Shown piece after piece: positions 1 to 64,000 of a stretch of 64,000 nucleotides of DNA (position 1 is the first letter of the stretch; each line of letters opens with the position of its first letter). The stretch is from the NCBI GenBank assembly GCA_937951485.1, contig CALEDJ010000016.1, positions 62,001 to 126,000 of the forward strand, read 5' to 3'. The notes under the pieces were generated by a model that worked only from the letters and a program-made list of their open reading frames with translations, had not been told where the DNA came from and did not search any database. Origin of the DNA: an uncultured bacterium. Lineage in GTDB: Bacteria > Hydrogenedentota > Hydrogenedentia > Hydrogenedentales > CAILVY01. Position numbers and translations under genes: made by a program.

Positions 1-1971
1 CGGCCCGGACCAGACGACCCGCCCGCCGCCTTCCGCGAGCAGGCGCATCATGTCCAGGAGCGCCTTGTCTGGAAACGGCTCGAACAACGCCACGAGCGTG
101 GTAAAGCGCCTGCCCGCGACATCAATCGCGCCATCGTCGAGCACTGTGCCGTGTTCCAGCAGTTTCGTCTGGGTGATGAGGTTCGCATAGGCGTACTGGC
201 TCATCCAACTGCCGAAGCGCTCCTCCGCGGCGACCAAATCCAACGGATAGAGCATCATGACTTCCGTGTCGCGGTGCTCCATGTTCTGCACCATGGCGTA
301 GGGCTGCCAGGCCGCCGCGCCGAAGGCGTTCACCAATGCCATGCGACGGTGGCTGATCTCGGCGGGCATGCCCCAGTGCGCGCCGTAGGAATAGGGCACC
401 TCGTTGATGATGCCGGTGGAACAGGCCAGCGCCAGGCCGAGATAGTTGCGGTCGAGCCAGCCGCCCTCGGCGTGGTCATTGCCATTGCCGGTGAGAAAGT
501 CTCCCCATTTGAAATAGTCGTGGCATGCGGACGCCGCCTGGTGCACCGTGCACGACCATACGAAATTGGATGTGTATTCGTATTGATGCTTCGGATGATG
601 GTCCTGGCCGACATTCCACTTGTCAATCGTCGGGCTTTCCGCCCAGGTGGCGTGGGCACGCGCTTCCAGTTTGTGCCCCATCCGCCGTTCCATATGGCGC
701 TTCGCCTCGGTGAAGAGGTCCACCACGCCGTCCTGCAAGAGCGCGTAGTAACGAGAACGGAACAGTGCCGTCGCGCGGATGGCTTCCGGCGAATCGCCGA
801 ACACGTGCATGATGCCGTCCTTCGCGCTGAGGTCGTTCGCGGTGTCTTCCTGGCCATACACGAAATAGACCATGTACTTTGCGAAGTCTTCGTATTCCGC
901 GCCGTGGCGCGCGGCGAACCGGCGGGCGAAACCCGGGCTGACATAGCGCAGCGCGAACGCGCCGTTGTCATGGTGGCTGAAATAGCCCCAGTTCTGCTGA
1001 ATATGCATCTCATCCGCGTAAAGCGCGTTGATTTTCACGCCCGCGTCGGCATAACGGTCGCAAAGTTTCTGCAAATAGGGAAGCGCCTGTTCGCTGAAAT
1101 AATCCATTTCCGGGGTGCGGTACATCTGCACCACGAGCACACGGTCCCGTCCGCCCCCTGCATCGCGCGCGGTCCCATGCACGCGGATACGCACCGCTTC
1201 GTAATCCCCCGCCCGCCGTTTCAACCCTTCCATTACCTCCACCTCGGCCGAGTCCGTGATCTCGACGATGTCCTTCGGGTCCACGACGCGATACGGTGTG
1301 CCGCCGACGCCCCGATCGCGAAACGCGAAGACCCGCACGCCCGCATTCTCGACCAGCAGCGGCCCTTTGTTGTTCGCCCATCGCCGCTGCCGCCAGAGTT
1401 GAACGCTGTACGCGCCGGATTCCGGATCGCGCACGCCTTTGCGGTAGTGCATCCAAACGCCCGACTCACCCGTCTGCGCCACGTAGCCCGGCCCGATTTC
1501 GAGCGGCGACAGGAGGCTGAGTTCCAGGCCGAGGCCGTATTGCTGCGCAAATTTGCTGATGGCCGCGATGAGCGCAATGCATTCCTCCGTGTCGGGTGTC
1601 AATCGGCGCGGCTTGCCCGCCTGGCCGGGGCGGTACTGCGCAAAGAAATGGTCGAAGGCGAGGATCAGCGTGCGTTGCCCGGCAGCCTGCGCGCGTTCAC
1701 AGACCTGACGCAGGCTCTGCTCATGTTTGTCGAAAGTCAGCGTCATGTTGATGACCTGGTCCGGATCACGCGCAAGCGTTTCGAGTTCCTCATCGCTGAC
1801 ATAGATGATGGAAGACTTTCCGATATTGAACGCCCAGGGTCCGGGATAACGCAGCAATTCTCCCTCGTAGACAGCCTCCGGCACCGTTTCCATCGCGACG
1901 TTCTCCTCCGCCCCGGCGAAGATGCCGGATATTGCCAACAACCCAAAAACAACAGATCGATAGTTTTTCAT
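1..1971 (-). CDS. Secreted glycosidase-like protein, C-terminus beyond window
   Basis: The frame runs leftward off the window; 657 codons are visible with no stop, so the C-terminus is missing. The start is the ATG at 1971, followed by a signal peptide (basic MKNYR, then a hydrophobic stretch ending GIFAGA), so the protein is exported. The middle alternates predicted strands and helices in TIM-barrel style and carries an acidic pair in YADEMH (Asp320-Glu321), the kind of place where retaining glycosidases keep their acid/base. Aromatic and Asn-rich loops follow (NWGYFSHHDNG). I cannot assign a named GH family; the hydrolase role is inferred from fold-like features and from the many secreted glycosidase-like genes nearby. 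The long open frame on the opposite strand is a shadow. Confidence 0.6.
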   Translation of the reverse strand, partial: MKNYRSVVFGLLAISGIFAGAEENVAMETVPEAVYEGELLRYPGPWAFNIGKSSIIYVSDEELETLARDPDQVINMTLTFDKHEQSLRQVCERAQAAGQRTLILAFDHFFAQYRPGQAGKPRRLTPDTEECIALIAAISKFAQQYGLGLELSLLSPLEIGPGYVAQTGESGVWMHYRKGVRDPESGAYSVQLWRQRRWANNKGPLLVENAGVRVFAFRDRGVGGTPYRVVDPKDIVEITDSAEVEVMEGLKRRAGDYEAVRIRVHGTARDAGGGRDRVLVVQMYRTPEMDYFSEQALPYLQKLCDRYADAGVKINALYADEMHIQQNWGYFSHHDNGAFALRYVSPGFARRFAARHGAEYEDFAKYMVYFVYGQEDTANDLSAKDGIMHVFGDSPEAIRATALFRSRYYALLQDGVVDLFTEAKRHMERRMGHKLEARAHATWAESPTIDKWNVGQDHHPKHQYEYTSNFVWSCTVHQAASACHDYFKWGDFLTGNGNDHAEGGWLDRNYLGLALACSTGIINEVPYSYGAHWGMPAEISHRRMALVNAFGAAAWQPYAMVQNMEHRDTEVMMLYPLDLVAAEERFGSWMSQYAYANLITQTKLLEHGTVLDDGAIDVAGRRFTTLVALFEPFPDKALLDMMRLLAEGGGRVVWSGP

Positions 1972-2346
1972 GATTCGTTCCCATATTTTTCGTTGCGAGG
2001 CTCCATCATAGCGACCGGGAAACAGAGACACAAGGGAGCAGAGAGTTGCAGGGCGCTTGTAGGGAAACGCAACACGCCATGTTGATCGGAGGGACTGGTC
2101 GGACAAGTCGGACTTATCAGACCTGTCAGATAACCCGGACCAACGCGACCACGGCCAAGAAACCCCTGTTCCCCCCCGTTATACCACTGCCCTCCCCCCG
2201 CGAACGCCGCCCTCGGTGTACCCGACAGCCTGTTCCCCCCTCGTTACATCGCTACCCTCCTCCCTCGTTACACCGCCCCTGGGGAGTAACGAAGCACCTG
2301 GGCGCTCCTGCGCCCAAAAAATCAGAGGCGAGACAATATCCCCGAA
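1972..2346. other. Gene-free spacer with repeats and hairpins
   Basis: No credible gene. It holds the 9-bp-period array listed separately (2098-2151), an inverted pair TCGTTAC (2265-2271) / GTAACGA (2286-2292), and a compact hairpin GGGCGC-tcct-GCGCCC (2300-2315) flanked by a run of six A. For the leftward redoxin gene this T-run lies before the hairpin, so it is not a canonical terminator. The rest is C-rich low-complexity sequence. Confidence 0.6.
2098..2151. repeat. Degenerate 9-bp tandem array (copy 1)
   Basis: Successive 9-mers read gtcggacaa, gtcggactt, atcagacct, gtcagataa, cccggacca, acgcgacca. The spacing is exactly nine bases while the bases drift, giving a core close to GTCGGACNN. 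Related arrays occur at 6624-6668, 11836-11863, 21789-21824 and, in a GTCCTT form, 39318-39350. Confidence 0.75.
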
Positions 2347-2967
2347 TCATTTCCTCTTGATGGTGCAGCCCCAGGCGCGGACATGTGCGGGATCGGGTTT
2401 GCGGCCGGCGAGCAGCGCCGCGACGGCCTCGGCGACATAGCCCCGGCTGCCGGCGCTATCCGGTCGGATGCGGTTGTCGAATGACCCGCGATAGGCGAGT
2501 CGGCCCTGCTGGTCAAGCACGTAGAAATCGGGCGTCACCAGTGCGCCGACCGCATCGGCGTATTTGTTGTCGGGGTCTTTCAGAACAGGATGCGGCAGAT
2601 TTTGTTCTTCGACGTATGCGCGGATTTCCTCGATGGAGGTGTCAAAGTGTGAATCAATACCGAGAAAGACCACCTGGTCGTTGTCTGCGTACTGGCGTAC
2701 AAGCGCCGCGAACTGCGGATCAACGCCGATGGAAAAAGGGCATTTGTGCGAACAGAAATCCAGAACGACGATTTTTCCCGCATACTGTTCGAGGCTGTGG
2801 GTGTTGCCGAGGTGGTCCATCAGCGAAAACGACGGCATCATATCCCCCGGTTTCACGGTCTGCGGAACGCCGGACATTGCCCCGCTCAATTGCATGCGTA
2901 TCACGACCACCGCCACGACGATCAGTGTCAACGCAATGGCGCACGCAATCAACAGATATTTCTTCAT
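2347..2967 (-). CDS. Membrane-anchored thioredoxin-fold redoxin
   Basis: A 206-residue protein with one N-terminal transmembrane segment (residues ~4-22) and an AhpC/TSA-redoxin-type thioredoxin fold outside the cytoplasmic membrane. The fold is recognisable from the PSFSLMDHLGN entry strand, the KIVVLDFCSHKCPFS active-site region and the VTPDFYVLDQQGRLAYRGSFD segment with its cis-Pro. Cys72 and Cys76 are spaced C-x3-C rather than thioredoxin C-x2-C, and a further Cys201 sits near the C-terminus (GCTIKRK). It probably reduces peroxides or disulfides; the exact substrate cannot be read. The start has a clear AGGAGG ribosome site. A -10-like TATAAT lies about 50 bases upstream of the start. Confidence 0.85.
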   Translation of the reverse strand: MKKYLLIACAIALTLIVVAVVVIRMQLSGAMSGVPQTVKPGDMMPSFSLMDHLGNTHSLEQYAGKIVVLDFCSHKCPFSIGVDPQFAALVRQYADNDQVVFLGIDSHFDTSIEEIRAYVEEQNLPHPVLKDPDNKYADAVGALVTPDFYVLDQQGRLAYRGSFDNRIRPDSAGSRGYVAEAVAALLAGRKPDPAHVRAWGCTIKRK

Positions 2968-3019
2968 GGTCGGTTCCTCCTGTCTGTTGTGTCATGAGGT
3001 ATTCATGAACAACGGTGTC

Positions 3020-3025
3020 ATTATA
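3020..3025 (-). promoter_or_regulatory. Likely -10 box for the redoxin gene
   Basis: The minus strand reads a perfect TATAAT here, 53 bases before the redoxin start. No convincing -35 hexamer was found at 16-18 bases, so the promoter call rests on the -10 alone. Confidence 0.4.
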
Positions 3026-3106
3026 CATAGGTTTCATGGCGCCGGGTGAACACAGTGGACACAATGGATTCTTCAGCAGGAACAGATGCATGGAAAGGGT
3101 GGTTGT

Positions 3107-3128
3107 GGGCGCAAGACATGTTGCGCCC
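3107..3128. promoter_or_regulatory. Perfect 8-bp inverted repeat in divergent spacer
   Basis: GGGCGCAA (3107-3114), a 6-base loop, then TTGCGCCC (3121-3128). It lies between the divergent redoxin and FG-GAP genes, 65 bases before the latter's start. It could be a protein-binding palindrome or an RNA hairpin in the leader; no T-run follows on either strand, so a terminator is unlikely. Confidence 0.45.
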
Positions 3129-3192
3129 GGCCAAGATGCTGTGCAATAGTCCGTTGGAACACTTCTTGCCGAAAGCACGGAAGGAAGACATC

Positions 3193-6100
3193 ATGTACAG
3201 ATTCTTCCCGGAATTGTGGTGCATCTCCATAGTATTGCTGGTATCTTCCGCTACGGCAGGCGCACAGACCACACAATGGGTAACGGTGATGCCCGGGCCG
3301 CCGCTGTCGCCGACGTTGTATCCGGATACGCATCGTCCCAGCGGGGTGATTGTCGCGGCGGGTGCGGCGCTTATACGCCTGAACGCCGATGGTGAAATGG
3401 TGTGGGAAGTCGCGCTCGAAAAGCCGGTTGCCCACCCCCCAGCGGCGGCGGACCTCAACGACGATGGTTCAGCGGAGATAGTATTTGTGTTGCAGGATGG
3501 GACGGTCGTCTGCCTGGATGGTGACGGCAACACGCGCTGGGCGCGGCGGGTGGATGCGCCATCGGACGGCATGGGCATGATCAGCGTTGGAGACGTCCAC
3601 CCCGCCGAGGGACTGGAAATACTTGTTGCAGTGATGGACGGCTGGCTGTATTGCTTCGGCGCGGATGGCGACCTGATCTGGCGCTTCCACGGTGACCGCT
3701 TCCGCGTCGGCCCGCCGACCATCGGCGATGTGGACGGCGATGGTTTCGCGGAAGTGCTCTACGGCACGGACAACGGCAACATCTATTGCCTGACCGGCTT
3801 CGGCGATGTGCGCTGGCGATACAGCGAGTTGGCGCCCTATGGCCGGTCCGGGATCACGCTCGCCGATCTGCGCGACGATGGCCGCGTCTCGGCGCTGATA
3901 ACGCGGAGCAACACCGGGAATGCAACCTGTCTCATGGCGCTTGACGCCGCGACCGGCGCGTTTCAATGGCGCAAACCGGATGTCATGCAGAGTTACGTCG
4001 CCATTGCAACGGCGGACCTCGACGGCGACGGCGTGCTGGAAATCCTTCACGGTGACAAGGGGAACTGGCTGTATTGCACCAACGCAGACGGAGCGGAGCG
4101 TTGGCGCACGGAACTTGCGGGTCGGGGAATTTTTTTCGCGCCTGCCATTGCGGACTGCACAGGCGACGGCGTGCCGGAGATTCTGGTAGGCATGCGCGAC
4201 ACCGACCCCCATGTGGGCGCGTGCGCCTTTGTGGTCGGTGCGGATGGCCGCATCATTGCGCCGGTCAAACTGGGCGCGAGCGGCAATGCCGCGCCGGTCG
4301 TAGCCGATTTGAACGGCGATGGCACACTGACCGCCCTTTTCGCCACGCAGCATCCGAACGCCATTCACGCGCTCACATGGGGCGCGGGCGGCCAAGTCGC
4401 CTGGCCGATCCTGCGCGGCGATTCCAGCCTGACGGGCCGGGGCAACGCACCGCGCGGCATGCCCGGTGCGGAGACATCGGCGCCCGTCGCGCCGCTGCGT
4501 CTCAAACATGCGGCGGCGTTTCTCGGTGAAAACCGTCTTGCAGCGGCGTGGGATGCGCCTGCACCGGCATATGCGTTCGCGCAGATTGCGGTGCGGCCCA
4601 TGACAGGTCCGGCGGAAATCAGAATAAATCCGCTGGAGCCCGGCGCAACATCGGCCACATTGCGGTGGGAAAACATCGCGGTCGGTGAATTCGAGGTTGT
4701 GGTCCGCATCATGGCATCTGGGTTGGATGCGCCGCTGGCGGAAGGCGCATTCCGGGGCGCGTCGTTGCCGCCCGATACGTGCGACATGGACGCCCTCGCG
4801 GCCGCATGCGACGCGGCCATGCGCGTCGGCATGCAGCATGGGCAAGATGTATCCGGGCTGGAACTGGGTCTGGTCACACTGGAAGCGGCACAGCGCGCGC
4901 TGCGCCGCGAAGCGGCGACAATACACGGATTGGCCGTGTTCCGGCTGGCCCAAAAAGCGACTGCGTTGCGCAAACAGGCCGGGGAATTGAATACGTTTGC
5001 GCGGGCGCTCCAGTCTTTCTGGGAAATGGGTCATGGCGGCAGTTTTGTCTGCGGCCAGGATTGCAACCCCTGGGACCACTTCGATCCGCTGGCGATGCCC
5101 GTCGTCATTGAACCCAATCCCGTCATCCACATCAAGGTTTTTGGCGATGAATTTGAGAGCGTCGCGATCAACATCTTGAACATCACCGCGCGCCCCCTGG
5201 ATGTGCGGTGCGCGTTTTCGCGTCCTCTCCTGGAAGGAGGCAAGCCCCCGCGCGACCCGGAACTCGCCCGGCGCATCACCCTGCGCCGGGGCGTCTTGGT
5301 TCCCAGCCACAAAAGCGGCATGGTCATGGACGCCTTGCCTGAACTGGACGATTCCCGCGCGATTCGTCTGTGCCCCGGAGAAACCGCGCAACTCTGGCTG
5401 ACGGTGGACACCTACGGCCTGGAAGCGGGCGTACATGAACTCCCCCTGTTTCTTGGTTCCCTGGAAGCGCCCGCTACCATCCGCGAGGTGACCTTGCGCA
5501 TCGAAGTGTGGCCGGTGCGCCTGCCCCAAGGCGTGTACGCGCAGATGAACTGGGTCGGCGTGGACCCCGATGAAACCTCAGACCAGCAACTGCAGGACAT
5601 GATTGATCACGGGATCAGCGTCACCTATGGGCCGCGTCTGCCGGTGATTCCGCTGGATGCCGATGGGAATCTCGCCGCGCCCGTGGATTGGCGCGCGACG
5701 GACGCAGGCCTGGAACGCGTCCCCGACTACTTCCAGTTCCTGTTTCCAGCACCCCCGGCGTTGCGCTGGCCGGAAGGCATTGCACCGGAGGAGGACAGCG
5801 ACCTGCACCGGCGAGGATTCGCCACCGCCCTGCGCGAAATGGCGCGCCACCTCGAAGAAAAGGGTTTCGGCTATGACCGGTGGGCGTTCTATCCCTACGA
5901 TGAACCATGGCTGACGGGATTCACCATGATACCGGCGCTGCGCGCGTTCTGCGAGCGTGTTCGCGCGGCGGACCCCGACGCCCGCATCTACACCGACCCT
6001 GCGGGGCTGGTGCGCGTCCAATATGTCGCGGAATTCAAGGACCTGATTGACATCTGGCAGCCGGAAATGAACATTCTCAAACGTGACCCGGAACTCGTGC

Positions 6101-6609
6101 GCTGGTTCCAGGCGAACGCCGCAGTGTTCTGGGCCTACGAGGCGACCGATCCCGCCAAAGACCTGCTCCCCCTCGGCTATTATCGCGCTTTCGCCTGGCT
6201 GGCCATGCATTTCGGTCTCGACGGCGCGGGATTCTGGTGTTATAAGTACCACGATGCGTGGTGGCCGCTCGAAACCACCGATTGGTCCGTCGTCTATCAG
6301 ACCGACAACCGCGTCGTCCCCTCGCGCCGATGGGAAGCATGCCGCGACGGCCAGGAGGATTTCCGAGCGATGCACGCGCTGCGCCGGGCTGCCGAAAACG
6401 CCCGCACGGCCGGATTCGACGCCGACGCCGACCGCGCCGAGGCGCTTCTCGACGAAGCGCTCGAAAGCGTCATCGGCAGGCAACTCCGCGAGATTGACGA
6501 AATCACCCGACAGACCCGCGATTATGAAGTGGATTTCGACGCCATGATGGCGTACCGCGAGCGCTTCGCCCGGGAGATCATTCGACTGAAAGCACTGCTT
6601 GAAAAATAG
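3193..6609 (+). CDS. Secreted FG-GAP propeller fused to GH123/DUF4091-like domain
   Basis: A 1138-residue exported protein. I start it at the ATG at 3193, not the upstream in-frame ATG at 3046, because a ribosome site (GGAAGG) and a signal peptide (hydrophobic CISIVLLVSSATAGA) begin there. Residues ~30-430 carry repeated calcium-binding FG-GAP/VCBS loops (ADLNDDGSAEI, GDVDGDGFAEV, ADLDGDGVLEI, ADCTGDGVPEI) typical of a beta-propeller. The C-terminal third matches the DUF4091/GH123 pattern: FYPYDEPW, whose Asp903-Glu904 fit the GH123 catalytic pair, then WAYEATDP and VVPSRRWEACRDGQED. GH123 enzymes remove N-acetylhexosamine by substrate-assisted catalysis; which glycan is used here is unknown. 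It converges with the next FG-GAP gene. Confidence 0.8.
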   Translation: MYRFFPELWCISIVLLVSSATAGAQTTQWVTVMPGPPLSPTLYPDTHRPSGVIVAAGAALIRLNADGEMVWEVALEKPVAHPPAAADLNDDGSAEIVFVLQDGTVVCLDGDGNTRWARRVDAPSDGMGMISVGDVHPAEGLEILVAVMDGWLYCFGADGDLIWRFHGDRFRVGPPTIGDVDGDGFAEVLYGTDNGNIYCLTGFGDVRWRYSELAPYGRSGITLADLRDDGRVSALITRSNTGNATCLMALDAATGAFQWRKPDVMQSYVAIATADLDGDGVLEILHGDKGNWLYCTNADGAERWRTELAGRGIFFAPAIADCTGDGVPEILVGMRDTDPHVGACAFVVGADGRIIAPVKLGASGNAAPVVADLNGDGTLTALFATQHPNAIHALTWGAGGQVAWPILRGDSSLTGRGNAPRGMPGAETSAPVAPLRLKHAAAFLGENRLAAAWDAPAPAYAFAQIAVRPMTGPAEIRINPLEPGATSATLRWENIAVGEFEVVVRIMASGLDAPLAEGAFRGASLPPDTCDMDALAAACDAAMRVGMQHGQDVSGLELGLVTLEAAQRALRREAATIHGLAVFRLAQKATALRKQAGELNTFARALQSFWEMGHGGSFVCGQDCNPWDHFDPLAMPVVIEPNPVIHIKVFGDEFESVAINILNITARPLDVRCAFSRPLLEGGKPPRDPELARRITLRRGVLVPSHKSGMVMDALPELDDSRAIRLCPGETAQLWLTVDTYGLEAGVHELPLFLGSLEAPATIREVTLRIEVWPVRLPQGVYAQMNWVGVDPDETSDQQLQDMIDHGISVTYGPRLPVIPLDADGNLAAPVDWRATDAGLERVPDYFQFLFPAPPALRWPEGIAPEEDSDLHRRGFATALREMARHLEEKGFGYDRWAFYPYDEPWLTGFTMIPALRAFCERVRAADPDARIYTDPAGLVRVQYVAEFKDLIDIWQPEMNILKRDPELVRWFQANAAVFWAYEATDPAKDLLPLGYYRAFAWLAMHFGLDGAGFWCYKYHDAWWPLETTDWSVVYQTDNRVVPSRRWEACRDGQEDFRAMHALRRAAENARTAGFDADADRAEALLDEALESVIGRQLREIDEITRQTRDYEVDFDAMMAYRERFAREIIRLKALLEK

Positions 6610-6623
6610 CGCGCTGCTTCAGT

Positions 6624-6668
6624 CCTGCCGGACGGGGCAGAATGACCCGACTCGCCCGACCTGTCCGA
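6624..6668. repeat. Degenerate 9-bp tandem array (copy 2)
   Basis: Between two convergent genes the 9-mers read cctgccgga, cggggcaga, atgacccga, ctcgcccga, cctgtccga. The period is strictly nine and the core is the complement of the GTCGGAC core of copy 1. Confidence 0.7.
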
Positions 6669-6669
6669 C

Positions 6670-8001
6670 TCAATACAACGTCACATTCAATCCTGTTCCA
6701 AGCGGTGTCCCGGCGACAGGGGCATTGCCTGATGTGTTCCGATAAATGAATACGTGCGTTGGCATGACAATCAGGATATCGGCGATGCCGTCACCGTCCA
6801 TGTCGCCGGTGAACACGCTGAGTTCCGCACCTTTCGCGGCCTCAAGCGCATCCTCCGGGACATCCAGCGTGGCCAATCGTTTTCCCCGCGCATCATAAAG
6901 GGCGCGGTTGTGCGCGACGACAATCTCGTCCAGACCGTCGCCGGTCCAGTCAATCAATTTGTGGTGGCGGCTGTAATTGGTCGTCAGTTCGCCAATCTTG
7001 TTGCCACCCCGGTCGAAGGCCCAGATGGGGCTTTGGCCGAAAGGCTGATGGTCTATGTCAACGATCAGTTGGCGTCCGGGCAGGTCGTCCGCGAGTTTCC
7101 CAACGTTGATGGACTCGAAGTGATGCCCGGTCACCTCCCACAAGGTCTTTCCAAGACCATCCACCACAGCGATGGCGTTCGCGCCGCAGAAGGTCATGGC
7201 AATGCGCCAGTCTTCGGGTTTATCGCCCCGTTCGAGCACGCGCGCACAATCCAGATGGCCGCGCTTCAGTTCGATGCGGTCCGAGGAATAGACCCATCGC
7301 ACGCTGCCATCTGGATTCAGCAAGGCATAGCCGGCCAGTATCTCGTCGCATCCATCGCCGTCTATGTCGAGTGGGATGGGCTGATGCGCCGTGCGGTAAC
7401 CGCCCGGATACATGACGGTCCAAAGCAACGTTCCGGCCAGATCATAGGCCCAAATCTGCAGATACCGGTCTTTCACCAACACATCGGTGGGGAGTCCCTT
7501 GCCCGACAGATCGCAAAAGACCAGACAGTCTGTGGCCTCTTTTTCAATCGGCATGCGGCGCTTTTCTCGTCCGGTGCGGCCGTCAATTTCCACCAGCGCC
7601 CCCTGGTCGCACACGATGACGTCCTGGCACCCGTCGCCGTCCCAGTCATGCATCTGGCAGGCCACGTCATGATGCCAGGTTTTGCGCCCAATATCGGGAT
7701 TGCCCCAACGCCACAGGGTCCGTCCATCCAGTTTCTGCGCAGCGACGGCGCTCGTGTAATGGACATCGCGCTCGTCAACATTCTTTGCAGAGACAATTTC
7801 CGCTTGGCCGTCGCCGTCCAAATCCCCGGCGACCACCCACTGTCCGCCAAAATCAGGGTCAAGCGTCACCACGTGCCATGGCGCAATCACCGGCATATCA
7901 TCCGGAACTGCGCCGGTATCGTCCGATGAGAACGGCAGCCCGTTGTCCGCCATCGCGGCAAACGCAAACAAAGCGCCCGCCAGAAATACCAAATCTTTCA
8001 T
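6670..8001 (-). CDS. Secreted FG-GAP repeat beta-propeller protein
   Basis: A 443-residue protein with a signal peptide (LVFLAGALFAFAAMA) and at least five calcium-binding FG-GAP loops: GDLDGDGQAEIV, HDWDGDGCQDVI, LDIDGDGCDEIL, IDWTGDGLDEIV and GDMDGDGIADIL. This spacing suits a seven- or eight-bladed propeller filling the whole mature protein; no separate catalytic domain remains. Such propellers act in extracellular carbohydrate binding or, in rhamnogalacturonan lyase relatives, catalysis; lyase residues could not be identified. The start ATG has AAAAGG upstream. It converges on the GH123-like gene, which carries the same repeat type. Confidence 0.8.
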   Translation of the reverse strand: MKDLVFLAGALFAFAAMADNGLPFSSDDTGAVPDDMPVIAPWHVVTLDPDFGGQWVVAGDLDGDGQAEIVSAKNVDERDVHYTSAVAAQKLDGRTLWRWGNPDIGRKTWHHDVACQMHDWDGDGCQDVIVCDQGALVEIDGRTGREKRRMPIEKEATDCLVFCDLSGKGLPTDVLVKDRYLQIWAYDLAGTLLWTVMYPGGYRTAHQPIPLDIDGDGCDEILAGYALLNPDGSVRWVYSSDRIELKRGHLDCARVLERGDKPEDWRIAMTFCGANAIAVVDGLGKTLWEVTGHHFESINVGKLADDLPGRQLIVDIDHQPFGQSPIWAFDRGGNKIGELTTNYSRHHKLIDWTGDGLDEIVVAHNRALYDARGKRLATLDVPEDALEAAKGAELSVFTGDMDGDGIADILIVMPTHVFIYRNTSGNAPVAGTPLGTGLNVTLY

Positions 8002-8273
8002 GTATCAATCCTTTTCTGAAAGGGGGCATATCCTGCCGCTTCATCTGCGCCGGGAGATGCGGCGTGAATTTAACCGTATCCGCCGGACAGCATACAGCAG
8101 GAATCTCAAGTCCTTCATTACGGCGTCGTCTATCCAAAATAGCCTGGCGACAAAAAGAGCATATATCGGCGATTCATCAGTGGCTTCTCTTTGCGGATTG
8201 CCGCGTGCGTGCGAATGACCCGGCGGACGCAATTATTGCGCGGACGTGCACCGTCAGGGTATGCTTTGGCGCA

Positions 8274-8810
8274 ATGAACCGGAACAGCAGAATCCCGGCG
8301 GCAGCGGCGCTATTGGTGTTGCTGGTGGCGCTGGATCAGGGCACCAAATGGCTGGCCATCACTTTCTTGAAGGACCGGCCGGGCATTGCATTTCCGGCAT
8401 CTTGGCATCCACACGATCTTTTTCGGCTGCAATACGCGACCAACGCAGGGGCCTTTCTGAGTCTGGGCAGTGGACTGTCGGAAAGCATGCGCTTTGCCCT
8501 GCTCATTGGCCTGAACGCGGTGATTCTCTCCGTAGTCGCCGGATTCCTGGTTTTCCGGAGAACCATGCCTCCGGCGGTGGCCGCCGGGCTGACGATGATT
8601 CTGGCGGGGGGCGTGGGCAATCTCATTGACCGGATATTCCGGGAAGGGCTGGTGGTGGATTTCATGAACATGGGGATTGGATTCGGTGGATTTTCCCTGC
8701 GCACGGGCATTTTCAACATCGCCGATCTGGCCATCGTCGGCGGATTGATCCTTCTGCTCCTTGTGGAAGCCGCCCGCATGCGCGCGGAGAAACAATCTGC
8801 GCATTCCTGA
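8274..8810 (+). CDS. lspA: Lipoprotein signal peptidase (signal peptidase II)
   Basis: A 178-residue membrane aspartyl protease that cleaves the signal peptide of lipid-modified prolipoproteins in the inner membrane. Four hydrophobic segments are visible, with family motifs DQGTK near the N-terminus, YATNAGAFLSLG in the middle, GGVGNLIDRI with catalytic Asp119, and FNIADLAI with catalytic Asp151. The chosen ATG at 8274 matches the family's usual length; the frame stays open further upstream, but that would add a non-homologous tail. Its substrates in this window include the GH20, Wza, LpoB and COG3014 lipoproteins. Confidence 0.95.
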   Translation: MNRNSRIPAAAALLVLLVALDQGTKWLAITFLKDRPGIAFPASWHPHDLFRLQYATNAGAFLSLGSGLSESMRFALLIGLNAVILSVVAGFLVFRRTMPPAVAAGLTMILAGGVGNLIDRIFREGLVVDFMNMGIGFGGFSLRTGIFNIADLAIVGGLILLLLVEAARMRAEKQSAHS

Positions 8811-8919
8811 CGCGCTGGACAACGCGCTGCTTTGCTCCGTACAATGAGGCGCGTGGGTATTAATGGCTGATTACCAAGGGACGGCGCTATATGCGGCCGC
8901 AAGAGAGGAGGAAAACATC

Positions 8920-9501
8920 ATGGCATTCACATTGCCGCAGTTGCCGTTTGCTCAGGACGCGCTGGAACCGTTCATCAGCGCGGAAACACTGCAATATCAT
9001 CACGGCAAACATCACCAGGCTTATGTGAACAATCTCAACAAGTTGATCGAGGGCACCCCAAACGAGAACAAGCCTCTTGAGGAGATCATTCTTTCAAGCG
9101 AGGGCGGTCTCTTCAACAATGCGGCCCAGGTATGGAACCACACGTTTTACTGGAATGGCTTGAAAAAAGGCGTTGCGGGGCCATCGGGGGCGCTGGCGGA
9201 GGCGGTAGCGCGCGATTTCGGTTCAGTGGATGCACTCAAGGGTGCGCTGGCCGAAGCGGCGGCGACACAGTTCGGATCCGGCTGGGCGTGGCTGGTCATG
9301 GATGGGGGGAAACTCAAAGTGACCAGGACCGGCAACGCAGACTTGCCGATGAAACACGGTCAGACCGCTCTGTGGACCATTGACGTGTGGGAGCACGCCT
9401 ACTACATTGACACCCGGAATGACCGCCCGAAGTATGTGAAACAGGTGCTCGACAACCTCATCAACTGGGACTTTATCGCGGAGAATTTCGCCAAGGCGTG
9501 A
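8920..9501 (+). CDS. sodB: Iron-type superoxide dismutase
   Basis: A 193-residue cytoplasmic enzyme that dismutates superoxide to oxygen and hydrogen peroxide. The four metal ligands are in place: His27 in YHHGKHH, the His of WNHTFYW, and Asp and His in DVWEHAYY. The AAQVWNHTFYW and FGSGWAWL stretches favour the iron form over manganese, although a cambialistic enzyme cannot be excluded. The ATG at 8920 follows a strong AGAGGAGG ribosome site, so the in-frame ATG 57 bases upstream is not used. It stands alone between lspA and the symporter pair. Confidence 0.95.
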   Translation: MAFTLPQLPFAQDALEPFISAETLQYHHGKHHQAYVNNLNKLIEGTPNENKPLEEIILSSEGGLFNNAAQVWNHTFYWNGLKKGVAGPSGALAEAVARDFGSVDALKGALAEAAATQFGSGWAWLVMDGGKLKVTRTGNADLPMKHGQTALWTIDVWEHAYYIDTRNDRPKYVKQVLDNLINWDFIAENFAKA

Positions 9502-9570
9502 TGCGTTCCGCTTACGGGACGGCGCATGCGCGCGGGCGGCGCCCATGAAGCGCGCGGAGGGAGACGCTGC

Positions 9571-9795
9571 ATGGAAATGGCGAGGATACTGCCGATTTTT
9601 GTGCAATTTGGCATTGGAGCGCTGCTGTGCGCGGTCGGCATCTGGGCGGGCCTGCGCGGCGGTTATCTGGACTGGAAGCATCCCGAAGACAAGCGCCTGC
9701 TGGTGATCATCGCAGCGGGCTATCTGGGGCTGCTGGTCCTGTCCTGCGCATTCACCTTCTGGCTGCCGTTTCTGCCGGAAGGAGGACAGCCGTGA
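9571..9795 (+). CDS. Small two-helix membrane partner of the symporter
   Basis: A 74-residue protein with two hydrophobic helices (residues ~8-26 and ~41-62) joined by a charged loop (LDWKHPEDKR). The ATG at 9571 has GGAGGGAG upstream. The next gene, a sodium:solute symporter, begins at or inside its stop codon, so the two are probably translationally coupled and may form a complex. Some symporters of this family have small membrane partners, but I do not recognise a named family here; the partner role is inferred from size, topology and coupling. Confidence 0.65.
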   Translation: MEMARILPIFVQFGIGALLCAVGIWAGLRGGYLDWKHPEDKRLLVIIAAGYLGLLVLSCAFTFWLPFLPEGGQP

Positions 9796-9797
9796 TA

Positions 9798-11633
9798 ATG
9801 GACGCATCAGGTTCCTGGCTCGATTTCTACGTGCTCATCGGATACTTCGCCGCGGTGGTGGGTTTCGGGCTGTACTTTGGCAGGTATGCGAGTTCGACGA
9901 AGGACTTCTTCTTCGGCGGCCAACGGTTCGCGTGGTGGCTGATCGCGTTCAGCGGCATTTCAACGACGGTCGGCAGTTACAGTTTCGTCAAATACAGCGA
10001 GGCGGGATTCGCCTACGGCATCAGCAGCACGCAGACCTACCTGAACGACTGGTTCTGGATACCAATCCTGTTGCTCGCATGGCTGCCGATCATCTATTTT
10101 CAGCGTATCCAGTCCGTGCCGGAATATTTCGAGCGGCGTTTTGGCACGCCGGCGCGCATCATGGCCACAAGTTTCATTCTGCTCTATCTGGTGGGCTATG
10201 TGGGCATCAACCTGATGACCTTCGGCAAAGCGCTACAGTCCATGCTGGGCTGGAACGTGTACACGGGCGCGTTTATCGCCTGCGTAACGGTCACGTTGTA
10301 TGTATATGCGGGTGGGCAGACTTCGGTAATCATGACGGATCTCGCTCAGGGCGTCACCCTCCTGCTGGTGGGACTGGGGGTTTTCCTGGCGGGGGTATGG
10401 CACTTGGGCGGCTTCGATTCCTTCTGGTCGCTGCTGCCCCTGGACCATCGTTTCATCTTCTCCGAGTTCAGCGCCCCTGATCGCTTCAGTTTCGTAGGCA
10501 TCTACGCGCAGGACGGCCTGGCGAATACCGGCGCGTTCATCTTGATGAACCAAGGCATGATGATGCGATTTCTTGCACTGCGCAGCGTGAAAGACGCCCG
10601 CAAAATGGCGATCTGCTGGATTCTGGTGCTTGCGCCGCTGGCGGCGATCACGGTCAGCGGCGGCGGCTGGGTGGCGCGGGCGCTGGTGGAAAACGGCGAA
10701 CTGCAGACGACGGCGAGCGACTCCTTTGTCCACGCGGCGCGCTTCTTGTGTTATCCTGGGATTTACGGGCTGGTGCTGGCGGCGCTGATGGCGGCGCTGA
10801 TGAGCACCGCCGACACCCTGATCAACGCCGTGTCCGCCGTCTTCGTCAACGACATCTACCGTCCCTATGTCCGCCGGGATGCGGGCGACCGGCATTACTT
10901 GTGGATCGCGCGCCTGTCCAGCCTGCTCACGGCCGCGATTGGGATGGCGCTGGTTCCCGTCTACATGCGTTCCGGCACCATCTATCAAGCCCACGGCATG
11001 TTTACGGCGGCGGTGACGCCGCCGATCGTCATGGCGATTTTCCTGGGCGTATTGTGGGCGCGTTTCAACGCCAAAGCCGCGATGGCGACCATGGCCGGCG
11101 GCGGCGCACTGGTGCTGCTTTCCATGTTCCCGCCTTTCGACCGCTGGTGCATTGCCCCATTCAGTTTCGGCATGGGACCTGACAGTTATGACTTCATGCG
11201 CGCCCTGTTTGGCATCATCGTCAGCGGCGGTATCGGCGTGGCGGTGGCTTTCGCCACCAAGCCGCAGCCCATTGCGCGGATTATCGGGTTAATCGCCGGC
11301 ACCCAAAAGGATGCCATGCGCATGTTCAAGGGTGATGGTGATATCAACCGGACGCCCGGCAGGTCCGCATGGTTGCGCGTGCGCGAGGATGCCTCGCTGG
11401 AATCCAGTCCGGAAGACGCGCTGGTACCCGCCGAAGCGATGGCTGTCATGGCCGCCAACCAAGGCGATCTCATTTATGTATGCGACCGCCGCTGGTGGCT
11501 TGGCGGATTGCATAGTTCCCATTTGCGCGCCGCCGGAATCGCCTCCGACGACTGCGTCCATATCAGCCCGCAGGCCATGAAAAACGCGCACTTTGCCGAC
11601 GGTAACGCCGTTTACGTGGAGAAATTGTTCTGA
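9798..11633 (+). CDS. Sodium:solute symporter (SSS family)
   Basis: A 611-residue integral membrane transporter with about 13 hydrophobic segments in the LeuT-like SSS arrangement. Family signs include the N-terminal YFAAVVGFGLYFGRY helix, SSTKDFFFGGQRFAWW, the GISTTVGSYSF helix and, late in the protein, LMAALMSTADTLINAVSAVFVNDIY, matching the conserved sodium-site helix. Substrate cannot be predicted. A hydrophilic C-terminal tail of ~100 residues (after residue ~510) is longer than usual. Either the ATG at 9798 or the GTG at 9792 may start translation; the GTG would overlap the upstream stop as GTGA. Confidence 0.9.
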   Translation: MDASGSWLDFYVLIGYFAAVVGFGLYFGRYASSTKDFFFGGQRFAWWLIAFSGISTTVGSYSFVKYSEAGFAYGISSTQTYLNDWFWIPILLLAWLPIIYFQRIQSVPEYFERRFGTPARIMATSFILLYLVGYVGINLMTFGKALQSMLGWNVYTGAFIACVTVTLYVYAGGQTSVIMTDLAQGVTLLLVGLGVFLAGVWHLGGFDSFWSLLPLDHRFIFSEFSAPDRFSFVGIYAQDGLANTGAFILMNQGMMMRFLALRSVKDARKMAICWILVLAPLAAITVSGGGWVARALVENGELQTTASDSFVHAARFLCYPGIYGLVLAALMAALMSTADTLINAVSAVFVNDIYRPYVRRDAGDRHYLWIARLSSLLTAAIGMALVPVYMRSGTIYQAHGMFTAAVTPPIVMAIFLGVLWARFNAKAAMATMAGGGALVLLSMFPPFDRWCIAPFSFGMGPDSYDFMRALFGIIVSGGIGVAVAFATKPQPIARIIGLIAGTQKDAMRMFKGDGDINRTPGRSAWLRVREDASLESSPEDALVPAEAMAVMAANQGDLIYVCDRRWWLGGLHSSHLRAAGIASDDCVHISPQAMKNAHFADGNAVYVEKLF

Positions 11634-11714
11634 GATCGCAGCGTGGGTGTCGCGTTTGCAAGGTATTCGTTTGAAGTCCACGGTTTAACGTGTGGGGCAT
11701 GGGGCCATCCTGAC

Positions 11715-11775
11715 AGGCTGAAGCCTCTACTCCAAACCGGGCGACGTCCCGCCCAAATCTTCGCAGGCTGAAGCC
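11715..11775. repeat. Two copies of AGGCTGAAGCCT palindromic repeat
   Basis: The two cores are 50 bases apart. The first copy extends so that its reverse complement matches 41493-41513 at 20 of 21 positions (ggagta, one mismatch, aggcttcagcctgt). Confidence 0.6.
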
Positions 11776-11835
11776 ATACCCCAACCTTTCCGATTGCGAT
11801 TCCCGCCGGAACGCACGGCTGCCCCTCGGCCAATG

Positions 11836-11863
11836 GACCACATTGTCCGACCCGTCCGACAAT
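11836..11863. repeat. Degenerate 9-bp tandem array (copy 3)
   Basis: GTCCGAC occurs twice exactly nine bases apart (11845-11851 and 11854-11860) with weaker flanking units. Same core as the arrays at 2098, 6624 and 21789. Confidence 0.6.
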
Positions 11864-11924
11864 GAATTGGTGGATTCCGCTTCGCTGCATCCACCCTGCC
11901 CCCCCGCCCCACGACACGCCGGCA

Positions 11925-12266
11925 CTACTCCTGCTCGGCAGGGTTGGGGCTGAGCAGATCGCGTTTGTTCTCCACTTCTCGGAATTCCTCTGCGGTTGGG
12001 AGAGGTTCCTTTCCCTCTTCGATAACGGGCCAGACCTTCGCGTATTTTGCATTGAGGGCGATGTATTCAATCCATTTTTCGGGGACTTCGTCTTCGGGAA
12101 AGATCGCATGGACAGGGCATTCATCCACACAGACGCCGCAGTCAATACATTCATCCGGGTCTATGACAAGCATGTTTTCACCTTCATGGAAGCAGGCAAC
12201 CGGGCATACATCCACGCAATCGGTGAATTTGCATTTAATGCAGGGATCGCACACTACAAAAGTCAT
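11925..12266 (-). CDS. fdxA: Seven-iron ferredoxin
   Basis: A 113-residue cytoplasmic electron carrier of the FdxA type. The first cluster region [18 protein letters not shown] and the second [12 protein letters not shown] give the cysteine pattern expected for one [3Fe-4S] and one [4Fe-4S] cluster. The acidic C-terminal half ([20 protein letters not shown]) matches the usual FdxA extension and length. The start is the ATG at 12266, with GGAGAATCCT just upstream; the longer in-frame reading has no family similarity. The partner reductase is not in the window. Confidence 0.93.
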
Positions 12267-12366
12267 CAGGATTCTCCTGTTGAATGCGCCGAGGATGGTT
12301 CCGGACGTCCATCGCCCGCAATTCGCCTCAGCGCGTTGGGTAGCGTAACGCACTAACGAACCATAC

Positions 12367-12399
12367 AAAAAAACAAATGGAGAAAGGCCGTTATCCTTT
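12367..12399 (-). terminator. Possible terminator at the end of dnaJ
   Basis: On the minus strand AAAGG and CCTTT form a short stem spanning the dnaJ stop codon, followed eight bases later by a run of seven T. The stem is weak (5 bp), so efficiency is doubtful. Confidence 0.4.
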
Positions 12400-13503
12400 A
12401 AGCCGCTTGACCTTACTGCGAAATGCTTCGATCAAAGGATACGCGCGGCCGTCGCCCGCTTTCTCGAATTGCTGCAACAATTCCCGCTGTTGTCTGGTCA
12501 GGCGCGCTGGGGTCTCCACCTGGACTTTCACGACAAGATCACCCTGGCGATAGCCTCGCAGGTCGGGCATGCCCAGTCCACGCAGGCGTAGATGCGCGCC
12601 CGATTGCGTGCCGGGCGGAATCTTGAGTTCGGCCTCGCCATCCAGCGTGGGCACACGAATAGTATCGCCCAAGGCCGCCTGCGCCATGGTGATGGGCACC
12701 TCGCAGATCAGCGTTGTTCCGTCGCGGACAAATAATTCATGCGGCTGCACCTCAAGATAAATATAGAGATCTCCCCTGGGCGCGCCGCCCGAGCCGGGTT
12801 CACCCTCTCCTGTCACACGCAGGCGCGACCCTGTGTCCACACCCGGCGGCACATCCACTGCCAGTTCGCGGGTGGTCTTGACCATGCCGTGCCCGGAGCA
12901 CGCGCGACAGGGCTTGGTAATGGTGCTGCCCGCTCCCCGACATTGGGGACAAGTGCGGGTTACGCTGAAGAAGCCGTGGGCCACGCGGACCTGACCGCTG
13001 CCGCCGCATTGGGAGCAGGCTTCCGGGCGGGAACCAGGCGCCGCGCCGCTGCCTTTGCAGTCGCCGCAGGTTTCCATGCGGTTGAAACGGATTTTCTTTT
13101 TTGCGCCGAAAGCCGCTTCTTTCAGCGTGATGCTGAGGTTGAATTCGAGGTCCTTGCCGGGATGCCCGCCGCCGCTGCGTCGGCGTCCGCTCTGGCCGAA
13201 CAGCATGTCAAAGAAATCGTCGAACGGCGCGTCAAATCCTGACCCGCCAAAACCTCCTCCGAAACCGCCCTGGAAGGGCTGGCCGTCCATGGACCCGAAT
13301 TGGTCGTACTGGGCCCGCTTTTCGGGATTCTTAAGGATGTCGTAAGCGGCATTGACCTCTTTGAGTTTCTCCTCTGATGCCTTGTCGCCGCCGGTCTTGT
13401 CGGGATGGTATTTGTGCGCAAGTTTGAGATACGCTTTGCGGATTTCCTCCTGCGAAGCGGTTCTCGGCACACCCAGTATTTCGTACAAGTCCTTTTGCGG
13501 CAT
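12391..13503 (-). CDS. dnaJ: Chaperone protein DnaJ (Hsp40)
   Basis: A 370-residue co-chaperone that stimulates DnaK ATP hydrolysis and delivers unfolded substrates. The J domain occupies residues ~1-70 with the HPD tripeptide in [10 protein letters not shown] Gly/Phe-rich linker follows (residues ~75-115), then four zinc-binding repeats [24 protein letters not shown] and CRACSGHG, and the C-terminal substrate-binding beta domains. Length and order match type I DnaJ. It is the last gene of the hrcA-grpE-dnaK-dnaJ operon, 116 bases after dnaK. Confidence 0.97.
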
Positions 13504-13619
13504 TGGTGATGATCTAATTCCCGTTAGCGACTCGCGTCACCGCTCCTGCGGCGCCACGAAAAATTCCAACCCACCCGTGGGATTTTTTCAAAATCACCCT
13601 GGTCTTCCTTTTTCTTGAT

Positions 13620-15548
13620 TCAGTTGTTCTTGTCGTCATCCACCACGGTGAAATCGGCATCCACGGTGTCGCTTTTGCCACCGCCGGACTCCCCATGGGG
13701 ATGGACATATTCGGGGCCGCCCGCGCCGTCCGCCTGGTGGCGCTGCTGGGAGGCAGCGGCGTACATGGCTTCAGCAAGTTTATGGGATGCGTCAGTGACC
13801 CGCCTGGCGGCGGATTCGATGGCGGCGATGTCACTGCCCTCCAGTGCCCTGCGCAGATCGGCGCAGGCGTCCTCGATGTTCTTCTTGTCCGTGTCGCCGA
13901 TCTTGTCGCCATGCTCGCGCAGCGTCTTCTCGGTGGTGTAGAGCAGGGTATCGGCGTTGTTGCGGGTTTCGATTTCCTTGCGCTTGGCTTTGTCCTCGTC
14001 CGCGTGGGCTTCAGCCTCCTTGACCATGCGTTCGATCTCCTCCTCCGACAGGCCGCTCGAAGATTCGATGCGGATTTTCTGCTCCTTGCCGGTGGCGAGG
14101 TCTTTGGCCGAGACATGCACAATGCCGTTTGCGTCAATGTCGAAGGAAACCTCGATTTGCGGCACGCCGCGCGGGGCGGGGGGAATACCCACGAGATCGA
14201 AGCGGCCCAGGGTCCGGTTGTCCCGCGCCATCTCGCGCTCGCCCTGGAGCACGTGAATAGTGACAGCGGTCTGGTTGTCGGCGGCGGTGGAGAAAATCTG
14301 CCGCTTGGTGACGGGGATGGTCGTATTGCGCTCGATGAGTTTTGTGCACACGCCGCCGAGGGTCTCGATGCCCAGCGATAGCGGAGTCACGTCGAGCAGG
14401 AGCACATCTTTCACTTCGCCCGCCAGCACGCCCGCCTGAATCGCCGCGCCGATGGCGACCACTTCGTCGGGGTTTACGCCGCGATGCGGCTCTTTGTCGA
14501 AGATTTCCTTCACGATACGGCCGACGGCAGGCATGCGGGTCATGCCGCCCACAAGAATAACCTCGTCAATCTGATCGGCCTTGAGTCCTGCGTCTTCCAA
14601 TGCGCGGCGGCAGGGATTCTTGGTGCGCTGGAGCAGGTGATCGCACAGTTGCTCCAGTTTGGCGCGGGTGAGGGTGTAGTTCAGATGTTTGGGGCCGGAG
14701 TTGTCCGCAGTGATGAAGGGCAGGTTGATGTCGGTGCTCATGGCGGAGGACAATTCGCACTTGGCCTTTTCCGCCGCTTCCTTGAGCCGTTGCAGCGCCA
14801 TGGGATCCTTGCGCAGGTCTATACCCTGTTCCTTCAGGAACTCTTCCGCAACCCAGTTGATGACGCACTGATCAAAGTCGTCGCCGCCGAGATGGGTGTC
14901 GCCGTTGGTGCTCAACACCTCGAAACTGTCATCGCCGATGGCGAGGATTGAGATGTCGAAGGTGCCGCCGCCCAGGTCGTACACGGCGATCTTTTCATTC
15001 TTTTTCTTGTCCAGCCCGTAGGCCAGCGCCGCCGCCGTGGGTTCATTGATGATCCGCAGCACGTCAAGGCCCGCGATGCGGCCCGCGTCCTTGGTGGCCT
15101 GGCGCTGGGCATCGTTGAAATAGGCGGGCACGGTAACGACTGCCTGGGTAACCGTCGCGCCAAGGTAGGACTCCGCCGTCTCCTTCATTTTCTGGAGAAT
15201 CATGGCGGAGATTTCAGGCGGGCGATAGGCTTTTCCCATTACTACTACCTGGCAGTCGCCTGTCGGCGTACGTTCCACCTTGTACGGCACGATCTTTTCC
15301 TCTTCCGCCACCTCGTCGTGCTTGCGGCCCATGAACCGCTTGATGGAAAACACGGTGTTCTTCGGATTGGTGACGGCCTGTCGTTTGGCGATCGCGCCAA
15401 CAAGCCGATCGCCATCCTTGGTAAAGGCCACGACAGAAGGCGTGGTTCGGCTGCCCTCCGCGTTGGCAATCACTACCGGCTCGCCGCCTTCCATGACGGC
15501 GACACAGGAGTTCGTCGTTCCCAGGTCAATTCCGATGACTTTTCCCAT
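13620..15548 (-). CDS. dnaK: Chaperone protein DnaK (Hsp70)
   Basis: A 642-residue ATP-dependent folding chaperone. The N-terminal actin-like ATPase shows the phosphate loop [13 protein letters not shown], the [19 protein letters not shown] region, [11 protein letters not shown] and the second phosphate loop [12 protein letters not shown]. The linker and substrate domain carry [17 protein letters not shown] and the C-terminal helical lid ends in [13 protein letters not shown], the acidic tail typical of bacterial DnaK. It lies between grpE and dnaJ and is controlled with them by HrcA/CIRCE. Confidence 0.98.
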
Positions 15549-15583
15549 GGCGTAATATCCTCCTCACAGGCGTGGCGCCTGAA

Positions 15584-16258
15584 TTATTTGCTTTCGTAAA
15601 GATTTTCTACTTCTTCCGAGGGCGGCTCAGTTTCCGCTACATCTGTCTCCGCCTGCGCTTCAGACGGGCCGCCGCTCACCACAACTTTCGCGGGCCGCAC
15701 CAGATAATCGCCGATGCGGTAACCACGTTGATATTCATCCAGCACAATTCCCGCCGGGTGTTCTTCCGAAGGCAACTGCGAGAGCGCCTCGTGCACCTCC
15801 GGATCAAACGGGCATCCGGTTGCTGGGATGGCTTCCAAACCCCGCGCTGTCAGAGCGTCCCTGAGTTGCGTCAGCACCATGGTCACGCCTTCGGCGAAGG
15901 CCCGCGGCGCTTCTTCCGCGTGGGCCACAGCGCGCTCCAGGTTGTCCATCACCGGCAGCAGGTCACGGATAAGGGCCTCTGTCGCGGTTTTCCGGAGGCG
16001 TTCCACCTCGCGCTGCATGCGTTTGCGGTAATTGTCGAACTCCGCGCGCGCACGCAACAGCATGTCCTTGTACTCCTCGCATTCGGCGGTCTTGACCTCC
16101 AATGCCTGCGCCAGCGCCGCCGGGTCCGGCGGCGGCGTCTTGCCTTCGGGGGCCGTCCGCTCTGCGGCATCAGGCGCTTCTGTCTGCGCCGCCGCTTGCG
16201 CAGCGAGTTCCGCCTCCAGTTTCTTTTCCAGTTCTGTTTTTCTCTCTTCCGTATGCAT
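15584..16258 (-). CDS. grpE: Nucleotide exchange factor GrpE
   Basis: A 224-residue dimeric exchange factor that releases ADP from DnaK. Residues ~50-105 form the long coiled coil (ECEEYKDMLLRARAEFDNYRKR, a family hallmark in its second half), followed by RDLLPVMDNLERA and the beta domain with the motif GYRIGDYLVRPAKVVVS. The N-terminal ~45 residues are an Ala/Glu/Pro-rich tail, and the acidic C-terminal extension beyond the motif is longer than in E. coli. It sits 35 bases before dnaK. Confidence 0.96.
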   Translation of the reverse strand: MHTEERKTELEKKLEAELAAQAAAQTEAPDAAERTAPEGKTPPPDPAALAQALEVKTAECEEYKDMLLRARAEFDNYRKRMQREVERLRKTATEALIRDLLPVMDNLERAVAHAEEAPRAFAEGVTMVLTQLRDALTARGLEAIPATGCPFDPEVHEALSQLPSEEHPAGIVLDEYQRGYRIGDYLVRPAKVVVSGGPSEAQAETDVAETEPPSEEVENLYESK

Positions 16259-16330
16259 TGTTCTCCACTGTCTTCATCATGCGCTGCATGGCCGAATCGG
16301 CCGGAAATTCCCTTGGTTTCCGTCGCGTCC

Positions 16331-17383
16331 CTATGCGCCCAGGCGACTCAGCAGCCGGCCCACCATGTCCGCTGTGTAATCCACAATGGCCGTCAAACGC
16401 GGATAGGGCATCCTTCGCGGGCCAATCACGCCGATAGAACCGACGGGCTGTCCATCCACATGGTATGGGGACACGACCATGCCGATTTCCTCGAGGTCAC
16501 GGTCTTTGAACTCGGTGCCGAACATCACGGAACCGCGGCCCATTTCGCCTTCTCTCGTCGCGGTGCGCAGCAATTCCACCAGCCTGTCGCGTTCCTCAAA
16601 AAGGCCGAAAACCTCTCGAACGCGGTTGATGTCGCGGAATTCAGGCTGCTCGAACAACTGGGTCGCGCCATCCAGGAATATCTGGCCGGAACGGGTCGTC
16701 GGCAGCAGCGACAGCACCCGCAGGGCCTGTTCTGCCAGGCGTCGCTGCTCGTCCAGAAAATCATGCAGTTTGTCTGTCAGGGTCGTCGCCAGCGTATCCA
16801 TCCGGATTCCACGCAGATGGTCGTTCAAAAAGCGATTCAATCGCAGTATTCCTTCGTCCTCCATATCGGAACGCCATTCAATCATCATGGACCGCACCCG
16901 GCCGTAGTTGTCCACAATCAGGACCGCCATCCGGTCCTCCGTGGCCGGCATCAACTCGATGCGCTGCACCTCGGCAACGCCGTCGGCCGGCGCTTCGGCG
17001 ACGCCCGCCTGATGTGACACAAGCGCCAACAATCGGCTTGTGTGCCGCAATATCTCGTCCGCGTCGTTCATGCGGCCGGAATACTCCACCTCGATGCGCC
17101 TCCGTTCCGCCTCCGTCAACTCCTGCACCCGCATCAGATAATTCACATAATAACGGTAGCCACGATCAGTCGGCACCCGCCCGGAACTCGTGTGGACCTG
17201 CTGCAGGTACCCCTGGTCTTCCAGGTCCGCCATAACGTTGCGCACGGTCGCCGGGCTTAGATCCAGACTCAGCCGCTTCACCAGCGTGCGCGAGCCCACC
17301 GGTTCCGCCGTCGTGATGTAACTATGCACCACAGCGTGCAGTATCTGCTGTTCACGTTCGTTCAGGTCAGGGGCATCACCCAT
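16331..17383 (-). CDS. hrcA: Heat-inducible transcription repressor HrcA
   Basis: A 350-residue repressor of the heat-shock operon. The N-terminal winged helix (LNEREQQILHAVVHSYI, PVGSRTLVK, LSPATVRNVMADLEDQGYL, HTSSGRVPTDRGYRYYV) is textbook HrcA, followed by the GAF-like and dimerisation regions ending in GSIGVIGPRRMPYPRL. It binds CIRCE, here found 20 bases before its own start, so the gene is autoregulated. It is first in the order hrcA-grpE-dnaK-dnaJ. Confidence 0.97.
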   Translation of the reverse strand: MGDAPDLNEREQQILHAVVHSYITTAEPVGSRTLVKRLSLDLSPATVRNVMADLEDQGYLQQVHTSSGRVPTDRGYRYYVNYLMRVQELTEAERRRIEVEYSGRMNDADEILRHTSRLLALVSHQAGVAEAPADGVAEVQRIELMPATEDRMAVLIVDNYGRVRSMMIEWRSDMEDEGILRLNRFLNDHLRGIRMDTLATTLTDKLHDFLDEQRRLAEQALRVLSLLPTTRSGQIFLDGATQLFEQPEFRDINRVREVFGLFEERDRLVELLRTATREGEMGRGSVMFGTEFKDRDLEEIGMVVSPYHVDGQPVGSIGVIGPRRMPYPRLTAIVDYTADMVGRLLSRLGA

Positions 17384-17402
17384 AGGAATGCACCTCCGCG
17401 CT

Positions 17403-17429
17403 TTAGCACTCGCTTCAAACGAGTGCTAA
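17403..17429. promoter_or_regulatory. CIRCE operator (HrcA binding site)
   Basis: TTAGCACTC, nine bases, GAGTGCTAA: both half-sites match the CIRCE consensus at all 18 positions. It lies between the promoter at 17440-17468 and the hrcA start at 17383, so bound HrcA would cover the predicted transcription start. Confidence 0.97.
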
Positions 17430-17439
17430 CAACGCACAA

Positions 17440-17468
17440 AGTGTAACACAACCGCCTCCCGTTGTCAA
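17440..17468 (-). promoter_or_regulatory. Sigma-70-type promoter of the hrcA operon
   Basis: On the minus strand a perfect -35 TTGACA (17468-17463) is separated by 17 bases from a -10 TACACT (17445-17440, four of six consensus bases). Transcription would begin near 17433, at the edge of CIRCE. Confidence 0.85.
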
Positions 17469-17620
17469 GTCCGCATTTTCCTGTGGATCAACGTGGAAAC
17501 AAGCCCTAAACCTCCATTTCGGAATAAGTTATGCCGCAAACCACCCTCTGTTCCTCTGCGTAAAGGCTCAAAGATGCGTGACTCCGGGGACGGCGGCAGG
17601 CGGACCTGCCTTGCCCTTTC

Positions 17621-18187
17621 TCACGCCGCCAGTTTCCGGCCAAGTTCATACGCCTTCGTCATCATTTCCAGGTTATCCCGGACGGCGCCAGCCTTGCCCA
17701 CGCTTCCGTGTATCATCCCGACAATCTCCGCGCCGATGTACCGGAAAATATCCTGAAAGGTGCGCAGGGCATTGACCGCCCCGGAACAGAACGCATCGGG
17801 GTCGGCGTAGGTCAGGAGAATGGCGACCTGCTTGCCCTTCAGCGCATTGCCCCCCGGCCCCTCCAGCGCATAGCACCGGTCCAAGAAAATCTTGGTCTGC
17901 GCCGACATCGTGAACCAATAAACGGGACTGGCGATCACCAAGGCGTCCGTCTCCCTGAGTTTCGGGTATAACTCCTGCATATCATCCTCAACCACACAAC
18001 CCGTCGCCGCCGCACCATGACACGCCTCACACGCCCTGCACGGTGAAATATCCATCCCATGCAGATAGAACGTCTCCACCGTCGCTCCGCCCGACTCCGC
18101 ACCCGCCGCCACCCGCTCCGCCAACAACGTGCTGTTCCCTGCCCGTCTTGGGCTCCCCAATATAATCATGATGTTTTTCCCGGCCAT
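17621..18187 (-). CDS. NADPH-dependent FMN reductase-like flavoprotein
   Basis: A 188-residue flavodoxin-fold protein. The FMN phosphate loop is GSPRRAGNST near the N-terminus, and the second loop SPVYWFTMSAQTKIFLDR matches the iron-sulfur-flavoprotein/NAD(P)H:FMN reductase family, as does the paired-cysteine stretch SPCRACEACH (residues ~50-60). In some relatives these cysteines bind an iron-sulfur cluster. I start at the ATG at 18187 because AGGAG lies seven bases before it. Electron donor and acceptor are unknown. Confidence 0.85.
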   Translation of the reverse strand: MAGKNIMIILGSPRRAGNSTLLAERVAAGAESGGATVETFYLHGMDISPCRACEACHGAAATGCVVEDDMQELYPKLRETDALVIASPVYWFTMSAQTKIFLDRCYALEGPGGNALKGKQVAILLTYADPDAFCSGAVNALRTFQDIFRYIGAEIVGMIHGSVGKAGAVRDNLEMMTKAYELGRKLAA

Positions 18188-18509
18188 CGGATATCTCCTG
18201 TCCAAGATGACTTCATCCCGCTCTGAAATGACCCCATGGATACTTTAACCAAAAAATGCGGCGAACCCAAATTTTTTCATCATGCTGTTCCTGATGATCC
18301 ATACATGCCTGCTCGGCGTTATGGTCGAAGTGCAACACAGCACCGCAATGAGGGTTTCGCGCTATGGCGGATTATGAGAACAATTGCTTGAATCTGCTAC
18401 AATCATTCGGCATTTCCCATACAAGCATTTCCTGTATGCGACAATAAGGCCCATTTCGCAAAAACCGGGTGGTGATCCGCTCAACATTAGAGGGAAAGGA
18501 GTTTCACTC
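18188..18509. other. Divergent gene-free spacer with a candidate promoter
   Basis: No gene is visible. An extended -10 element TGCTACAAT (TACAAT at 18398-18403) reads toward the GH172-like gene without a good -35. Just downstream lies CATACA (18418-18423), nine bases, TGTATG (18433-18438), a perfect 6-bp palindrome placed where an operator would block transcription. The remaining sequence shows nothing I can interpret. Confidence 0.4.
18398..18438 (+). promoter_or_regulatory. Candidate extended -10 promoter with operator-like palindrome
   Basis: TGC-TACAAT (-10 at 18398-18403) followed by the palindrome CATACA-N9-TGTATG (18418-18438). Predicted transcription start falls inside or next to the palindrome. 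The regulator is unknown. Confidence 0.4.
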
Positions 18510-19655
18510 ATGACGAAAGCAAACTATGCAATACCGTTGACCATGATGCTGGCCTGTGGGATGCCGTATGCCATGGGTCAGAGTGCCGATTTGGGGCAAT
18601 TGTGTGTGCTCAAAGACGCCGAAACACGCTCCATCAGCCCCGAGAATTTCACAGGGGAAAAAGGCAAAGGCGGCATGGCGACCCTGGAGGAAGGCAGTGC
18701 GGCGCGCGCTGCGCGCGAGTTGGGACAGGGCTGGAAAGTGAACCCGTATGTGGTCATCGAACCGGGAGCGACCTTCACCTTGGGCGAAATTGAAGGTTCC
18801 GGAGTGATCAATCACATCTGGATGACACCGGTGGGAAATTACCGGTTGATGATATTGCGCTTTTATTGGGACGACGAGACGGAACCATCGGTGGAAGTGC
18901 CGGTGGGCGACTTTTTCGCGGCGGGATGGGGCATGGGCAAGGAACCGCGCATCACTTCGCTCGCCGTGTGCGTTAACCCCCGAAGTGGTTTCAATTCCTA
19001 TTGGCAGATGCCGTTCCGGAAAAAATGCCGGGTGACCATGGAAAACCAGGCGGAGAGGCGGGCCACGGTGTATTATCAAATCACGTATTCCCTCGAACCC
19101 GTTGCGGAAGACACTCCCTATTTTCACGCGCAATTCCGGCGTGTGAACCCCCTGCCCTACAAAGAAGTTTTCACCATTGTAGATGGCATCCAGGGTCGCG
19201 GGCATTATGTCGGCACTTACCTCGCCCATGGGGCGAACAGCCCGGGCTGGTGGGGCGAGGGCGAGATCAAGTTTTTTATTGACGGCGACGGGGAGTTTCC
19301 CACCATCTGCGGCACAGGCGAGGAAGACTACTTCTGCGGTTCCTACGGCTATAACGAGCGCAAAGAAAACGAAAAATACTCCTACGAAAGTTTCACCACC
19401 CCTTATACGGGATTCCATCATATTCCGCATGATGGGGAACAGCGGCGCTTTGGACAATACCGCTGGCATATCACAGACCCCATTCGTTTCAAGGAGGATT
19501 TGCGCGTAACCATCCAGAGCCTGGGTTGGCAGAGCGAAGGCCGTTATCTGCCGTTGCAGGACGACCTCGCTTCGGTGGCCTACTGGTATCAACTGGAACC
19601 GCACAATTCCTTCCCGCCATTGCCGGCCAAGGAGGCTTTGATCATCACCGATTGA
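18510..19655 (+). CDS. Secreted DUF2961 (GH172-type) protein
   Basis: A 381-residue protein with an N-terminal export signal (NYAIPLTMMLACGMPYAMG). The DUF2961 family, now GH172, is recognised by EGSGVINHIWMTP, the RFYWDDETEPSVEVPVGDFF stretch, the FNSYWQMPFRKKCRV segment and the near-invariant GTGEEDYF with FTTPYTGFH. Characterised members cleave fructose- or arabinofuranose-containing glycans; substrate here is unknown. The start ATG at 18510 has GGGAAAGGAG upstream; the upstream in-frame ATG at 18384 lies before the predicted promoter and is rejected. Confidence 0.88.
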   Translation: MTKANYAIPLTMMLACGMPYAMGQSADLGQLCVLKDAETRSISPENFTGEKGKGGMATLEEGSAARAARELGQGWKVNPYVVIEPGATFTLGEIEGSGVINHIWMTPVGNYRLMILRFYWDDETEPSVEVPVGDFFAAGWGMGKEPRITSLAVCVNPRSGFNSYWQMPFRKKCRVTMENQAERRATVYYQITYSLEPVAEDTPYFHAQFRRVNPLPYKEVFTIVDGIQGRGHYVGTYLAHGANSPGWWGEGEIKFFIDGDGEFPTICGTGEEDYFCGSYGYNERKENEKYSYESFTTPYTGFHHIPHDGEQRRFGQYRWHITDPIRFKEDLRVTIQSLGWQSEGRYLPLQDDLASVAYWYQLEPHNSFPPLPAKEALIITD

Positions 19656-19865
19656 CACTTTTCTCTTGAGAGCACGGAATTCTTGCGGCGTTTTTCTTCA
19701 CATTTGCGACGGCTTCCGGCATTCCTGGACATAAAGGTTTTACAGAGATAATCCAGGGATGTGCAGACCGGTGAAACAACGCGCGTCTGAGAACATGATC
19801 GAACAGGCAGTTTTGCGGAGTCCCCGGACTAAAGTACCCGCTACGCACAATAGAAAGACGGGTCT

Positions 19866-20894
19866 ATGCCGATAGTGGATTTTTCGAGTTATACGGGAAT
19901 GCTGGACAAGGCGCTGGCGGAGGGTTACGCCTATCCGGCCATTAATGTATTGCAACTTGACACGTTGAACGCCGCGATTGAAGGTTTCGCCGAGGCGCAC
20001 AGCGACGGCATCATCCAGATTTCTGTAGCGGCCGGCGCATTGAGTTCCGGCAAAGCCAACGATCCGGTGCTGGGGGCGATCACGCTGGCGGAGCATGCGC
20101 ACCGGCTGGCCGCGAAATATCCGGTCCATATCGCTGTGCACTCCGATCACTGCCCCACCGCGAAGGTGGACGCCTTTCTGAAACCGCTCATCGCGGAAAC
20201 CGCGCGCCGCCGCGCAACCGGCCTGCCAAATCTCTTTCACAGCCACATGTACGACGGGAGCGATCTTCCGCTGCGCGAAAACCTGAAACATGCTCTCGAC
20301 TTGCTCCGCCTGTGCCGAGAAAACGATATCATCCTGGAAGTGGAAGCGGGGGTCGTGGGCGGCGAGGAGGACGGCATACGCGGCGCTTCCGATGCCAGAC
20401 TCTACACCACGCCTGAGGACATGCTGCTGGTCTATGAAACCCTGCGCCCGGTGGAAGGCGGGCGCTTCATGCTCGCGGCAACCTTCGGGAATGTGCACGG
20501 GGTCTATAAGCCGGGTCATGTGCGCCTCAAACCTTCGATCCTGAAAGCCGGACAGGATGCTTTGATCAAGAAATACGGTGAGGCGGCGCGTTTCTGGCTC
20601 GTATTTCACGGCGGTTCGGGAACGACGATGGAGGAAATCCGGGAGACGGTTTCCTATGGCGTGGTGAAGATGAACATCCACACAGACACACAGTATGCGT
20701 TCACGCGCGCCGTTGCGGACCATATGTTCAAGCATTACGACGGCGTGCTGCGGATTGACGGGGAAGTCGGCGTGAAACAACATTATCTGGCGAGCGCGTG
20801 GCTGGAAAAAGGACGCACAGCGATGGCGGCGCGCGTTGTGGAGGCATGTCAAACGCTGGGTTCTGCCGGCAAAAGCATTGGAGCACGCGCATGA
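19866..20894 (+). CDS. Class II fructose-bisphosphate aldolase-type enzyme
   Basis: A 342-residue zinc-dependent aldolase closest in pattern to class IIA (FbaA). Zinc and substrate motifs are visible: HSDHCPTAKVD, LFHSHMYDGSDLPLRENL, LEVEAGVVGGEEDG, TFGNVHGVYKPGHV, FHGGSGTT and the late VVKMNIHTDTQ. It could cleave fructose-1,6-bisphosphate in glycolysis or, given that iolB overlaps its stop codon by four bases (ATGA) and iolC follows, split 5-dehydro-2-deoxyphosphogluconate in inositol breakdown (the IolJ step). The sequence alone does not decide between the two. Upstream (19656-19865) I see no gene. Confidence 0.88.
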   Translation: MPIVDFSSYTGMLDKALAEGYAYPAINVLQLDTLNAAIEGFAEAHSDGIIQISVAAGALSSGKANDPVLGAITLAEHAHRLAAKYPVHIAVHSDHCPTAKVDAFLKPLIAETARRRATGLPNLFHSHMYDGSDLPLRENLKHALDLLRLCRENDIILEVEAGVVGGEEDGIRGASDARLYTTPEDMLLVYETLRPVEGGRFMLAATFGNVHGVYKPGHVRLKPSILKAGQDALIKKYGEAARFWLVFHGGSGTTMEEIRETVSYGVVKMNIHTDTQYAFTRAVADHMFKHYDGVLRIDGEVGVKQHYLASAWLEKGRTAMAARVVEACQTLGSAGKSIGARA

Positions 20895-21784
20895 CGATGC
20901 AGTACACCGCCGAGAACCTTCTGATTCGCCCCGGTCACCATCCCGAAGCCCCGGGCCTCATCCTTTCTATTACGCCGGAGCGCGCGGGCTGGTCGCACAT
21001 TTCTTTCCAGGTGCGGCGATTGAGCGCCGGAGAATCCTGGTCTTTTCAGACCGGCGAATCGGAACTGGCCATGGTCAATATGAGCGGGCGCTATGCCGTC
21101 AGTTCCAGTCGCGGGAATTGGTCTGCCATCGGCGGACGGAGGAATCCTTTCGAGGGTGCGGCGCACGCCCTCTACCTCCCGCGCAGGACGGAATTCGCAG
21201 TCTATGCCGAAGAAGCGGGCGAATTCGCCGTCGCGTGGGTGCCGACCGACCAAGACAATGAACCGTGGCTCATCAAACCGGAATCGGTGGCCATTTCGGT
21301 GCGCGGCGGCGACAATGCCACCCGCCAAATCAACGACCTGCTGCCGCCGGATTCCCCGGTGCACCGGCTCGTGCTGGTCGAGGTCTATACCCCGGGAGGG
21401 AACTGGAGCAGTTACCCGCCGCACAAGCATGATGTGCACATTGAGGATGGGGCGGGCCGGATCATCGAAGCCGATCTGGAGGAGGTCTATTATTACCGCA
21501 TCCAGCCGCCTGACGGGTACGCCTACCAGCGGGTCTATACGGACGAGAATTCTCCGATCCATCAGGCAGGGCGTCCGATTGATGCGCTGTTGTTGGTCCG
21601 GGACGGCGACGCCGTGCTGGTCCCCGAAGGCTATCATCCCGTAGCCAGTCCGCCGGGATATACCACCTATTACCTCAATGTGCTCTCCGGCAGCGCGCAA
21701 TCCTTGGCAAATCAGGATGACCCTCGGTATGCGTGGGTAAAGGACAGTTACGCAGGAAAGGATGGGCGCGTTCCCATTTATTAG
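20891..21784 (+). CDS. iolB: 5-deoxy-glucuronate isomerase
   Basis: A 297-residue bicupin enzyme converting 5-deoxy-D-glucuronate to 5-dehydro-2-deoxy-D-gluconate in myo-inositol catabolism. The C-terminal half is unmistakable: SSYPPHKHDVHI with metal-binding histidines, LEEVYYYRIQPPDGYAYQRV, VLVPEGYHPVASPPGYTTYY and LNVLSG. Length matches the family. Its ATG overlaps the aldolase stop as ATGA, indicating translational coupling. iolC begins 171 bases downstream; the intervening segment holds a 9-bp array and an A-rich leader. Confidence 0.93.
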   Translation: MTMQYTAENLLIRPGHHPEAPGLILSITPERAGWSHISFQVRRLSAGESWSFQTGESELAMVNMSGRYAVSSSRGNWSAIGGRRNPFEGAAHALYLPRRTEFAVYAEEAGEFAVAWVPTDQDNEPWLIKPESVAISVRGGDNATRQINDLLPPDSPVHRLVLVEVYTPGGNWSSYPPHKHDVHIEDGAGRIIEADLEEVYYYRIQPPDGYAYQRVYTDENSPIHQAGRPIDALLLVRDGDAVLVPEGYHPVASPPGYTTYYLNVLSGSAQSLANQDDPRYAWVKDSYAGKDGRVPIY

Positions 21785-21788
21785 AATA

Positions 21789-21824
21789 GTCGGACAGGTT
21801 GAACCAGTCGGGCCAGGCGGACGG
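21789..21824. repeat. Degenerate 9-bp tandem array (copy 4)
   Basis: Four 9-mers (gtcggacag, gttgaacca, gtcgggcca, ggcggacgg) begin four bases after the iolB stop codon. The position directly behind a stop is shared with copy 2. Confidence 0.65.
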
Positions 21825-21894
21825 GGAGTAAGGATAGCGCGATGAAAAATTGTACGGATGGTGGGACAGAGTTTGATTGGATTGTGCCCGAATT

Positions 21895-21955
21895 GTTATC
21901 TTGAAAACCAATAAAAGAGTAAGAAAAGATAAAAATAGATACAAAAGAATAAAAA
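21895..21955 (+). promoter_or_regulatory. A-rich leader without Shine-Dalgarno before iolC
   Basis: About 60 bases are strongly A-rich and unstructured (repeated aaaaga/aaaata words) in an otherwise GC-rich region. No GGAG-like ribosome site lies before the iolC ATG. An unstructured A-rich leader can itself recruit ribosomes; that role is inferred. Confidence 0.4.
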
Positions 21956-22981
21956 ATGAATTATCCAGACTATGATTCGATACATATGGGACGCTCCTCG
22001 ATTGACCTGTACAGCAATGATGTCGGCGCGCCTTTTGTGGAAATTACCTCTTTTGCCGCCTATGTGGGGGGATCGCCCACCAACATCAGTGTGGGGGGGC
22101 GGCGTCTGGGACTGAATACGGTGGCTTTGACTGCATTGGGTAATGACCCGGTAGGCGATTTCATTTTGAACTTCCTGGAAAAAGAAGGGGTGGAGACACG
22201 TTTCATTCCTCGGAAACCGGGTAAGCGCACGAGCGCGGTGGTGCTGGGGATTGAACCGCCGGACCGTTTCCCTTTGGTCTATTACCGGGACAACTGCGCG
22301 GACATTGAATTGACCATAGACGACGTGTTGGCGGCCCCGATCACATCATGCCGGGTTTTTCAATTTGCGGGTACGAATCTGTGTCGTGAACCCAGCCGAA
22401 GCGCAACCTTTTTCGCGGCGGAATTGGCCAAAAAGGCGGGCGTGGAGGTTGTTTTTGATATAGACTTCCGTCCGGATCAATGGCACGATCCCCGCGCCTT
22501 CGGCGTGATGGCACGGGCAATATTGCCGCTGGTGGACATCGTTCTGGGCACGGAAGATGAAATCAACGCAACGATGCTGATGGATCCGGCGCAGATCACG
22601 CTGACCCATTCGCAGGTCTCGGACACGAAGGTCGCGGGCGATGTGGACGCTGCTATTGCCCATCTGCTGGCGCTGGGACCCAAGGCATTGGTACAGAAGC
22701 GCGGCGCGGAGGGCGTCCGTATCCATCTCCAGCGGGATGGTGCGACTCCCGAGCGGATTGATGCGCCGGGATTTCCTGTCGAAGTCTATAACATCCTGGG
22801 TGCCGGCGACGCGTTCGCCGCAGGCTTTCTTTGCGGTCGTCTGAAAGGTATGGACTGGTACAAATCGGGCCGTCTTGGCGGCGCCTGCGGCGCGATTGTT
22901 GTGACGAAACACGGATGCGCAAACTTTATGCCTACCTGGGATGAATTGGAAGATTTCGTGAGTCGGCATGGCGGATTGTAG
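21956..22981 (+). CDS. iolC: 5-dehydro-2-deoxygluconokinase (PfkB family)
   Basis: A 341-residue sugar kinase that phosphorylates 5-dehydro-2-deoxy-D-gluconate. It shows the PfkB entry GGSPTNISVGGRRLGL, the IolC-typical DIDFRPDQW segment, and the anion-hole/catalytic motif NILGAGDAFAAGFLCG with the catalytic Asp. Together with IolB and the aldolase it covers the lower steps of myo-inositol degradation; the dehydrogenase, dehydratase and hydrolase genes (iolG, iolE, iolD) are not in this window. Its leader lacks a normal ribosome site, unlike its neighbours. Confidence 0.92.
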   Translation: MNYPDYDSIHMGRSSIDLYSNDVGAPFVEITSFAAYVGGSPTNISVGGRRLGLNTVALTALGNDPVGDFILNFLEKEGVETRFIPRKPGKRTSAVVLGIEPPDRFPLVYYRDNCADIELTIDDVLAAPITSCRVFQFAGTNLCREPSRSATFFAAELAKKAGVEVVFDIDFRPDQWHDPRAFGVMARAILPLVDIVLGTEDEINATMLMDPAQITLTHSQVSDTKVAGDVDAAIAHLLALGPKALVQKRGAEGVRIHLQRDGATPERIDAPGFPVEVYNILGAGDAFAAGFLCGRLKGMDWYKSGRLGGACGAIVVTKHGCANFMPTWDELEDFVSRHGGL

Positions 22982-22993
22982 GAGAAGGCTGAA

Positions 22994-23947
22994 ATGGATT
23001 GGACACTGTTGCCGCCGCCCGTTCGAGGCGTTGTGAATGCTGTAATGCATTTTCGAAAGGGAAGCGCTTTGAGGAGATGCAGTCACTGGAAGATTCTTGC
23101 GGTCCTGCTGGTGGCGATCACCGCCTTCAGTGCGGTTGCAGGGGAAAGCCCAACACCGCGTATCCTGATGGTGGGCGACAGTTGGGCATGGTTCATGTTC
23201 ATCAACCATTCACTGCGGGATGCGTTGGCCGACTGCGGGTTGGGCCAATATATTGAAGAGGGTGCCTACTCAACCGTCCCAGGCAGCACGGTGGCCCAGT
23301 GGACCAATCCTCTATGGCTTGCGCAGATTACCACTGAATTGGAACGGAATCCGAGCATTGACATCGTGCATCTCAGCCTGACGGGCAATGATTTTCTGAA
23401 CGAGTGGACCATCGAAATGTCAGAGGCGGACCGCGATGCGTTATTCAGCCGGATCGTCGGCGATCTGGAGACGGTGGTTCGCCATTGTCTCAGTATCCGG
23501 CCCGACATCCGGGTGGCCATCGTGGGCTATGACTACATCAACAAATCCAAGGGGCGGGCCAGTTTCCAGCAGTTGAACGAAGCCGGCATGATCCTCGCCG
23601 GAATGCAACGCGACCTCGCGGCACGTCTGGAGCGATGCGAATACATTCAGAGTTACGGCGCGATGCATCATTACTTCGGGTTTCCGCCGACAATTCCGCC
23701 CGGTCGCCTGCCGCTTCCCGGTCAGGCGCCTGATTTCCAGCCGTGGCCGGGCGGGGACCGGAAGCGGGGCAATCCGCCCGAGGCCATGTTCGACGACATC
23801 CACCTCAGCATGAAAGGCTACTACTATCTGGGCCGGCTCTGTGTGGATGCGCTGTACCGGCGTTGGCTGACGGAGGAAGCACCCCCGGACGCCCCCCATA
23901 CAACCTCGAAAGAACAACCCGCCGCCGTTGCGCTGACCGGACGATAA
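22994..23947 (+). CDS. Exported SGNH/GDSL-type hydrolase
   Basis: A 317-residue esterase-like protein. A membrane/signal segment (ILAVLLVAITAFSAVAG) ends near residue 50, followed by block I LMVGDSWAW with the nucleophile Ser, block III-like LTGNDFL, and block V DDIHLSMKGYYYLG with the catalytic Asp-x-x-His. This is the SGNH hydrolase layout; likely substrates are acyl or acetyl esters of carbohydrates. The ATG at 22994 has GGAGAAGG upstream; the ATG at 23045 would give a shorter, more typical signal peptide. It follows iolC by 12 bases, probably cotranscribed, and its 3' end faces purD. Confidence 0.85.
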   Translation: MDWTLLPPPVRGVVNAVMHFRKGSALRRCSHWKILAVLLVAITAFSAVAGESPTPRILMVGDSWAWFMFINHSLRDALADCGLGQYIEEGAYSTVPGSTVAQWTNPLWLAQITTELERNPSIDIVHLSLTGNDFLNEWTIEMSEADRDALFSRIVGDLETVVRHCLSIRPDIRVAIVGYDYINKSKGRASFQQLNEAGMILAGMQRDLAARLERCEYIQSYGAMHHYFGFPPTIPPGRLPLPGQAPDFQPWPGGDRKRGNPPEAMFDDIHLSMKGYYYLGRLCVDALYRRWLTEEAPPDAPHTTSKEQPAAVALTGR

Positions 23948-23954
23948 TGGCGGG

Positions 23955-25241
23955 TCAGCCGCTCCATCGCACCAGGGCTTTCCGGCCAATATCCGTGCGG
24001 TAATGCGCGCCGTCAAAATGGATTTTCCGAACGGCGACATAGGCCCGGTCGATCGTCTCCTTAAGCGTGGCGCCGCGTGCGGTGACATTGAGCACGCGGC
24101 CGCCGTTGGTAAACAGGCGGTCTCCATCGCGCTTCGTGCCCGCATGAAAGACCATCACATCGGGGTCGGACTCCGCATCGGCCAGCCCTGTGATTTCCTT
24201 GCCTTTTTCATAGGCTTTGGGGTATCCCCCACTTGCCATCACCACCGTGACACAGGGGTCAACCAGGTATTCGACGGGCGTTCCCGCCAGACTGCCTTCA
24301 CAGCAGGCCAGAAAGATCGGCACAATATCGGAGACCATCCGGGGCAACACCACCTGCGTTTCCGGGTCGCCGAAACGGACGTTGAATTCCACCACTTTGG
24401 GGCCGTCCTGCGTAATCATCAGTCCCGCATACAGTACGCCGGTGTAGGGCGTCCCTTCCGCCGCCATGCCCGCAATACAGGGCTTCAAGATGCGTTCGTC
24501 AATTTCGGTTGCCAATTCGGGCGTGACCACCGGCGCGGGCGAATAGGCCCCCATGCCACCCGTGTTCGGCCCCTGGTCGTCGTCAAAAACCGGCTTGTGG
24601 TCCTGGCTGCCGGGCATGGGCAGCACCGTTTTCCCGTCTGAGAATGCGAGAATCGAAGCCTCCTCCCCTTCGAGACATTCCTCGATGATCACCCGCTTGC
24701 CCGCATCGCCGAATACCCGGTCCACCATCGCTTCCCGAATGGCCGCCTCGGCGGCCTCCACGCTGCGCGCCACCGTGACCCCTTTTCCTGCAGCGAGGCC
24801 GTCTGCTTTCACCACGATGGGCGCTCCCCGACTCCGCAAATACGCGAGGGCCGCCTCAGCATCGTCAAATTCCGCATAGGGGGCGGTCGGAATATTCCAC
24901 CTCGTCATGAATGCCTTGGCGAAGGACTTGCTGCCCTCCAATCGCGCCGCCGCCGCCGAGGGACCGAAAACAAGACGCCCTTTCGCCTGCAATGCATCCA
25001 CAATGCCCGCCGCAAGCGGCTCCTCGGGGCCGACGATTGTGAGGTCAACCGCGTACTCGGCGATGAAATCGCCGATGCCGACCATGTCATTCACGGTCAG
25101 CGGAACACAGCACCCCTTTTCCAGCATCGCCACGCCCGGATTGCCAGGCGTGCAGAATACCGTCTCCACCATTGAACTCTGGGCGATTTTCCACGCGAGC
25201 GCATGCTCGCGACCGCCGCCGCCAACAACCAAAACCTTCAT
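23955..25241 (-). CDS. purD: Phosphoribosylamine-glycine ligase
   Basis: A 428-residue ATP-grasp enzyme of purine synthesis that joins phosphoribosylamine and glycine. The N-terminal VLVVGGGGREHALAWK, the SKSFAKAFM helix, ATP-grasp segments PIVVKADGLAAGKGV and EECLEGEEASILAFSDG, and GPNTGGMGAYSPAP plus VVEFNVRFGDPETQ are all canonical. Length matches the family. It lies 67 bases downstream of the IMP cyclohydrolase gene on the same strand, so the two likely form a purine operon. Confidence 0.97.
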   Translation of the reverse strand: MKVLVVGGGGREHALAWKIAQSSMVETVFCTPGNPGVAMLEKGCCVPLTVNDMVGIGDFIAEYAVDLTIVGPEEPLAAGIVDALQAKGRLVFGPSAAAARLEGSKSFAKAFMTRWNIPTAPYAEFDDAEAALAYLRSRGAPIVVKADGLAAGKGVTVARSVEAAEAAIREAMVDRVFGDAGKRVIIEECLEGEEASILAFSDGKTVLPMPGSQDHKPVFDDDQGPNTGGMGAYSPAPVVTPELATEIDERILKPCIAGMAAEGTPYTGVLYAGLMITQDGPKVVEFNVRFGDPETQVVLPRMVSDIVPIFLACCEGSLAGTPVEYLVDPCVTVVMASGGYPKAYEKGKEITGLADAESDPDVMVFHAGTKRDGDRLFTNGGRVLNVTARGATLKETIDRAYVAVRKIHFDGAHYRTDIGRKALVRWSG

Positions 25242-25284
25242 ACATCCTCGTCTTTGTGTGTATCTTTTCGGGCCTGTGAGATTC

Positions 25285-25308
25285 TGAAAACTTAACAGTT
25301 TGTTTTCA
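25285..25308. other. AT-rich hairpin between purH-like gene and purD
   Basis: TGAAAAC (25285-25291) and GTTTTCA (25302-25308) pair perfectly around a 10-base loop, abutting the stop codon of the upstream gene. No T-run follows; it may be a processing site or a weak attenuator. Confidence 0.4.
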
Positions 25309-25914
25309 TTACATCATGGGTGGTTCGCTGGCGCGAAGGAAATCCGCCAGCGCATGATCGTATTCGGCGGTACAGTAGAACGCTTCCATTGCGAGGCGGT
25401 AGCGCGTCGGATAAGACACTTCGCCCTCATGGGCGCGAATTTCATGCATCAGCGCCGCGTATCGCTGAGGATTCACCACCACGGTGACATACCGGAAATT
25501 CTTCGCGCCAGACCGGATCATGGCCGCCCCACCGATGTCCGCCTGATCGACCACCTCTTCCACGGAGCCGCCATGCCGCGCAATGATGTGTTCTATGGGT
25601 TGCAGATTCACCGCCACCAGATCGATCCACTGCATGTTGAAAGCCTGCAGTTGCTCGCAGTGGAGTTTGTTGTCGCGGATACCCAAGAGGCCGCCGTGCA
25701 CCTTGGAATGCAGCGACTTCACCCGGCCATCCATCAGTTCCGGTACGCCGGTGAAATCCGCAATGCTGATCGCCTCAATTCCCGCATCCCGCAGTTCCTT
25801 CAGCGTGCCAGAAGTAGAAATGATTTCCACGTTGAATTCGCACAACACCCGTGCAAATTCGACAATGCCTGTTTTGTCATGACAACTCAGCAACGCGCGC
25901 TGAATCTTCGGCAT
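25309..25914 (-). CDS. purH: Stand-alone IMP cyclohydrolase (PurH N-terminal domain)
   Basis: A 201-residue protein corresponding to the MGS-like N-terminal domain of PurH, which closes FAICAR to IMP in the last step of purine synthesis. It shows ALLSCHDKTGIVEFARVL, EIISTSGTLKELRDAGI, DGRVKSLHSKVHGGLLGIRD and DIGGAAMIRSGAKNFRYVTVVV. The C-terminal AICAR transformylase domain (~300 residues) is absent, and the stop is followed directly by the purD leader rather than decayed sequence, so this looks like a genuine split gene. The start at 25914 has GGAGG eight bases upstream. Confidence 0.88.
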   Translation of the reverse strand: MPKIQRALLSCHDKTGIVEFARVLCEFNVEIISTSGTLKELRDAGIEAISIADFTGVPELMDGRVKSLHSKVHGGLLGIRDNKLHCEQLQAFNMQWIDLVAVNLQPIEHIIARHGGSVEEVVDQADIGGAAMIRSGAKNFRYVTVVVNPQRYAALMHEIRAHEGEVSYPTRYRLAMEAFYCTAEYDHALADFLRASEPPMM

Positions 25915-26092
25915 CTCCCAAACCTCCGACGTTCCTGGTCTGTTACCTCGCACCGCAATGGAAAAGGAAATCAATCATATTCAATTTTCCCGCCGATGTC
26001 GAGTCTTTTTTGCGCCGCAGCCTGCGCGAAAAGATTGCAGTACCCAACGCATATGTTTAGCATTGACGACGCAAAACACGGGAATCTCAGCC

Positions 26093-28060
26093 ATGAATCA
26101 TCCACACTTGCTTAAGGTCCTGACCCTGTTGTTGGTCTGCGGCGCACTTGCCGGTTGCGCAACAATGGAACAAACGTTGCCCAAGGGACCGTCTCCGGCT
26201 GCGACATCAAAGGAGTGTCAGGAAATGCAAACGAATGAAACGCATGATTTCATCCTATTGCCTTCGCCACGCAAGATTGCCCATCGTCGGCCCGATTTGC
26301 AGATGAGTTCGGATTTCCGCGTCTCGACATGCGTTCACTCCCCTGAAGTGCCGCCGCGATTGGTGGAATTGATCGTTCACATTCTTGCGCCATTTCAGGA
26401 AAGGCAGAATATGAAACGATCATCCAAGCCCGAAATATCCATGGAGATTGACCCCTATGCCATGCCGCATATTCAGGGATATTGTCTGAAAATCACCCGG
26501 GGCGGCATCCGCATTGTCGCGCACGATGAACCGGGGATATTCCATGCGTTGATGACCTTGAAGCAACTGGTTCGGCAATGCGGGGCGTCCGGCGCGCTTC
26601 CCGGCCTCAGCATCGAGGATTGGCCGGATTTCCCGAGCCGGGGCGTAATGCTGGATATCGCCCGCGACAAGGTGCCGGAGATGGAAACGCTCTATGCGCT
26701 GGTGGACATGCTCGCAGAATGGAAAATCAATCAACTTCAGTTGTACACGGAACACACGTTTGCCTACCGGAATCATCCGCTGGTCTGGCAAGACGCCTCC
26801 CCCATGACACCAGTCCAAATCAGGGCGCTGGACGCTTATTGCCGGGACCGGTACGTCGAACTGGTGCCGAATCAGAATTCCTTTGGCCACATGGAGCGCT
26901 GGCTCAAGCATGCACCCTATGCCGGATTGGGGGAAATGCCGGATGGCAGCGACCTGTGTCCGGTGGACCCGGGCAGCATCGCCCTGCTCGCCGACATGTA
27001 CGACGACCTGCTGCCCAATTTCAGCAGCATGCAGTGTAACGTGGGTTGCGATGAAACATGGAGTCTTGGCAAGGGCCGCAGCAAAGCAGCCTGTGAAGAG
27101 CACGGGGTGGGGCGCGTCTATCTGAATTTCCTGCTGGATATTCACAAGATTCTGCAGCGGCACGGGCGTGTCATGCAGTTCTGGGGCGACATCATCATGC
27201 TCCACCCGGCGCTGATCCCCGAACTGCCCCAAAGCGTCATCGCCATGGAATGGGGGTATGAGGCCGGGCATCCTTTCGCGGAACACGGCAGAAAGTTCGC
27301 CGAATCGAAAATCCCCTTCTATGTCGTGCCCGGCACCTCGACCTGGAACTCGTTGGCGGGACGCACGGACAATGCCCTGGCCAACCTGCGCAATGCCGCC
27401 GAGAACGGACTGGCCAACGGCGCCATCGGCTATCTGATCACCGACTGGGGCGATGGCGGGCACTGGCAGTTTCTGCCCGCATCCTATTTGGGCTTTGCAT
27501 ATGGCGCGGCGCTCAGTTGGGCCTGTTCTGAAAACAAAGACATCGCCATCACCCGAGCAGTGGACGTACACGCGTTTCGGGACCGCGCCGGCGTGATGGG
27601 CAGACTGGCCTACGATCTGGGCAATGCCTATCAGGTCTGCGGCGTCATGCCCGGCAATAGCACCATTTTCTACACCCTGCTTTCCCACGGGATCGAACGC
27701 CCCCTGGACGAACCGCTGACCACCGACGGACTGCGGCAGACCATCGCCTGCATTGATAAAATCATGGCGGAACTACCAAAGGCCCAAATGCAGCGTCCAG
27801 ATGCAGCGTTGATCGCCCGGGAATTCGAGATGACAGCCGCGCTTATGCGCCTCGCCTGCCGCATCGGCATTGCGCGCATCGAAGCGGACAGATCAAGCAC
27901 TTCGGCGATTCCCGCTGAAGTGCGCCACCAGTTGGCCGCCGAGTTAGCACCGCTGCTCCCTGAACTCCGGCAACTCTGGCTTGCTCGGAACAGATCGGGC
28001 GGACTCAAAGACAGCGCAGGCCGCTTCGAGAACCTCCTGTCGCTGTTGCAGGCCCCTTGA
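26093..28060 (+). CDS. GH20 beta-N-acetylhexosaminidase-like lipoprotein
   Basis: A 655-residue lipoprotein. The signal peptide ends in the lipobox LAGC, so the mature protein is lipid-anchored. Residues ~50-155 form the GH20b-like alpha/beta domain, followed by a TIM barrel starting WPDFPSRGVMLDIARDKVP. The catalytic pair is Asp320-Glu321 in NVGCDETW, as in GH20 enzymes using substrate-assisted catalysis. It should trim terminal N-acetylglucosamine or N-acetylgalactosamine from external or cell-wall glycans. The ATG at 26093 is chosen because it begins the lipoprotein signal; the upstream in-frame ATG is not compatible with export. Its 3' end overlaps the decayed antisense gene. Confidence 0.87.
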   Translation: MNHPHLLKVLTLLLVCGALAGCATMEQTLPKGPSPAATSKECQEMQTNETHDFILLPSPRKIAHRRPDLQMSSDFRVSTCVHSPEVPPRLVELIVHILAPFQERQNMKRSSKPEISMEIDPYAMPHIQGYCLKITRGGIRIVAHDEPGIFHALMTLKQLVRQCGASGALPGLSIEDWPDFPSRGVMLDIARDKVPEMETLYALVDMLAEWKINQLQLYTEHTFAYRNHPLVWQDASPMTPVQIRALDAYCRDRYVELVPNQNSFGHMERWLKHAPYAGLGEMPDGSDLCPVDPGSIALLADMYDDLLPNFSSMQCNVGCDETWSLGKGRSKAACEEHGVGRVYLNFLLDIHKILQRHGRVMQFWGDIIMLHPALIPELPQSVIAMEWGYEAGHPFAEHGRKFAESKIPFYVVPGTSTWNSLAGRTDNALANLRNAAENGLANGAIGYLITDWGDGGHWQFLPASYLGFAYGAALSWACSENKDIAITRAVDVHAFRDRAGVMGRLAYDLGNAYQVCGVMPGNSTIFYTLLSHGIERPLDEPLTTDGLRQTIACIDKIMAELPKAQMQRPDAALIAREFEMTAALMRLACRIGIARIEADRSSTSAIPAEVRHQLAAELAPLLPELRQLWLARNRSGGLKDSAGRFENLLSLLQAP

Positions 28061-28067
28061 AAACCTC

Positions 28068-28624
28068 GCCAAACCCGGCGGAGCGCCGGTATCCCTGTGC
28101 TTGACCGCGCGGCGGCGCCACTGATGGGAACGGGCCTGTGCAGTAGGCAGCCTTCGTTCCTTCGTCGGGACAGAGGTAATAACCGCCGGAATTATAGAAC
28201 TGTATCAACCGCAGCAGTTCTCCAAGGCTGATGCGCCAATCCTGCGGACTGTAGTCGCCCGAGTGCGGGACGCAATCCGTGTCGCCCTGTCCGGGCGCAA
28301 AGCCATCTTCACTTTCCGGATCGCATTGTATGCCATTGGAATTGCAGAACCGGATGACGGGCAGCAGTTCGCTCAGGTTGATTTGGCCATCCTTGTTCAG
28401 ATCGCCCGTATGCGGACAGGGTTTCACCTTGATTTTGTCGCGATATGCACGCAGGTCCTGGTAATCGGCTCGCAGAAATTCTCCGTGCATGGATCGCCAT
28501 CATCGCAGTCTTCGCCGGTGATGCACGGTTCGCCTTTGCCTTCGGCGTCGCATCCGGGGATGGCAATATGCATGCACTGTCCTGTCGCCGGATCGCAGAA
28601 GTCCTCCGTGCAGTGGCCTAATCA
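28068..28624 (-). pseudogene. Remnant of a Cys-rich, dockerin-like repeat protein
   Basis: On the minus strand two Cys-rich units (HCTEDFCDPATGQCMHI and DDGDPCTENFCEPITRTC) begin just after an in-frame stop at about 28626 and have no start codon. Their frame ends in a stop near 28423, while the adjacent frame carries two dockerin-like EF-hand units (GDLNKDGQINLSELLPVIRF and GDYSPQDWRISLGELLRLIQ). The switch lies in 28423-28450. In intact relatives these modules form the C-terminus of large secreted proteins; here the body is gone and the frame is broken, so it is a relic. Its 3' side runs toward the end of the GH20 gene. Confidence 0.75.
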
Positions 28625-28970
28625 GCCAGTAAGGGTTTGTTCAGCAAACCAATGAATCATCCAATGCGCCCATCATCCATTGCCGGCATTAATCATCGTA
28701 TCTTATTTTCATATAAACGGGTTACGAATTCTGGGCTAAAATTGGCCGTTGTGGGCGACCGCTTTTGACGGAATGAGGTCCAAAGAAAAAACCACATGCG
28801 GGGAACACATCAGTGTTGTCCAATACTGATTATCAAGAAGATGAAAAACCATGCCCAAAACCCTTGGAAAATCCTGTTGAATCAAAATGACATGGCGGGC
28901 TTATCCTATACGCAAACCTCTCCGTGGGATTCTGAGGCATCATTGGCCCGTGTACCAGGGGGGCCTGTTT
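28625..28970. other. Gene-free stretch upstream of the repeat cluster
   Basis: No gene and no recognisable RNA. The only structure seen is a short direct repeat (atcatccaatg / atcatccattg, 16 bases apart near 28657). GC content is visibly lower than in flanking genes. Confidence 0.5.
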
Positions 28971-29150
28971 TGTTCCCCCTCACCCCACCCCTCTCCCAAG
29001 GGGGCTTCATATCAAATCCTACAGTTCATCGTTGAGGAGTTTTGTTTCCCCTCACCCCACCCCTGTCCCAAGGGGGGCTTCATATCAAATCCTCCAGTTC
29101 ATCGTTGAGGAGTTTTGTTCCCCCTCACCCCACCCCTCTCCCAAGGGGAG
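28971..29150. repeat. 72-73-bp tandem repeat, 2.5 copies
   Basis: Units begin at 28971, 29043 and 29116. Each opens with a C-rich half-palindrome (ccctcaccccacccctctccc) and the first two continue into catatcaaatcct and gttcatcgttgagg. The third copy diverges after caagggg and leads into the element at 29118-29289. Confidence 0.75.
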
Positions 29151-29289
29151 AGGGTGTATATGGCGAAACCTGAGGCATGCGGTTGCTCCCGCCGCGCAAC
29201 GGGGTTTCCCCAATGGGGGGTGTATATGGCGAAACCTGAGGCATCCTGTTGCTCCCTCTCCCTCCGGGAGAGGGGTGGGGTGAGGGGAA
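29118..29289. repeat. REP/BIME-like element with hairpin ends
   Basis: The ends 29121-29142 and 29266-29287 are perfect 22-bp inverted copies, and each end is itself a hairpin (CCCTCTCCC paired with GGGGAGAGGG or GGGAGAGGG). Between them a 37-base segment starting gtgtatatggcgaaacctga occurs twice, at 29154 and 29220 (66 bases apart). No coding frame is supported. It resembles paired palindromic REP-type repeats. Confidence 0.7.
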
Positions 29290-29322
29290 AGGCCAATATA
29301 ATCGAAGTCTATTCTTAACGCT

Positions 29323-29478
29323 GTAACCGTTCACGGGGTTGAACCCCCCAAAAACATGGGGTTTTTCGCAATTGCAGCGGGAGAACGGCGCGAAAATGCG
29401 GCAAAATGCGACGACTTGTGCGCCGAAAAAGTGCGGTTTTCCGGGTGTTTTCGCATTCTTGACCCCGTGAACGGTTAC
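29323..29478. mobile_element. 156-bp MITE-like element with 17-bp inverted ends
   Basis: GTAACCGTTCACGGGGT at 29323-29339 is a perfect reverse complement of 29462-29478. The interior has no gene and includes an inner hairpin (CCCC-aaaaacat-GGGG). No clear target-site duplication flanks it. Length and long perfect ends fit a non-autonomous miniature transposable element; a structured RNA is the alternative. Confidence 0.55.
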
Positions 29479-29571
29479 AAATCCCGGATATTTCGCGCTC
29501 TTAAGCGCGGAAACAGCCCATTTCGCAAATGCCTGCATGGCGCACTTTTTCATCAACCGTTTCAGGTTGCC

Positions 29572-29600
29572 TTGACAATTCTGCGGCTTCTTGGTATAAA
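29572..29600 (+). promoter_or_regulatory. Near-consensus promoter for the sugar transferase gene
   Basis: TTGACA (29572-29577), a 17-base spacer and TATAAA (29595-29600). Transcription would start near 29607, leaving a ~300-base leader before the GTG at 29909. That leader contains hairpin ACCGCT-gggcag-AGCGGT but no riboswitch I recognise. Confidence 0.8.
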
Positions 29601-29908
29601 TGTTTTTGAAAGATGTACACAAGACGTGAAGGCAACGATCGGGAGCAGGGAACGGCAAAGTCGCGGGCTGCGCGCGCAGGGATCAATCAAGGCGAGGGAA
29701 TCCGTGGCGCGTGAACCGCTGGGCAGAGCGGTGCAGTCAGGAAGCGGCAATGCCATGCCAGCAATCCGATAAAAGCGGGTTTTTCTCTGTTTTCTTGTCT
29801 TTTTGTTCCATATGTAACGGTATGTCGGCGTCGGCATAGGATATAGATAAAGGGATTGCTTCCCAAGGGAAGAGGGGAGACGTCCCGGCATAAAGCAGGG
29901 TATGTCAT

Positions 29909-31342
29909 GTGAGTTGGCTTAAGGGACATTCATTTCTATACGCTTTCATTGTTGCGATGTTGGACGCGGGGGCCGTGCTTATTGCGACGCTGATTGCGGC
30001 AGCCCTCACGCATGAGGTCAGCGGCGAGTTGTCCTTTCGCGAGACTGTGCACACCTATTTCCTGTATTCGATCACCTTTTATTTCGTCTGGTTCTGGGTG
30101 GCGCTGACGCTGGGCCTTTTTCTTTCCAATCGCAAAGACAATCTGCTTTTTCAACTCTCCAATACCATAAAGGCGACGCTGATATCCCTGGCGTTTTGCG
30201 GGCTTGCCGCCATCTTCCTGCACCCGGAAGGAGGAGAAGCGCAGGCGATCGCGTATTTTGGCGTGATTTGCTTCGTGATTATCAGCGGATACCGCGCGCT
30301 GCTCTGCCTTTTCGTATGGGGCATTCGTCAGTGGGGATTGAATGTGCGCCATGTGCTGCTGGTTGGCGCAAATGACCGCACCTATCGGCTGGTGGATACG
30401 ATTTTCTGTCATGCGCGTTTCGGCTACACCATCATCGGCATTCTTGAGGATGATCCGGCGCGGTTGAAGTTCCTTGGTCAGTGGGAACGGCAGGTGCCGC
30501 ATCTGGGCGGCTTTCACGATTTGGAGCGATTGCTGCATGACCGGGTGGTGGATGAAGTGCATATTTGCCTTCCCGTTCGCTCCTGCTATGAAATCATCCA
30601 GAGCATGGCGCATTTCTGCGTCAGTCTGGGCGTATCGGTTCGCATGGTGGCGGACTTATTTCCCCTGCGTATCGCCACGAGCAGATTGCACCGCCTTGAA
30701 AGCATCCCCATGCTGTCTCTGAGCACCGTGCCCGAGAACCCATTTCCGCTGGTTTTCAAACGGCTGATGGACGTGCTTGGGGCGGCGGTTCTGCTTGTTG
30801 GGTTGTCGCCGGTATTCCTGCTGGTCGCGATTGCCATCAAACTCGATTCGCCGGGACCGGTCTTTTTCCTGCAGGAGCGGGTCGGGCTGAACCATCGTCG
30901 TTTTCGCATGATCAAGTTCCGGTCCATGGTGGCGGATGCGGAGTCGCGTCGAAAAGACTTGGAAGCGCTCAATGAAGCCGACGGGCCGGTATTCAAGATT
31001 CGCAACGACCCGCGCGTGACCCGTGTGGGGCGCTTTTTGCGTCGCACGAGCATTGATGAATTGCCGCAGTTGCTGAACGTGTTGGCGGGTGACATGAGCC
31101 TGGTCGGGCCGCGCCCGCTGCCGCCCAACGAGATCGAGCGGCATTCCTGGGATCAGCGCCGCCGGCTGAGCGTCAAGCCCGGCATGACCGGCTTGTGGCA
31201 GGTGAGCGGACGCAGCGACTTGCCGTTCAAAGAATGGCTGGAACTGGACCTCGCCTACATTGACAACTGGTCACTGTTCCTGGATATGGTAATTCTGCTC
31301 AAGACCTTCCGCGCCGTGTTCCGTGGGCATGGCGCCTCCTGA
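29909..31342 (+). CDS. Polyprenyl-phosphate sugar-1-phosphate transferase (WcaJ/WbaP-like)
   Basis: A 477-residue membrane enzyme that starts polysaccharide repeat units by moving a sugar phosphate onto undecaprenyl phosphate. The N-terminal half has four or five helices and a CoA-binding-like cytoplasmic domain (HVLLVGANDRTYRLVD). The C-terminal catalytic domain is canonical: KRLMDVLGAAVLLVGLSP, DSPGPVFFLQERVG, FRMIKFRSM, RRTSIDELPQLLNVLAGDMS, LVGPRPLP and KPGMTGLWQVSGRSD. The start is GTG. It is a second initiating transferase, about 23 kb from the one in the main polysaccharide locus (54490-55314), and stands alone behind a strong promoter. Confidence 0.93.
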   Translation: MSWLKGHSFLYAFIVAMLDAGAVLIATLIAAALTHEVSGELSFRETVHTYFLYSITFYFVWFWVALTLGLFLSNRKDNLLFQLSNTIKATLISLAFCGLAAIFLHPEGGEAQAIAYFGVICFVIISGYRALLCLFVWGIRQWGLNVRHVLLVGANDRTYRLVDTIFCHARFGYTIIGILEDDPARLKFLGQWERQVPHLGGFHDLERLLHDRVVDEVHICLPVRSCYEIIQSMAHFCVSLGVSVRMVADLFPLRIATSRLHRLESIPMLSLSTVPENPFPLVFKRLMDVLGAAVLLVGLSPVFLLVAIAIKLDSPGPVFFLQERVGLNHRRFRMIKFRSMVADAESRRKDLEALNEADGPVFKIRNDPRVTRVGRFLRRTSIDELPQLLNVLAGDMSLVGPRPLPPNEIERHSWDQRRRLSVKPGMTGLWQVSGRSDLPFKEWLELDLAYIDNWSLFLDMVILLKTFRAVFRGHGAS

Positions 31343-31376
31343 ATCCCTCGGCTCCCTGAGATCGCCTGAAGCATGA

Positions 31377-34300
31377 TCAGCGTGGCAACAGGCGAAGGGT
31401 AAAGACCGGACCAAACCATGCGCGGTCTTCCGCCCACAGACGCATCGCCGCTGTTTTCTCCCGGAACAACGGTCCGCGCGCATGGACCGGGACGTTCTCG
31501 AAAACCACGCGATCAAAGCGGCTCAGGGACCTGGGCAATGGCACGCGAATTTCTGCGGAATCATCCGAGTATCGCAACACGAGCCAGACGCGTCCGGGGC
31601 CTTCGTGTTCCGCCGGGGAAAGCCATCGGGCTTCGCCGAGATTGGTCGCCGTGACCCGGGCAAGCACGGGTGCATCGTCGGAAACGAGAATGCGACCGCC
31701 CTTCTCTACCACGACATCCCCCGGAATTTCCACGCGATCAAAGAAACCGTCAAGAAATTTCGGGGGATTGGAACCGTTGTACGGCGTATTGCCCACGGCG
31801 AGAAGCGGGCAATCGGCGGAGGTTTTTCCCGTGCCGGCGGTTTTCAGGCCGGGCGTTTTGCCGTCCTCGATGGCCTGCCAGAACTCCTCCTGCGCCGCTT
31901 CGTAGATGCCAATCAGGCCGTCGGGGTGCAGGTCCCGGTCGAATTCGATGAAATGGTCCACGGGTCCGGGCAGGGGGGCGCGCAGCCAGGCCTGTGCGTT
32001 GTCGCGGATGACCCGGCTGACGGGGCGGTCGGTGCCGTCGGGTTCGATGATGCCGTAATCGCTGCGTTCGCCGACGCGGTACCCGCCGGGATACCACCAG
32101 AAAAAGACGCCGTCCGCGCCGCTGCGGGTGATCATGCGGTAGAAGTGCGCGTAATAGTCGGCTTGGAATTGCAGGCGTTCCGGCGTGGCGCGCATTTGGC
32201 TCTCGACCCAGGCATGCACGCCCATCTCCGCCCAGACCATCGGCAGATGGGGTCCCGCCCATCGGGCGTATTCGAAGGTGAACCAGCCGGGCTTGACCTT
32301 TTCCCAATCGCCGATGCGGCCGTAGGCTTCGGGTTCGAGCAGGTCCACCGCGCCCGCGAGGTAGGCAAAATCATAGGGGATGGCCTTGTCCCACCGGAAG
32401 GTGGGGTTGCCCGCCTCCGCCATGCGGAAACTCACCAGATGCACCGGGTCCACCGTGCGCACCAGGTCGCGGGCGATGCTGTATTTTTCGTAGAGCAACG
32501 TGTCCAGAAAGCGCCGGTAGGCCGCGACCATGCCACGCCACGGCCCGTCGCCGATGATGTGTTCACCGACGGGATTGGTCACTTGTCCCGCGTCATCACG
32601 CGGCGCAGTGAAGCCCCAATCCTTTTCCGCGTTCTCGATGCTGCCGTAGCGTTCCGCGACCCATGCGCGCCATTCCGGGTCCCAGCGTCGGCGCGCCAGG
32701 TGGTCGCCGAACATGGGTTCCCAGGCGAGGTCGAGCGCGAAGATGCAGTCATGCTCCGGCAGCCGGTAGTATTCGATCAGTTCGCGCATCTTGTCCCACT
32801 CGAAGTCCATTGGGGTGCCCGGCCGCAGCGACAGGTTGACCTTCAATCCCAGGGCATCGAGCCGCCGCAGGAGGTCGAGCAGGTTCTGCGCGGCCAGCGA
32901 CTCGTGGTAGATGAAAATGCTGACCGCATTGAGGCCGAGATTCACGATACGCGCCAAATCGCGGTCAATCACTTGCGGATCATAGGAGCGCGCGCCGAGC
33001 CAATACTCGAAGTAGGCGCCGTCTTCCGTGGCGATGCCCGAAGAGGGCATGTAATTGACGCCGTGCGCCCGCCAGGGCCGGCCGTCCAGCATGAAACGGC
33101 CGTTTTCAACGGTAATGTACGAGCGATTCTGCCTGGGCCGCCAGACATGCGCCTCATGATCGGCGCGATCGAACACAAGGCCCTCGTCCAGCAATTCCAC
33201 ATTGATCCGGAAACCTTTTTCCGGCCGGCGGTCGGGCCGATATTCCTGAACATGCGTCACGGTTTCTCCCGGGGCAATGATCAGATCCCATTGCACATGG
33301 TGCACCAGTTCCCCGGTATCCGCGTTGACCAGATGCAGACGCAATTCGAGACCATGGGAAGGTTCACGTCCCACATTCGCCACGCGCGCGCCCAGGCGCA
33401 TGGATTGGCCCTCGAAATAAGTGTAGAAATCCGCCCCGGCATCCACCAGGAACACGCCCCGGCGCATGCGCCGGGCCACTTCGCGGATGATGTCCTGCGC
33501 CGCGCGCTGGGTCAGCCATGCCGTCTCCCCGATGCCGAAAGACACCCACAGGCCGCCTTTGTACGGCCCGTCGGCATGCGCCAGGAACACGGCGGGCGTG
33601 CCGCGCCAGATGCCGTCTTCGGAACGCGCATGCAGCATGGGTTGCCAGCGCCAGGCGCGGCCCTTGTCGAATCCGCCCGCCCCGGGGCGGGGATGTGGCG
33701 ACAGCATTTCGGCGGGCGGCTCCAACGCGACGATCTCGCGCAGGCCCATGTCGAAGGGCGTCAACAGCCGCGCCGCGTCGCGCACGGGAAAGAACTTGTA
33801 GCCGGGCGACAGGGTGTCGATCGGCGGCGGCGTGAACGACGTGCGCATGCGCTCGTGGTCCGGCGTGCGGACGGCCGTGCCGAAAGGCCCGACCCAGTAT
33901 TCATGCCCGTCGCCGGAGAGGCGGGTATGCGAGAGGGCGAGACCGATGCTGCACTGCACCGCATTGCCGGGATTGAAGCGGCTGCCCGCCCGCGCCGGCG
34001 CGCTCTCCCAGAACTGAAAATCCTCCGGGGCCAGCACGAATTGACGCCACTCATGCGTCAGGGGCACGGTGGCAATCCACCGCGACCCGTCGCGTTCCCG
34101 CCATTCCACGGCGAGTTCCGTGGTCTGCGGGCCACCCTTGGCGAAGAACACCGTGAGCGTGTGCCCGTCGGGAAAGGGTTGGCCCAACACGGGCGACGTG
34201 AAGGTGTCCCAATTGTCCAGCCGCGAAATCCGCACATGCACCGCTGTGTCCACCGGCCCTTCTCCCACGACCTCCGGCTCATGCGTCGTCATCGTGGACA

Positions 34301-34778
34301 TGTCATTGCTGGAACGATGCCAGGAGGCGATTTCCTCTTCGGTGAAGGAAAACAGGCGGTGTTGCAGCAGGGTACCGGCGTATTTCCGCTCGTATGCTTC
34401 GCGGTCCATCCAGCCGGTGTCGTCGCGGATCAACGGGCGCTGCCACAACGGCGCGTTCAGCGCGATGATGTCCCCGCCCGCTCTCAGGTACGCTTCGACC
34501 GGCCCCACGGCATTAATCGGCAACGCCGATGCGTCCGGCAACGCGAGAAGGTCCACAGCCTCCGCCGCAAGCCGCATTCGGTCGCACAAATCGTCGAATG
34601 AGATGAAAGATACGGAGTATCCGGCATTCCGCAGTGAACCCGCGAGCGCCTCCCCGACCACTGTTTCAGCACCCGGCAGTTCCGATCGCAACACCGCTGC
34701 ACGCGGCGCGTTGGCCGCCGCCTGTATGCTCGCGCCACCCAGCAAAAAAACCAGCCACCATGAGGTGAATCGCTTCAT
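31377..34778 (-). CDS. Large secreted glycosidase-like protein (GH5/GH2-like barrel)
   Basis: A 1133-residue exported protein with a signal peptide (FTSWWLVFLLGGASIQAAA). The N-terminal ~100 residues look like a glutamine-amidotransferase-like subdomain as in some beta-galactosidases; residues ~170-350 are beta-rich. A TIM-barrel region starts after VENGRFMLDGRPWRAHGVNYMP. Candidate catalytic acids are the Glu in ALDLAWEPMFG and the Glu in PMVWAEMGVHAW, in the right relative places for GH5/GH2-type retaining enzymes. A beta-sandwich closes the protein. The start at 34778 has AGGAG nine bases upstream; the in-frame ATG at 34910 lacks a signal peptide. Confidence 0.72.
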   Translation of the reverse strand: MKRFTSWWLVFLLGGASIQAAANAPRAAVLRSELPGAETVVGEALAGSLRNAGYSVSFISFDDLCDRMRLAAEAVDLLALPDASALPINAVGPVEAYLRAGGDIIALNAPLWQRPLIRDDTGWMDREAYERKYAGTLLQHRLFSFTEEEIASWHRSSNDMSTMTTHEPEVVGEGPVDTAVHVRISRLDNWDTFTSPVLGQPFPDGHTLTVFFAKGGPQTTELAVEWRERDGSRWIATVPLTHEWRQFVLAPEDFQFWESAPARAGSRFNPGNAVQCSIGLALSHTRLSGDGHEYWVGPFGTAVRTPDHERMRTSFTPPPIDTLSPGYKFFPVRDAARLLTPFDMGLREIVALEPPAEMLSPHPRPGAGGFDKGRAWRWQPMLHARSEDGIWRGTPAVFLAHADGPYKGGLWVSFGIGETAWLTQRAAQDIIREVARRMRRGVFLVDAGADFYTYFEGQSMRLGARVANVGREPSHGLELRLHLVNADTGELVHHVQWDLIIAPGETVTHVQEYRPDRRPEKGFRINVELLDEGLVFDRADHEAHVWRPRQNRSYITVENGRFMLDGRPWRAHGVNYMPSSGIATEDGAYFEYWLGARSYDPQVIDRDLARIVNLGLNAVSIFIYHESLAAQNLLDLLRRLDALGLKVNLSLRPGTPMDFEWDKMRELIEYYRLPEHDCIFALDLAWEPMFGDHLARRRWDPEWRAWVAERYGSIENAEKDWGFTAPRDDAGQVTNPVGEHIIGDGPWRGMVAAYRRFLDTLLYEKYSIARDLVRTVDPVHLVSFRMAEAGNPTFRWDKAIPYDFAYLAGAVDLLEPEAYGRIGDWEKVKPGWFTFEYARWAGPHLPMVWAEMGVHAWVESQMRATPERLQFQADYYAHFYRMITRSGADGVFFWWYPGGYRVGERSDYGIIEPDGTDRPVSRVIRDNAQAWLRAPLPGPVDHFIEFDRDLHPDGLIGIYEAAQEEFWQAIEDGKTPGLKTAGTGKTSADCPLLAVGNTPYNGSNPPKFLDGFFDRVEIPGDVVVEKGGRILVSDDAPVLARVTATNLGEARWLSPAEHEGPGRVWLVLRYSDDSAEIRVPLPRSLSRFDRVVFENVPVHARGPLFREKTAAMRLWAEDRAWFGPVFTLRLLPR

Positions 34779-34906
34779 GGCCGTCTTCTCCTCTTTTCCT
34801 TTTTCCTCCCACCTCCCTCCTTCCCCGCCTGTACCCTTTATTTTGTTTCCCCCGGATTGGCGTCTTTGTTGTCCTGCCTTCAAGGTCAACCTGCCCTGCC
34901 GGCCTC

Positions 34907-35953
34907 TCAAATCACCAGTAAAATTCCAGGAATCTTTTCCCTCGTCACCACTTCGAAGGCCGTCGTGCCATGGCTGAAACAGCGGAGGGGCGCGTCATTG
35001 CCGCGCCGCAATTCCAGGGTCATGTCGGAAATTTTGGAATTATAGCAATAGAGATTGCTGCCGTCGGTGTCTTCATACGTAACCCCGGCATAGTGGTCCT
35101 GAGTGCCGTGGATTTCGCCGCGAATGGTCCAATCGCCCTGCCGCGCGGTGAAGGTCCACCCCTCCAGTCCATATGCGGATTTTGTCCTGAGCACATCCAG
35201 GAGGCCGTTACAGCGCAGGTCATGTCCGCCGACGTGCACATACAGCGTACTTAACAGCGGCGTGGCCCGACCCGACCCCAGGCGCGCCCGCGCGCTCAGC
35301 GCATCGAGAATGACCGCCTGCGGCGCACCGGCGTCGTCCACGAACATGTTGCAGTGCGCCCACGCCCAGGAATGGCCGTTCTTCGGTCCGGCAAGATGCC
35401 CCTGCATGCCCGGCGCAGCGCGCCAGTCCCGGCGGTATCCGTCCACCTCCACCCACCCGGAGAAACGCAGGTCTTCATAGGGGGTGATGGCCATGTTTTT
35501 CACCAGACCGAGACGCCGCAGGGCGGCGGGCACAAAATCGAACCCAAGGCGCTGCTGCGGTGTTATGGTCAAATCCCACCGGATGCGGTGTTCTTCCGTC
35601 GCCACTTGGCCGAAAGTGTGCCCGTCGCTGAAAAAGCAGTCCGCAATATAGAAAGCGGCCATACCCGCGTCCGGCGGGGCTTCTTCGATGCGGAACGCCG
35701 CCAGGGGATGCGTGTTCTTCATGCCCTTCTTGTCCACGCCGCCGTCCGGGTTCTTGTGGAAGTGGATGGCCCAGGTTTCCGCGACCCGCTTGGAACCGTC
35801 GCGGCGCACCAACAGCGTGAAGCGCAGCCAGAGCGCGTCGCCGCTGCCGGGATCATTGCACCTGAGATACCAGACCTCTTGCCACCCGCCCGCGGGTGCG
35901 GCGGACGGATCGAAGACCGGGCGATTACCCGTGCTGAGCGTGCCTGTTTTCAT
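34907..35953 (-). CDS. Uncharacterised beta-rich protein, possibly lipocalin-like
   Basis: A 348-residue protein with no signal peptide. I do not recognise the family. Visible traits are many Trp/Tyr and alternating strands, a motif GHSWAWAHCNMFVDD near the middle, and GLEGWTFTARQGDW late, which recall two-domain lipocalin-like proteins such as carotenoid hydratases or tocopherol cyclases; this resemblance is only a guess. Its ATG overlaps the stop of the upstream four-helix membrane protein (ATGA), so the two are translationally coupled and probably function together. Confidence 0.6.
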   Translation of the reverse strand: MKTGTLSTGNRPVFDPSAAPAGGWQEVWYLRCNDPGSGDALWLRFTLLVRRDGSKRVAETWAIHFHKNPDGGVDKKGMKNTHPLAAFRIEEAPPDAGMAAFYIADCFFSDGHTFGQVATEEHRIRWDLTITPQQRLGFDFVPAALRRLGLVKNMAITPYEDLRFSGWVEVDGYRRDWRAAPGMQGHLAGPKNGHSWAWAHCNMFVDDAGAPQAVILDALSARARLGSGRATPLLSTLYVHVGGHDLRCNGLLDVLRTKSAYGLEGWTFTARQGDWTIRGEIHGTQDHYAGVTYEDTDGSNLYCYNSKISDMTLELRRGNDAPLRCFSHGTTAFEVVTREKIPGILLVI

Positions 35954-36435
35954 GATTCCGGTGTGGCGTCAGCCGGCCCGGCTTCCGGGGCCGCCGCGTC
36001 CTTTTTCATTGCGACGAAAGCGCGCATGGCCAGCCAGGTCACAAGAAGGAATATCGGCAGATCAACCAGGAAGCCGACCAGGTATGCGAAATAGCGGGCC
36101 TTGAAAATGAAAAGATAGAGGTATCCCAGGCTGGAACAGGCCTTGGATGCCATGTGCATATAAGCCAGAATGCGGATTTCCGGCGAGGCGGCGGCCGAAA
36201 ACGCGATGATTGCCAGCATCACCATCATGGAGGTCGCCAGGGGCACCCAGAAATGCTCGCTGCTTTGCGGGATGACCTCCACCAGACGGATGACTTTCGG
36301 TATTAAATTCATCAGCCACAGCACCCGGTCCGGAAAGAAGAAAAACAGTAACGCACCCAACACATAGAGCAGTCCCAGAATCCGCATTATCGTGACATAA
36401 TTCGCTATGGCCGCCGGCTTCTCTGTTCCTTCCAT
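35950..36435 (-). CDS. Four-helix membrane protein of unknown function
   Basis: A 161-residue protein with four hydrophobic segments (residues ~15-40, ~60-80, ~88-112 and ~117-143) and a short Ala/Pro/Glu-rich tail. The start at 36435 is preferred over upstream in-frame ATGs because GGGTGG lies six bases before it and the extra N-terminal residues would be non-homologous and basic. No family is recognised. Its stop overlaps the start of the beta-rich gene downstream, forming a two-gene unit that may continue to the glycosidase-like gene 128 bases further on. Confidence 0.7.
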   Translation of the reverse strand: MEGTEKPAAIANYVTIMRILGLLYVLGALLFFFFPDRVLWLMNLIPKVIRLVEVIPQSSEHFWVPLATSMMVMLAIIAFSAAASPEIRILAYMHMASKACSSLGYLYLFIFKARYFAYLVGFLVDLPIFLLVTWLAMRAFVAMKKDAAAPEAGPADATPES

Positions 36436-36626
36436 CGGTCCACCCTTTCTCGATTGCACGCTTCCAGTATCCATAGGATACCGCACCGGCCTTTGGAATG
36501 CACGAGCGCCCGGGTGGTTGCCAGTGAAACATCCCCGCCACAAGGCATATGGAAGCCTTGCTTTGTGGAGGGTTTTCTGCATCCGTCGCAATCCCCCGAG
36601 AAGGATATCGCCCAAAAAGAAAGGGA

Positions 36627-36705
36627 CGCCGTCGCCGAGAGAGGGAGGGGGAGAGGCGGGAAAGCGACGGCGCCAATCCCGCGCAGTGGGGGGAACTGCG
36701 CGGGA
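36627..36705 (-). other. Two strong hairpins downstream of the 30-residue peptide gene
   Basis: A perfect 11-bp stem TCCCGCGCAGT / ACTGCGCGGGA (36677-36687 with 36695-36705, 7-base loop) is followed in the leftward direction by a 9-bp stem CGCCGTCGC / GCGACGGCG (36627-36635 with 36664-36672) enclosing a pyrimidine tract on the minus strand. Immediately after it the minus strand reads tccctttcttttt, so the second hairpin may terminate the peptide transcript. This fills the 36436-36745 spacer, which otherwise holds no gene. Confidence 0.55.
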
Positions 36706-36745
36706 GGTAAACGAAAGATACTGTTACTCCGGGCTGTTTGACGTA

Positions 36746-36838
36746 TTAGAAAAGCCCGGTGAAGAAAGAAACGAGGGCTTCCCAAATGCCGGTGAAGAAG
36801 CCCAGAATTTCCTTCCATAGATTTGCAAACCACTCCAT
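36746..36838 (-). CDS. 30-residue Trp/Phe-rich peptide with two 11-residue repeats
   Basis: ATG at 36838, stop TAA at 36746. An ideal ribosome site AAGGAG lies seven bases before the ATG. The peptide repeats an 11-residue block, LWKEILGFFTG (residues 7-17) and IWEALVSFFTG (18-28), after a head MEWFAN and before LF. An 11-residue period equals three helical turns, so the peptide should form an amphipathic helix with Trp, Phe, Ile and Leu on one face: a membrane-surface or curvature-binding helix. No homologue is known to me. It could be a regulatory membrane peptide, a toxin or a signalling peptide; function is not assigned. The structured RNA at 36627-36705 lies just downstream. Confidence 0.6.
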   Translation of the reverse strand: MEWFANLWKEILGFFTGIWEALVSFFTGLF

Positions 36839-37006
36839 GATTCGTCTCCTTTTATGTTGGTTCCGTTGATTCTGTTCCCCGGCACCCTGTCGCCGGATTC
36901 CTTCATCAATACCATCCGGATTCAAATTTGTTACATCGCCGTTTCCCGCCCCACAACTGCGCCGCCGCCATATGCCGTTTGAAGCGGGCAATGGGTGCGG
37001 TCTAAG

Positions 37007-39199
37007 ATGCCGTTCATGGCCTCCGCGCAAGACACAGATCGCTCCCCATTTCGCTTCTTTCTGGCGTTGGGACTGGTGTTTCTTGCGGCCTTGCTGACGC
37101 GGCTCTACGGCATTCACCGCGAATCCCTGTCCTTCGACGCCTTCACCAGCGTGGTCCACCTGCACCCCCAACAGTCGGTCAAGGCCTCCCCCTATTACGA
37201 CCGTTGGCGGGCCGCAACAGGGGCGGAGGCGTGCGACTCGGTATGGGAATATCTCCGGCGCAATCGCTTCCTGGACCCGGCATCCATGCCCGCCTACTAT
37301 TCGCTGGCCTATTTCTTCAACCGCCATGTCAGTCAATCCTTGCTTGCGTTGCGTCTGTTCTCGGTGGGGATGGGGATGGCGGTCGTTTTCTTGCTGTATC
37401 AATGCGGGCGGGAATTGTTTGGCCGGCGCGCCGGGCTGATCGCCGCCGCCTGCGCCGCGTTGTCGCCGGTGCACTGGTATTATTCCCGCGAGATTCGGGT
37501 CTACGGCTTTCTGGCGCTGGCGGCAATGGTCCACCTCTATACATTTCAGCGCCTGGTGCGGGGTGGTGGAAAACATTGGTGGACAGTGCACGGAATTGTG
37601 ACGCTGCTGCTGGTCTGGACGCATCCCTTCGCCGTGTTGATCCCCGTTGCGGAAGCGCTTTTTCTTGCGGGCACACACTGGCGCGACAGGCCGCTCCTGC
37701 GACGCTGGGGTATCTTGCAGGCGGCGCTTGCGTTGCCGGCGCTCGCCTATGTATTCAGCATCAGTTACTGGTCCCCCGCCGCCACCCCGTGGATGGTCAC
37801 GCCGTCGCTCCGGCATTTCCTTGGTGACCTGCTTGCGGATGATATTCTGGGGCTGAGTTTTCAATTCCGACCCGATGCCGCCACGTGGGCGCGGATAGTC
37901 CCGGAGGCCGCCGCGCATCGGGTGGTCGGATGGCATGGCCGTATCGGCTGGGTGATGCTGGCCCTGACCTTGGCGGGGGTGCTGTGGGCGATAGTCTCGG
38001 CCGCCCGGCGGCGCATTGCCGCAAAGGATGCGCCGACAACCTGGCGCTGGACCGTTCTCCTGCTGCTCTGGTGGTTGCTGCCCCCGTTGCTGCTCTACGC
38101 CGCGTCGCACCTGTGGCGGCCCTGCATCTGGCCGCGCTACACGCTGTATGCCTCCTTCGGGCTTTATCTGCTGCTGGGAGCGGGGCTGGCGCAACTGCCG
38201 GGGCGGCTGGTGCGGGGAGCAGCCGTAACGGCGCTGCTGGTTTTGTACGCCTGTCAGCAGATGCTGGTGCTGGACGCGGCGCAGGACCGGGACTGGCGCG
38301 CCGCTGCGCGGCATATCCTGGCGCACGGCACACCGGACGACTTCATCGTGTATCAGGACTGGCTCTTTCACCGGGGGTTCCTTTATGAAATGGGGCCTGC
38401 GCCGCAAGTCAGCACGTATGCCAAAACGGTGGAAGGACTTGCGGAATTGACCGCTTTCGTCGCGGGATTGAAAACGAGGGGGCCGGATGATCCCCGGTCC
38501 GTGTGGGCGCTGATGGAAGTGGGCGCCACGCCTGTCGGCTCTGACGTACTCGAGTCCAGATTGCTCGCAGCGGCTCTGTCCTTCTCCGTGCGGGAATTCG
38601 GCGGGCTGCCGCCGCTGCGACTGTATCAGGTGCGGCGGGGGCAGGCCGCGCCGCGCCTCTCATCCCGGGATGCGCTGCCCGAAGACATTTTCAAAGACTG
38701 CACTGACCTGGCGATGGCGTTCTGGTGGGCCCAAGACATGCCCGCCGCGGAAGCCGCCGCGCGCCGCGCCCTGGATTTTCACAATGACTATGCGCGCGCA
38801 TGGCTCTATCTCGGCCTCGCGCTTGCCGAACAGAAAAAACACGGCGCGCACAAGGCCCTCCTGCGGGCGACCGCGCCGCCCCATCATGATTTCAACGCGA
38901 TGGAATTCGCCCTGCTTTCCCGCGGCCTGCTCCGGACGGGGGACCCCGAACAGGCCTCGGCCATGGCGGCCTCGGCGGTCATTTCCGACCCCAATCATCC
39001 CGCAGGATATTACGCACGGGCGGCCATCGAGCACGCCCGAGGAAATGAAGAAGAAAAACAGGCCGCTTTGACAATGGCCCGACGCAGAGACCCCCATGCC
39101 CGTCGCATGAACCCGGCGGTCATACTGGGGCCGGAGTTTTTTGTAAAGGACAGAAAGGATGAAAATTACATAAATAATATAAATGATAATCGTAGGTGA
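37007..39199 (+). CDS. GT39-like membrane glycosyltransferase with TPR-like tail
   Basis: About 730 residues. The N-terminal ~460 residues contain some ten hydrophobic helices in the arrangement of PMT/ArnT-type enzymes that move sugars from polyprenyl phosphates on the outer face of the inner membrane (AALLTRLYGIHRESLSFDAF, ALRLFSVGMG, AALSPVHWYYSREIRVY). In relatives the first loop carries an Asp-Glu pair; here the place reads Asp-Ala (SFDAF), so activity is uncertain. The last ~180 residues look like tetratricopeptide helices (AMAFWWAQDMPAAEAAARRA, AWLYLGLALAEQKKHGAHKA). The start is uncertain: ATG at 37007, GTG at 36995 or ATG at 37016; no strong ribosome site separates them. Confidence 0.8.
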   Translation: MPFMASAQDTDRSPFRFFLALGLVFLAALLTRLYGIHRESLSFDAFTSVVHLHPQQSVKASPYYDRWRAATGAEACDSVWEYLRRNRFLDPASMPAYYSLAYFFNRHVSQSLLALRLFSVGMGMAVVFLLYQCGRELFGRRAGLIAAACAALSPVHWYYSREIRVYGFLALAAMVHLYTFQRLVRGGGKHWWTVHGIVTLLLVWTHPFAVLIPVAEALFLAGTHWRDRPLLRRWGILQAALALPALAYVFSISYWSPAATPWMVTPSLRHFLGDLLADDILGLSFQFRPDAATWARIVPEAAAHRVVGWHGRIGWVMLALTLAGVLWAIVSAARRRIAAKDAPTTWRWTVLLLLWWLLPPLLLYAASHLWRPCIWPRYTLYASFGLYLLLGAGLAQLPGRLVRGAAVTALLVLYACQQMLVLDAAQDRDWRAAARHILAHGTPDDFIVYQDWLFHRGFLYEMGPAPQVSTYAKTVEGLAELTAFVAGLKTRGPDDPRSVWALMEVGATPVGSDVLESRLLAAALSFSVREFGGLPPLRLYQVRRGQAAPRLSSRDALPEDIFKDCTDLAMAFWWAQDMPAAEAAARRALDFHNDYARAWLYLGLALAEQKKHGAHKALLRATAPPHHDFNAMEFALLSRGLLRTGDPEQASAMAASAVISDPNHPAGYYARAAIEHARGNEEEKQAALTMARRRDPHARRMNPAVILGPEFFVKDRKDENYINNINDNRR

Positions 39200-39317
39200 A
39201 TAGTGATAAAAAAAATGAATTACCGCCTGAAAATAGTGGCTTTCACAGGACCCAAAGGGACTGTAGGAAAGATTTTCCATTGGGTTCCACGATCTCTATG
39301 ATTTTCTTGCTCTTCAA

Positions 39318-39350
39318 AGCGTCCTTGCTGTCCTTGTTGTCCATGTTTTC
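39318..39350. repeat. 9-bp tandem array, GTCCTT variant
   Basis: GTCCTT, GTCCTT and GTCCAT begin at 39321, 39330 and 39339. The nine-base period is the same as in the GTCGGAC arrays, with a different core, and it lies just before the ribosome site of the next gene. Confidence 0.55.
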
Positions 39351-39368
39351 CTCAAAAGGAGTCTCCCC

Positions 39369-41402
39369 ATGTCAAATCCAGAAACTGCATTCTTGCTGGC
39401 TCTCCCTTTGATGGCTGTGCTCGGTGCTGGGCTGTGCGCTTCGGGCGCGGCACATGCCGCGCCGACGGACGACGCGCGGCGCGGTGTAACCCTGCATGTG
39501 TCGAAACTGGGCGACAACAGCGACGGCCTGTCGTGGGCGACGGCGTTCACGACGGTGCAGGCGGCGCTGGACGCGATTCCCGACGATGCTGGAGGGCATC
39601 GCATCTTCGTCCGCCCGGACACCTACATGGAGGCGAATCTTTCCCCCGCGCATCCCGGCGCGGCGGGCGCCTACAATCTCCTGGTCGGCGATGTGGACGG
39701 ACGGCTCGGCTCGGGGACTTCCGGCCGCGTGGTCCTGGACGCTGGCGACCCGGACAGGGGCTTCAAGAGTTACGACTGGTGGGGCAGTATCCGCGCGACC
39801 ACGCAGGGCTGGTCGAAGGAACACACAGCGCCGACGTTTTCCGCAATCGTGTGGGACCGATGGACCCTGCGCAATCTCTACGCCACGGGCGGCGACGGCG
39901 GCCTGTTCTGGGACGGCACAAACCGGGTCGAACCGTTCACGGTGGTGGTCGAGGATTGCGTGAGTATCGGACGCGCCTTCGGTGGCGGCGTGGCCAGTTG
40001 CCTCTCCCGTCCCGACGAGCCCATCACGTTCCGGCGCTGCCTCTTGTGGGCGCTGGACTGGTGGGGCGATACCGCCGCCGCCTATGCCCGCGTCGAGAAT
40101 GAAGCGATGCCCGAACGCCCCGACATTGTCTTTGAAGACTGCACGCTGGTCAGCCCGCAGTGCGCCTTGAAAGGGGGCAATTACGGCTTCCACACCTACA
40201 CCCGCATCCGGGCGGCGCGGTCCAGACTGGTCGTGTTGAATTTTTCCCAACCCCGGGGCACGCCCAGCGACGGCATCATCGTGAGCATGCAGAACGGGAA
40301 ATACCTGCATGTGGACCTCGAAGACTGCACGCTGATGGGCTACAAGGTCTTCGGGGTCAAGGTGGACCAGGATTCCGTGGACGCCATCGGCTACAGCCTC
40401 GCCGGCGACGTGCGCGCCTATGTGCAGCACACGCAGGACGTGCCCGGGGGCATGTTCCGAATCACCCATTGGCCCGCGGACATCTTCGCCGCCATTGTGC
40501 CGCCGGAAATCCCGCGCACCGCGCCGACGCTCACGCGCCGGGGCGTGGTCGTCAAGGACATGTGCGAAGTGTCGGTGCTGCGGTGGCGGGGGCGGCTGTG
40601 CCGGATGGACTGCGTGCGCCCGGCCAGCGGCGGCGATCGCAAGGACTACTACCTGCTCCTGCGCGACGCCGACACCGGCGAGGAACTCGCCAGATTCGCC
40701 GAAGGCTATGGCCTGGCGTGCGCCCTCGTGCATGACGACACGTTCTACGCTTTCGCCTCGCGCTTTGAGGACGGCGATTGGAACGACGTCACCATGTTCT
40801 GGTCCAAAGACCTGCGACATTGGGACCACAAAGTCGTAATCCGTCAGGAAAACGAGCACCTCTTCAACAGTTCCGTCTGCGCGGGGCCGGACGGCTTTGT
40901 CATGGCCTGCGAATCCAACGACCCCGCTTATCCCGCCTTCACCACCAAGTTCGCCGTGTCCAAAGACCTGATGGACTGGACCAGGCGCTCCGAAGCCACG
41001 TTCGGCACAAACCGCTACACGGCCTGTCCGAACATCCATTACGCCAACGGGTATTACTACGTGCTGTACCTGGAACGCAGGCCGCCGCGATGGTTCTTTG
41101 AAACCTGGATCACGCGGTCCCCCGACCTGCAATCCTGGGAATTGAGCGGCGCCAACCCCCTCATCGCGCCCGAAGGCGTTGACGAAGGCATCAACGCCTC
41201 CGACCCCGACCTTGTCGAAGTGGACGGCACGACCCGGCTCTACTACGCCGCGGGCGACCAGCGCACCTGGATGAACATCAAAATGGCGGATTACCCCGGC
41301 CCCCTCGCCCAATTCCTCGAAGCATGGTACGCCGCACCGGGGATTCCGGAACATGGCGCACTCGGAACGGGAACACACAAGGGCGCACACGCCGATCCCT
41401 GA
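39369..41402 (+). CDS. Secreted beta-helix protein fused to GH43-like propeller
   Basis: A 677-residue exported protein (signal segment LLALPLMAVLGAGLCASGAAHA). Residues ~40-390 show the start of a right-handed beta-helix (LHVSKLGDNSDGLSWATAF, TVQAALDAIP, HRIFVRPDTYMEANL) followed by short strand repeats (VVVEDCVSIG, IVFEDCTLVS, HVDLEDCTLMG), as in pectate lyase-like proteins. Residues ~400-660 carry five-bladed propeller features of GH43/GH32-like enzymes (FWSKDLRHWDHK, ACPNIHYANGYYYVLYLER, TRSPDLQSWELS, ASDPDLVEVDGTTRLYY). The ATG follows AAAGGAG. It likely binds and cleaves a plant- or algal-type polysaccharide; catalytic residues were not assigned. Confidence 0.75.
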   Translation: MSNPETAFLLALPLMAVLGAGLCASGAAHAAPTDDARRGVTLHVSKLGDNSDGLSWATAFTTVQAALDAIPDDAGGHRIFVRPDTYMEANLSPAHPGAAGAYNLLVGDVDGRLGSGTSGRVVLDAGDPDRGFKSYDWWGSIRATTQGWSKEHTAPTFSAIVWDRWTLRNLYATGGDGGLFWDGTNRVEPFTVVVEDCVSIGRAFGGGVASCLSRPDEPITFRRCLLWALDWWGDTAAAYARVENEAMPERPDIVFEDCTLVSPQCALKGGNYGFHTYTRIRAARSRLVVLNFSQPRGTPSDGIIVSMQNGKYLHVDLEDCTLMGYKVFGVKVDQDSVDAIGYSLAGDVRAYVQHTQDVPGGMFRITHWPADIFAAIVPPEIPRTAPTLTRRGVVVKDMCEVSVLRWRGRLCRMDCVRPASGGDRKDYYLLLRDADTGEELARFAEGYGLACALVHDDTFYAFASRFEDGDWNDVTMFWSKDLRHWDHKVVIRQENEHLFNSSVCAGPDGFVMACESNDPAYPAFTTKFAVSKDLMDWTRRSEATFGTNRYTACPNIHYANGYYYVLYLERRPPRWFFETWITRSPDLQSWELSGANPLIAPEGVDEGINASDPDLVEVDGTTRLYYAAGDQRTWMNIKMADYPGPLAQFLEAWYAAPGIPEHGALGTGTHKGAHADP

Positions 41403-41489
41403 AATTGTGCCCTCTTCGGGAGGGGCCGCTTGTGCGCGCGCGGCATGAATGTGTAGCATGACGTCCTCATTGTTGCGGTAGTTTCCAAG

Positions 41490-41513
41490 TTCCGGAGTAC
41501 AGGCTTCAGCCTG
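41490..41513. repeat. AGGCTTCAGCCT repeat, opposite orientation to 11715
   Basis: The segment from ttccggagta through aggcttcagcctg contains the palindromic core at 41501-41512 and matches the reverse complement of the 11715 copy at 20 of 21 positions. It lies upstream of the SDR gene. Confidence 0.6.
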
Positions 41514-41558
41514 TGAAGACCTGCCGGCAGACTGCGGTTGTTCTTGGGAGCATGACGG

Positions 41559-42284
41559 ATGCTATTTGCGGGGAAAAGGGCGTTGATTACGGGCGCGGGG
41601 CGCGGCATTGGCCGCGCGATCGCCTTGGCGTTCGCGGAGCAGGGCTGCGATATCGCGGCGGCGGCGCGCACGGAATCGGAACTGGCGGAAACCGTGGCGC
41701 TGGCGCAGCAGCGGGGCCGCCGCGCAGCGGCGTATCCATGCGACGTGGCGGACCCTGATCAGGTGGCCGCGATGGCGCAGGCGGCGCTGTCGGATTTCGG
41801 CGCCATTGACATTCTCGTGAACAACGCGGGCTATGCCTGCTTCAAGCCGTTTATGGAACTCACTTTGGAGGAATGGCGGCGGACGCTCGACGTCAACATG
41901 ACGGGCATCTTTCTGTGTTGCCGGGCGCTGCTGCCGCACATGATCGCGCGGCGTTCGGGCTGCATCATCAACATTTCCAGCGTATCGGGCCTGCGGCCCA
42001 TCATGCACCAGAGCGCCTACTGCGCGTCGAAACACGGCGTGAACGGCCTCAGCGTCACGCTGGCGATGGAACTGAAGGAACATGGCATTCGCGTGCATGC
42101 GCTGTGTCCCGGCGGGGTGAAGACGCGGCTTTCGGACGAGGCGATGCCCGAACGCGACAAGTCGGACTGGATGACGCCGGAAGAAGTGGCGCACACCGCG
42201 TTGTATCTGGCGACGCTGGGGCCGAACGCCACCGTGGACATCGTATATCTGCGGCGCTTCGGCAGTGTGCCTCTGGGAGGATGA
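41559..42284 (+). CDS. Short-chain dehydrogenase/reductase
   Basis: A 241-residue Rossmann-fold oxidoreductase. It has the classical SDR motifs TGAGRGIGRAIA (cofactor loop), NNAGYA, the catalytic Ser in NISSVSG and Tyr/Lys in AYCASKHG, and PGGVKT after the active site. An Arg follows the second strand (AARTESEL), which favours NADP. Substrate is unknown. The stop overlaps the start of recD2 (ATGA), an unusual pairing with a DNA helicase. Confidence 0.9.
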   Translation: MLFAGKRALITGAGRGIGRAIALAFAEQGCDIAAAARTESELAETVALAQQRGRRAAAYPCDVADPDQVAAMAQAALSDFGAIDILVNNAGYACFKPFMELTLEEWRRTLDVNMTGIFLCCRALLPHMIARRSGCIINISSVSGLRPIMHQSAYCASKHGVNGLSVTLAMELKEHGIRVHALCPGGVKTRLSDEAMPERDKSDWMTPEEVAHTALYLATLGPNATVDIVYLRRFGSVPLGG

Positions 42285-44497
42285 GCGGCATGGCCGGACC
42301 CGACGCCTCGTGGAACGACACGCCGCCGCCCCGCCCGGTGGCGCCGGACGACGCCGCACAGATGGACGTCGAGCCGATGGTCACGCTGGAGGGCACGGTC
42401 GAACGGATTGTTTATGAAAACGAGGAGACCGGGTTTTTTGTCGGGCGGCTGCTGGTGCGCGGGGTCGGCCCGGTGAGTTTCGTGGGGAATCTGATGGCGA
42501 TTTCCGAGGGGGAAACCATCCGCATCGAGGGCCGCTGGGTGGATGATAAGCGTTTTGGCCGGCAGGTGCGCGTCAACAGTTATGAGACGGTGCTGCCGAC
42601 CACCACCGAGGGAATCGAGCGCTATCTCGGCTCCGGGCTGGTCGAGGGCATTGGGCCGGTTTTCGCGCGGCGGCTGGTGGAGGCGTTCGGCGTCGAAACG
42701 CTCCGGGTGATAGACCAGGAACCGAAGCGGCTGCTGAAGGTGCCGGGCATCGGGCGCAAACGCGCCCGGCAAATCCGCGAGGCGTGGGCGTCGAAAAAGG
42801 CGCTGCAATCCATCATGATCTTCCTGCAGGGGCACGGCATCAGCACGGGGCAGGCTATCAAGATTTTCAAACAGTACGGCGATGCGGCGGTGGCCGTGAT
42901 CCGCGAGAACCCCTACCGGCTGGCGGAGGACATAGACGGCATCGCGTTCCGGGGCGCGGACAAAATCGCCGCCCGGCTCGGCATCCAGAAGGATTCGCCG
43001 GACCGGATGCGGGCGGGGCTGCTGCATGTGCTGTTCAACGCGGCGCAGGACGGGCACATGTTCCTGTCCGAAGAGGAACTGATTCCCGAAGCGGCGGCCT
43101 TGTTGGAGGTGGGGGAGGAATGCCTGAAGGAACCGCTGGCGCAGTTGGCGGCGTCGCGCGAAGTGGTGCGCGAGAACGGCGCGGTGTACGTACCGCAGTT
43201 GCACGCCGCCGAGCGCGGCATCGCCGCGCTTCTGAAGCGCCTGGTTGCGACCCCGTACGAACCGGTGTCCATCCATGTGGAAAATGCGCTGCACTGGGTG
43301 GAGAAGGTCAAGAATATCACGCTGTCGCCGGAACAGCGCGAGGCCATCGCCGTGGGCGCGACCGAAAAGGTGCTTGTGATCACCGGCGGGCCGGGCACGG
43401 GCAAGACCACGGTAATCAACAGCCTGCTGGCGGTCCTGGAAAAAAAAGGACTGTCGTTTCTGCTGGCCGCGCCGACAGGCCGCGCCGCCAAGCGCATGGA
43501 GGCCGCCACCGACCGCGAGGCCCGCACCATGCACCGCCTGCTTGAATTCAGCCCCAAGACCGGCGCGTTTGCCCGCAACGAAGACAATCCGCTGGACACC
43601 GACCTCGTGGTGATTGATGAAGTCTCGATGGTGGATGCGCCGCTGATGCACGCGCTGCTCAGGGCGATGCCGCCCTTCGCGCGGCTGGTGCTGGTCGGCG
43701 ACGTGGACCAGTTGCCCTCCGTCGGGCCGGGCAATGTGCTGTTCGATATCATCGCGAGCCGGACCGTGCCCGTGATCCGGCTGAAGACCGTGTTCCGGCA
43801 GGCGGCGCAGAGCGGCATCGTATCCAACGCCCACCGCATCAACGAGGGCAAATACCCGGAATTCAACAAAGAGGACTTCGTGCTGGTGGAACGGCGCGCG
43901 CCGGAGGCCGCGCTGGAGACCGTGCTGGAGTTGATTACGCGCCGCATCCCGGCGCGCTTCGGCCTCGACCCCGTGCGCGACATCCAGGTGCTTGCGCCCA
44001 TGCGCCGGGGCGACGCCGGCGTCATCCGGCTGAACGAGGCGATTCAGGCGGCGCTGAACCCCAACGGAAAGCCGGTGCCGCGCCGGGGCTTCCGCGAGGG
44101 CGACAAAGTGATGCAGACCAGAAACAACTATGAATTGGATGTGTACAACGGCGACACGGGGATCATCACGCTGGTGGACGAGGACGCGGGCGAACTGGAG
44201 GTGACCTTCGACGACAAGACGGTGCTTTACCGTTTTGACGAAGCCGACAATCTCGTGCTGGCCTACGCGGCGACGGTGCACAAGGCGCAGGGGTCGGAAT
44301 ATCCCGCCGTGGTGCTGCTATTCCTCCCGCAACACTACATGATGCTCCAGCGCAACGTGCTCTACACGGCCGTCACGCGGGGCAAACGGCTGGTGACGGT
44401 GGTGGGCGACCCGAAAGCGGTGGGCATGGCCGTGCGGCAATGCAGGATAGCGCGCCGCAACACCCGTCTCACCGAGCGCCTCAGAAACGAGATTTAG
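42281..44497 (+). CDS. recD2: RecD2-type ATP-dependent DNA helicase
   Basis: A 738-residue superfamily 1B 5'-3' helicase acting in DNA repair independent of RecBC. It begins with the RecD2-specific N-terminal domain (TLEGTVERIVYENEETGFFV), a helix-hairpin-helix region (GLVEGIGPVFARRLVEAFG, KVPGIGRKRARQI), then Walker A TGGPGTGKTT near residue 370, Walker B VVIDEVSMVD, VGDVDQLPSVGPG and the C-terminal motif AYAATVHKAQGSEYP with NVLYTAVTRGK. Length fits the family. The chosen ATG at 42281 overlaps the SDR stop; the open frame further upstream is inside the SDR gene. Confidence 0.93.
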   Translation: MSGMAGPDASWNDTPPPRPVAPDDAAQMDVEPMVTLEGTVERIVYENEETGFFVGRLLVRGVGPVSFVGNLMAISEGETIRIEGRWVDDKRFGRQVRVNSYETVLPTTTEGIERYLGSGLVEGIGPVFARRLVEAFGVETLRVIDQEPKRLLKVPGIGRKRARQIREAWASKKALQSIMIFLQGHGISTGQAIKIFKQYGDAAVAVIRENPYRLAEDIDGIAFRGADKIAARLGIQKDSPDRMRAGLLHVLFNAAQDGHMFLSEEELIPEAAALLEVGEECLKEPLAQLAASREVVRENGAVYVPQLHAAERGIAALLKRLVATPYEPVSIHVENALHWVEKVKNITLSPEQREAIAVGATEKVLVITGGPGTGKTTVINSLLAVLEKKGLSFLLAAPTGRAAKRMEAATDREARTMHRLLEFSPKTGAFARNEDNPLDTDLVVIDEVSMVDAPLMHALLRAMPPFARLVLVGDVDQLPSVGPGNVLFDIIASRTVPVIRLKTVFRQAAQSGIVSNAHRINEGKYPEFNKEDFVLVERRAPEAALETVLELITRRIPARFGLDPVRDIQVLAPMRRGDAGVIRLNEAIQAALNPNGKPVPRRGFREGDKVMQTRNNYELDVYNGDTGIITLVDEDAGELEVTFDDKTVLYRFDEADNLVLAYAATVHKAQGSEYPAVVLLFLPQHYMMLQRNVLYTAVTRGKRLVTVVGDPKAVGMAVRQCRIARRNTRLTERLRNEI

Positions 44498-44546
44498 CGG
44501 GCCGATTCGCGGTACAATATGGAAGGACACGGGAGAGGGAGTTGAC

Positions 44547-45062
44547 ATGCAGACGACCACGGGGAATGCGCATGGCATGGCTGACAACCTGGAATCTCAG
44601 GATCGCACCGTAAGCGCGCCCGGCGAAGGCGTGGGTGGATGGTTGTTGCTGCTGTGCATTACGCTGACCATTCTAAATCCATTTGTCGGCGCACACAATC
44701 TGCTATCGCATTACCAGCGGGCCAGCGCCGATTTCGACTATGTACAAGGACTGCAGAATTATCTGTTTGTCAACACCGGTCTGCGGCTTCTCCTGGTTAT
44801 ATTCGGCATGCATGCGGGCATCGGTTTGTGGACGGAGCGCCCGCATGCTGTGCGCACGGCCAAACGCTACCTGTTCTGTTTCCTCGGCGCGCTGGCGCTC
44901 GGCGTTGCGCTGCTTTTTGTCATGGTGGAATGGCCCGATTACGCCCGCGAAATTCTGGCCCGCGAAATAGCCAAGGAAGTGATTCCGTCTCTGGTTTTTT
45001 TTACGGTTTGCTATCTTTATCTCAGCAAATCAAAGCGTGTCAAGGCCACCTATATGGATTGA
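44547..45062 (+). CDS. DUF2569-like membrane protein
   Basis: A 171-residue protein with four hydrophobic helices (residues ~31-50, ~72-90, ~105-127 and ~140-158) preceded by a polar N-terminus. The first helix opens with GVGGWLLLLCITLTI, the GGWL entry typical of DUF2569. Function in the family is unknown. The ATG has GGGAG upstream. It lies between recD2 and the HD-GYP gene, all on the same strand, with short gaps. Confidence 0.72.
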   Translation: MQTTTGNAHGMADNLESQDRTVSAPGEGVGGWLLLLCITLTILNPFVGAHNLLSHYQRASADFDYVQGLQNYLFVNTGLRLLLVIFGMHAGIGLWTERPHAVRTAKRYLFCFLGALALGVALLFVMVEWPDYAREILAREIAKEVIPSLVFFTVCYLYLSKSKRVKATYMD

Positions 45063-45099
45063 GCGGCCATTTTTTCAGGACCATGAAAAGGAGCACCGC

Positions 45100-45858
45100 A
45101 TGATCAAGCGAATTGCCGTCCTGAATGCGGACGGCGCATTGTGCCAGGCGCTTTCAAGCGCCGCGCAAGGACGCGACGCGATTATTGTGGCGGTGCCGCC
45201 GGGGGAAACGCCGCCGCCCGGCGCTGTAATGCTGGCAACGGGGTCCGCTCCCGCCGAAACCGCGCTGAATGCGGCGCTCGCAGCGGGTGCGGAGCCGGAA
45301 GGGCTGCTGGTATTGCTGGCCGACGCTGTCGCCTGTCGCGAAGGCATCCCGGAAGGGTCTTCTGAGCGGGTGCGCTGTCATGCGTCACGTTTTGCGCGTG
45401 CACTCGGATTAAGCATGGAAGACCAATTCAGTCTGGAGCGCGCCGCCTTGCTGCGCGACATCGGGAAAATCCGCATCCCGAATGATATCCTCCTGAAAAA
45501 GAGCGTGCTGGACTATGACGAATGGACCCTGCTCCATTCCCATGCCGCGCTCGGCGCGGAACTCCTGGCGGAGCGCGGCCTGTTCTGCGATGTGCTCGAT
45601 GCGGTCCGTTACCACCACGAATGCTATGACGGCACCGGCTACCCCGAACATCTCGAAAAAGACGCTATCCCGCTGCCGGCGCGTATCATGAAGATTCTGG
45701 ATGTGTACTGCGCCATGACCAGCCCCCGCCACTACCGCCCCACCAGTTACACTCATGAAGACGCTGTCGTGCATCTGAACAACGAGCGCGGCAAGCATTT
45801 TGATCCCCGCCTTGTGGACGTATTCATTGAGGCCGGTATCGGCGTGAACGGCGATTGA
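45100..45858 (+). CDS. HD-GYP domain protein with altered HD motif
   Basis: A 252-residue protein. Residues ~1-85 resemble a divergent receiver-like domain (RIAVLNADGALCQALSSA, GLLVLLAD). Residues ~90-250 form an HD-GYP domain, a class that hydrolyses cyclic di-GMP. The first ligand His (RCHASRFARALGL), HHECYDGTGYP (Gly178-Pro182), IMKILDVYCAMTSPR and GKHFDPRLVDVF are kept, but the signature His of the HD pair is Arg119 (ALLRDIGKIRIP), leaving only Asp120. Loss of this metal ligand suggests weakened or lost hydrolysis. The ATG at 45100 has AAAGGAG upstream. Confidence 0.85.
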   Translation: MIKRIAVLNADGALCQALSSAAQGRDAIIVAVPPGETPPPGAVMLATGSAPAETALNAALAAGAEPEGLLVLLADAVACREGIPEGSSERVRCHASRFARALGLSMEDQFSLERAALLRDIGKIRIPNDILLKKSVLDYDEWTLLHSHAALGAELLAERGLFCDVLDAVRYHHECYDGTGYPEHLEKDAIPLPARIMKILDVYCAMTSPRHYRPTSYTHEDAVVHLNNERGKHFDPRLVDVFIEAGIGVNGD

Positions 45859-45868
45859 CGCGCCGCGC

Positions 45869-45885
45869 GTCCGGCCTTGCCGGAC
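45869..45885. terminator. Hairpin between convergent HD-GYP and fcl genes
   Basis: GTCCGG-ccttg-CCGGAC forms a 6-bp stem just after the HD-GYP stop, between convergent genes. No T-run on either strand, so intrinsic termination is uncertain. Confidence 0.35.
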
Positions 45886-45894
45886 ATTGCCACT

Positions 45895-46887
<993 letters not shown>

Positions 46888-46891
46888 CTAC

Positions 46892-47902
46892 TCAGTTCGA
46901 TATTCTTCCACCCGAAGATTTTTCGCGTTCGGCCAGTTTGAGGTCGGCATCAACCATGATACGGACCAGTTCCCGGAAGGTGGTTTTCGGCGTCCAGCCC
47001 AGTTGTTTTTTCGCCTTGGAAGCATCGCCGATCAGCAAATCCACCTCGGCAGGCCGATAATAACGCGGATCGATTTCCACATGGTCCTGGTAATTCAGAT
47101 CGAGGTATGAGAAGGCTTCTTCAAGAAATTCCCGGACGGAGTGGGTCTCACCCGTGGCGAGCACATAGTCGTCGGGGTGGTCCTGTTGCAACATGAGCCA
47201 CATCGCCTCGACATACTCCTTGGCATAGCCCCAGTCGCGCTTGGCATCGAGGTTCCCAAGAAAAAGTTTGTTCTGCAGGCCCAGTTTGATGCGCGTGGCG
47301 GCCCGGGTGATTTTTCGTGTGACGAAGGTTTCGCCGCGCCGCGGCGATTCGTGGTTGAAGAGGATGCCGTTGCAGGCAAACATGTCATAGGATTCGCGAT
47401 AGTTGACGGCGGCCCAATACGCGAAAACCTTCGCGGCGGCGTAGGGACTGCGCGGATAGAACGGCGTTTTTTCAGTTTGCGGCACCTCCATCACCTTGCC
47501 GAACATCTCGCTGCTGGATGCCTGGTAAAACCTGGGGCGCACGCCGCAATTGCGCACTGCTTCCAGCAGGCGTATGGCGCCCACGCCCACGATATCTGCG
47601 GTGTACTCCGGCGCGTCGAAACTCACGCGCACATGGCTTTGCGCGCCGAGATTGTAGATTTCGTCCGGCTGGATGCGGTTGATGATGCTGGTCAGGCATG
47701 AAGAGTCGGACAGGTCGCCATAAAGGAGTTGCAGCCGGCGACTGGGTTCGTGCGGGTCTTTATAGACATGGTCAATGCGACCGGTGTTGAACGAACTGGA
47801 ACGGCGAATCAGCCCGTAGACTTCGTAATCTTTGCCCAGCAGAAACTCGGCCAGATAAGACCCGTCCTGCCCCGTAATGCCGGTAATCAACGCTTTTTTC
47901 AT
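46892..47902 (-). CDS. gmd: GDP-mannose 4,6-dehydratase
   Basis: A 336-residue extended SDR enzyme making GDP-4-keto-6-deoxy-D-mannose. It shows [51 protein letters not shown], the catalytic QASSSEMFG and [12 protein letters not shown], and [18 protein letters not shown]. The ATG at 47902 overlaps the stop of the upstream glycosyltransferase gene (ATGA), so translation is coupled. It supplies the precursor used by the adjacent fcl. Confidence 0.97.
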
Positions 47903-48687
47903 CGCACAGTGCTCCTTCCCAAGGTCGCTCCAGGAGGGTAGTTTTTCAGTCCAAGCAATTGACACGCCGCAAGCACAAGGAATGCGGGGTTGTTGAAAAC
48001 ATAACGCCGCCACATCCGGCGCGGCTCCACCCAGAACCGGAAAAGCCATTCCAGGCCGGACCGCTGCATCCAATTCGGCGCCTGCCGCACAAGGCCGGTG
48101 TGGAAATCAAAAGCCGCACCCACGCCCAGCATGACCGGAACGTTGACGCGGCGGAAATGGCGGCCCATCCACAGTTCCTGCTTGGGGGCGCCCAAGCCCA
48201 CCCACAAAATGTCCGCGCCGCTCTCATTGATGCGTTTGACGTCCGCTTCATCCTCTTCCGGCGTCAGGGCGCGGAATGGGGGGGAATAGCAGCCCGCCAC
48301 TTTCAAACCCGGAAACCGCGCCTGCAGGGTCTGGGCCAGTTTTTCCGGCACCCCTTCTCTTCCGCCGTACAAATAATGGGAAAACCCCTCGGCAACGCTG
48401 CGCTCGCAGACCGCCAGCATCAGGTCAGGTCCATAAACCCGTTCCCGTTGGTTGTAGCCCTGCAACTGCTGAAACCACCCCAAGGGCCTGCCGTCCGGCA
48501 CCACCATCGCAGCCTCATTGTGGATGCGCAGGTATTCCGGATTCTGCTGACACATCATGACCGTATGCACATTACTTACGCAGACGTAATGCGATTCGCC
48601 GGATTTCGCCATTTGAATCACGGCTTCCACCGCTTCCGCCATGCTGACGTGGCACACCCCCACGCCCAAGGTGTTTACCCGTTGCAC
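47899..48687 (-). CDS. WecG/TagA/CpsF-family glycosyltransferase (GT26)
   Basis: About 262 residues. The family is recognised by [55 protein letters not shown] and the late [16 protein letters not shown]. These enzymes add the second sugar (often ManNAcA or a hexose) to a lipid-linked primer on the cytoplasmic face. I prefer the GTG at 48687: AAGGAG sits eight bases before it, whereas the GTG at 48696 overlaps that ribosome site. It overlaps gmd by four bases. Confidence 0.9.
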
Positions 48688-48711
48688 CGTGTACACTCCT
48701 TCATCTATTGA

Positions 48712-49905
48712 TTATGCCTCGAAAACCTGTCCGGCAGCATTGTTTCGGATCAATTCTATGGCGCGCCCGTAGATTGCCGTCAATCGATCAAAATGCGCCC
48801 TTGCGCTGAAAAGGCGCTCGGCGCGTTCGCGCCCTGCCAGGCCCATCGCCCGGCGGCGTTGCGGGTTCCCCCACAACAGCCGCATTTTATCCGCCAAATC
48901 AGCGGCGTCTCCTGGAGCGAACAATAAACCCGCCTCATCTTCTTCCAGCAATTCCGGCAGCGCGCCATTGCGCGCGGCAATCACCGGAATGCCATGACTC
49001 ATCGCCTCGGCGGCAACCAGCCCAAAGGCTTCATGCCAGACACTGGGAACCACCACAAACGCTGCGTTTCGATAGAATTCCGCCAACCCCGCCATGTCAA
49101 GCGCCCCGGTAAATACTACATTGGACGGCGCGTCTCGTTTCAGAGTGGCTTCCAGGGGACCGACGCCGCCGATCTTCACCGGTATCTCCGGCAGCCGGGC
49201 CGCGGCCTGCAAGAAGGTTTCCACGCCCTTTTCCGCGCTCAGGCGGCCCGTGAATGCGGCGTATCGGCCCACGCCGGCATCCGCCGGCGTATCGGGCCGG
49301 GAGATCATGTTATAGAGCACTTCGATACGGTCTTCTGAGAAGCCGGCCGCCGCCAGCCGCTGCTTCACGAATTCGCTGATGGCGATATAGACCGTGACAT
49401 TCCTTTTGAACAATCCCAGCATCCTGGTGGCGGTATTGCGCAGGGCATAGGCGGCGCTCTCGAAGCGGTTCTCCCGGCAATTCCGGAGCAGGCACCAGTA
49501 TTCCCGCCCGCCCGCGCAACGCTCGCAGATGGCCCCGCGCACAAAGTGAACGCCGATGGGACAGACCAGCCGGTAGTTATGACAGGTCATCACCACGGGA
49601 ACGCCGGCGCGCCGCGCCGCGGCCGGCACGGACGGCGACAGGAGCGGGTAGAGATTGTGTGCATGGACCACATCCGGCCGGAATTGTCTGATTAATACAG
49701 CCATTTCCGCCGCCGCCGCGCGCGAGTATATGCCGCTGAAGACCGCGCCGATTTTTCCCGGCAGACTGGAAGGGATATCCGCGCTGGCCTTATCAAAAAG
49801 CCGCGCTTCCACCCCATGATCCTGCAACAACTGGAGGGTGTTTTCCACCACGGCGTCTTCGCCCCCGCGAAAGCGGTAACGATTATGCACCAGCAGGACT
49901 TTCAT
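48712..49905 (-). CDS. GT4-family glycosyltransferase
   Basis: A 397-residue GT-B enzyme. N-terminal features are HNRYRFRGGEDAVVENTL and VVHAHNLYPLLSPSV; a Cys-rich segment (CPIGVHFVRGAICERC, CLLRNC) is typical of one GT4 subgroup. The C-terminal donor site shows FTGRLSAEKGVETFL and the E-x7-E motif region WHEAFGLVAAEAMSHGIPVI. Donor sugar is unknown. It starts inside the end of the upstream GT2 gene (ATGA overlap), as expected in a tightly packed polysaccharide operon. Confidence 0.9.
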   Translation of the reverse strand: MKVLLVHNRYRFRGGEDAVVENTLQLLQDHGVEARLFDKASADIPSSLPGKIGAVFSGIYSRAAAAEMAVLIRQFRPDVVHAHNLYPLLSPSVPAAARRAGVPVVMTCHNYRLVCPIGVHFVRGAICERCAGGREYWCLLRNCRENRFESAAYALRNTATRMLGLFKRNVTVYIAISEFVKQRLAAAGFSEDRIEVLYNMISRPDTPADAGVGRYAAFTGRLSAEKGVETFLQAAARLPEIPVKIGGVGPLEATLKRDAPSNVVFTGALDMAGLAEFYRNAAFVVVPSVWHEAFGLVAAEAMSHGIPVIAARNGALPELLEEDEAGLLFAPGDAADLADKMRLLWGNPQRRRAMGLAGRERAERLFSARAHFDRLTAIYGRAIELIRNNAAGQVFEA

Positions 49906-50951
49906 GACACGCCCGCCCCCTTCCCCGCGCAGTCAGTCCTGTCGGCGTCGGCCATCTCTTTTTCCACGTGGCCAAACAGCAAGCGCTCATTGCGAAAATC
50001 CAACCGTTCAAAGAAGCGTTCCTGTGCGAACAGAGGCGGGGCCGGCATGGCCAGCGTCGTCCGCCCATAGCCCACGGCGCGCCAGATGAGGCACTTGGCG
50101 TCGGCGGCGGTGGCGGCGTCGCCGCGCAGGATCGCCGCGATGAGGCGTGGGAGATGCAGCAGTTTCGCCCGGCCGATGCGCGCCACGGCGAACGCGACCG
50201 TTCTGAGCAGGCCGTCATTGATGCGATCCCGTCTGGCGAAAATGACGCCCCAGCGCAGCGAGACCCATTTGAAGTAGGCCGGGGTCACCCGGTACGCGGG
50301 GATCATGTGTGCGACCATTGCCTTGGGCGCGGTCCAGACCGTGAAACCATGTTCGCGCGCGCGCAGAATGAAATCCGTGTCCTCTCCGCTGGACCGTGAG
50401 ATGGCCGCATTGAAATTGCCGATGGCGTCAAAAACGCGGCGCGAAATCAGCAGATTGCCCGTGGTCGGCAGTTCCTTGCCGTGCAGCGGGGCCGGCGGAC
50501 CTTCATAGAGATTCTCGCCGAGGATACTCCGGCAGACGGGACCCAGCCGCGCCAGCGCATCGGGAGACAGGGCCAGTCGGCGGGGTCCGCCGACGAGGTC
50601 GGCGTTTTTCTCCTGCGCAACATTTACAAGACATTGCAGCCATTGCGGATCGGCGATCTGGTCATCATCGAAGAAGACCACATAATCGCCCCGGGCTTCG
50701 GCGACGCCCCGGTTGCGCGCATGGGCGATGCCGCATCGGTCTTCCTGGCGGACATACCGCAGCGGCATGGCCGCATCTGCAGCCATTGCCTGCACGGTTT
50801 CGCGCGTATGATCGGTGGAGGCGTCGTCAACCACCACGATCTCGTATGAGAAACCGTCGCAGTTCTGCCGGAGCACGCTCTGCAATGCCTGCTTCAGGCT
50901 GTCTGCGCGGTTATAGGTGCATATGATGACCGCCAATCGCGGCGATGTCAT
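49902..50951 (-). CDS. GT2-family glycosyltransferase
   Basis: A 349-residue GT-A enzyme. It shows VIICTYNRADSLKQAL at the nucleotide-binding edge, VVVDDASTDHT with the first Asp, GIAHARNRGV, the metal-binding triad in VVFFDDDQIADPQWL, and GEDTDFILRAREHG as acceptor-side acidic motif. It probably adds one sugar of the repeat unit; donor unknown. It overlaps the downstream GT4 gene by four bases and follows the polymerase gene by 26 bases. Confidence 0.9.
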   Translation of the reverse strand: MTSPRLAVIICTYNRADSLKQALQSVLRQNCDGFSYEIVVVDDASTDHTRETVQAMAADAAMPLRYVRQEDRCGIAHARNRGVAEARGDYVVFFDDDQIADPQWLQCLVNVAQEKNADLVGGPRRLALSPDALARLGPVCRSILGENLYEGPPAPLHGKELPTTGNLLISRRVFDAIGNFNAAISRSSGEDTDFILRAREHGFTVWTAPKAMVAHMIPAYRVTPAYFKWVSLRWGVIFARRDRINDGLLRTVAFAVARIGRAKLLHLPRLIAAILRGDAATAADAKCLIWRAVGYGRTTLAMPAPPLFAQERFFERLDFRNERLLFGHVEKEMADADRTDCAGKGAGVS

Positions 50952-50977
50952 GGGAAAAGTCCTTCATGTCAAGCGAT

Positions 50978-52333
50978 TCAAGCCATGGATCCGGAGGGAT
51001 TTGGCGCTTTATGGGCAAGCATGCCTTTATTTTCCAATGGGTTTGCTTGCGATTCGATATGAAACGTCAGTCGCACCAACAGGATCACAAAAAAGGTCAG
51101 CATGGTGCGCTGAATGGCCACGGATTCAAGGAGTCCGTTCACGGCGCAGAAAAGCAGTATCGCGCCGAAAAAAGCATAGGCTTGATTGCCGGTAAGCCGT
51201 AACCGGATTATCGTGCGGTGAATGGCGAGCAGCAGGATAAGCAGGTACGCCACCATGGCGATGGGGCCGGACTCCAACGCAATGTCAAAATAGGCGTTGT
51301 GCGCGTGCGAGATGGGCCAGCCCTGTTCCTCGATAATTTCTGTGGATCGTTCTTCATTCCAGAACGCGCCGTAACCGAACCCCAACACGGGACGTTCCAA
51401 ATAAAATTCCCAACACTGCCGCCACAGGGCGGTGCGGCCCGTGAGGGTGCGGAACTCGCCCCGGTCGGTGCGGCCCATCTGCAGGCGTTCGCCCACGGCG
51501 GGCAGAATCATGTCGCCCAAGATCAGCACGAGCATGGCCGCCGCCGCCAGGAAAGAGGTCACAGCGACCTTCTTGCCATAGGGCTGCATCAGGCCCCATT
51601 GAAACACAAGCACAAAGACGCTGCTGGCCAGCGCTGTGCGCGAGCGCGTGAGCACGATGAAGACAAATGCCAGCGCAGCCAGAAAGAGCCAGCGCCGGCG
51701 GTTCTCCGAAGCGCCGCGCCACAACGACAATGCCGCGAAAAACATCAACGCGCAATTCACCGCCTGAATATTCGGATGCACGGTGCCGGTGAAGCGATAG
51801 CCGGGAGAGAAGGGGCGAAAATAACCGGTGGCTATTTCCAATGCCAGACCCACCACCAGATACACCGCCGGGATATATACTGCCATACGCAGGATCGTAT
51901 TCAGAGGGAGATGCCCCCCGATCCCTACCGCCCCCACGCAGATCAACGCGAACATCACGTAGCGGCGGAAACTCAAGGCGGGATCATCCGACCAGGCGAT
52001 GCTCAGTCCCGACCACAGCAGGAAGAAAATCATCAACGCGCCGAGCATGTCCAGGCGACCTTCACCGCTGCGCCGTTTTTGAATGATAAGGAAAAAACCG
52101 ATGGCGCCGAGCAACAGTCCACCCGCCTGCCGCCACGCGCGGGGCTGATACATGTGTTCTATATTGCCGAATTCCTCCAGGCTCTCGGCGGTCATCAGCA
52201 GATTGAAGAGTTCGGGGGATTTGAGGTCATGTTCGATGACAAAAAAGGCACCCAACATTAACAGGAACAGGACCCAGTGCGTGCGCCCCTGAGAGTCCTC
52301 TTCGCCCCGAGGGCTGGAATCCATCATCTGCAT
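50978..52333 (-). CDS. O-antigen ligase/polymerase-like membrane protein (Wzy type)
   Basis: A 451-residue protein with about eleven hydrophobic helices and the large periplasmic loop typical of the Wzy/WaaL superfamily. Loop motifs are FRTLTGRTALWRQCWEFY and GFGYGAFW followed by SHAHNAYFDIALESG, the conserved His-Asn signature. In a Wzx/Wzy locus it most likely polymerises repeat units on the periplasmic face. M1, M3 or M4 could be the start. The 185-base spacer upstream shows only an inverted pair CGTCGCCG/CGGCGACG and no gene. Confidence 0.88.
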   Translation of the reverse strand: MQMMDSSPRGEEDSQGRTHWVLFLLMLGAFFVIEHDLKSPELFNLLMTAESLEEFGNIEHMYQPRAWRQAGGLLLGAIGFFLIIQKRRSGEGRLDMLGALMIFFLLWSGLSIAWSDDPALSFRRYVMFALICVGAVGIGGHLPLNTILRMAVYIPAVYLVVGLALEIATGYFRPFSPGYRFTGTVHPNIQAVNCALMFFAALSLWRGASENRRRWLFLAALAFVFIVLTRSRTALASSVFVLVFQWGLMQPYGKKVAVTSFLAAAAMLVLILGDMILPAVGERLQMGRTDRGEFRTLTGRTALWRQCWEFYLERPVLGFGYGAFWNEERSTEIIEEQGWPISHAHNAYFDIALESGPIAMVAYLLILLLAIHRTIIRLRLTGNQAYAFFGAILLFCAVNGLLESVAIQRTMLTFFVILLVRLTFHIESQANPLENKGMLAHKAPNPSGSMA

Positions 52334-52518
52334 CGTCCGAACACCCTTTTCTTTGTGCGTCGCCGGTCGTCATATTCCAGCACTGCCAACTCCTTTGTTG
52401 CCATTGCGCAAGTCACGCGGCCGTCGGCGACGATTGACAGAACATGTGAAACGAATGCTTCGATAACCGGTTCCGGCTGAACCCATAGAAATTTATGAGC
52501 CTCTCCATCCGCTTTTGT

Positions 52519-53835
52519 CTATAGTTTACCATGTTGGGCCTGCCAAATGCCGAGTTGCCTGCCAAAATAGGCGCGCGTGAAGACACAGGCGGCGATGTTC
52601 CCCGCGAGCAGGCCGAATGCCACGCCCATCGGGCCATAAGCCCACACCAGCCACACGCCCGCCGTAACCATCACGCCAAGGGAAAGCAAGAGGCTTTTGA
52701 AGGCGATGTCGGGGCGTTCCAGGGCGTTGAGTCCGAAATTCGCGGGTACGGTCAGCGCCCAAGCCACCTGCACCACCCCCAGCACCATCACGACAGCGCC
52801 ATGCCCGGCATATTTGTGCCCGTAGAACAGCGTCAACACCCATTCCCCCGCGAAAAACATGAGGACCGCAAAGCCGCCAATCGCGGCCAGGAAAAAGAAG
52901 TCCGCGAGCCGCACGACACGCCGCATCGCCTGGGGGCCGTGCTCGGTCAAGGCATGCACCGTCTTCGGCCCCAGATAATTGCCCAGGCCGATGATCAGCG
53001 GATTCACCAGAAAGATCACGCCGGCACATGCGCCGTAAATCCCGTTGGCCTCCGCCCCATGAAAGGCCAGCAGGAGCCAGGGATATATCTGGTTACTGGC
53101 GACAAAGGCCACGTTGTATGCGAAAATCCACTTGCCGTAGCCCCAGTTCTTGCGAAAATCCGCCACCGCGTCTGACCAGCGCGGCGCAAACATGCGGCGC
53201 GATGCCGCCAGCCACAGCAGGCCCGCCGCCCCCGCACACAGTCCAATCACACCGTAGGCATGCCGCGCCGACAGGCTTCCGGCGTGGGCCATGAACAACA
53301 GCCCCGTCACTTGCAGCACAGACACTGTCGTGTCGATCAAAAAAACGGTCCCGGTGCGCAGTCCGGCAAAGCAGACCTGCCGCGCATATTCCTTCAGCAG
53401 AATCAGCGCGATGACCGCGGCCAGGGTCAAAAGCACCGAACCAAGCCCCGCCGGTCCGCCCCACATGCGCATCCCGGTCGCGACGATGAGAAGCGCCACC
53501 ACAACGCCGCAGGCATAGAGGATTTGATGAATCAGGGTGCTGCCCGTATAGCGGGCATGCGCTTCACCATGCATGCGCGGGCTGAAAACGGTGTACGCCG
53601 CAGAAATCAGCGACAATTGGGTGTTGACGGCGAGAATGATGATACTGAAACCGAGCAGGTACAGCCCGAACTCTTCCTTGCTGCATATGCGCCCGAGGAT
53701 AATGCTCGTGGCGAAATTCGCCGCGCTGACAATCCCCTGGTCCGCAATGGTCAGTGCCGCTTTTCCGCGCGCGACCGCGCCAATGGCGGCCAGGCCCGTT
53801 TTGAGAGTCCATGCAGGTCGCGAACCGGCCTGCAT
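52519..53835 (-). CDS. Wzx-type polysaccharide flippase
   Basis: A 438-residue membrane protein with twelve or so hydrophobic helices in the MATE/MOP flippase pattern: ALTIADQGIVSAANFATSII at the N-terminus, a GLYLLGFSI helix, and paired helices through the C-terminal GMVAFGLLAGN-like end (GPMGVAFGLLAGNIAA). It would turn the lipid-linked repeat unit to the outer face. It lies two bases after the acyltransferase gene. Confidence 0.85.
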   Translation of the reverse strand: MQAGSRPAWTLKTGLAAIGAVARGKAALTIADQGIVSAANFATSIILGRICSKEEFGLYLLGFSIIILAVNTQLSLISAAYTVFSPRMHGEAHARYTGSTLIHQILYACGVVVALLIVATGMRMWGGPAGLGSVLLTLAAVIALILLKEYARQVCFAGLRTGTVFLIDTTVSVLQVTGLLFMAHAGSLSARHAYGVIGLCAGAAGLLWLAASRRMFAPRWSDAVADFRKNWGYGKWIFAYNVAFVASNQIYPWLLLAFHGAEANGIYGACAGVIFLVNPLIIGLGNYLGPKTVHALTEHGPQAMRRVVRLADFFFLAAIGGFAVLMFFAGEWVLTLFYGHKYAGHGAVVMVLGVVQVAWALTVPANFGLNALERPDIAFKSLLLSLGVMVTAGVWLVWAYGPMGVAFGLLAGNIAACVFTRAYFGRQLGIWQAQHGKL

Positions 53836-53837
53836 GG

Positions 53838-54434
53838 CTAGGCTTTCGGTATCAGATGGTCACCCGCCACGGGCGTCATCGTTGGACCGAAACATTCCGG
53901 TGTGGGGTCCTTGCGCCATTTGACCACCCGCGCCGGATTGCCCGCGACAATGCAGTAGGGCGGCACGTCCTTGGCCACCACCGCGCCGGCGGCGATGATA
54001 CTCCCGGAATGGATATGCACACCGGGCAGAATGATGACATTGGCGAGAATCAGCACATCGTCGTCAATCACGACAGGGACATCCGGTCGTTTCCCCTGCC
54101 AGATGATGGGCATGTCGGTGCGCGAAAATTCACGGTTGGACGCTGTGATGAACACGTTATGGGCCATGCCGACGTCATTGCCCATCGTCACTTCGCCCAC
54201 AATGCGGGCATTGATGCCCAGACTGGAACGGTCTCCCAGAGAAAGCATGTCGCCTTTGCCGAAGTGTGCCCCCCGGTTGATGCCGACGTCTTTGCCGCAA
54301 TGTTTGAGAAGCGGGCCCGCAGTCCACCGGCGCAAACGGCACCACAGCATGCCCCGGGGCAGGCTGTGTTCCGGCAGATGCCGGGCGATGCCATAGTACA
54401 GGAAAAGAAATACCAACTGCCTCAGTTTACGCAT
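53838..54434 (-). CDS. Hexapeptide-repeat acyltransferase (WcaF/Maa-like)
   Basis: A 198-residue left-handed beta-helix enzyme, probably an acetyl-CoA-dependent sugar O-acetyltransferase. The hexapeptide rungs run from INRGAHFGKGDMLSLGDRSS through IVGEVTMGNDVGMAHNV to VVIDDDVLILANVIILPGVH and SIIAAGAVVAKDVPPYCIVAGNPARVV, the last being the family's standard ending. It should decorate the repeat unit before export. It sits between the initiating sugar transferase and wzx. Confidence 0.9.
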   Translation of the reverse strand: MRKLRQLVFLFLYYGIARHLPEHSLPRGMLWCRLRRWTAGPLLKHCGKDVGINRGAHFGKGDMLSLGDRSSLGINARIVGEVTMGNDVGMAHNVFITASNREFSRTDMPIIWQGKRPDVPVVIDDDVLILANVIILPGVHIHSGSIIAAGAVVAKDVPPYCIVAGNPARVVKWRKDPTPECFGPTMTPVAGDHLIPKA

Positions 54435-54489
54435 AATCCTCCCCTGTCCGCCGTTGTTTCTTGGGCGCCGGTCCTATCGGCGATATGCG

Positions 54490-55314
54490 TTAATGCGCGC
54501 CTCTGCGCGAGATCACCGCCGGAACCGTCATGAACAACAACTTGAGGTCCGTCCAGAATGATAGGGCACGGATGTATTGCATGTCGAGCCGCACCCAGCG
54601 GTCGAAGCAACTTTCATCGCGACTGGTGATCTGCCAGATGCAGGTGATGCCCGGTTTCACATCGAGCCGCGCGTGGTGCCACAGGTCGCACTGTTTGTTT
54701 TCGTCCACAGGGAGAGGACGCGGACCCACGAGACTCATGTCGCCCTTGAGCACATTGAAGAACTGGGGCAGTTCATCGAGGCTGGTCTTGCGCAGTATCC
54801 GGCCAATCGGGGTAATACGCGGGTCGTTTTTCATTTTGAATGCGGGACCCTGGCGCTCGTTGAATCGCAGCAACTCCGCCTTTTTCGCCTCCGCATTCAC
54901 GACCATCGTGCGGAATTTGTACACCGTGAACGGTTTACCGCCCAACCCGCCGCGCTGCTGGCGAAACAACACCGGCCCCGGTGAAGTCAACTTGATGGCA
55001 ATCGCGATGGCGATCATCACCGGTCCGAACAACATGATGCCGAGCAGCGCCCCGACGATATCCAGCAGGCGCTTCCATCGCGGGAATGGCCGTACAAAGA
55101 GCGCGTTCATCGGGAGACCCTGCGCTGCGCTGTCCAACTCCGGACGGGTGGCGCGGTCGTCCATGTCGCGAATTCGAATGACAATCGGGGAGGTGACGGT
55201 TGCGGCCCTGTCAATCGTTGGGTCGCCCACATCAAAACGCATGTGCGTGTCCAGATGCAAAACAATGCCCTGCAGGAAAGGGTCGCTGGGTATGCTGTGT
55301 AATTTTGGAGACAT
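54490..55314 (-). CDS. Initiating sugar-1-phosphate transferase of the EPS locus
   Basis: A 274-residue enzyme of the bacterial sugar transferase family without the usual multi-helix N-terminus: only one membrane segment (RWKRLLDIVGALLGIMLFGP) precedes the catalytic domain. Motifs are SPGPVLFRQQRGG, FTVYKFRTM, LRKTSLDELPQFFNVLKGDMS, LVGPRPLP and DVKPGITCIWQITSRDE. It loads the first sugar phosphate on undecaprenyl phosphate. The first ~70 residues are polar and unassigned. It directly follows the GGDEF-like gene by 15 bases. Confidence 0.93.
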   Translation of the reverse strand: MSPKLHSIPSDPFLQGIVLHLDTHMRFDVGDPTIDRAATVTSPIVIRIRDMDDRATRPELDSAAQGLPMNALFVRPFPRWKRLLDIVGALLGIMLFGPVMIAIAIAIKLTSPGPVLFRQQRGGLGGKPFTVYKFRTMVVNAEAKKAELLRFNERQGPAFKMKNDPRITPIGRILRKTSLDELPQFFNVLKGDMSLVGPRPLPVDENKQCDLWHHARLDVKPGITCIWQITSRDESCFDRWVRLDMQYIRALSFWTDLKLLFMTVPAVISRRGAH

Positions 55315-55329
55315 CGCAGGTCAGTGTCC

Positions 55330-55830
55330 TTATTCCGCCGCCGAGGAAAATCGGCCGGTTGCCTTGTGCAGGGTTTTACCGGCGCTCTCGGTCGGGTAAA
55401 CATATATTTCGTGCGTCAGATGGATTCCGACCGGCGCATCCGCCTCCAGTGGTGGCATGCGCTTCTGAAACAGTCGGAGAATGTCATTCCAGATTCTCTC
55501 CACGTGGCCGGGGCTGGAATAGGGCAGAATCACCGCCACGCGATCGCGGAACCATCCTCTGGTGTCCGTGATTCGTGTGCGATCATGCAACACAGAAGCC
55601 AGCACCCACACCGCCTGTTGATACGCGGTGCTGCCGCGCGGAAGGGAAATATCAATCGTCATCATGCAGAACGTCCCGCCGCCACGGTCGCTGCGGGCGC
55701 GTTCCTTGAACAATTCCTCCTCGAAGGAACTCTCCGAAAGCAATCCCTCGATGGATGCACCCCGTCGCGCGCCGTTGCCGCGAATCGTTTCCCAGATGCG
55801 GGATACAAATGTACCATTGTTCCGTTTCAA
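55330..55830 (-). CDS. Degenerate GGDEF-like protein paired with the sugar transferase
   Basis: A 166-residue soluble protein starting at a TTG (55830) with AGAGG about nine bases upstream. It follows the diguanylate cyclase pattern in outline: an entry helix FEEELFKERARSDRGG, a strand TFCMMTIDIS, and RGWFRDRVAVILPYSS (residues 91-106) where active enzymes have GGDEF followed by a hydrophobic strand. The catalytic Gly-Gly-Asp/Glu-Glu-Phe loop is absent, so it cannot make cyclic di-GMP. It may be a regulatory or structural partner of the sugar transferase encoded next. Assignment is from pattern, not a database search. Confidence 0.6.
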   Translation of the reverse strand: MKRNNGTFVSRIWETIRGNGARRGASIEGLLSESSFEEELFKERARSDRGGGTFCMMTIDISLPRGSTAYQQAVWVLASVLHDRTRITDTRGWFRDRVAVILPYSSPGHVERIWNDILRLFQKRMPPLEADAPVGIHLTHEIYVYPTESAGKTLHKATGRFSSAAE

Positions 55831-55859
55831 TGCTATGCTACCTCTTCCCTGTGTGGTTT

Positions 55860-55879
55860 ATAGCGCATTCGCACGCTAT
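55860..55879. promoter_or_regulatory. Palindrome upstream of the GGDEF-like gene
   Basis: ATAGCG, eight bases, CGCTAT, ending 29 bases before the TTG start. It is the only clear dyad in the 280-base gap (55831-56121) that splits the polysaccharide locus, and could be an operator or leader hairpin. The rest of the gap holds no gene. Confidence 0.4.
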
Positions 55880-56121
55880 CTTATCGGACCGCCCGCCGGT
55901 GCGGCTGAAAAACTGTCCAATGCGCCCTGAGATAAGCGGCGTATGCTTCACTCCTTGCCCACTCTAGCAACATCTTCCTTCCGCCCCCTATTCCCACGCA
56001 CCGTAAAAAACCCGCACCCGATACCCCGCTTTTTTCATCCCGGCCGTTGACGGGATAGTGGAATCCACCTCTTATACCGCCCACGGGGGGTGCAGCCAAG
56101 ATCATCTCAACCGGTAGTCGT

Positions 56122-56841
56122 TTACAGCCGCCGATAGATGAAACGCGGGATGTAATCGCGGCGTTTGTTGAAGACCACGCCCAGCACATTGCCGCGTTGA
56201 CCGACAATCTGATTGATCCAGCGTTTGATGGCCTGCCATCGGGTGCGGCCCGCCTCCACCACCACAATCACGCCATCCGCAAACGGCGAAAGCAATACCG
56301 CATCCGAGGACGCTTCAAAGGACGGAGCGTCAATAAGAATCAGATCAAAACGTTCCCGAAGGGCCTCGAAGACGGCGGACAAATGCGGCGAGGCCAGCAC
56401 CGACGGCAGGGAAATGTTGTTCGATGCCATCTGGCTCACTGTCAGACGGGCATCGCCGGCGGAATGGAACAGCGATTCCGACAATTCCCCCGTCTCCGCC
56501 ATTTCCTCCCAGCCGCGCACTGCCCCCCCGACCGCCATCTGGTTCACATACGCTGACGGCCCGGCCGACACCAGCAGAACCCGTTTGTTCAATCGGGTGG
56601 CGGCCATGCGCGCGAATTCGCGCACCAGCCGCGAACTGTCGTTGCCCGACTGCGCGCCTGCGAATTCCACAATACGGCAACGCTTATCCTCCAGAACGGC
56701 ATCTATGCGTTGGCACAGCGACACCAGCGTGTCCGCAAGCCCCTTGGGCAGTTGCGGCCCCGATGGCGCACTTACCCGGCGCGGGGCTGCTTCCGCGCGT
56801 TCCCTGCTCGCATTGTCGAGGGCTTCATAAATCTTGGTCAT
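56122..56841 (-). CDS. CpsD/BY-kinase-like protein without Walker A lysine
   Basis: A 239-residue P-loop-fold protein of the CpsD/CapB type that normally phosphorylates tyrosines and controls polysaccharide chain length. The start MTKIYEALDNA matches the family entry. However, the Walker A site reads SGNDSS at residues 65-70, with Ser69 where the catalytic Lys belongs, and the Walker A' region reads VLLVSAGP instead of a DADLR-type motif. Walker B is kept (LILIDAPSF). No C-terminal tyrosine cluster is present. It is probably a non-catalytic partner of the chain-length protein. It overlaps the AAA-LysM gene by four bases. Confidence 0.8.
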   Translation of the reverse strand: MTKIYEALDNASRERAEAAPRRVSAPSGPQLPKGLADTLVSLCQRIDAVLEDKRCRIVEFAGAQSGNDSSRLVREFARMAATRLNKRVLLVSAGPSAYVNQMAVGGAVRGWEEMAETGELSESLFHSAGDARLTVSQMASNNISLPSVLASPHLSAVFEALRERFDLILIDAPSFEASSDAVLLSPFADGVIVVVEAGRTRWQAIKRWINQIVGQRGNVLGVVFNKRRDYIPRFIYRRL

Positions 56842-58442
56842 GGGCGTTCCCTGTCCTCCGGCTGGATGCCGGGCATTGCAGCGGCGTTTTTCACGTCGCT
56901 ATCGGACTTTCTTTCCACGGGAAACACCAGCGTGTCCCCCGCCCTGATATAATCCGGATTTGATATATGCGGATTGAGCCGAAGCACCGACGAAAGCAGT
57001 TCCGGCCCGCTGTGTCCATAGAAATCCCGGACCAGTTTTGACAGCGTGTCTCCTTTTTCAATCAGCCGCGCAATGGTCTCGGCAGGCGTTTCCAGTACGG
57101 TGACCGCTGCCGCCGCCAAATCCGCTTCCAATGTTGTCATGCGTACGCGCACCGCCCCATCCATCGCGGATACGCCGGTTTCCTCCGGCGCCTCCTCGCC
57201 CAAGGCGGCAGGCCCTGCGGGAGACACAATTTCGGCATCTTCTTCCCGGGCCGGTAAAGCAGGCGATTCCGGCGGCCGGAGCGATTCCGGGAGTCGCACC
57301 AAAGAATCCGGCGCGGGGCGCGCAGTGGATTCGGTCGCTGCCGGGGGTGTTTCCTTTGGTGCGGGTTCCAGGGTCTGCATCATAAAATCGAGCGTAATCG
57401 CCCGATGGTCGCGACTGCCCACCGGAGGCTGCGGCTCCGGGGCAGCCGGAAGCCCCCCGGCGGCAGGCGCGGCGCGTGTTTCCAGATCATCGGCCGGCGC
57501 TTCCGCATGAGCGATATGGCGGTCTGTGGGTGAGCGCTTCGGCGAAGCGCCGATCCAGCCGCCAATGGCCAGCGCAGTCGCGACAATGACGGCAAGCCCC
57601 GCGGCGGCCATTGCCCATCGCGGCACCCGCGATGCGCCGCCTTCCAGGTCGGTGATGACCTCCCGCACGGTCCGCCGTGTCACGGAAGTCGCGTGATTGC
57701 CGAACCCCGCAATCAAGGCATTGTCCGCGACAATGTTGATAATACGCGGATTGCCCCTGGCGTGGCGCACGATGGCGCGGATTGCGCCCGGGGTGAAGAT
57801 ATCCTCCCGGGCGGCCCCCGCCTGGGTGAGCCGGTGCTGGATGTATTCGCGGCTTTCCGCGGGGCTGAGGGCTTTCACCCGCGCCCGCACGGCAAGCCGC
57901 TGCCGCAATTGCCGCAACTGGTGCAATTCCAGTTTGCGTTCCAGTTCGGGCTGCCCTACAAGCACAATCTGGATGAGTTTGTCCGTCGTGGTCTCCAGAT
58001 TGGAGAGCATCCGGAGTTTTTCCAGGGTTTCCACGGGCATGTTCTGCGCTTCGTCAATGATCAGCGCCACGTTCTCGTCGCGCTTGTAGGCTTCGATCAG
58101 CCGCCAGTGAATGCGTTCGATCATGGCGGGTTCGGAGGCGTCCCCCGGTTCTTCATCCATAGCGCGCAGGAGCATGGCGAGGAGTTGCTCGAAGGTAAGG
58201 TCGGGATTGAAGATATAAATGGGGCGCACGGGGCTGTTTTCCACGCGCTTGAGATAGGCGCGCAGCACGGTGGTCTTGCCCACGCCCACTTCGCCTGTGA
58301 GCGCGACAAACCCCTTCCTCTTTTCCACCCCATACACCACGGTGGCGAACGCCTCGCGGTGGCTCGGGCTGAGATACAGAAACTCCGGGTCGGGCGTGAT
58401 ATGGAACGGCTCGCGCTCCAACCCGTAATGGCTCAGGTACAT
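56838..58442 (-). CDS. AAA ATPase (ExeA/XrtA-locus type) fused to LysM
   Basis: A 534-residue protein. Residues ~1-270 form an AAA ATPase of the ExeA/PEP-CTERM-locus ATPase type: YGLEREPFHITPDPEFLYLS, Walker A GEVGVGKTT (50-58), Walker B ALIIDEAQNM and RGNPRIINIVADNAL. A transmembrane helix follows (~279-300), then a ~150-residue Pro/Ala/Glu-rich linker and a C-terminal LysM-like domain (IEKGDTLSKLVRDFYG to IRAGDTLVFP). The ATPase would be cytoplasmic and LysM, which binds peptidoglycan-like glycans, periplasmic. No exosortase gene is in this window. It overlaps both neighbours. Confidence 0.88.
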   Translation of the reverse strand: MYLSHYGLEREPFHITPDPEFLYLSPSHREAFATVVYGVEKRKGFVALTGEVGVGKTTVLRAYLKRVENSPVRPIYIFNPDLTFEQLLAMLLRAMDEEPGDASEPAMIERIHWRLIEAYKRDENVALIIDEAQNMPVETLEKLRMLSNLETTTDKLIQIVLVGQPELERKLELHQLRQLRQRLAVRARVKALSPAESREYIQHRLTQAGAAREDIFTPGAIRAIVRHARGNPRIINIVADNALIAGFGNHATSVTRRTVREVITDLEGGASRVPRWAMAAAGLAVIVATALAIGGWIGASPKRSPTDRHIAHAEAPADDLETRAAPAAGGLPAAPEPQPPVGSRDHRAITLDFMMQTLEPAPKETPPAATESTARPAPDSLVRLPESLRPPESPALPAREEDAEIVSPAGPAALGEEAPEETGVSAMDGAVRVRMTTLEADLAAAAVTVLETPAETIARLIEKGDTLSKLVRDFYGHSGPELLSSVLRLNPHISNPDYIRAGDTLVFPVERKSDSDVKNAAAMPGIQPEDRERP

Positions 58443-60010
58443 GCCCGGAATTCCTTCTCTGATATAGACGCCAGTACCGGCACGCCGAGCCGCTTTTCCA
58501 CGGCCTCGGTCGTGTTCAGCGAATCATCGAAATACTCACGCACGAAAGCGAGGCAGATACCGCCGAAGAGTCCCAGCAACAGGCCCAGGCTGATGATGCG
58601 GATCTTGCGCGGTTTCACCGGCAGCAGCGGTTTCGATGCCGGCTGCACAACGCTGACGTTCGACACCTTGTCCATGGCCATCGCGGCCGTGATCCGCGCC
58701 TGCTCCAGATTCTCCCGATATTGCCGGTATTCCGCTTCAGCCAGTTCCTTGTTGCGTGTCAACCGTTCAAATTCCTTTTCCTGGGCGCTGAGAACGGCCA
58801 GCGTTTCCTTGTGCCGCGCCACTTCTTCCTTCAGTTTCTCGACGCGCGCCAGCATGCCTTCGAGATTGGCCCGTTCATTGTGATAGGTGTGCATAAGCCC
58901 TTCGCGGGTGGTGTCCAGTCCGGTGGTGATTTCCGTGCGCACCTCCTCCTCTTTCGCCAAGGATTCCTCCAGTTTCCTGATTTGTTCGCGGAGTTCCATG
59001 AGGGGGCGATGCGTGTCGGCATAGCGGGCCGCCAGGTCGGTTTCCTGCAGGCGCAGTTCACCGAGGCGCTCCTTCATCCAGTCGGCGACATAGTTGGGCA
59101 TGCCGACGGTGCGGCTCAATTCGTGCCGGTCCGGGCGCTTTTTCACCTCCTCCGCCAGCGCCGCCACCTGCGCTTTCAGCCCTTCCGCCGCCGCTGTGGA
59201 ATCGCTCAGTTCGCCCTCCAGCACGCTGATTTGCTGGAGCAGGGTTTCCTTCTGCGCCTGGATGGCCGCGATCCCGTGTTGATTGCGGAAATCGGCGAGT
59301 TCTTCTTCGCGGTGGATCAGTTCCTCGCGGGTGCGCTGCACCTGCCGCTCCAGAAATTCCGGCGAGACCTGGGGCGCGAAGACCTCCACATGGCGCTCCA
59401 GATAGAACTGCACCAGTTTGTCCAGCACCACCTGGGCCAGGGGCGCATGCTTGTGGAAATAACGCGCCTGGATGATGTTGGTCTGCTTCTCGTGTTCGAC
59501 CTCGAGGTCTTTCATCAGCCGGCGCACCGCCTCTTCATACGGCGTCAGTTTCTCCATGAGATGCAATGTCACCAGCAGGGCCTTGGCCGCGTCCTGCGCT
59601 TCGCGCATCAGCCGCCGCGCCAGGGTTGGCGCGGGCATTTCCGGGATGGGAAGCGGTTCCCGGCGCTCGCCGGGCCGGTCCAGAATCCAGCCCTCGCCCA
59701 CAAAGTCCACCACTTTCTCGGCAAGATAATGGCTTTGCAGAATGGCTATTTCCGACTTCACCTCGCTGGTGCGGTCCTGGGTTACGTTGAGCCAGGTGTC
59801 GCGGATGGAAGGGTCGCCCGGCAGGTTTTCACGGCCCAGGCGGATGAGCAGTTGCGCGTCGGACTGGTAGGCCACCGGCAGCATGAAGGTCACCGCCGTC
59901 ACCACGATCGCCGTGAGCAGGAAGAACACCACGATCTTCCCCTTGTGGCGAAAAACGACATATAGCACGTCCCGCACTGAGTTCAGCAGCATTCCGCTCT
60001 CCGCTTGCAT
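58433..60010 (-). CDS. Wzz/Wzc-type chain-length determinant
   Basis: A 525-residue inner-membrane protein with two transmembrane helices (residues ~26-46 and ~470-490) flanking a long periplasmic coiled-coil region (~200-440), the polysaccharide co-polymerase layout. The N-terminal Wzz segment (YQSDAQLLIRLGREN) and the Pro-rich motif before the second helix (ASKPLLPVKPRKIRII) are typical. No kinase domain is fused; the separate CpsD-like protein may take that place. The start may be the ATG at 60010 or, with a better-placed GGAG, the ATG at 59992. Confidence 0.9.
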   Translation of the reverse strand: MQAESGMLLNSVRDVLYVVFRHKGKIVVFFLLTAIVVTAVTFMLPVAYQSDAQLLIRLGRENLPGDPSIRDTWLNVTQDRTSEVKSEIAILQSHYLAEKVVDFVGEGWILDRPGERREPLPIPEMPAPTLARRLMREAQDAAKALLVTLHLMEKLTPYEEAVRRLMKDLEVEHEKQTNIIQARYFHKHAPLAQVVLDKLVQFYLERHVEVFAPQVSPEFLERQVQRTREELIHREEELADFRNQHGIAAIQAQKETLLQQISVLEGELSDSTAAAEGLKAQVAALAEEVKKRPDRHELSRTVGMPNYVADWMKERLGELRLQETDLAARYADTHRPLMELREQIRKLEESLAKEEEVRTEITTGLDTTREGLMHTYHNERANLEGMLARVEKLKEEVARHKETLAVLSAQEKEFERLTRNKELAEAEYRQYRENLEQARITAAMAMDKVSNVSVVQPASKPLLPVKPRKIRIISLGLLLGLFGGICLAFVREYFDDSLNTTEAVEKRLGVPVLASISEKEFRACT

Positions 60011-60084
60011 CGCCTCTCTTGCTCCTTCCGGCCTTCGGGCGCCGTGGCGCCGCGTGTGCCCATCCGCGCGAACGCGCGCCTATC

Positions 60085-60846
60085 TTACAGCCCCTGTCCC
60101 GCGCCGAAGCCCGTTCCCCCGGGGCCGATATCCTTGAAGAACGTCATGTTCAGCGTCGTGTTCCTGGGGATAATGCGGTTGATGTATTGCTCCACCCACT
60201 GGTCCACCCGGTCAATGTTGGTGCGCGGCACATAGACGATGTCGCGCGGCGCGAGGTAGAACGGCTCGCTTTCCGGCTTGTTCAGCGCCCGTTTCAAATT
60301 CACCCGCTGCGCGTATTGGCGACCTTCCGCCTGCCGGATTACGATGACCTGCTTCATCTTCGCGCTTTCTTTGACGAAACCGCCCGCCTGCAGCACCGCG
60401 TCCATCGCCGTCATCCGTCCCTGAATCCGCAGCACGCCCGGCGTGCGTACCTCGCCGCCCACATAAACCCGCTGGCTGTCGTAGGATGTCACGACCACGT
60501 TGATTTCAGGGTCCTTGAGTTTATCGGCGTACGCCGTCACCAGCCGCTGGCGCAATTCGTCCGGCGTCAGTTCCTGCGCCATGACGTCGCCCACGAGTTT
60601 CAAAGAGATGTTGCCGTCGGGGCGAATGGCCTGTTGCTCATTCAGTTCCGGCCAATAGACAAAATCCAACCGCAAGACATCCCCCGGCTGCAACCGCACC
60701 ACCGGTTCCGCCGGCTCGATGAAGGGTTCCGCCGGCGGCGCGCTGGTCGCACACCCTGCCATCACCACAGGCAACAGCAAGACCGCGATCACCGTTCCCC
60801 AGTCATGGTCCCGTTTCCCATCCGCTTCAGTCTTTGATTGCCTCAT
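60085..60846 (-). CDS. Wza-type polysaccharide export lipoprotein
   Basis: A 253-residue outer-membrane lipoprotein forming the export pore. The signal peptide ends in the lipobox MAGC. The export domain VRLQPGDVLRLDFVYWPELN to IRPDGNISLKLVGDV is followed by one SLBB-like domain (RVYVGGEVRTPGVLRIQGRM, AVLQAGGFVKES). The start at 60846 begins the lipoprotein signal; the longer in-frame reading adds a Cys/Arg-rich leader and is rejected. It is the first gene of the leftward polysaccharide locus. Confidence 0.93.
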   Translation of the reverse strand: MRQSKTEADGKRDHDWGTVIAVLLLPVVMAGCATSAPPAEPFIEPAEPVVRLQPGDVLRLDFVYWPELNEQQAIRPDGNISLKLVGDVMAQELTPDELRQRLVTAYADKLKDPEINVVVTSYDSQRVYVGGEVRTPGVLRIQGRMTAMDAVLQAGGFVKESAKMKQVIVIRQAEGRQYAQRVNLKRALNKPESEPFYLAPRDIVYVPRTNIDRVDQWVEQYINRIIPRNTTLNMTFFKDIGPGGTGFGAGQGL

Positions 60847-61041
60847 CCGTTTCCATTCCCGACGTTGTCTGAAACCCCGGACTGACCACTGCACAAACAG
60901 GAACCGCGCCAAGAAATCGCTTTTCCTTCCGTCCCGCCGGCAGCACCGCAAAAACGTTGCAAAGAACCTTTTTACAAGGCAAAAACAGCCTCCCGGCACC
61001 TTTCATTCCCTGCGCTGCGGTATTCCGTCATTCTTTGTCTT

Positions 61042-61070
61042 ATTGTATTGTCTTTGTACAACCATGTGTA
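61042..61070 (-). promoter_or_regulatory. Candidate promoter of the EPS locus
   Basis: On the minus strand TACACA (61070-61065) and TACAAT (61047-61042) are separated by 17 bases, in an AT-rich pocket upstream of wza. The -35 matches four of six consensus bases. Confidence 0.5.
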
Positions 61071-61297
61071 AGCGGCCAAACCGATGCCCTCCACCGACCC
61101 GATCGCCGACCTGGACGAATCCGGATGCTCCGCTCCCCCCGCGCGTCTTGCTCTATCTCCTTCTAACCCAATGCACATCTTGCGGCAGGACTGCATAACA
61201 AGCACACTTACTTTACCATATTACCGCCAACAACGTCAACAATTGGGGTTTCAGACGCTTGCGAAACAGGCTCTTTCTTCGCGCAGGAGCGCGAAAC

Positions 61298-61401
61298 ATC
61301 CTGGAACTTCGCCGGGGCCGGCGCCCGGAACACCCCCCTTCAGGACTGTGCGCAATTGGCGGTATCCTGGAACTTCGCCGGGGCCGGCGCCCGGAACACC
61401 C
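61298..61401. repeat. Pair of identical 38-bp direct repeats
   Basis: Copies at 61298-61335 and 61364-61401 are identical, 66 bases apart, each containing the self-complementary core GCCGGGGCCGGC. No open frame with coding character spans them. Confidence 0.75.
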
Positions 61402-61471
61402 ATTGTGGCGAATGTCTGGCAGCGAATGTCTTTGATCCGCCGGAAAATACTGCTGTTTCAAGCGCCCGCCG

Positions 61472-61792
61472 TTAATTGTAGGGGTCATTTTCTCTTGCCA
61501 ATTCGGTCAGCAACACGATCCACGTGCTGCAGATGGGCCACTCCTCCTGGTACCGGATGAATTTTGCATGCCCATCCATATAAAGGACATTGCCGCCGCC
61601 TGGAATGTGATTGAAGGAGGGCATCCCGGCGACAGGGTCTGTGGGCCACACGGAGACATCCCACATGACGGGAATTTCGCTCTGTGCGCGGGCGGACGCC
61701 GCCGGGTTGTTGATGTCGGTGATGAAGAAGCGCTCGATGCCCTCCCGCAGCCGATAAACGACCTCGCCATCCAGCAACTTGAAGTGGTGGAT
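61472..61792 (-). pseudogene. 3' fragment of a DUF1559-like prepilin gene
   Basis: The frame has no ATG and is closed upstream by a TGA at 61793-61795. What remains (about 106 codons) is the C-terminal part of the pilin-like family common in planctomycete-type bacteria: YRLREGIERFFITDINNPAA, then FNHIPGGGNVLYMDGHAKF, the H-x9-DG signature. The N-terminal methylation site and helix are missing. A TTG could start 101 residues, but no ribosome site precedes it, so I call a truncated relic. Confidence 0.7.
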
Positions 61793-61908
61793 TCAAACTG
61801 GATTTATTTCCGCGCCGGGGGGTTGTGCTATGCTCAAGAGGCAAGGACAACTATTTCGTCTTTGACGGTAGAGACTGGAAGATGCCAAGCACAGGAGGTA
61901 GATGCGCC

Positions 61909-62523
61909 ATGCGAAACCATTTGGGAGTATTGATGCTGTTTGTGGCCGCCGCATTGATTTTGGACGGCTGTGCCAGGTCCTCGGGACCACGCGGCGGTGT
62001 CCCGCCGCAGCGCGTGGATCCAAGCGTGCAGAGCCGGGGAGAAGGGACCGGCATCGGGTCGCAGGATCTGGTGGAAGTGACGGACAAGATGGCGCGCAGC
62101 ATTCTGAGCACGCCGAAGATCGCGCACGCCAGCACGCCGCCGGTGATCGCCCTGTTGCCAGTCATCAATGACACGCGCTTCCCCATCAACCGCGAGTTGT
62201 TCAACCGCCGCATCAAGGCGTTGCTGAACACGCAATGTGATGGCAGGGTGTATTTTGTGGCGCGGGACCGGATCGAGTCGGTGGAACGGGAGCGCGAACT
62301 GAAGCGGGAGGGATTGGTGACGAGCGGCGGCGAGGGGGATCTGGCCGGCGCGGACTTCTTCCTCACCGGGGAGTTGACGGGGCTGAGCCAGGCCGCCTCG
62401 ACGGGCCGGTCCGACTATGTGCTCTACACCTTCCGGTTGATTGACGCGGAAACCTCGATCGAGGTATGGGAAAACTTCGCGGAAATCAAGAAGGAAGGCC
62501 TCGAAGACGCCGCGTACCGGTGA
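61909..62523 (+). CDS. LpoB-like penicillin-binding-protein activator lipoprotein
   Basis: A 204-residue lipoprotein with signal VLMLFVAAALILDGC (lipobox somewhat unusual: LDGC). The mature domain matches the LpoB/TolB-like fold: SQDLVEVTDKMARSIL, VIALLPVINDTRFPINRELF, RIKALLNTQCDGRVYFVARD and ADFFLTGELTGLSQ. LpoB reaches from the outer membrane to activate PBP1b in peptidoglycan synthesis. The ATG at 61909 has AGGAGG upstream. It heads a three-gene lipoprotein cluster. Confidence 0.87.
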   Translation: MRNHLGVLMLFVAAALILDGCARSSGPRGGVPPQRVDPSVQSRGEGTGIGSQDLVEVTDKMARSILSTPKIAHASTPPVIALLPVINDTRFPINRELFNRRIKALLNTQCDGRVYFVARDRIESVERERELKREGLVTSGGEGDLAGADFFLTGELTGLSQAASTGRSDYVLYTFRLIDAETSIEVWENFAEIKKEGLEDAAYR

Positions 62524-62557
62524 TCCTCACGAAAACATCTGTTGAAGGGAAAACGTT

Positions 62558-63805
62558 GTGCGCTCGCGGATGATAGTGCGTGTGGTTGGCTCGGCGGCGC
62601 TCGCCGCGCTGCTTGCGGCGGTGGGGGCGTCTTGCGCCGGCACTGCGCGCGAAGAACGCATGCAGCAGCGCCAGGCGGCGCTGCGCGCGGAGGTCGCGGA
62701 CTATCTGCCGCCGGAGGATTTGTCGCCGGATGATCCCCTCTACCCGTACTATGCCGACCTGACCGCCGGCGGCGCGCGAAACGCCGTGCTCAACGGTTAC
62801 GCCATCGCGGCGCGGGCCATTGATAAGGGACGATACGAAGAGGCTGAGCGCGTGCTTGACGCAATGCTCCTCGAACTGGAGGGGAGCAGCGCGGGCGACA
62901 AGGCGGCGCGGCGCGCGCGGTCCAGGTTTCATAAGGAAGAAGCGAAGCGCTTTCGCGGCGAGCCGTATGAGCAGGCGATGATTTTCCTGCTGCGCGGCCT
63001 GCTGTACATGCGCGAAGGCGACTACGAGAACGCGCGCGCGGCCTTCCGCAGCGGCGCGCTGGTGGACAGATCTTCGCTGGATGCGCCGCCCGAGGAGCAA
63101 TATCACGACGACCTCGCGGAGATGGATTACCTGGAGGGACTGTGCAACCTGTTGCTCGGCGATTACCGCGCCGAGGAATGCCTGGAGCGCGCCCGGAAGA
63201 ACGCGCGCCACGCCGAAGCCGCGCCGGACCCGCCCGAAGGCTTCAATACGGTGGCGGTCTTCTTCTCCGGAAAGGGACCCACGAAATACCAGGCCGGACA
63301 ATATGGCGAGATACTGCGATTCTCGCCGGGCGATGGCGCGGGCGGCGCGGTGGAACTTACCGTCAATGGGCAGGCGATGGCCAAAGCACCGGGACCATTG
63401 GACAATATGACCTTTCAGGCCACCACGCGCGGGGGCCGCGAGATTGACGGGATTCTGCGGGGCAAGGCGATTTTCAAGACGGGCACAGGGGTGGCAGGAG
63501 TGGCGGCGGTCGCCACGGGAACAACCCTGGTCGCAACACAATCCCATAACGACGCCGCGCTGGGCGCGGGTATTGGATTGATCGTCGCCGGGCTTGTGGC
63601 CACGGGCATTTCCGCGGCGACAAAACCCGATGCCGACATCCGCGCCATCCGGCCCATCCCGGACGATATCTATGTCTTCCCGATACACCTTGAACCGGGA
63701 GAAAGCACGCTGCAGTTTGATGATCGCGGACGTTCAAATACCGTGGAGCGTCGTGTCGAACATCCGGGCGACGGGTTGAAAGTCGTGATTGTCTGGAACC
63801 AATGA
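62558..63805 (+). CDS. COG3014-like lipoprotein with helical repeats
   Basis: A 415-residue protein starting at GTG (62558; an ATG at 62570 is the alternative). The signal peptide ends in a lipobox-like GASC. Residues ~65-225 form helical TPR-like repeats (YAIAARAIDKGRYEEAERVL, QAMIFLLRGLLYMREGDYENA), followed by a beta-rich region and a hydrophobic Gly/Ala/Val segment (GVAGVAAVATGTTLVA, ALGAGIGLIVAGLVATGIS). This layout fits the uncharacterised COG3014 family, often found beside LpoB genes. Its function is unknown; a cell-envelope role is inferred from context. Confidence 0.75.
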   Translation: MRSRMIVRVVGSAALAALLAAVGASCAGTAREERMQQRQAALRAEVADYLPPEDLSPDDPLYPYYADLTAGGARNAVLNGYAIAARAIDKGRYEEAERVLDAMLLELEGSSAGDKAARRARSRFHKEEAKRFRGEPYEQAMIFLLRGLLYMREGDYENARAAFRSGALVDRSSLDAPPEEQYHDDLAEMDYLEGLCNLLLGDYRAEECLERARKNARHAEAAPDPPEGFNTVAVFFSGKGPTKYQAGQYGEILRFSPGDGAGGAVELTVNGQAMAKAPGPLDNMTFQATTRGGREIDGILRGKAIFKTGTGVAGVAAVATGTTLVATQSHNDAALGAGIGLIVAGLVATGISAATKPDADIRAIRPIPDDIYVFPIHLEPGESTLQFDDRGRSNTVERRVEHPGDGLKVVIVWNQ

Positions 63806-63851
63806 GAAACACAACCGGCGCGTAGCCGGACAGATTTGAAGGAAAGGAGCC

Positions 63852-64000
63852 ATGTACATGTTAAACGTTAAAACACACATTCCGGTCGCCGTCGTGGCCG
63901 CCCTTGTCGGTCTTTCCATTATCGCATGCGGTTGCAAGACAGGGCCGTACACCGCGAAGGCTGTGCAACCATCGCCGGAAGACACGGAATCCCTCGTGCT
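63852..64000 (+). CDS. Putative lipoprotein, C-terminus beyond window
   Basis: Fifty residues are visible before the right edge. The ATG follows GGAAAGGAG. The N-terminus is a lipoprotein-type signal (VAVVAALVGLSIIACGC) with candidate acylated Cys in IIAC or ACGC. In other genomes LpoB neighbours include YcfL-like lipoproteins, which this could be, but too little sequence is present to assign a family. Confidence 0.65.
   Translation, partial: MYMLNVKTHIPVAVVAALVGLSIIACGCKTGPYTAKAVQPSPEDTESLV

Follow-up and report, generated by a model that had tools for sequence, protein, structure and literature searches.

The window, by which we mean the whole 64,000-nucleotide stretch of DNA that was analysed, comes from a genome of Candidatus Hydrogenedentota and carries on its minus strand a gene for a tiny peptide. 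In the direction of transcription, the unit is made up as follows.

36910..36935 (-): ECF-sigma-type promoter-like site TGTAAC-N16-GGTA; the same hexamer and 16-nt spacing occur before relatives and before other peptide genes
36846..36853 (-): Shine-Dalgarno site AAAAGGAG, recognised from sequence; GGAG-like sites occupy the same place in most relatives
36746..36838 (-): gene of 30 codons plus stop, MEWFANLWKEILGFFTGIWEALVSFFTGLF; profile matches in 14 of 68 genomes and synonymous-biased change in close pairs
36677..36705 (-): hairpin 1, 11 bp with a 7-nt loop (UCCCCCC), from folding; C-rich loops lie at a like place in G001 and G010
36625..36674 (-): hairpin 2, terminator-like, with a 12-13 bp stem and a 26-nt C/U-rich loop, from covariation; the hairpin RNA model R1 scores E 5.8e-13 here
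36613..36624 (-): T-rich tract CCTTTCTTTTTG after hairpin 2, recognised from sequence; a T-rich tail is found in most aligned relatives

The 30-codon frame and its ribosome site had been proposed in an earlier, sequence-only reading and both are confirmed, the site AAAAGGAG running from 36853 to 36846. The two 11-residue repeats, LWKEILGFFTG and IWEALVSFFTG, are as described there and are identical at 5 of 11 positions. The amphipathicity of the peptide exceeded that of all 1000 shuffles of its own letters, and AlphaFold2, run on the single sequence, returned one helix spanning residues 2-29 (mean pLDDT 94), which bears out the proposed amphipathic helical character and supports the prediction of a single amphipathic helix. 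The peptide carries a net acidic charge and shows neither a leader nor a processing site, its gene is present in single copy, and neither Pfam nor NCBIfam gave a match above cut-off to a known small-protein family. The reading frame is open far upstream of the ATG (637 aa); despite this, conservation in relatives shows that the peptide frame is not due to chance. Within the window the tiny peptide is the end of a 553-aa frame (36746-38407, minus strand) antisense to a long plus-strand gene, and a gene finder could mistakenly call the long version.

Conservation was investigated in draft and metagenome-assembled genomes. A search of 60 relatives turned up short frames preceded by ribosome-site-like sequence, and a profile search at E <= 1.6e-7 revealed relatives of the peptide in 14 of the 68 genomes from the phylum. 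The frame is kept in these 14 together with its start, ribosome site and repeat register; the relatives are genes of 27-41 aa, with W8, W19, F26 and F30 invariant. Two further profile matches were obtained at E of about 0.005, one of which (G061) also has the promoter, and two other candidates (L021 and L023) were discarded as chance protein matches. Codon change in the closest pairs is mostly synonymous, with 2 synonymous and 0 nonsynonymous changes between G011 and G059, and 6 and 2 between G049 and G055 (dN 0.036, dS 0.77); these counts leave out the G001 rows, and dS between distant pairs is saturated and carries little information. Outside the closest pair, identity was 0.09-0.40 in the flanks, 0.49-0.81 in the coding region and 0.60-0.91 in the hairpin, and in most close pairs the hairpin-region DNA is at least as conserved as the coding region. 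On these sequence comparisons we regard as confirmed a real, protein-coding 30-aa gene that is conserved in part of Hydrogenedentota, a phylum that has been little studied. Annotation routinely skips genes this short, and the conserved start, ribosome site, hendecad register and frame support the earlier suggestion of a genuine small gene of the kind usually overlooked.

The region 3' of the gene folds well beyond chance (z -4.58, 0/200 shuffles). An 11-bp hairpin had been noted downstream and was found at 36705-36677; its sequence is not conserved in relatives beyond G001 and G010. The second hairpin and its T-rich tract are likewise present, the stem having 12 pairs and a 26-nt loop rather than the 9 bp first reported. 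An alignment of 11 sequences revealed 13 pairs in this hairpin, with 95.8% of cells paired, and six pairs changed on both sides, compared with 2.5 in shuffled and 0-2 in slid alignments, so that at the sequence level the hairpin is conserved as well as the gene. Across four families its loop keeps a C-rich core around which CGCCU is invariant. For an intrinsic terminator such a loop is unusually large, and a simple scan for loops of 3-8 nt does not list hairpin 2; the invariant CGCCU suggests a further role beyond termination. In eight loci no Rfam model reached its gathering score. The idea that a 5' leader loop might touch the 3' loop was dropped, since the window's own 3' loop has no matching ACCC.

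Strong copies of model R1 occur in 11 genomes, each just after the gene for this peptide. The match in G010 was found by the RNA alone and has TGTAAC, AGAAGGAG and MGIVEAITDLIGGILNLIGDILGTLFGWLPFV upstream, the last specifying a short amphipathic peptide that the peptide profile did not detect. Since this RNA-only match carries promoter, ribosome site and amphipathic peptide, the peptide-hairpin unit is independently supported. It is weaker than the copies in the 11 genomes, and R1 also matched a stand-alone second copy in G002. The second C/U-loop hairpin in G002 (L072, G002:C45:42450-42511) is roughly 1 kb away from the first and has no visible peptide frame ahead of it, and C/U-loop hairpins were also observed after a CsbD-like small gene (L073, G010:C308) and a PDZ-protease-like gene (L064, G021:C77). 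Weak R1 matches in G057, G021, G044, G031:C109 and others were rejected, as they either lacked a peptide of this kind upstream or scored too weakly to be used. G054 and G031 possess peptide and promoter with ordinary hairpins, as do sibling peptide genes in G049 and G055, and we therefore consider the C-rich loop to mark one branch and not to be essential to the class.

The promoter-like site TGTAAC-N16-GGTA, absent from the sequence-only reading, sits 97 nt upstream of the peptide ATG. The layout with exactly 16 nt recurs before nearly all relatives, the variants being CGTAAC (G011, G059) and TGTAAT (G012); the motif, as sequence, is thus shared. In the leaders of six f10 units (L010, L014-L018; A4 columns 44-57) a common box resembling GGCAAGGGTTTCAG was seen between promoter and ribosome site. 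A strict promoter plus ribosome-site pattern gave 39 matches in 68 genomes, compared with 8 for the reversed pattern, and a relaxed promoter pattern gave 46 compared with 9 for the control, adding further peptides (L204, L210, L211, L213 and L214). About half of the genomes searched yielded no such peptide under either pattern. In the host genome the relaxed pattern found an ECF sigma factor gene and nothing else convincing, and three of the other exact promoter matches there (L046, L049 and L050) were set aside, being in or beside unrelated frames.

Eight of the 39 strict matches belong to the present peptide family and the remaining 31 differ from it. Among the latter, 13 precede short peptides of another sequence, 30-53 residues long, amphipathic or hydrophobic and mostly acidic; the rest comprise one 51-residue MKHI-type peptide, two ECF sigma factors and 15 other frames, about twice the control expectation, of which a few may be real. 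The pattern searches themselves made no selection on the encoded product. Each of the 28 peptides examined has a net acidic charge, and 26 of them surpass their shuffled versions in hydrophobic moment (p < 0.05). In the loci examined, starts with a ribosome site were short, hydrophobic and amphipathic in 31/75 promoter-linked cases versus 8/728 others, a contrast inflated by the fact that loci were partly chosen for peptide or promoter. The search by promoter and ribosome site in this way connects fast-evolving small proteins that lie beyond the reach of sequence comparison.

Several other small frames were observed. The host genome has a second small amphipathic frame (L048:1083-1217, minus strand, G000:C23), MNQERFMMRGFLSVIEEVVNAILRAVVSILAALGIDVTIDPIDL, with a GGAGG site; it lies about 300 nt after another TGTAAC-N16-GGTA and ahead of a strong hairpin. 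A second class of short peptides, with an MKHI/MKHT-like start and a basic N-terminus (L135, L201, L208, L209, L215, L218 and L022), occurs in several genomes, most of its members downstream of the same promoter pattern. Tandem peptide genes were present at L130, L134, L129 and L128, the second amphipathic frames having their own ribosome sites.

The candidate regulator came from the same motif. The gene at L092/L137 encodes an ECF sigma factor; this protein and its host ortholog (G000:C34:142862-143434) contain Sigma70_r2 and Sigma70_r4_2 domains and no region 3. The TIGR02937 superfamily model was passed. The SigW equivalog model was not reached (77.8 bits against a cut-off of 243.1). Clear orthologs exist in nearly every genome of the phylum searched, and most have TGTRAY-N16-NGTA at about the same distance as the peptide promoter. 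A matrix built from 23 peptide promoters was run across the 160 nt that precede each of 49 ECF genes, with other stretches of the same loci as controls: 39 of the 49 had a site scoring beyond the controls' 95th percentile and 26 beyond their 99th, and the sites mostly lie 92-99 nt ahead of the start. The ECF genes of G011 and G059 had revealed the promoter link and are not independent tests. By this measure the ECF gene carries what reads as the regulon's own promoter, that is, it would be autoregulated. Most ECF genes read TGTGAT-N16-TGTA instead of the TGTAAC-N16-GGTA of the peptide, so two related sigma factors could be involved; as a class the ECF-peptide promoter link appears strong, which stops short of proving that one sigma factor serves both. 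G037 has a second ECF paralog, and a peptide gene is located a few hundred bases away from it. The gene after the host ECF gene overlaps it and has a TM-like stretch and TPRs; this second gene of the operon gave no anti-sigma match in Pfam, and it could be an anti-sigma factor.

From these data we propose, as the probable reading, that the locus belongs, as a small-protein gene, to the regulon of an ECF sigma factor, with tiny membrane-surface helices serving as stress effectors. A stress signal would free the ECF factor, which would activate its own gene and the peptide genes; recognising TGTRAY-N16-NGTA, the autoregulated factor would transcribe an mRNA of about 300 nt. Control of the peptide gene by the candidate sigma factor is suggested by the sharing of the motif. 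The translation product, an acidic amphipathic helix some 30 residues long with no leader, would accumulate and lie on the membrane surface, where it might fill or sense packing defects or tune an envelope protein; this action at the membrane is deduced from the character of the peptide. Because the charge is acidic, the helix would more plausibly insert hydrophobically where packing is defective than kill as cationic peptides do. The terminal hairpin would end the transcript, and the C-rich loop of this hairpin, large and unpaired, may in addition bind G-rich leaders on other mRNAs. The gene and the compact peptide-hairpin unit of the sequence-only reading are retained here, while the promoter, the wider set of peptides and the sigma factor had escaped it. 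The shared promoter makes an orphan peptide into a regulon with a candidate sigma factor, and suggests that tiny proteins make up a membrane-stress response not described before. Searches of the open-licence literature turned up no paper on Hydrogenedentota ECF factors or small proteins.

The transcript might instead be chiefly regulatory, a dual-function RNA that encodes a peptide but acts mainly through pairing of its C-rich loops with G-rich leaders or ribosome sites on other mRNAs, in the way of staphylococcal RNAIII. The invariant CGCCU and C-rich core of the hairpin 2 loop, the C-rich loop of hairpin 1 in the host, G001 and G010, the high conservation of the hairpin DNA relative to the coding region, and precedents elsewhere (PMC2837412, PMC5869019) all speak for it; G054 and G031, however, keep peptide and promoter with ordinary hairpins. 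Because 12-nt loop complements were not enriched in six genomes (8 non-self matches versus 19 in the control) and Hfq was not found in the host genome, we treat a trans-acting role as possible but somewhat unlikely. A broader scheme, in which a phylum-wide stress response has fast-diverging tiny acidic amphipathic peptides as its chief recognisable product and one branch relies on a dual-function RNA that controls other mRNAs through its large C-rich loop, independently of Hfq, strikes us as rather unlikely. A leaderless secreted peptide, that is, an exported surfactant, antagonist of other bacteria or signal resembling phenol-soluble modulins, would account for products that are short, leaderless, amphipathic, fast diverging and several to a genome; with mostly acidic charge, unconserved flanks and no conserved neighbouring transporter or immunity gene seen, we judge it quite unlikely.

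Size, hydrophobicity and strong RNA structure would also suit a type I toxin that damages its own cell's membrane and is restrained by an RNA antitoxin. The peptide is net acidic, however, the gene is single-copy with a shared ECF-type promoter, and no sigma-70-like antisense promoter was located in 36400-37100 (a weak test, confined to the sigma-70 type), leaving this reading highly improbable. The membrane-surface peptide is thus the best fitting of the three functions first proposed, neither the toxin nor the secreted signal having gained specific support. Scarcely credible is a leader peptide with an attenuator of a downstream gene: the short frame, the terminator-like hairpin and the same-strand frame that follows in the window resemble one, yet the residues of the peptide are themselves conserved, what follows the unit lacks conservation, and the next frame in G017, judged from sequence, is on the other strand.

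Under the favoured reading of an ECF-controlled membrane peptide, the closest regulatory parallel is with ECF regulons such as that of SigW, whose consensus in B. subtilis is TGAAAC-N16-CGTA. The promoter layout, the predicted autoregulation and the two-gene sigma operon are alike; in Hydrogenedentota the recognised outputs differ in being tiny amphipathic peptides. The RNA has other counterparts. Staphylococcal RNAIII, whose C-rich loops bind ribosome sites, similarly combines an amphipathic-peptide gene (delta-hemolysin) with C-rich-loop hairpins in one short transcript, which is inferred in our case (PMC2837412). RNAIII is under quorum-sensing control and belongs to a different phylum, whereas here the promoter is of ECF type, the peptide is net acidic and unrelated in sequence, and any RNA target is putative. 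GsrN of Caulobacter, a stress RNA tied to an alternative sigma factor, binds the G-rich katG leader through a C-rich loop (PMC5869019); it is described as a small RNA acting via a 5' loop, whereas the Hydrogenedentota loop is in a 3' hairpin and a conserved peptide is encoded. VcdRP of Vibrio cholerae (PMC8672173) is a dual-function RNA with a 29-residue small protein; sequence, phylum and control differ, and the dual RNA function is putative here.

Phage tape measure proteins have the same W..I..FFTGIWE wording as the peptide. A collection scan beyond Hydrogenedentota with a 5-row peptide alignment returned other frames, nearly all of 446-1214 aa, and identity with tape measure proteins was rejected, the Hydrogenedentota relatives being stand-alone genes of 27-41 aa. 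In unrelated bacteria FFTGIW(E/D) turns up again in frames that are mostly long and tape-measure-like (L026-L045), probably through convergence.

Follow-up and report, generated by a model that had tools for sequence, protein, structure and literature searches.

A LysM-tailed ExeA-type ATPase in a conserved operon with a kinase-like pseudokinase at a putative exopolysaccharide export locus of Hydrogenedentota

The analysed window is a stretch of 64,000 nucleotides on one contig (C16) of an uncultured bacterium of the Hydrogenedentota. Towards its end lie the genes of a putative Wzx/Wzy-type exopolysaccharide (EPS) exporter:

50978-52333, reverse strand: putative Wzy-like polymerase, assigned from its position and membrane-protein character, with no NCBIfam match
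52519-53835, reverse strand: Wzx-like flippase, a weak match to the MOP flippases, with similarly placed homologues in Hydrogenedentota loci
54490-55314, reverse strand: polyprenyl-phosphate sugar transferase (Bac_transf; TIGR03025 over its cut-off)
55330-55830, reverse strand: degenerate GGDEF-like protein, in some relatives joined N-terminally to the sugar transferase
56122-56841, reverse strand: stand-alone protein of the BY-kinase fold that has lost the Walker A motif (pseudokinase); it shares its first 4 nt with the end of the ATPase gene
56838-58442, reverse strand: LysM-ATPase fusion of 534 aa (AAA ATPase, transmembrane helix, linker and LysM)
57639-58442, reverse strand: predicted cytoplasmic AAA domain of the ExeA/GspA type, residues ~1-268, from AAA_22 and TIGR03015 matches
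57549-57620, reverse strand: transmembrane helix of the LysM-ATPase, residues ~275-298, from hydropathy and the AF2 helix
56913-57077, reverse strand: LysM domain, residues ~456-510, from the Pfam scan, the tail profile and AF2
58433-60010, reverse strand: Wzz/PCP-2 co-polymerase with GNVR and without a kinase domain; it overlaps the ATPase start by 10 nt
60085-60999, reverse strand: Wza-type outer-membrane polysaccharide export protein (Poly_export, SLBB)

The gene order is wza, wzz and the LysM-ATPase, with the pseudokinase downstream. The Wzz protein passed the Pfam cut-offs for Wzz and GNVR only, and was thus assigned to the PCP-2 co-polymerases without a kinase domain. The original prediction had singled out the ATPase fusion; its picture of the locus was incomplete, as the conserved wza-wzz-ATPase-pseudokinase module had been overlooked. 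No ExeB/GspB or secretin gene was found among the window ORFs scanned with Pfam and NCBIfam, which represent a part of the ORFs of the window. The ORF at 55881-56267 (reverse strand) is probably spurious, with homology matches to the window's own locus only.

Several smaller features were also observed around these genes. A profile of 11 relatives of the GGDEF-like protein matches diguanylate cyclases (5euh, 9.2e-9), and the position of the GGDEF signature reads GWF. The same domain stands at the N-terminus of a protein of ~400 aa that matches sugar transferases in L039 and in three loci of the Geobacteraceae type (L041, L051 and L058); it may be a regulatory domain of the sugar transferase. 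Beyond wza, the ORF at 61213-61488 (reverse strand) contains a repeated CSGRRPRRSSR unit, which suggests that a direct repeat in the DNA separates the EPS locus from the genes that follow. A short ORF (61472-61777, reverse strand) ends like the C-terminus of the type IV pilin-like proteins of DUF1559, and is perhaps a gene remnant. The forward strand at 61825-63805 encodes an LpoB-like protein (PF13036, 1.9e-17) and, downstream of it, a protein with TPR motifs, possibly a separate envelope pair.

The proposed fusion of an ATPase through a membrane helix and a Pro/Ala/Glu-rich linker to a LysM-like domain proved to be real, and lies in a single ORF at exactly 56838-58442. The AAA_22 domain was matched at residues 41-171 (3.1e-28, Pfam scan), and both the Walker A (GEVGVGKTT) and the Walker B (IIDEAQ) motifs are intact; the residues G50, G53, G55, K56, T57, I129, D130 and E131 are invariant in all 34 aligned relatives. 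A fold search with the AF2 model retrieved AAA proteins, for example ORC/Cdc6, MuB, RuvB and TnsC. Hydropathy and the AF2 model agree on one transmembrane helix (275-298), which is followed by a mostly disordered region (~301-452, pLDDT<50); the linker (residues 299-452) is composed of 15% Pro, 20% Ala and 11% Glu. The LysM tail would be periplasmic, because a single helix follows the cytoplasmic ATPase. By the Pfam and AF2 analyses, the protein has the ExeA/GspA layout of an AAA domain, a single transmembrane helix and a wall-binding domain.

The LysM model PF01476 (residues 461-508) narrowly missed its cut-off of 20.9 bits in the whole protein (19.2 bits), and scored 25.5 bits when the tail was scanned alone. 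When 34 tails of the family were scanned in the same way (E<=0.01), 12 matched LysM and 16 matched Phage_tail_X; the domain is therefore divergent. The profile of the 34 tails, searched against solved structures, matched the LysM proteins Ecp6 (1.9e-10), SafA (1.3e-7) and Kbp (4.4e-7), and the AF2 model shows the strand-helix-helix-strand arrangement of a LysM-type fold at residues 456-508, with pLDDT 93-96 for the block. The LysM assignment of the original prediction is supported by the tail profile and by the structure prediction.

Other wall-binding tails were found in the same ATPase family. PG_binding_1 is present in L107, L114, L082 and L026 and in a paralogue of the window genome (contig C7), an OmpA domain (3.3e-25) at the C-terminus of an ExeA-type ATPase in L207 (1508-3010), and LysM plus SPOR in the ExeA-type ATPase of L206 (2626-4338). 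Judged from these sequences, the tail is exchangeable within the ExeA-type ATPase family, which fits a function in wall anchoring. That the cytoplasmic ATPase carries a module for wall binding in the periplasm is well supported, and anchoring of the export machine is the natural reading of such a tail. LysM domains bind GlcNAc-containing glycans, and the best structural match of the tail profile, Ecp6, is a fungal effector that binds chitin. The ligand of the tail might accordingly be the exported polysaccharide or some other glycan instead of peptidoglycan, with the tail serving as a polymer sensor; this is improbable, since the common theme of the PG_binding_1, OmpA and LysM plus SPOR domains found in the same place is peptidoglycan.

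Homologues of the ATPase were reduced to 108 distinct ORFs, counted by hmmsearch (blastp missed L010), and genomes present in two collections as near-identical copies were merged before the counts. The survey was seeded with the window protein and used the best 80 loci in one search, and the sample is tilted toward near relatives. L010 is absent from the alignments (A1 and A2), from the tree and from the AF2 inputs. The LysM tail is present in 35 of the 108 homologues; the carriers include Hydrogenedentota, Geobacteraceae, Syntrophobacteraceae, Nitrospirales and one Tectomicrobia genome. The fusion is not rare, and a sequencing error or a chance join of two genes was ruled out because the same tail recurs in so many distinct homologues. 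The AAA domains of 107 homologues were placed in a quick tree, whose only branch support is SH-aLRT and in which many forks are open; it separated 51 ATPases without LysM from the rest with full support. These 51 include the XrtA-type enzymes and the other two paralogues of the window genome. The other group holds all the LysM carriers together with some relatives without LysM (the Desulfacinum type, L013-L017, L064, L070, L079 and others); support is low for many branches inside this group. It is possible that LysM was gained once and later lost in some lineages.

The neighbours of the LysM-ATPases are conserved. A wzz gene directly upstream and a kinase-like gene directly downstream were found for 30 of the 35 LysM-ATPases, compared with 8 of the 73 homologues without LysM. 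The arrangement is absent from five LysM-ATPases, namely L012 (the same genome region as L045), L057, L063, L065 and L072. Three of these (L012, L063 and L072) are on short contigs, and L063 has wza and wzz downstream of the LysM-ATPase on its cut contig. L057 and L065 have kilobases of flanking sequence on both sides with no EPS-module neighbours; they are real exceptions, and the view that LysM-ATPases occur in EPS modules only was ruled out by them. The module is also kept in a sub-group of Hydrogenedentota (L013-L017) with an ATPase that has no LysM, and wall anchoring by LysM is therefore not essential everywhere.

The best NCBIfam model for the LysM-ATPase is TIGR03015, the ATPase of the XrtA/PEP-CTERM systems, which was also matched by all 34 family members. 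The original prediction had framed the protein in terms of PEP-CTERM/exosortase loci, and the enzyme might then be the XrtA-system ATPase, as a part of an exosortase-linked EPS machinery. Like the window ATPase, the XrtA-type enzymes are found in wza-wzz-kinase loci; however, the XrtA-type loci seen have an intact kinase gene upstream of or apart from the ATPase, and their ATPase has no LysM. The score of the window ATPase (252.6 bits, residues 1-267) is also under the cut-off of 324.5, and that of the pseudokinase with the XrtA kinase model TIGR03018 is 38.5 bits (cut-off 230.65); Wzz and Wza likewise remain under the curated cut-offs of their XrtA-locus models. The window ATPase further belongs to a separate group in the tree.

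The original prediction saw no exosortase in the locus, which is correct: PF09721 matched only on contigs C14 and C20 of the genome. The match on C14 is strong (200 bits) and adjoins a DUF3485 protein and a sugar transferase, the second on C20 is weak, and one PEP-CTERM protein is encoded on C38. An exosortase in the same genome would suit an XrtA-system ATPase, as would the one found ~4 kb upstream of the LysM-ATPase in L043 by a low-sensitivity search, and the exosortase gene epsH that, according to the excerpt consulted of PMC10599522, is included in the EPS cluster of G. sulfurreducens. The exosortase survey covered 24 genomes that have the module, a LysM-ATPase or both, L043 lying outside this set; two of them (G065 and G108) have no module and two (G006 and G029) have the module without LysM. 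An exosortase over the cut-off was found in 16 of the 24 genomes, and in none of the 24 on the contig of the module or LysM-ATPase. Many of the assemblies are fragmented, and separate contigs are therefore weak evidence; the full absence from the other 8 of the 24 genomes surveyed, including the single-scaffold Geobacter sp. AOG1, is stronger. An exosortase system was thus rejected as the identity of the window locus on the sub-cut-off scores, the contig split, the genomes without exosortase and the tree, and the XrtA role of the ATPase is very unlikely.

The AF2 model of the pseudokinase (mean pLDDT 82.8) gave Wzc K540M, CapAB, Etk and VpsO as the best PDB matches. Its predicted fold is that of the Wzc/CapAB BY-kinases; however, it has neither the Walker A lysine nor a Tyr-rich tail. 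The partner family instead ends in a conserved NKRRxYIPxxIYRxL motif, and the C-terminus of the window protein (KRRDYIPRFIYRRL) contains two Tyr, both in this motif. The Walker A lysine is absent from all 38 kinase-like proteins adjacent to the ATPase, where the position is taken by Thr, Val, Ser, Ala, Gly or Cys; whereas it is kept in all six kinase homologues of XrtA-type loci (L103, L108 and L110-L113). Most partners of the Desulfobacterota type have an otherwise intact Walker A (GEGTST or GEGVST) and retain Walker B and part of A'; in the Hydrogenedentota partners, including that of the window, the whole Walker A loop is degraded. Intact BY-kinases elsewhere retain the lysine, and the window genome also encodes an intact Wzc-type protein on contig C49 in which it is present (GDGKST).

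A second sample of 148 genomes from the phylum of Geobacter was searched with the pseudokinase profile (E<=1e-40). The 12 matches comprise 8 stand-alone proteins and 4 fused to Wzz, and none has the lysine. In seven of the stand-alone cases the gene immediately follows that of a LysM-ATPase, and in the eighth a LysM-ATPase is encoded within the same cluster; two of the eight (G100 and G177, the latter being L068) overlap with the first set. The Wzz-fused kinase domains without Walker A (L174-L177 and L180, with one more than in the second sample) have a C-terminal motif of the same kind as the stand-alone pseudokinases. Only one of these five has a LysM-ATPase in the fetched surroundings, and an obligatory ATPase wherever the kinase is dead was thereby ruled out. 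The association is strong from the side of the ATPase only: LysM-ATPases usually have a pseudokinase partner, but not every pseudokinase has a LysM-ATPase.

The window proteins resemble, in their described features, EcpK/EpsV and HfsB/HfsA, in which a kinase-less PCP-2 has a stand-alone partner of the BY-kinase fold without the Walker A lysine. EcpK is a pseudokinase that binds a kinase-less PCP-2, as reported in the accessible part of PMC12004946; whereas EcpK has lost all three Walker motifs, Walker B and part of A' remain in the partners of the Desulfobacterota type. No AAA ATPase partner is named in the part of that source consulted. From this and from the four fused pseudokinases without a nearby ATPase, it follows that an exporter with a pseudokinase does not necessarily need the ATPase. 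The window exporter can be assigned, on sequence and structural models, to the 'BY pseudokinase' class of Wzx/Wzy exporters, with a putative peptidoglycan-anchored AAA ATPase in addition. Since the kinase has lost its ATP-binding lysine, this ATPase is a good candidate for supplying the energy that the exporter is missing.

The best known counterpart of the LysM-ATPase is ExeA/GspA, the ATPase for assembly of the type II secretion system in Aeromonas, which also has a cytoplasmic AAA ATPase, one transmembrane helix and a periplasmic wall-binding domain (the part of PMC4098917 consulted). In that account, the ATPase domain and peptidoglycan binding of ExeA are both needed for secretin assembly (PMC4098917). 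The window protein differs in having LysM where ExeA has PG_binding_1 and in being encoded in an EPS operon, where neither ExeB/GspB nor a secretin gene was recognised next to it; the window genome has its separate PG_binding_1 paralogue on C7. The LysM-ATPase thus appears to be a variant of a known layout, the ExeA architecture with the wall-binding domain swapped. It is possible, though not the favoured reading, that the protein is a plain assembly factor of the ExeA kind, which helps Wza or another outer-membrane part across the peptidoglycan a single time and takes no part in polymer cycling; the pairing with the pseudokinase would then be an incidental co-inheritance in the operon. The swapped ExeA architecture, the work of ExeA in secretin assembly (same partial source) and the four of five Wzz-fused pseudokinases without a nearby ATPase are consistent with such a factor. 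However, the loss of the lysine from every ATPase-adjacent partner in several phyla, against its retention in every XrtA-type kinase, is more than loose linkage suggests, although one inherited ancestral loss would fit as well.

Taken together, the ExeA precedent, the exchangeable tails and the EcpK precedent indicate that the LysM-ATPase is probably the wall-anchored, ATP-hydrolysing part of a Wzx/Wzy-type exporter whose tyrosine kinase became a pseudokinase, with a role in ExeA-like translocon assembly and perhaps in ring cycling. In the proposed mechanism, the LysM domain would grip the peptidoglycan in the periplasm, and the AAA domain would act in the cytoplasm at the foot of the Wzz/PCP-2 ring, which is the expected docking site of the pseudokinase. 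By analogy with ExeA, the protein may oligomerise on the wall, and ATP would drive the assembly or positioning of the Wza-Wzz translocon across the peptidoglycan layer. ATP might also cycle the PCP ring, which is the job of kinase phosphorylation in the Wzc systems. We infer the wall binding, the contact with Wzz or the pseudokinase and the use of ATP for assembly or cycling. The role is best read, by analogy, as ExeA-like assembly in its conservative version and ring cycling in its bold version. The boldest form, in which the wall-anchored ATPase replaces the phosphorylation cycle of the kinase and, by levering against the cell wall, makes the co-polymerase ring assemble and come apart, is a tentative suggestion and rather doubtful.

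The interest of the locus is in the conserved operon with a pseudokinase more than in the fusion itself; no description of the pairing was found in a literature search of open-licence papers. In the part of PMC12004946 consulted, the EcpK authors leave open how the PCP ring cycles without phosphorylation. They ask how a pseudokinase supports a co-polymerase without phosphorylation cycles, and the module, which occurs in culturable Geobacteraceae among others, provides a concrete candidate for the ATP-driven step that is missing, and one open to test. It also suggests a modular rule for the ExeA-type ATPases, in which one motor with exchangeable wall-binding tails serves different envelope-spanning exporters. 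If the ATPase does replace the kinase cycle, there would be a second way of powering polysaccharide export in the pseudokinase-type Wzx/Wzy exporters.
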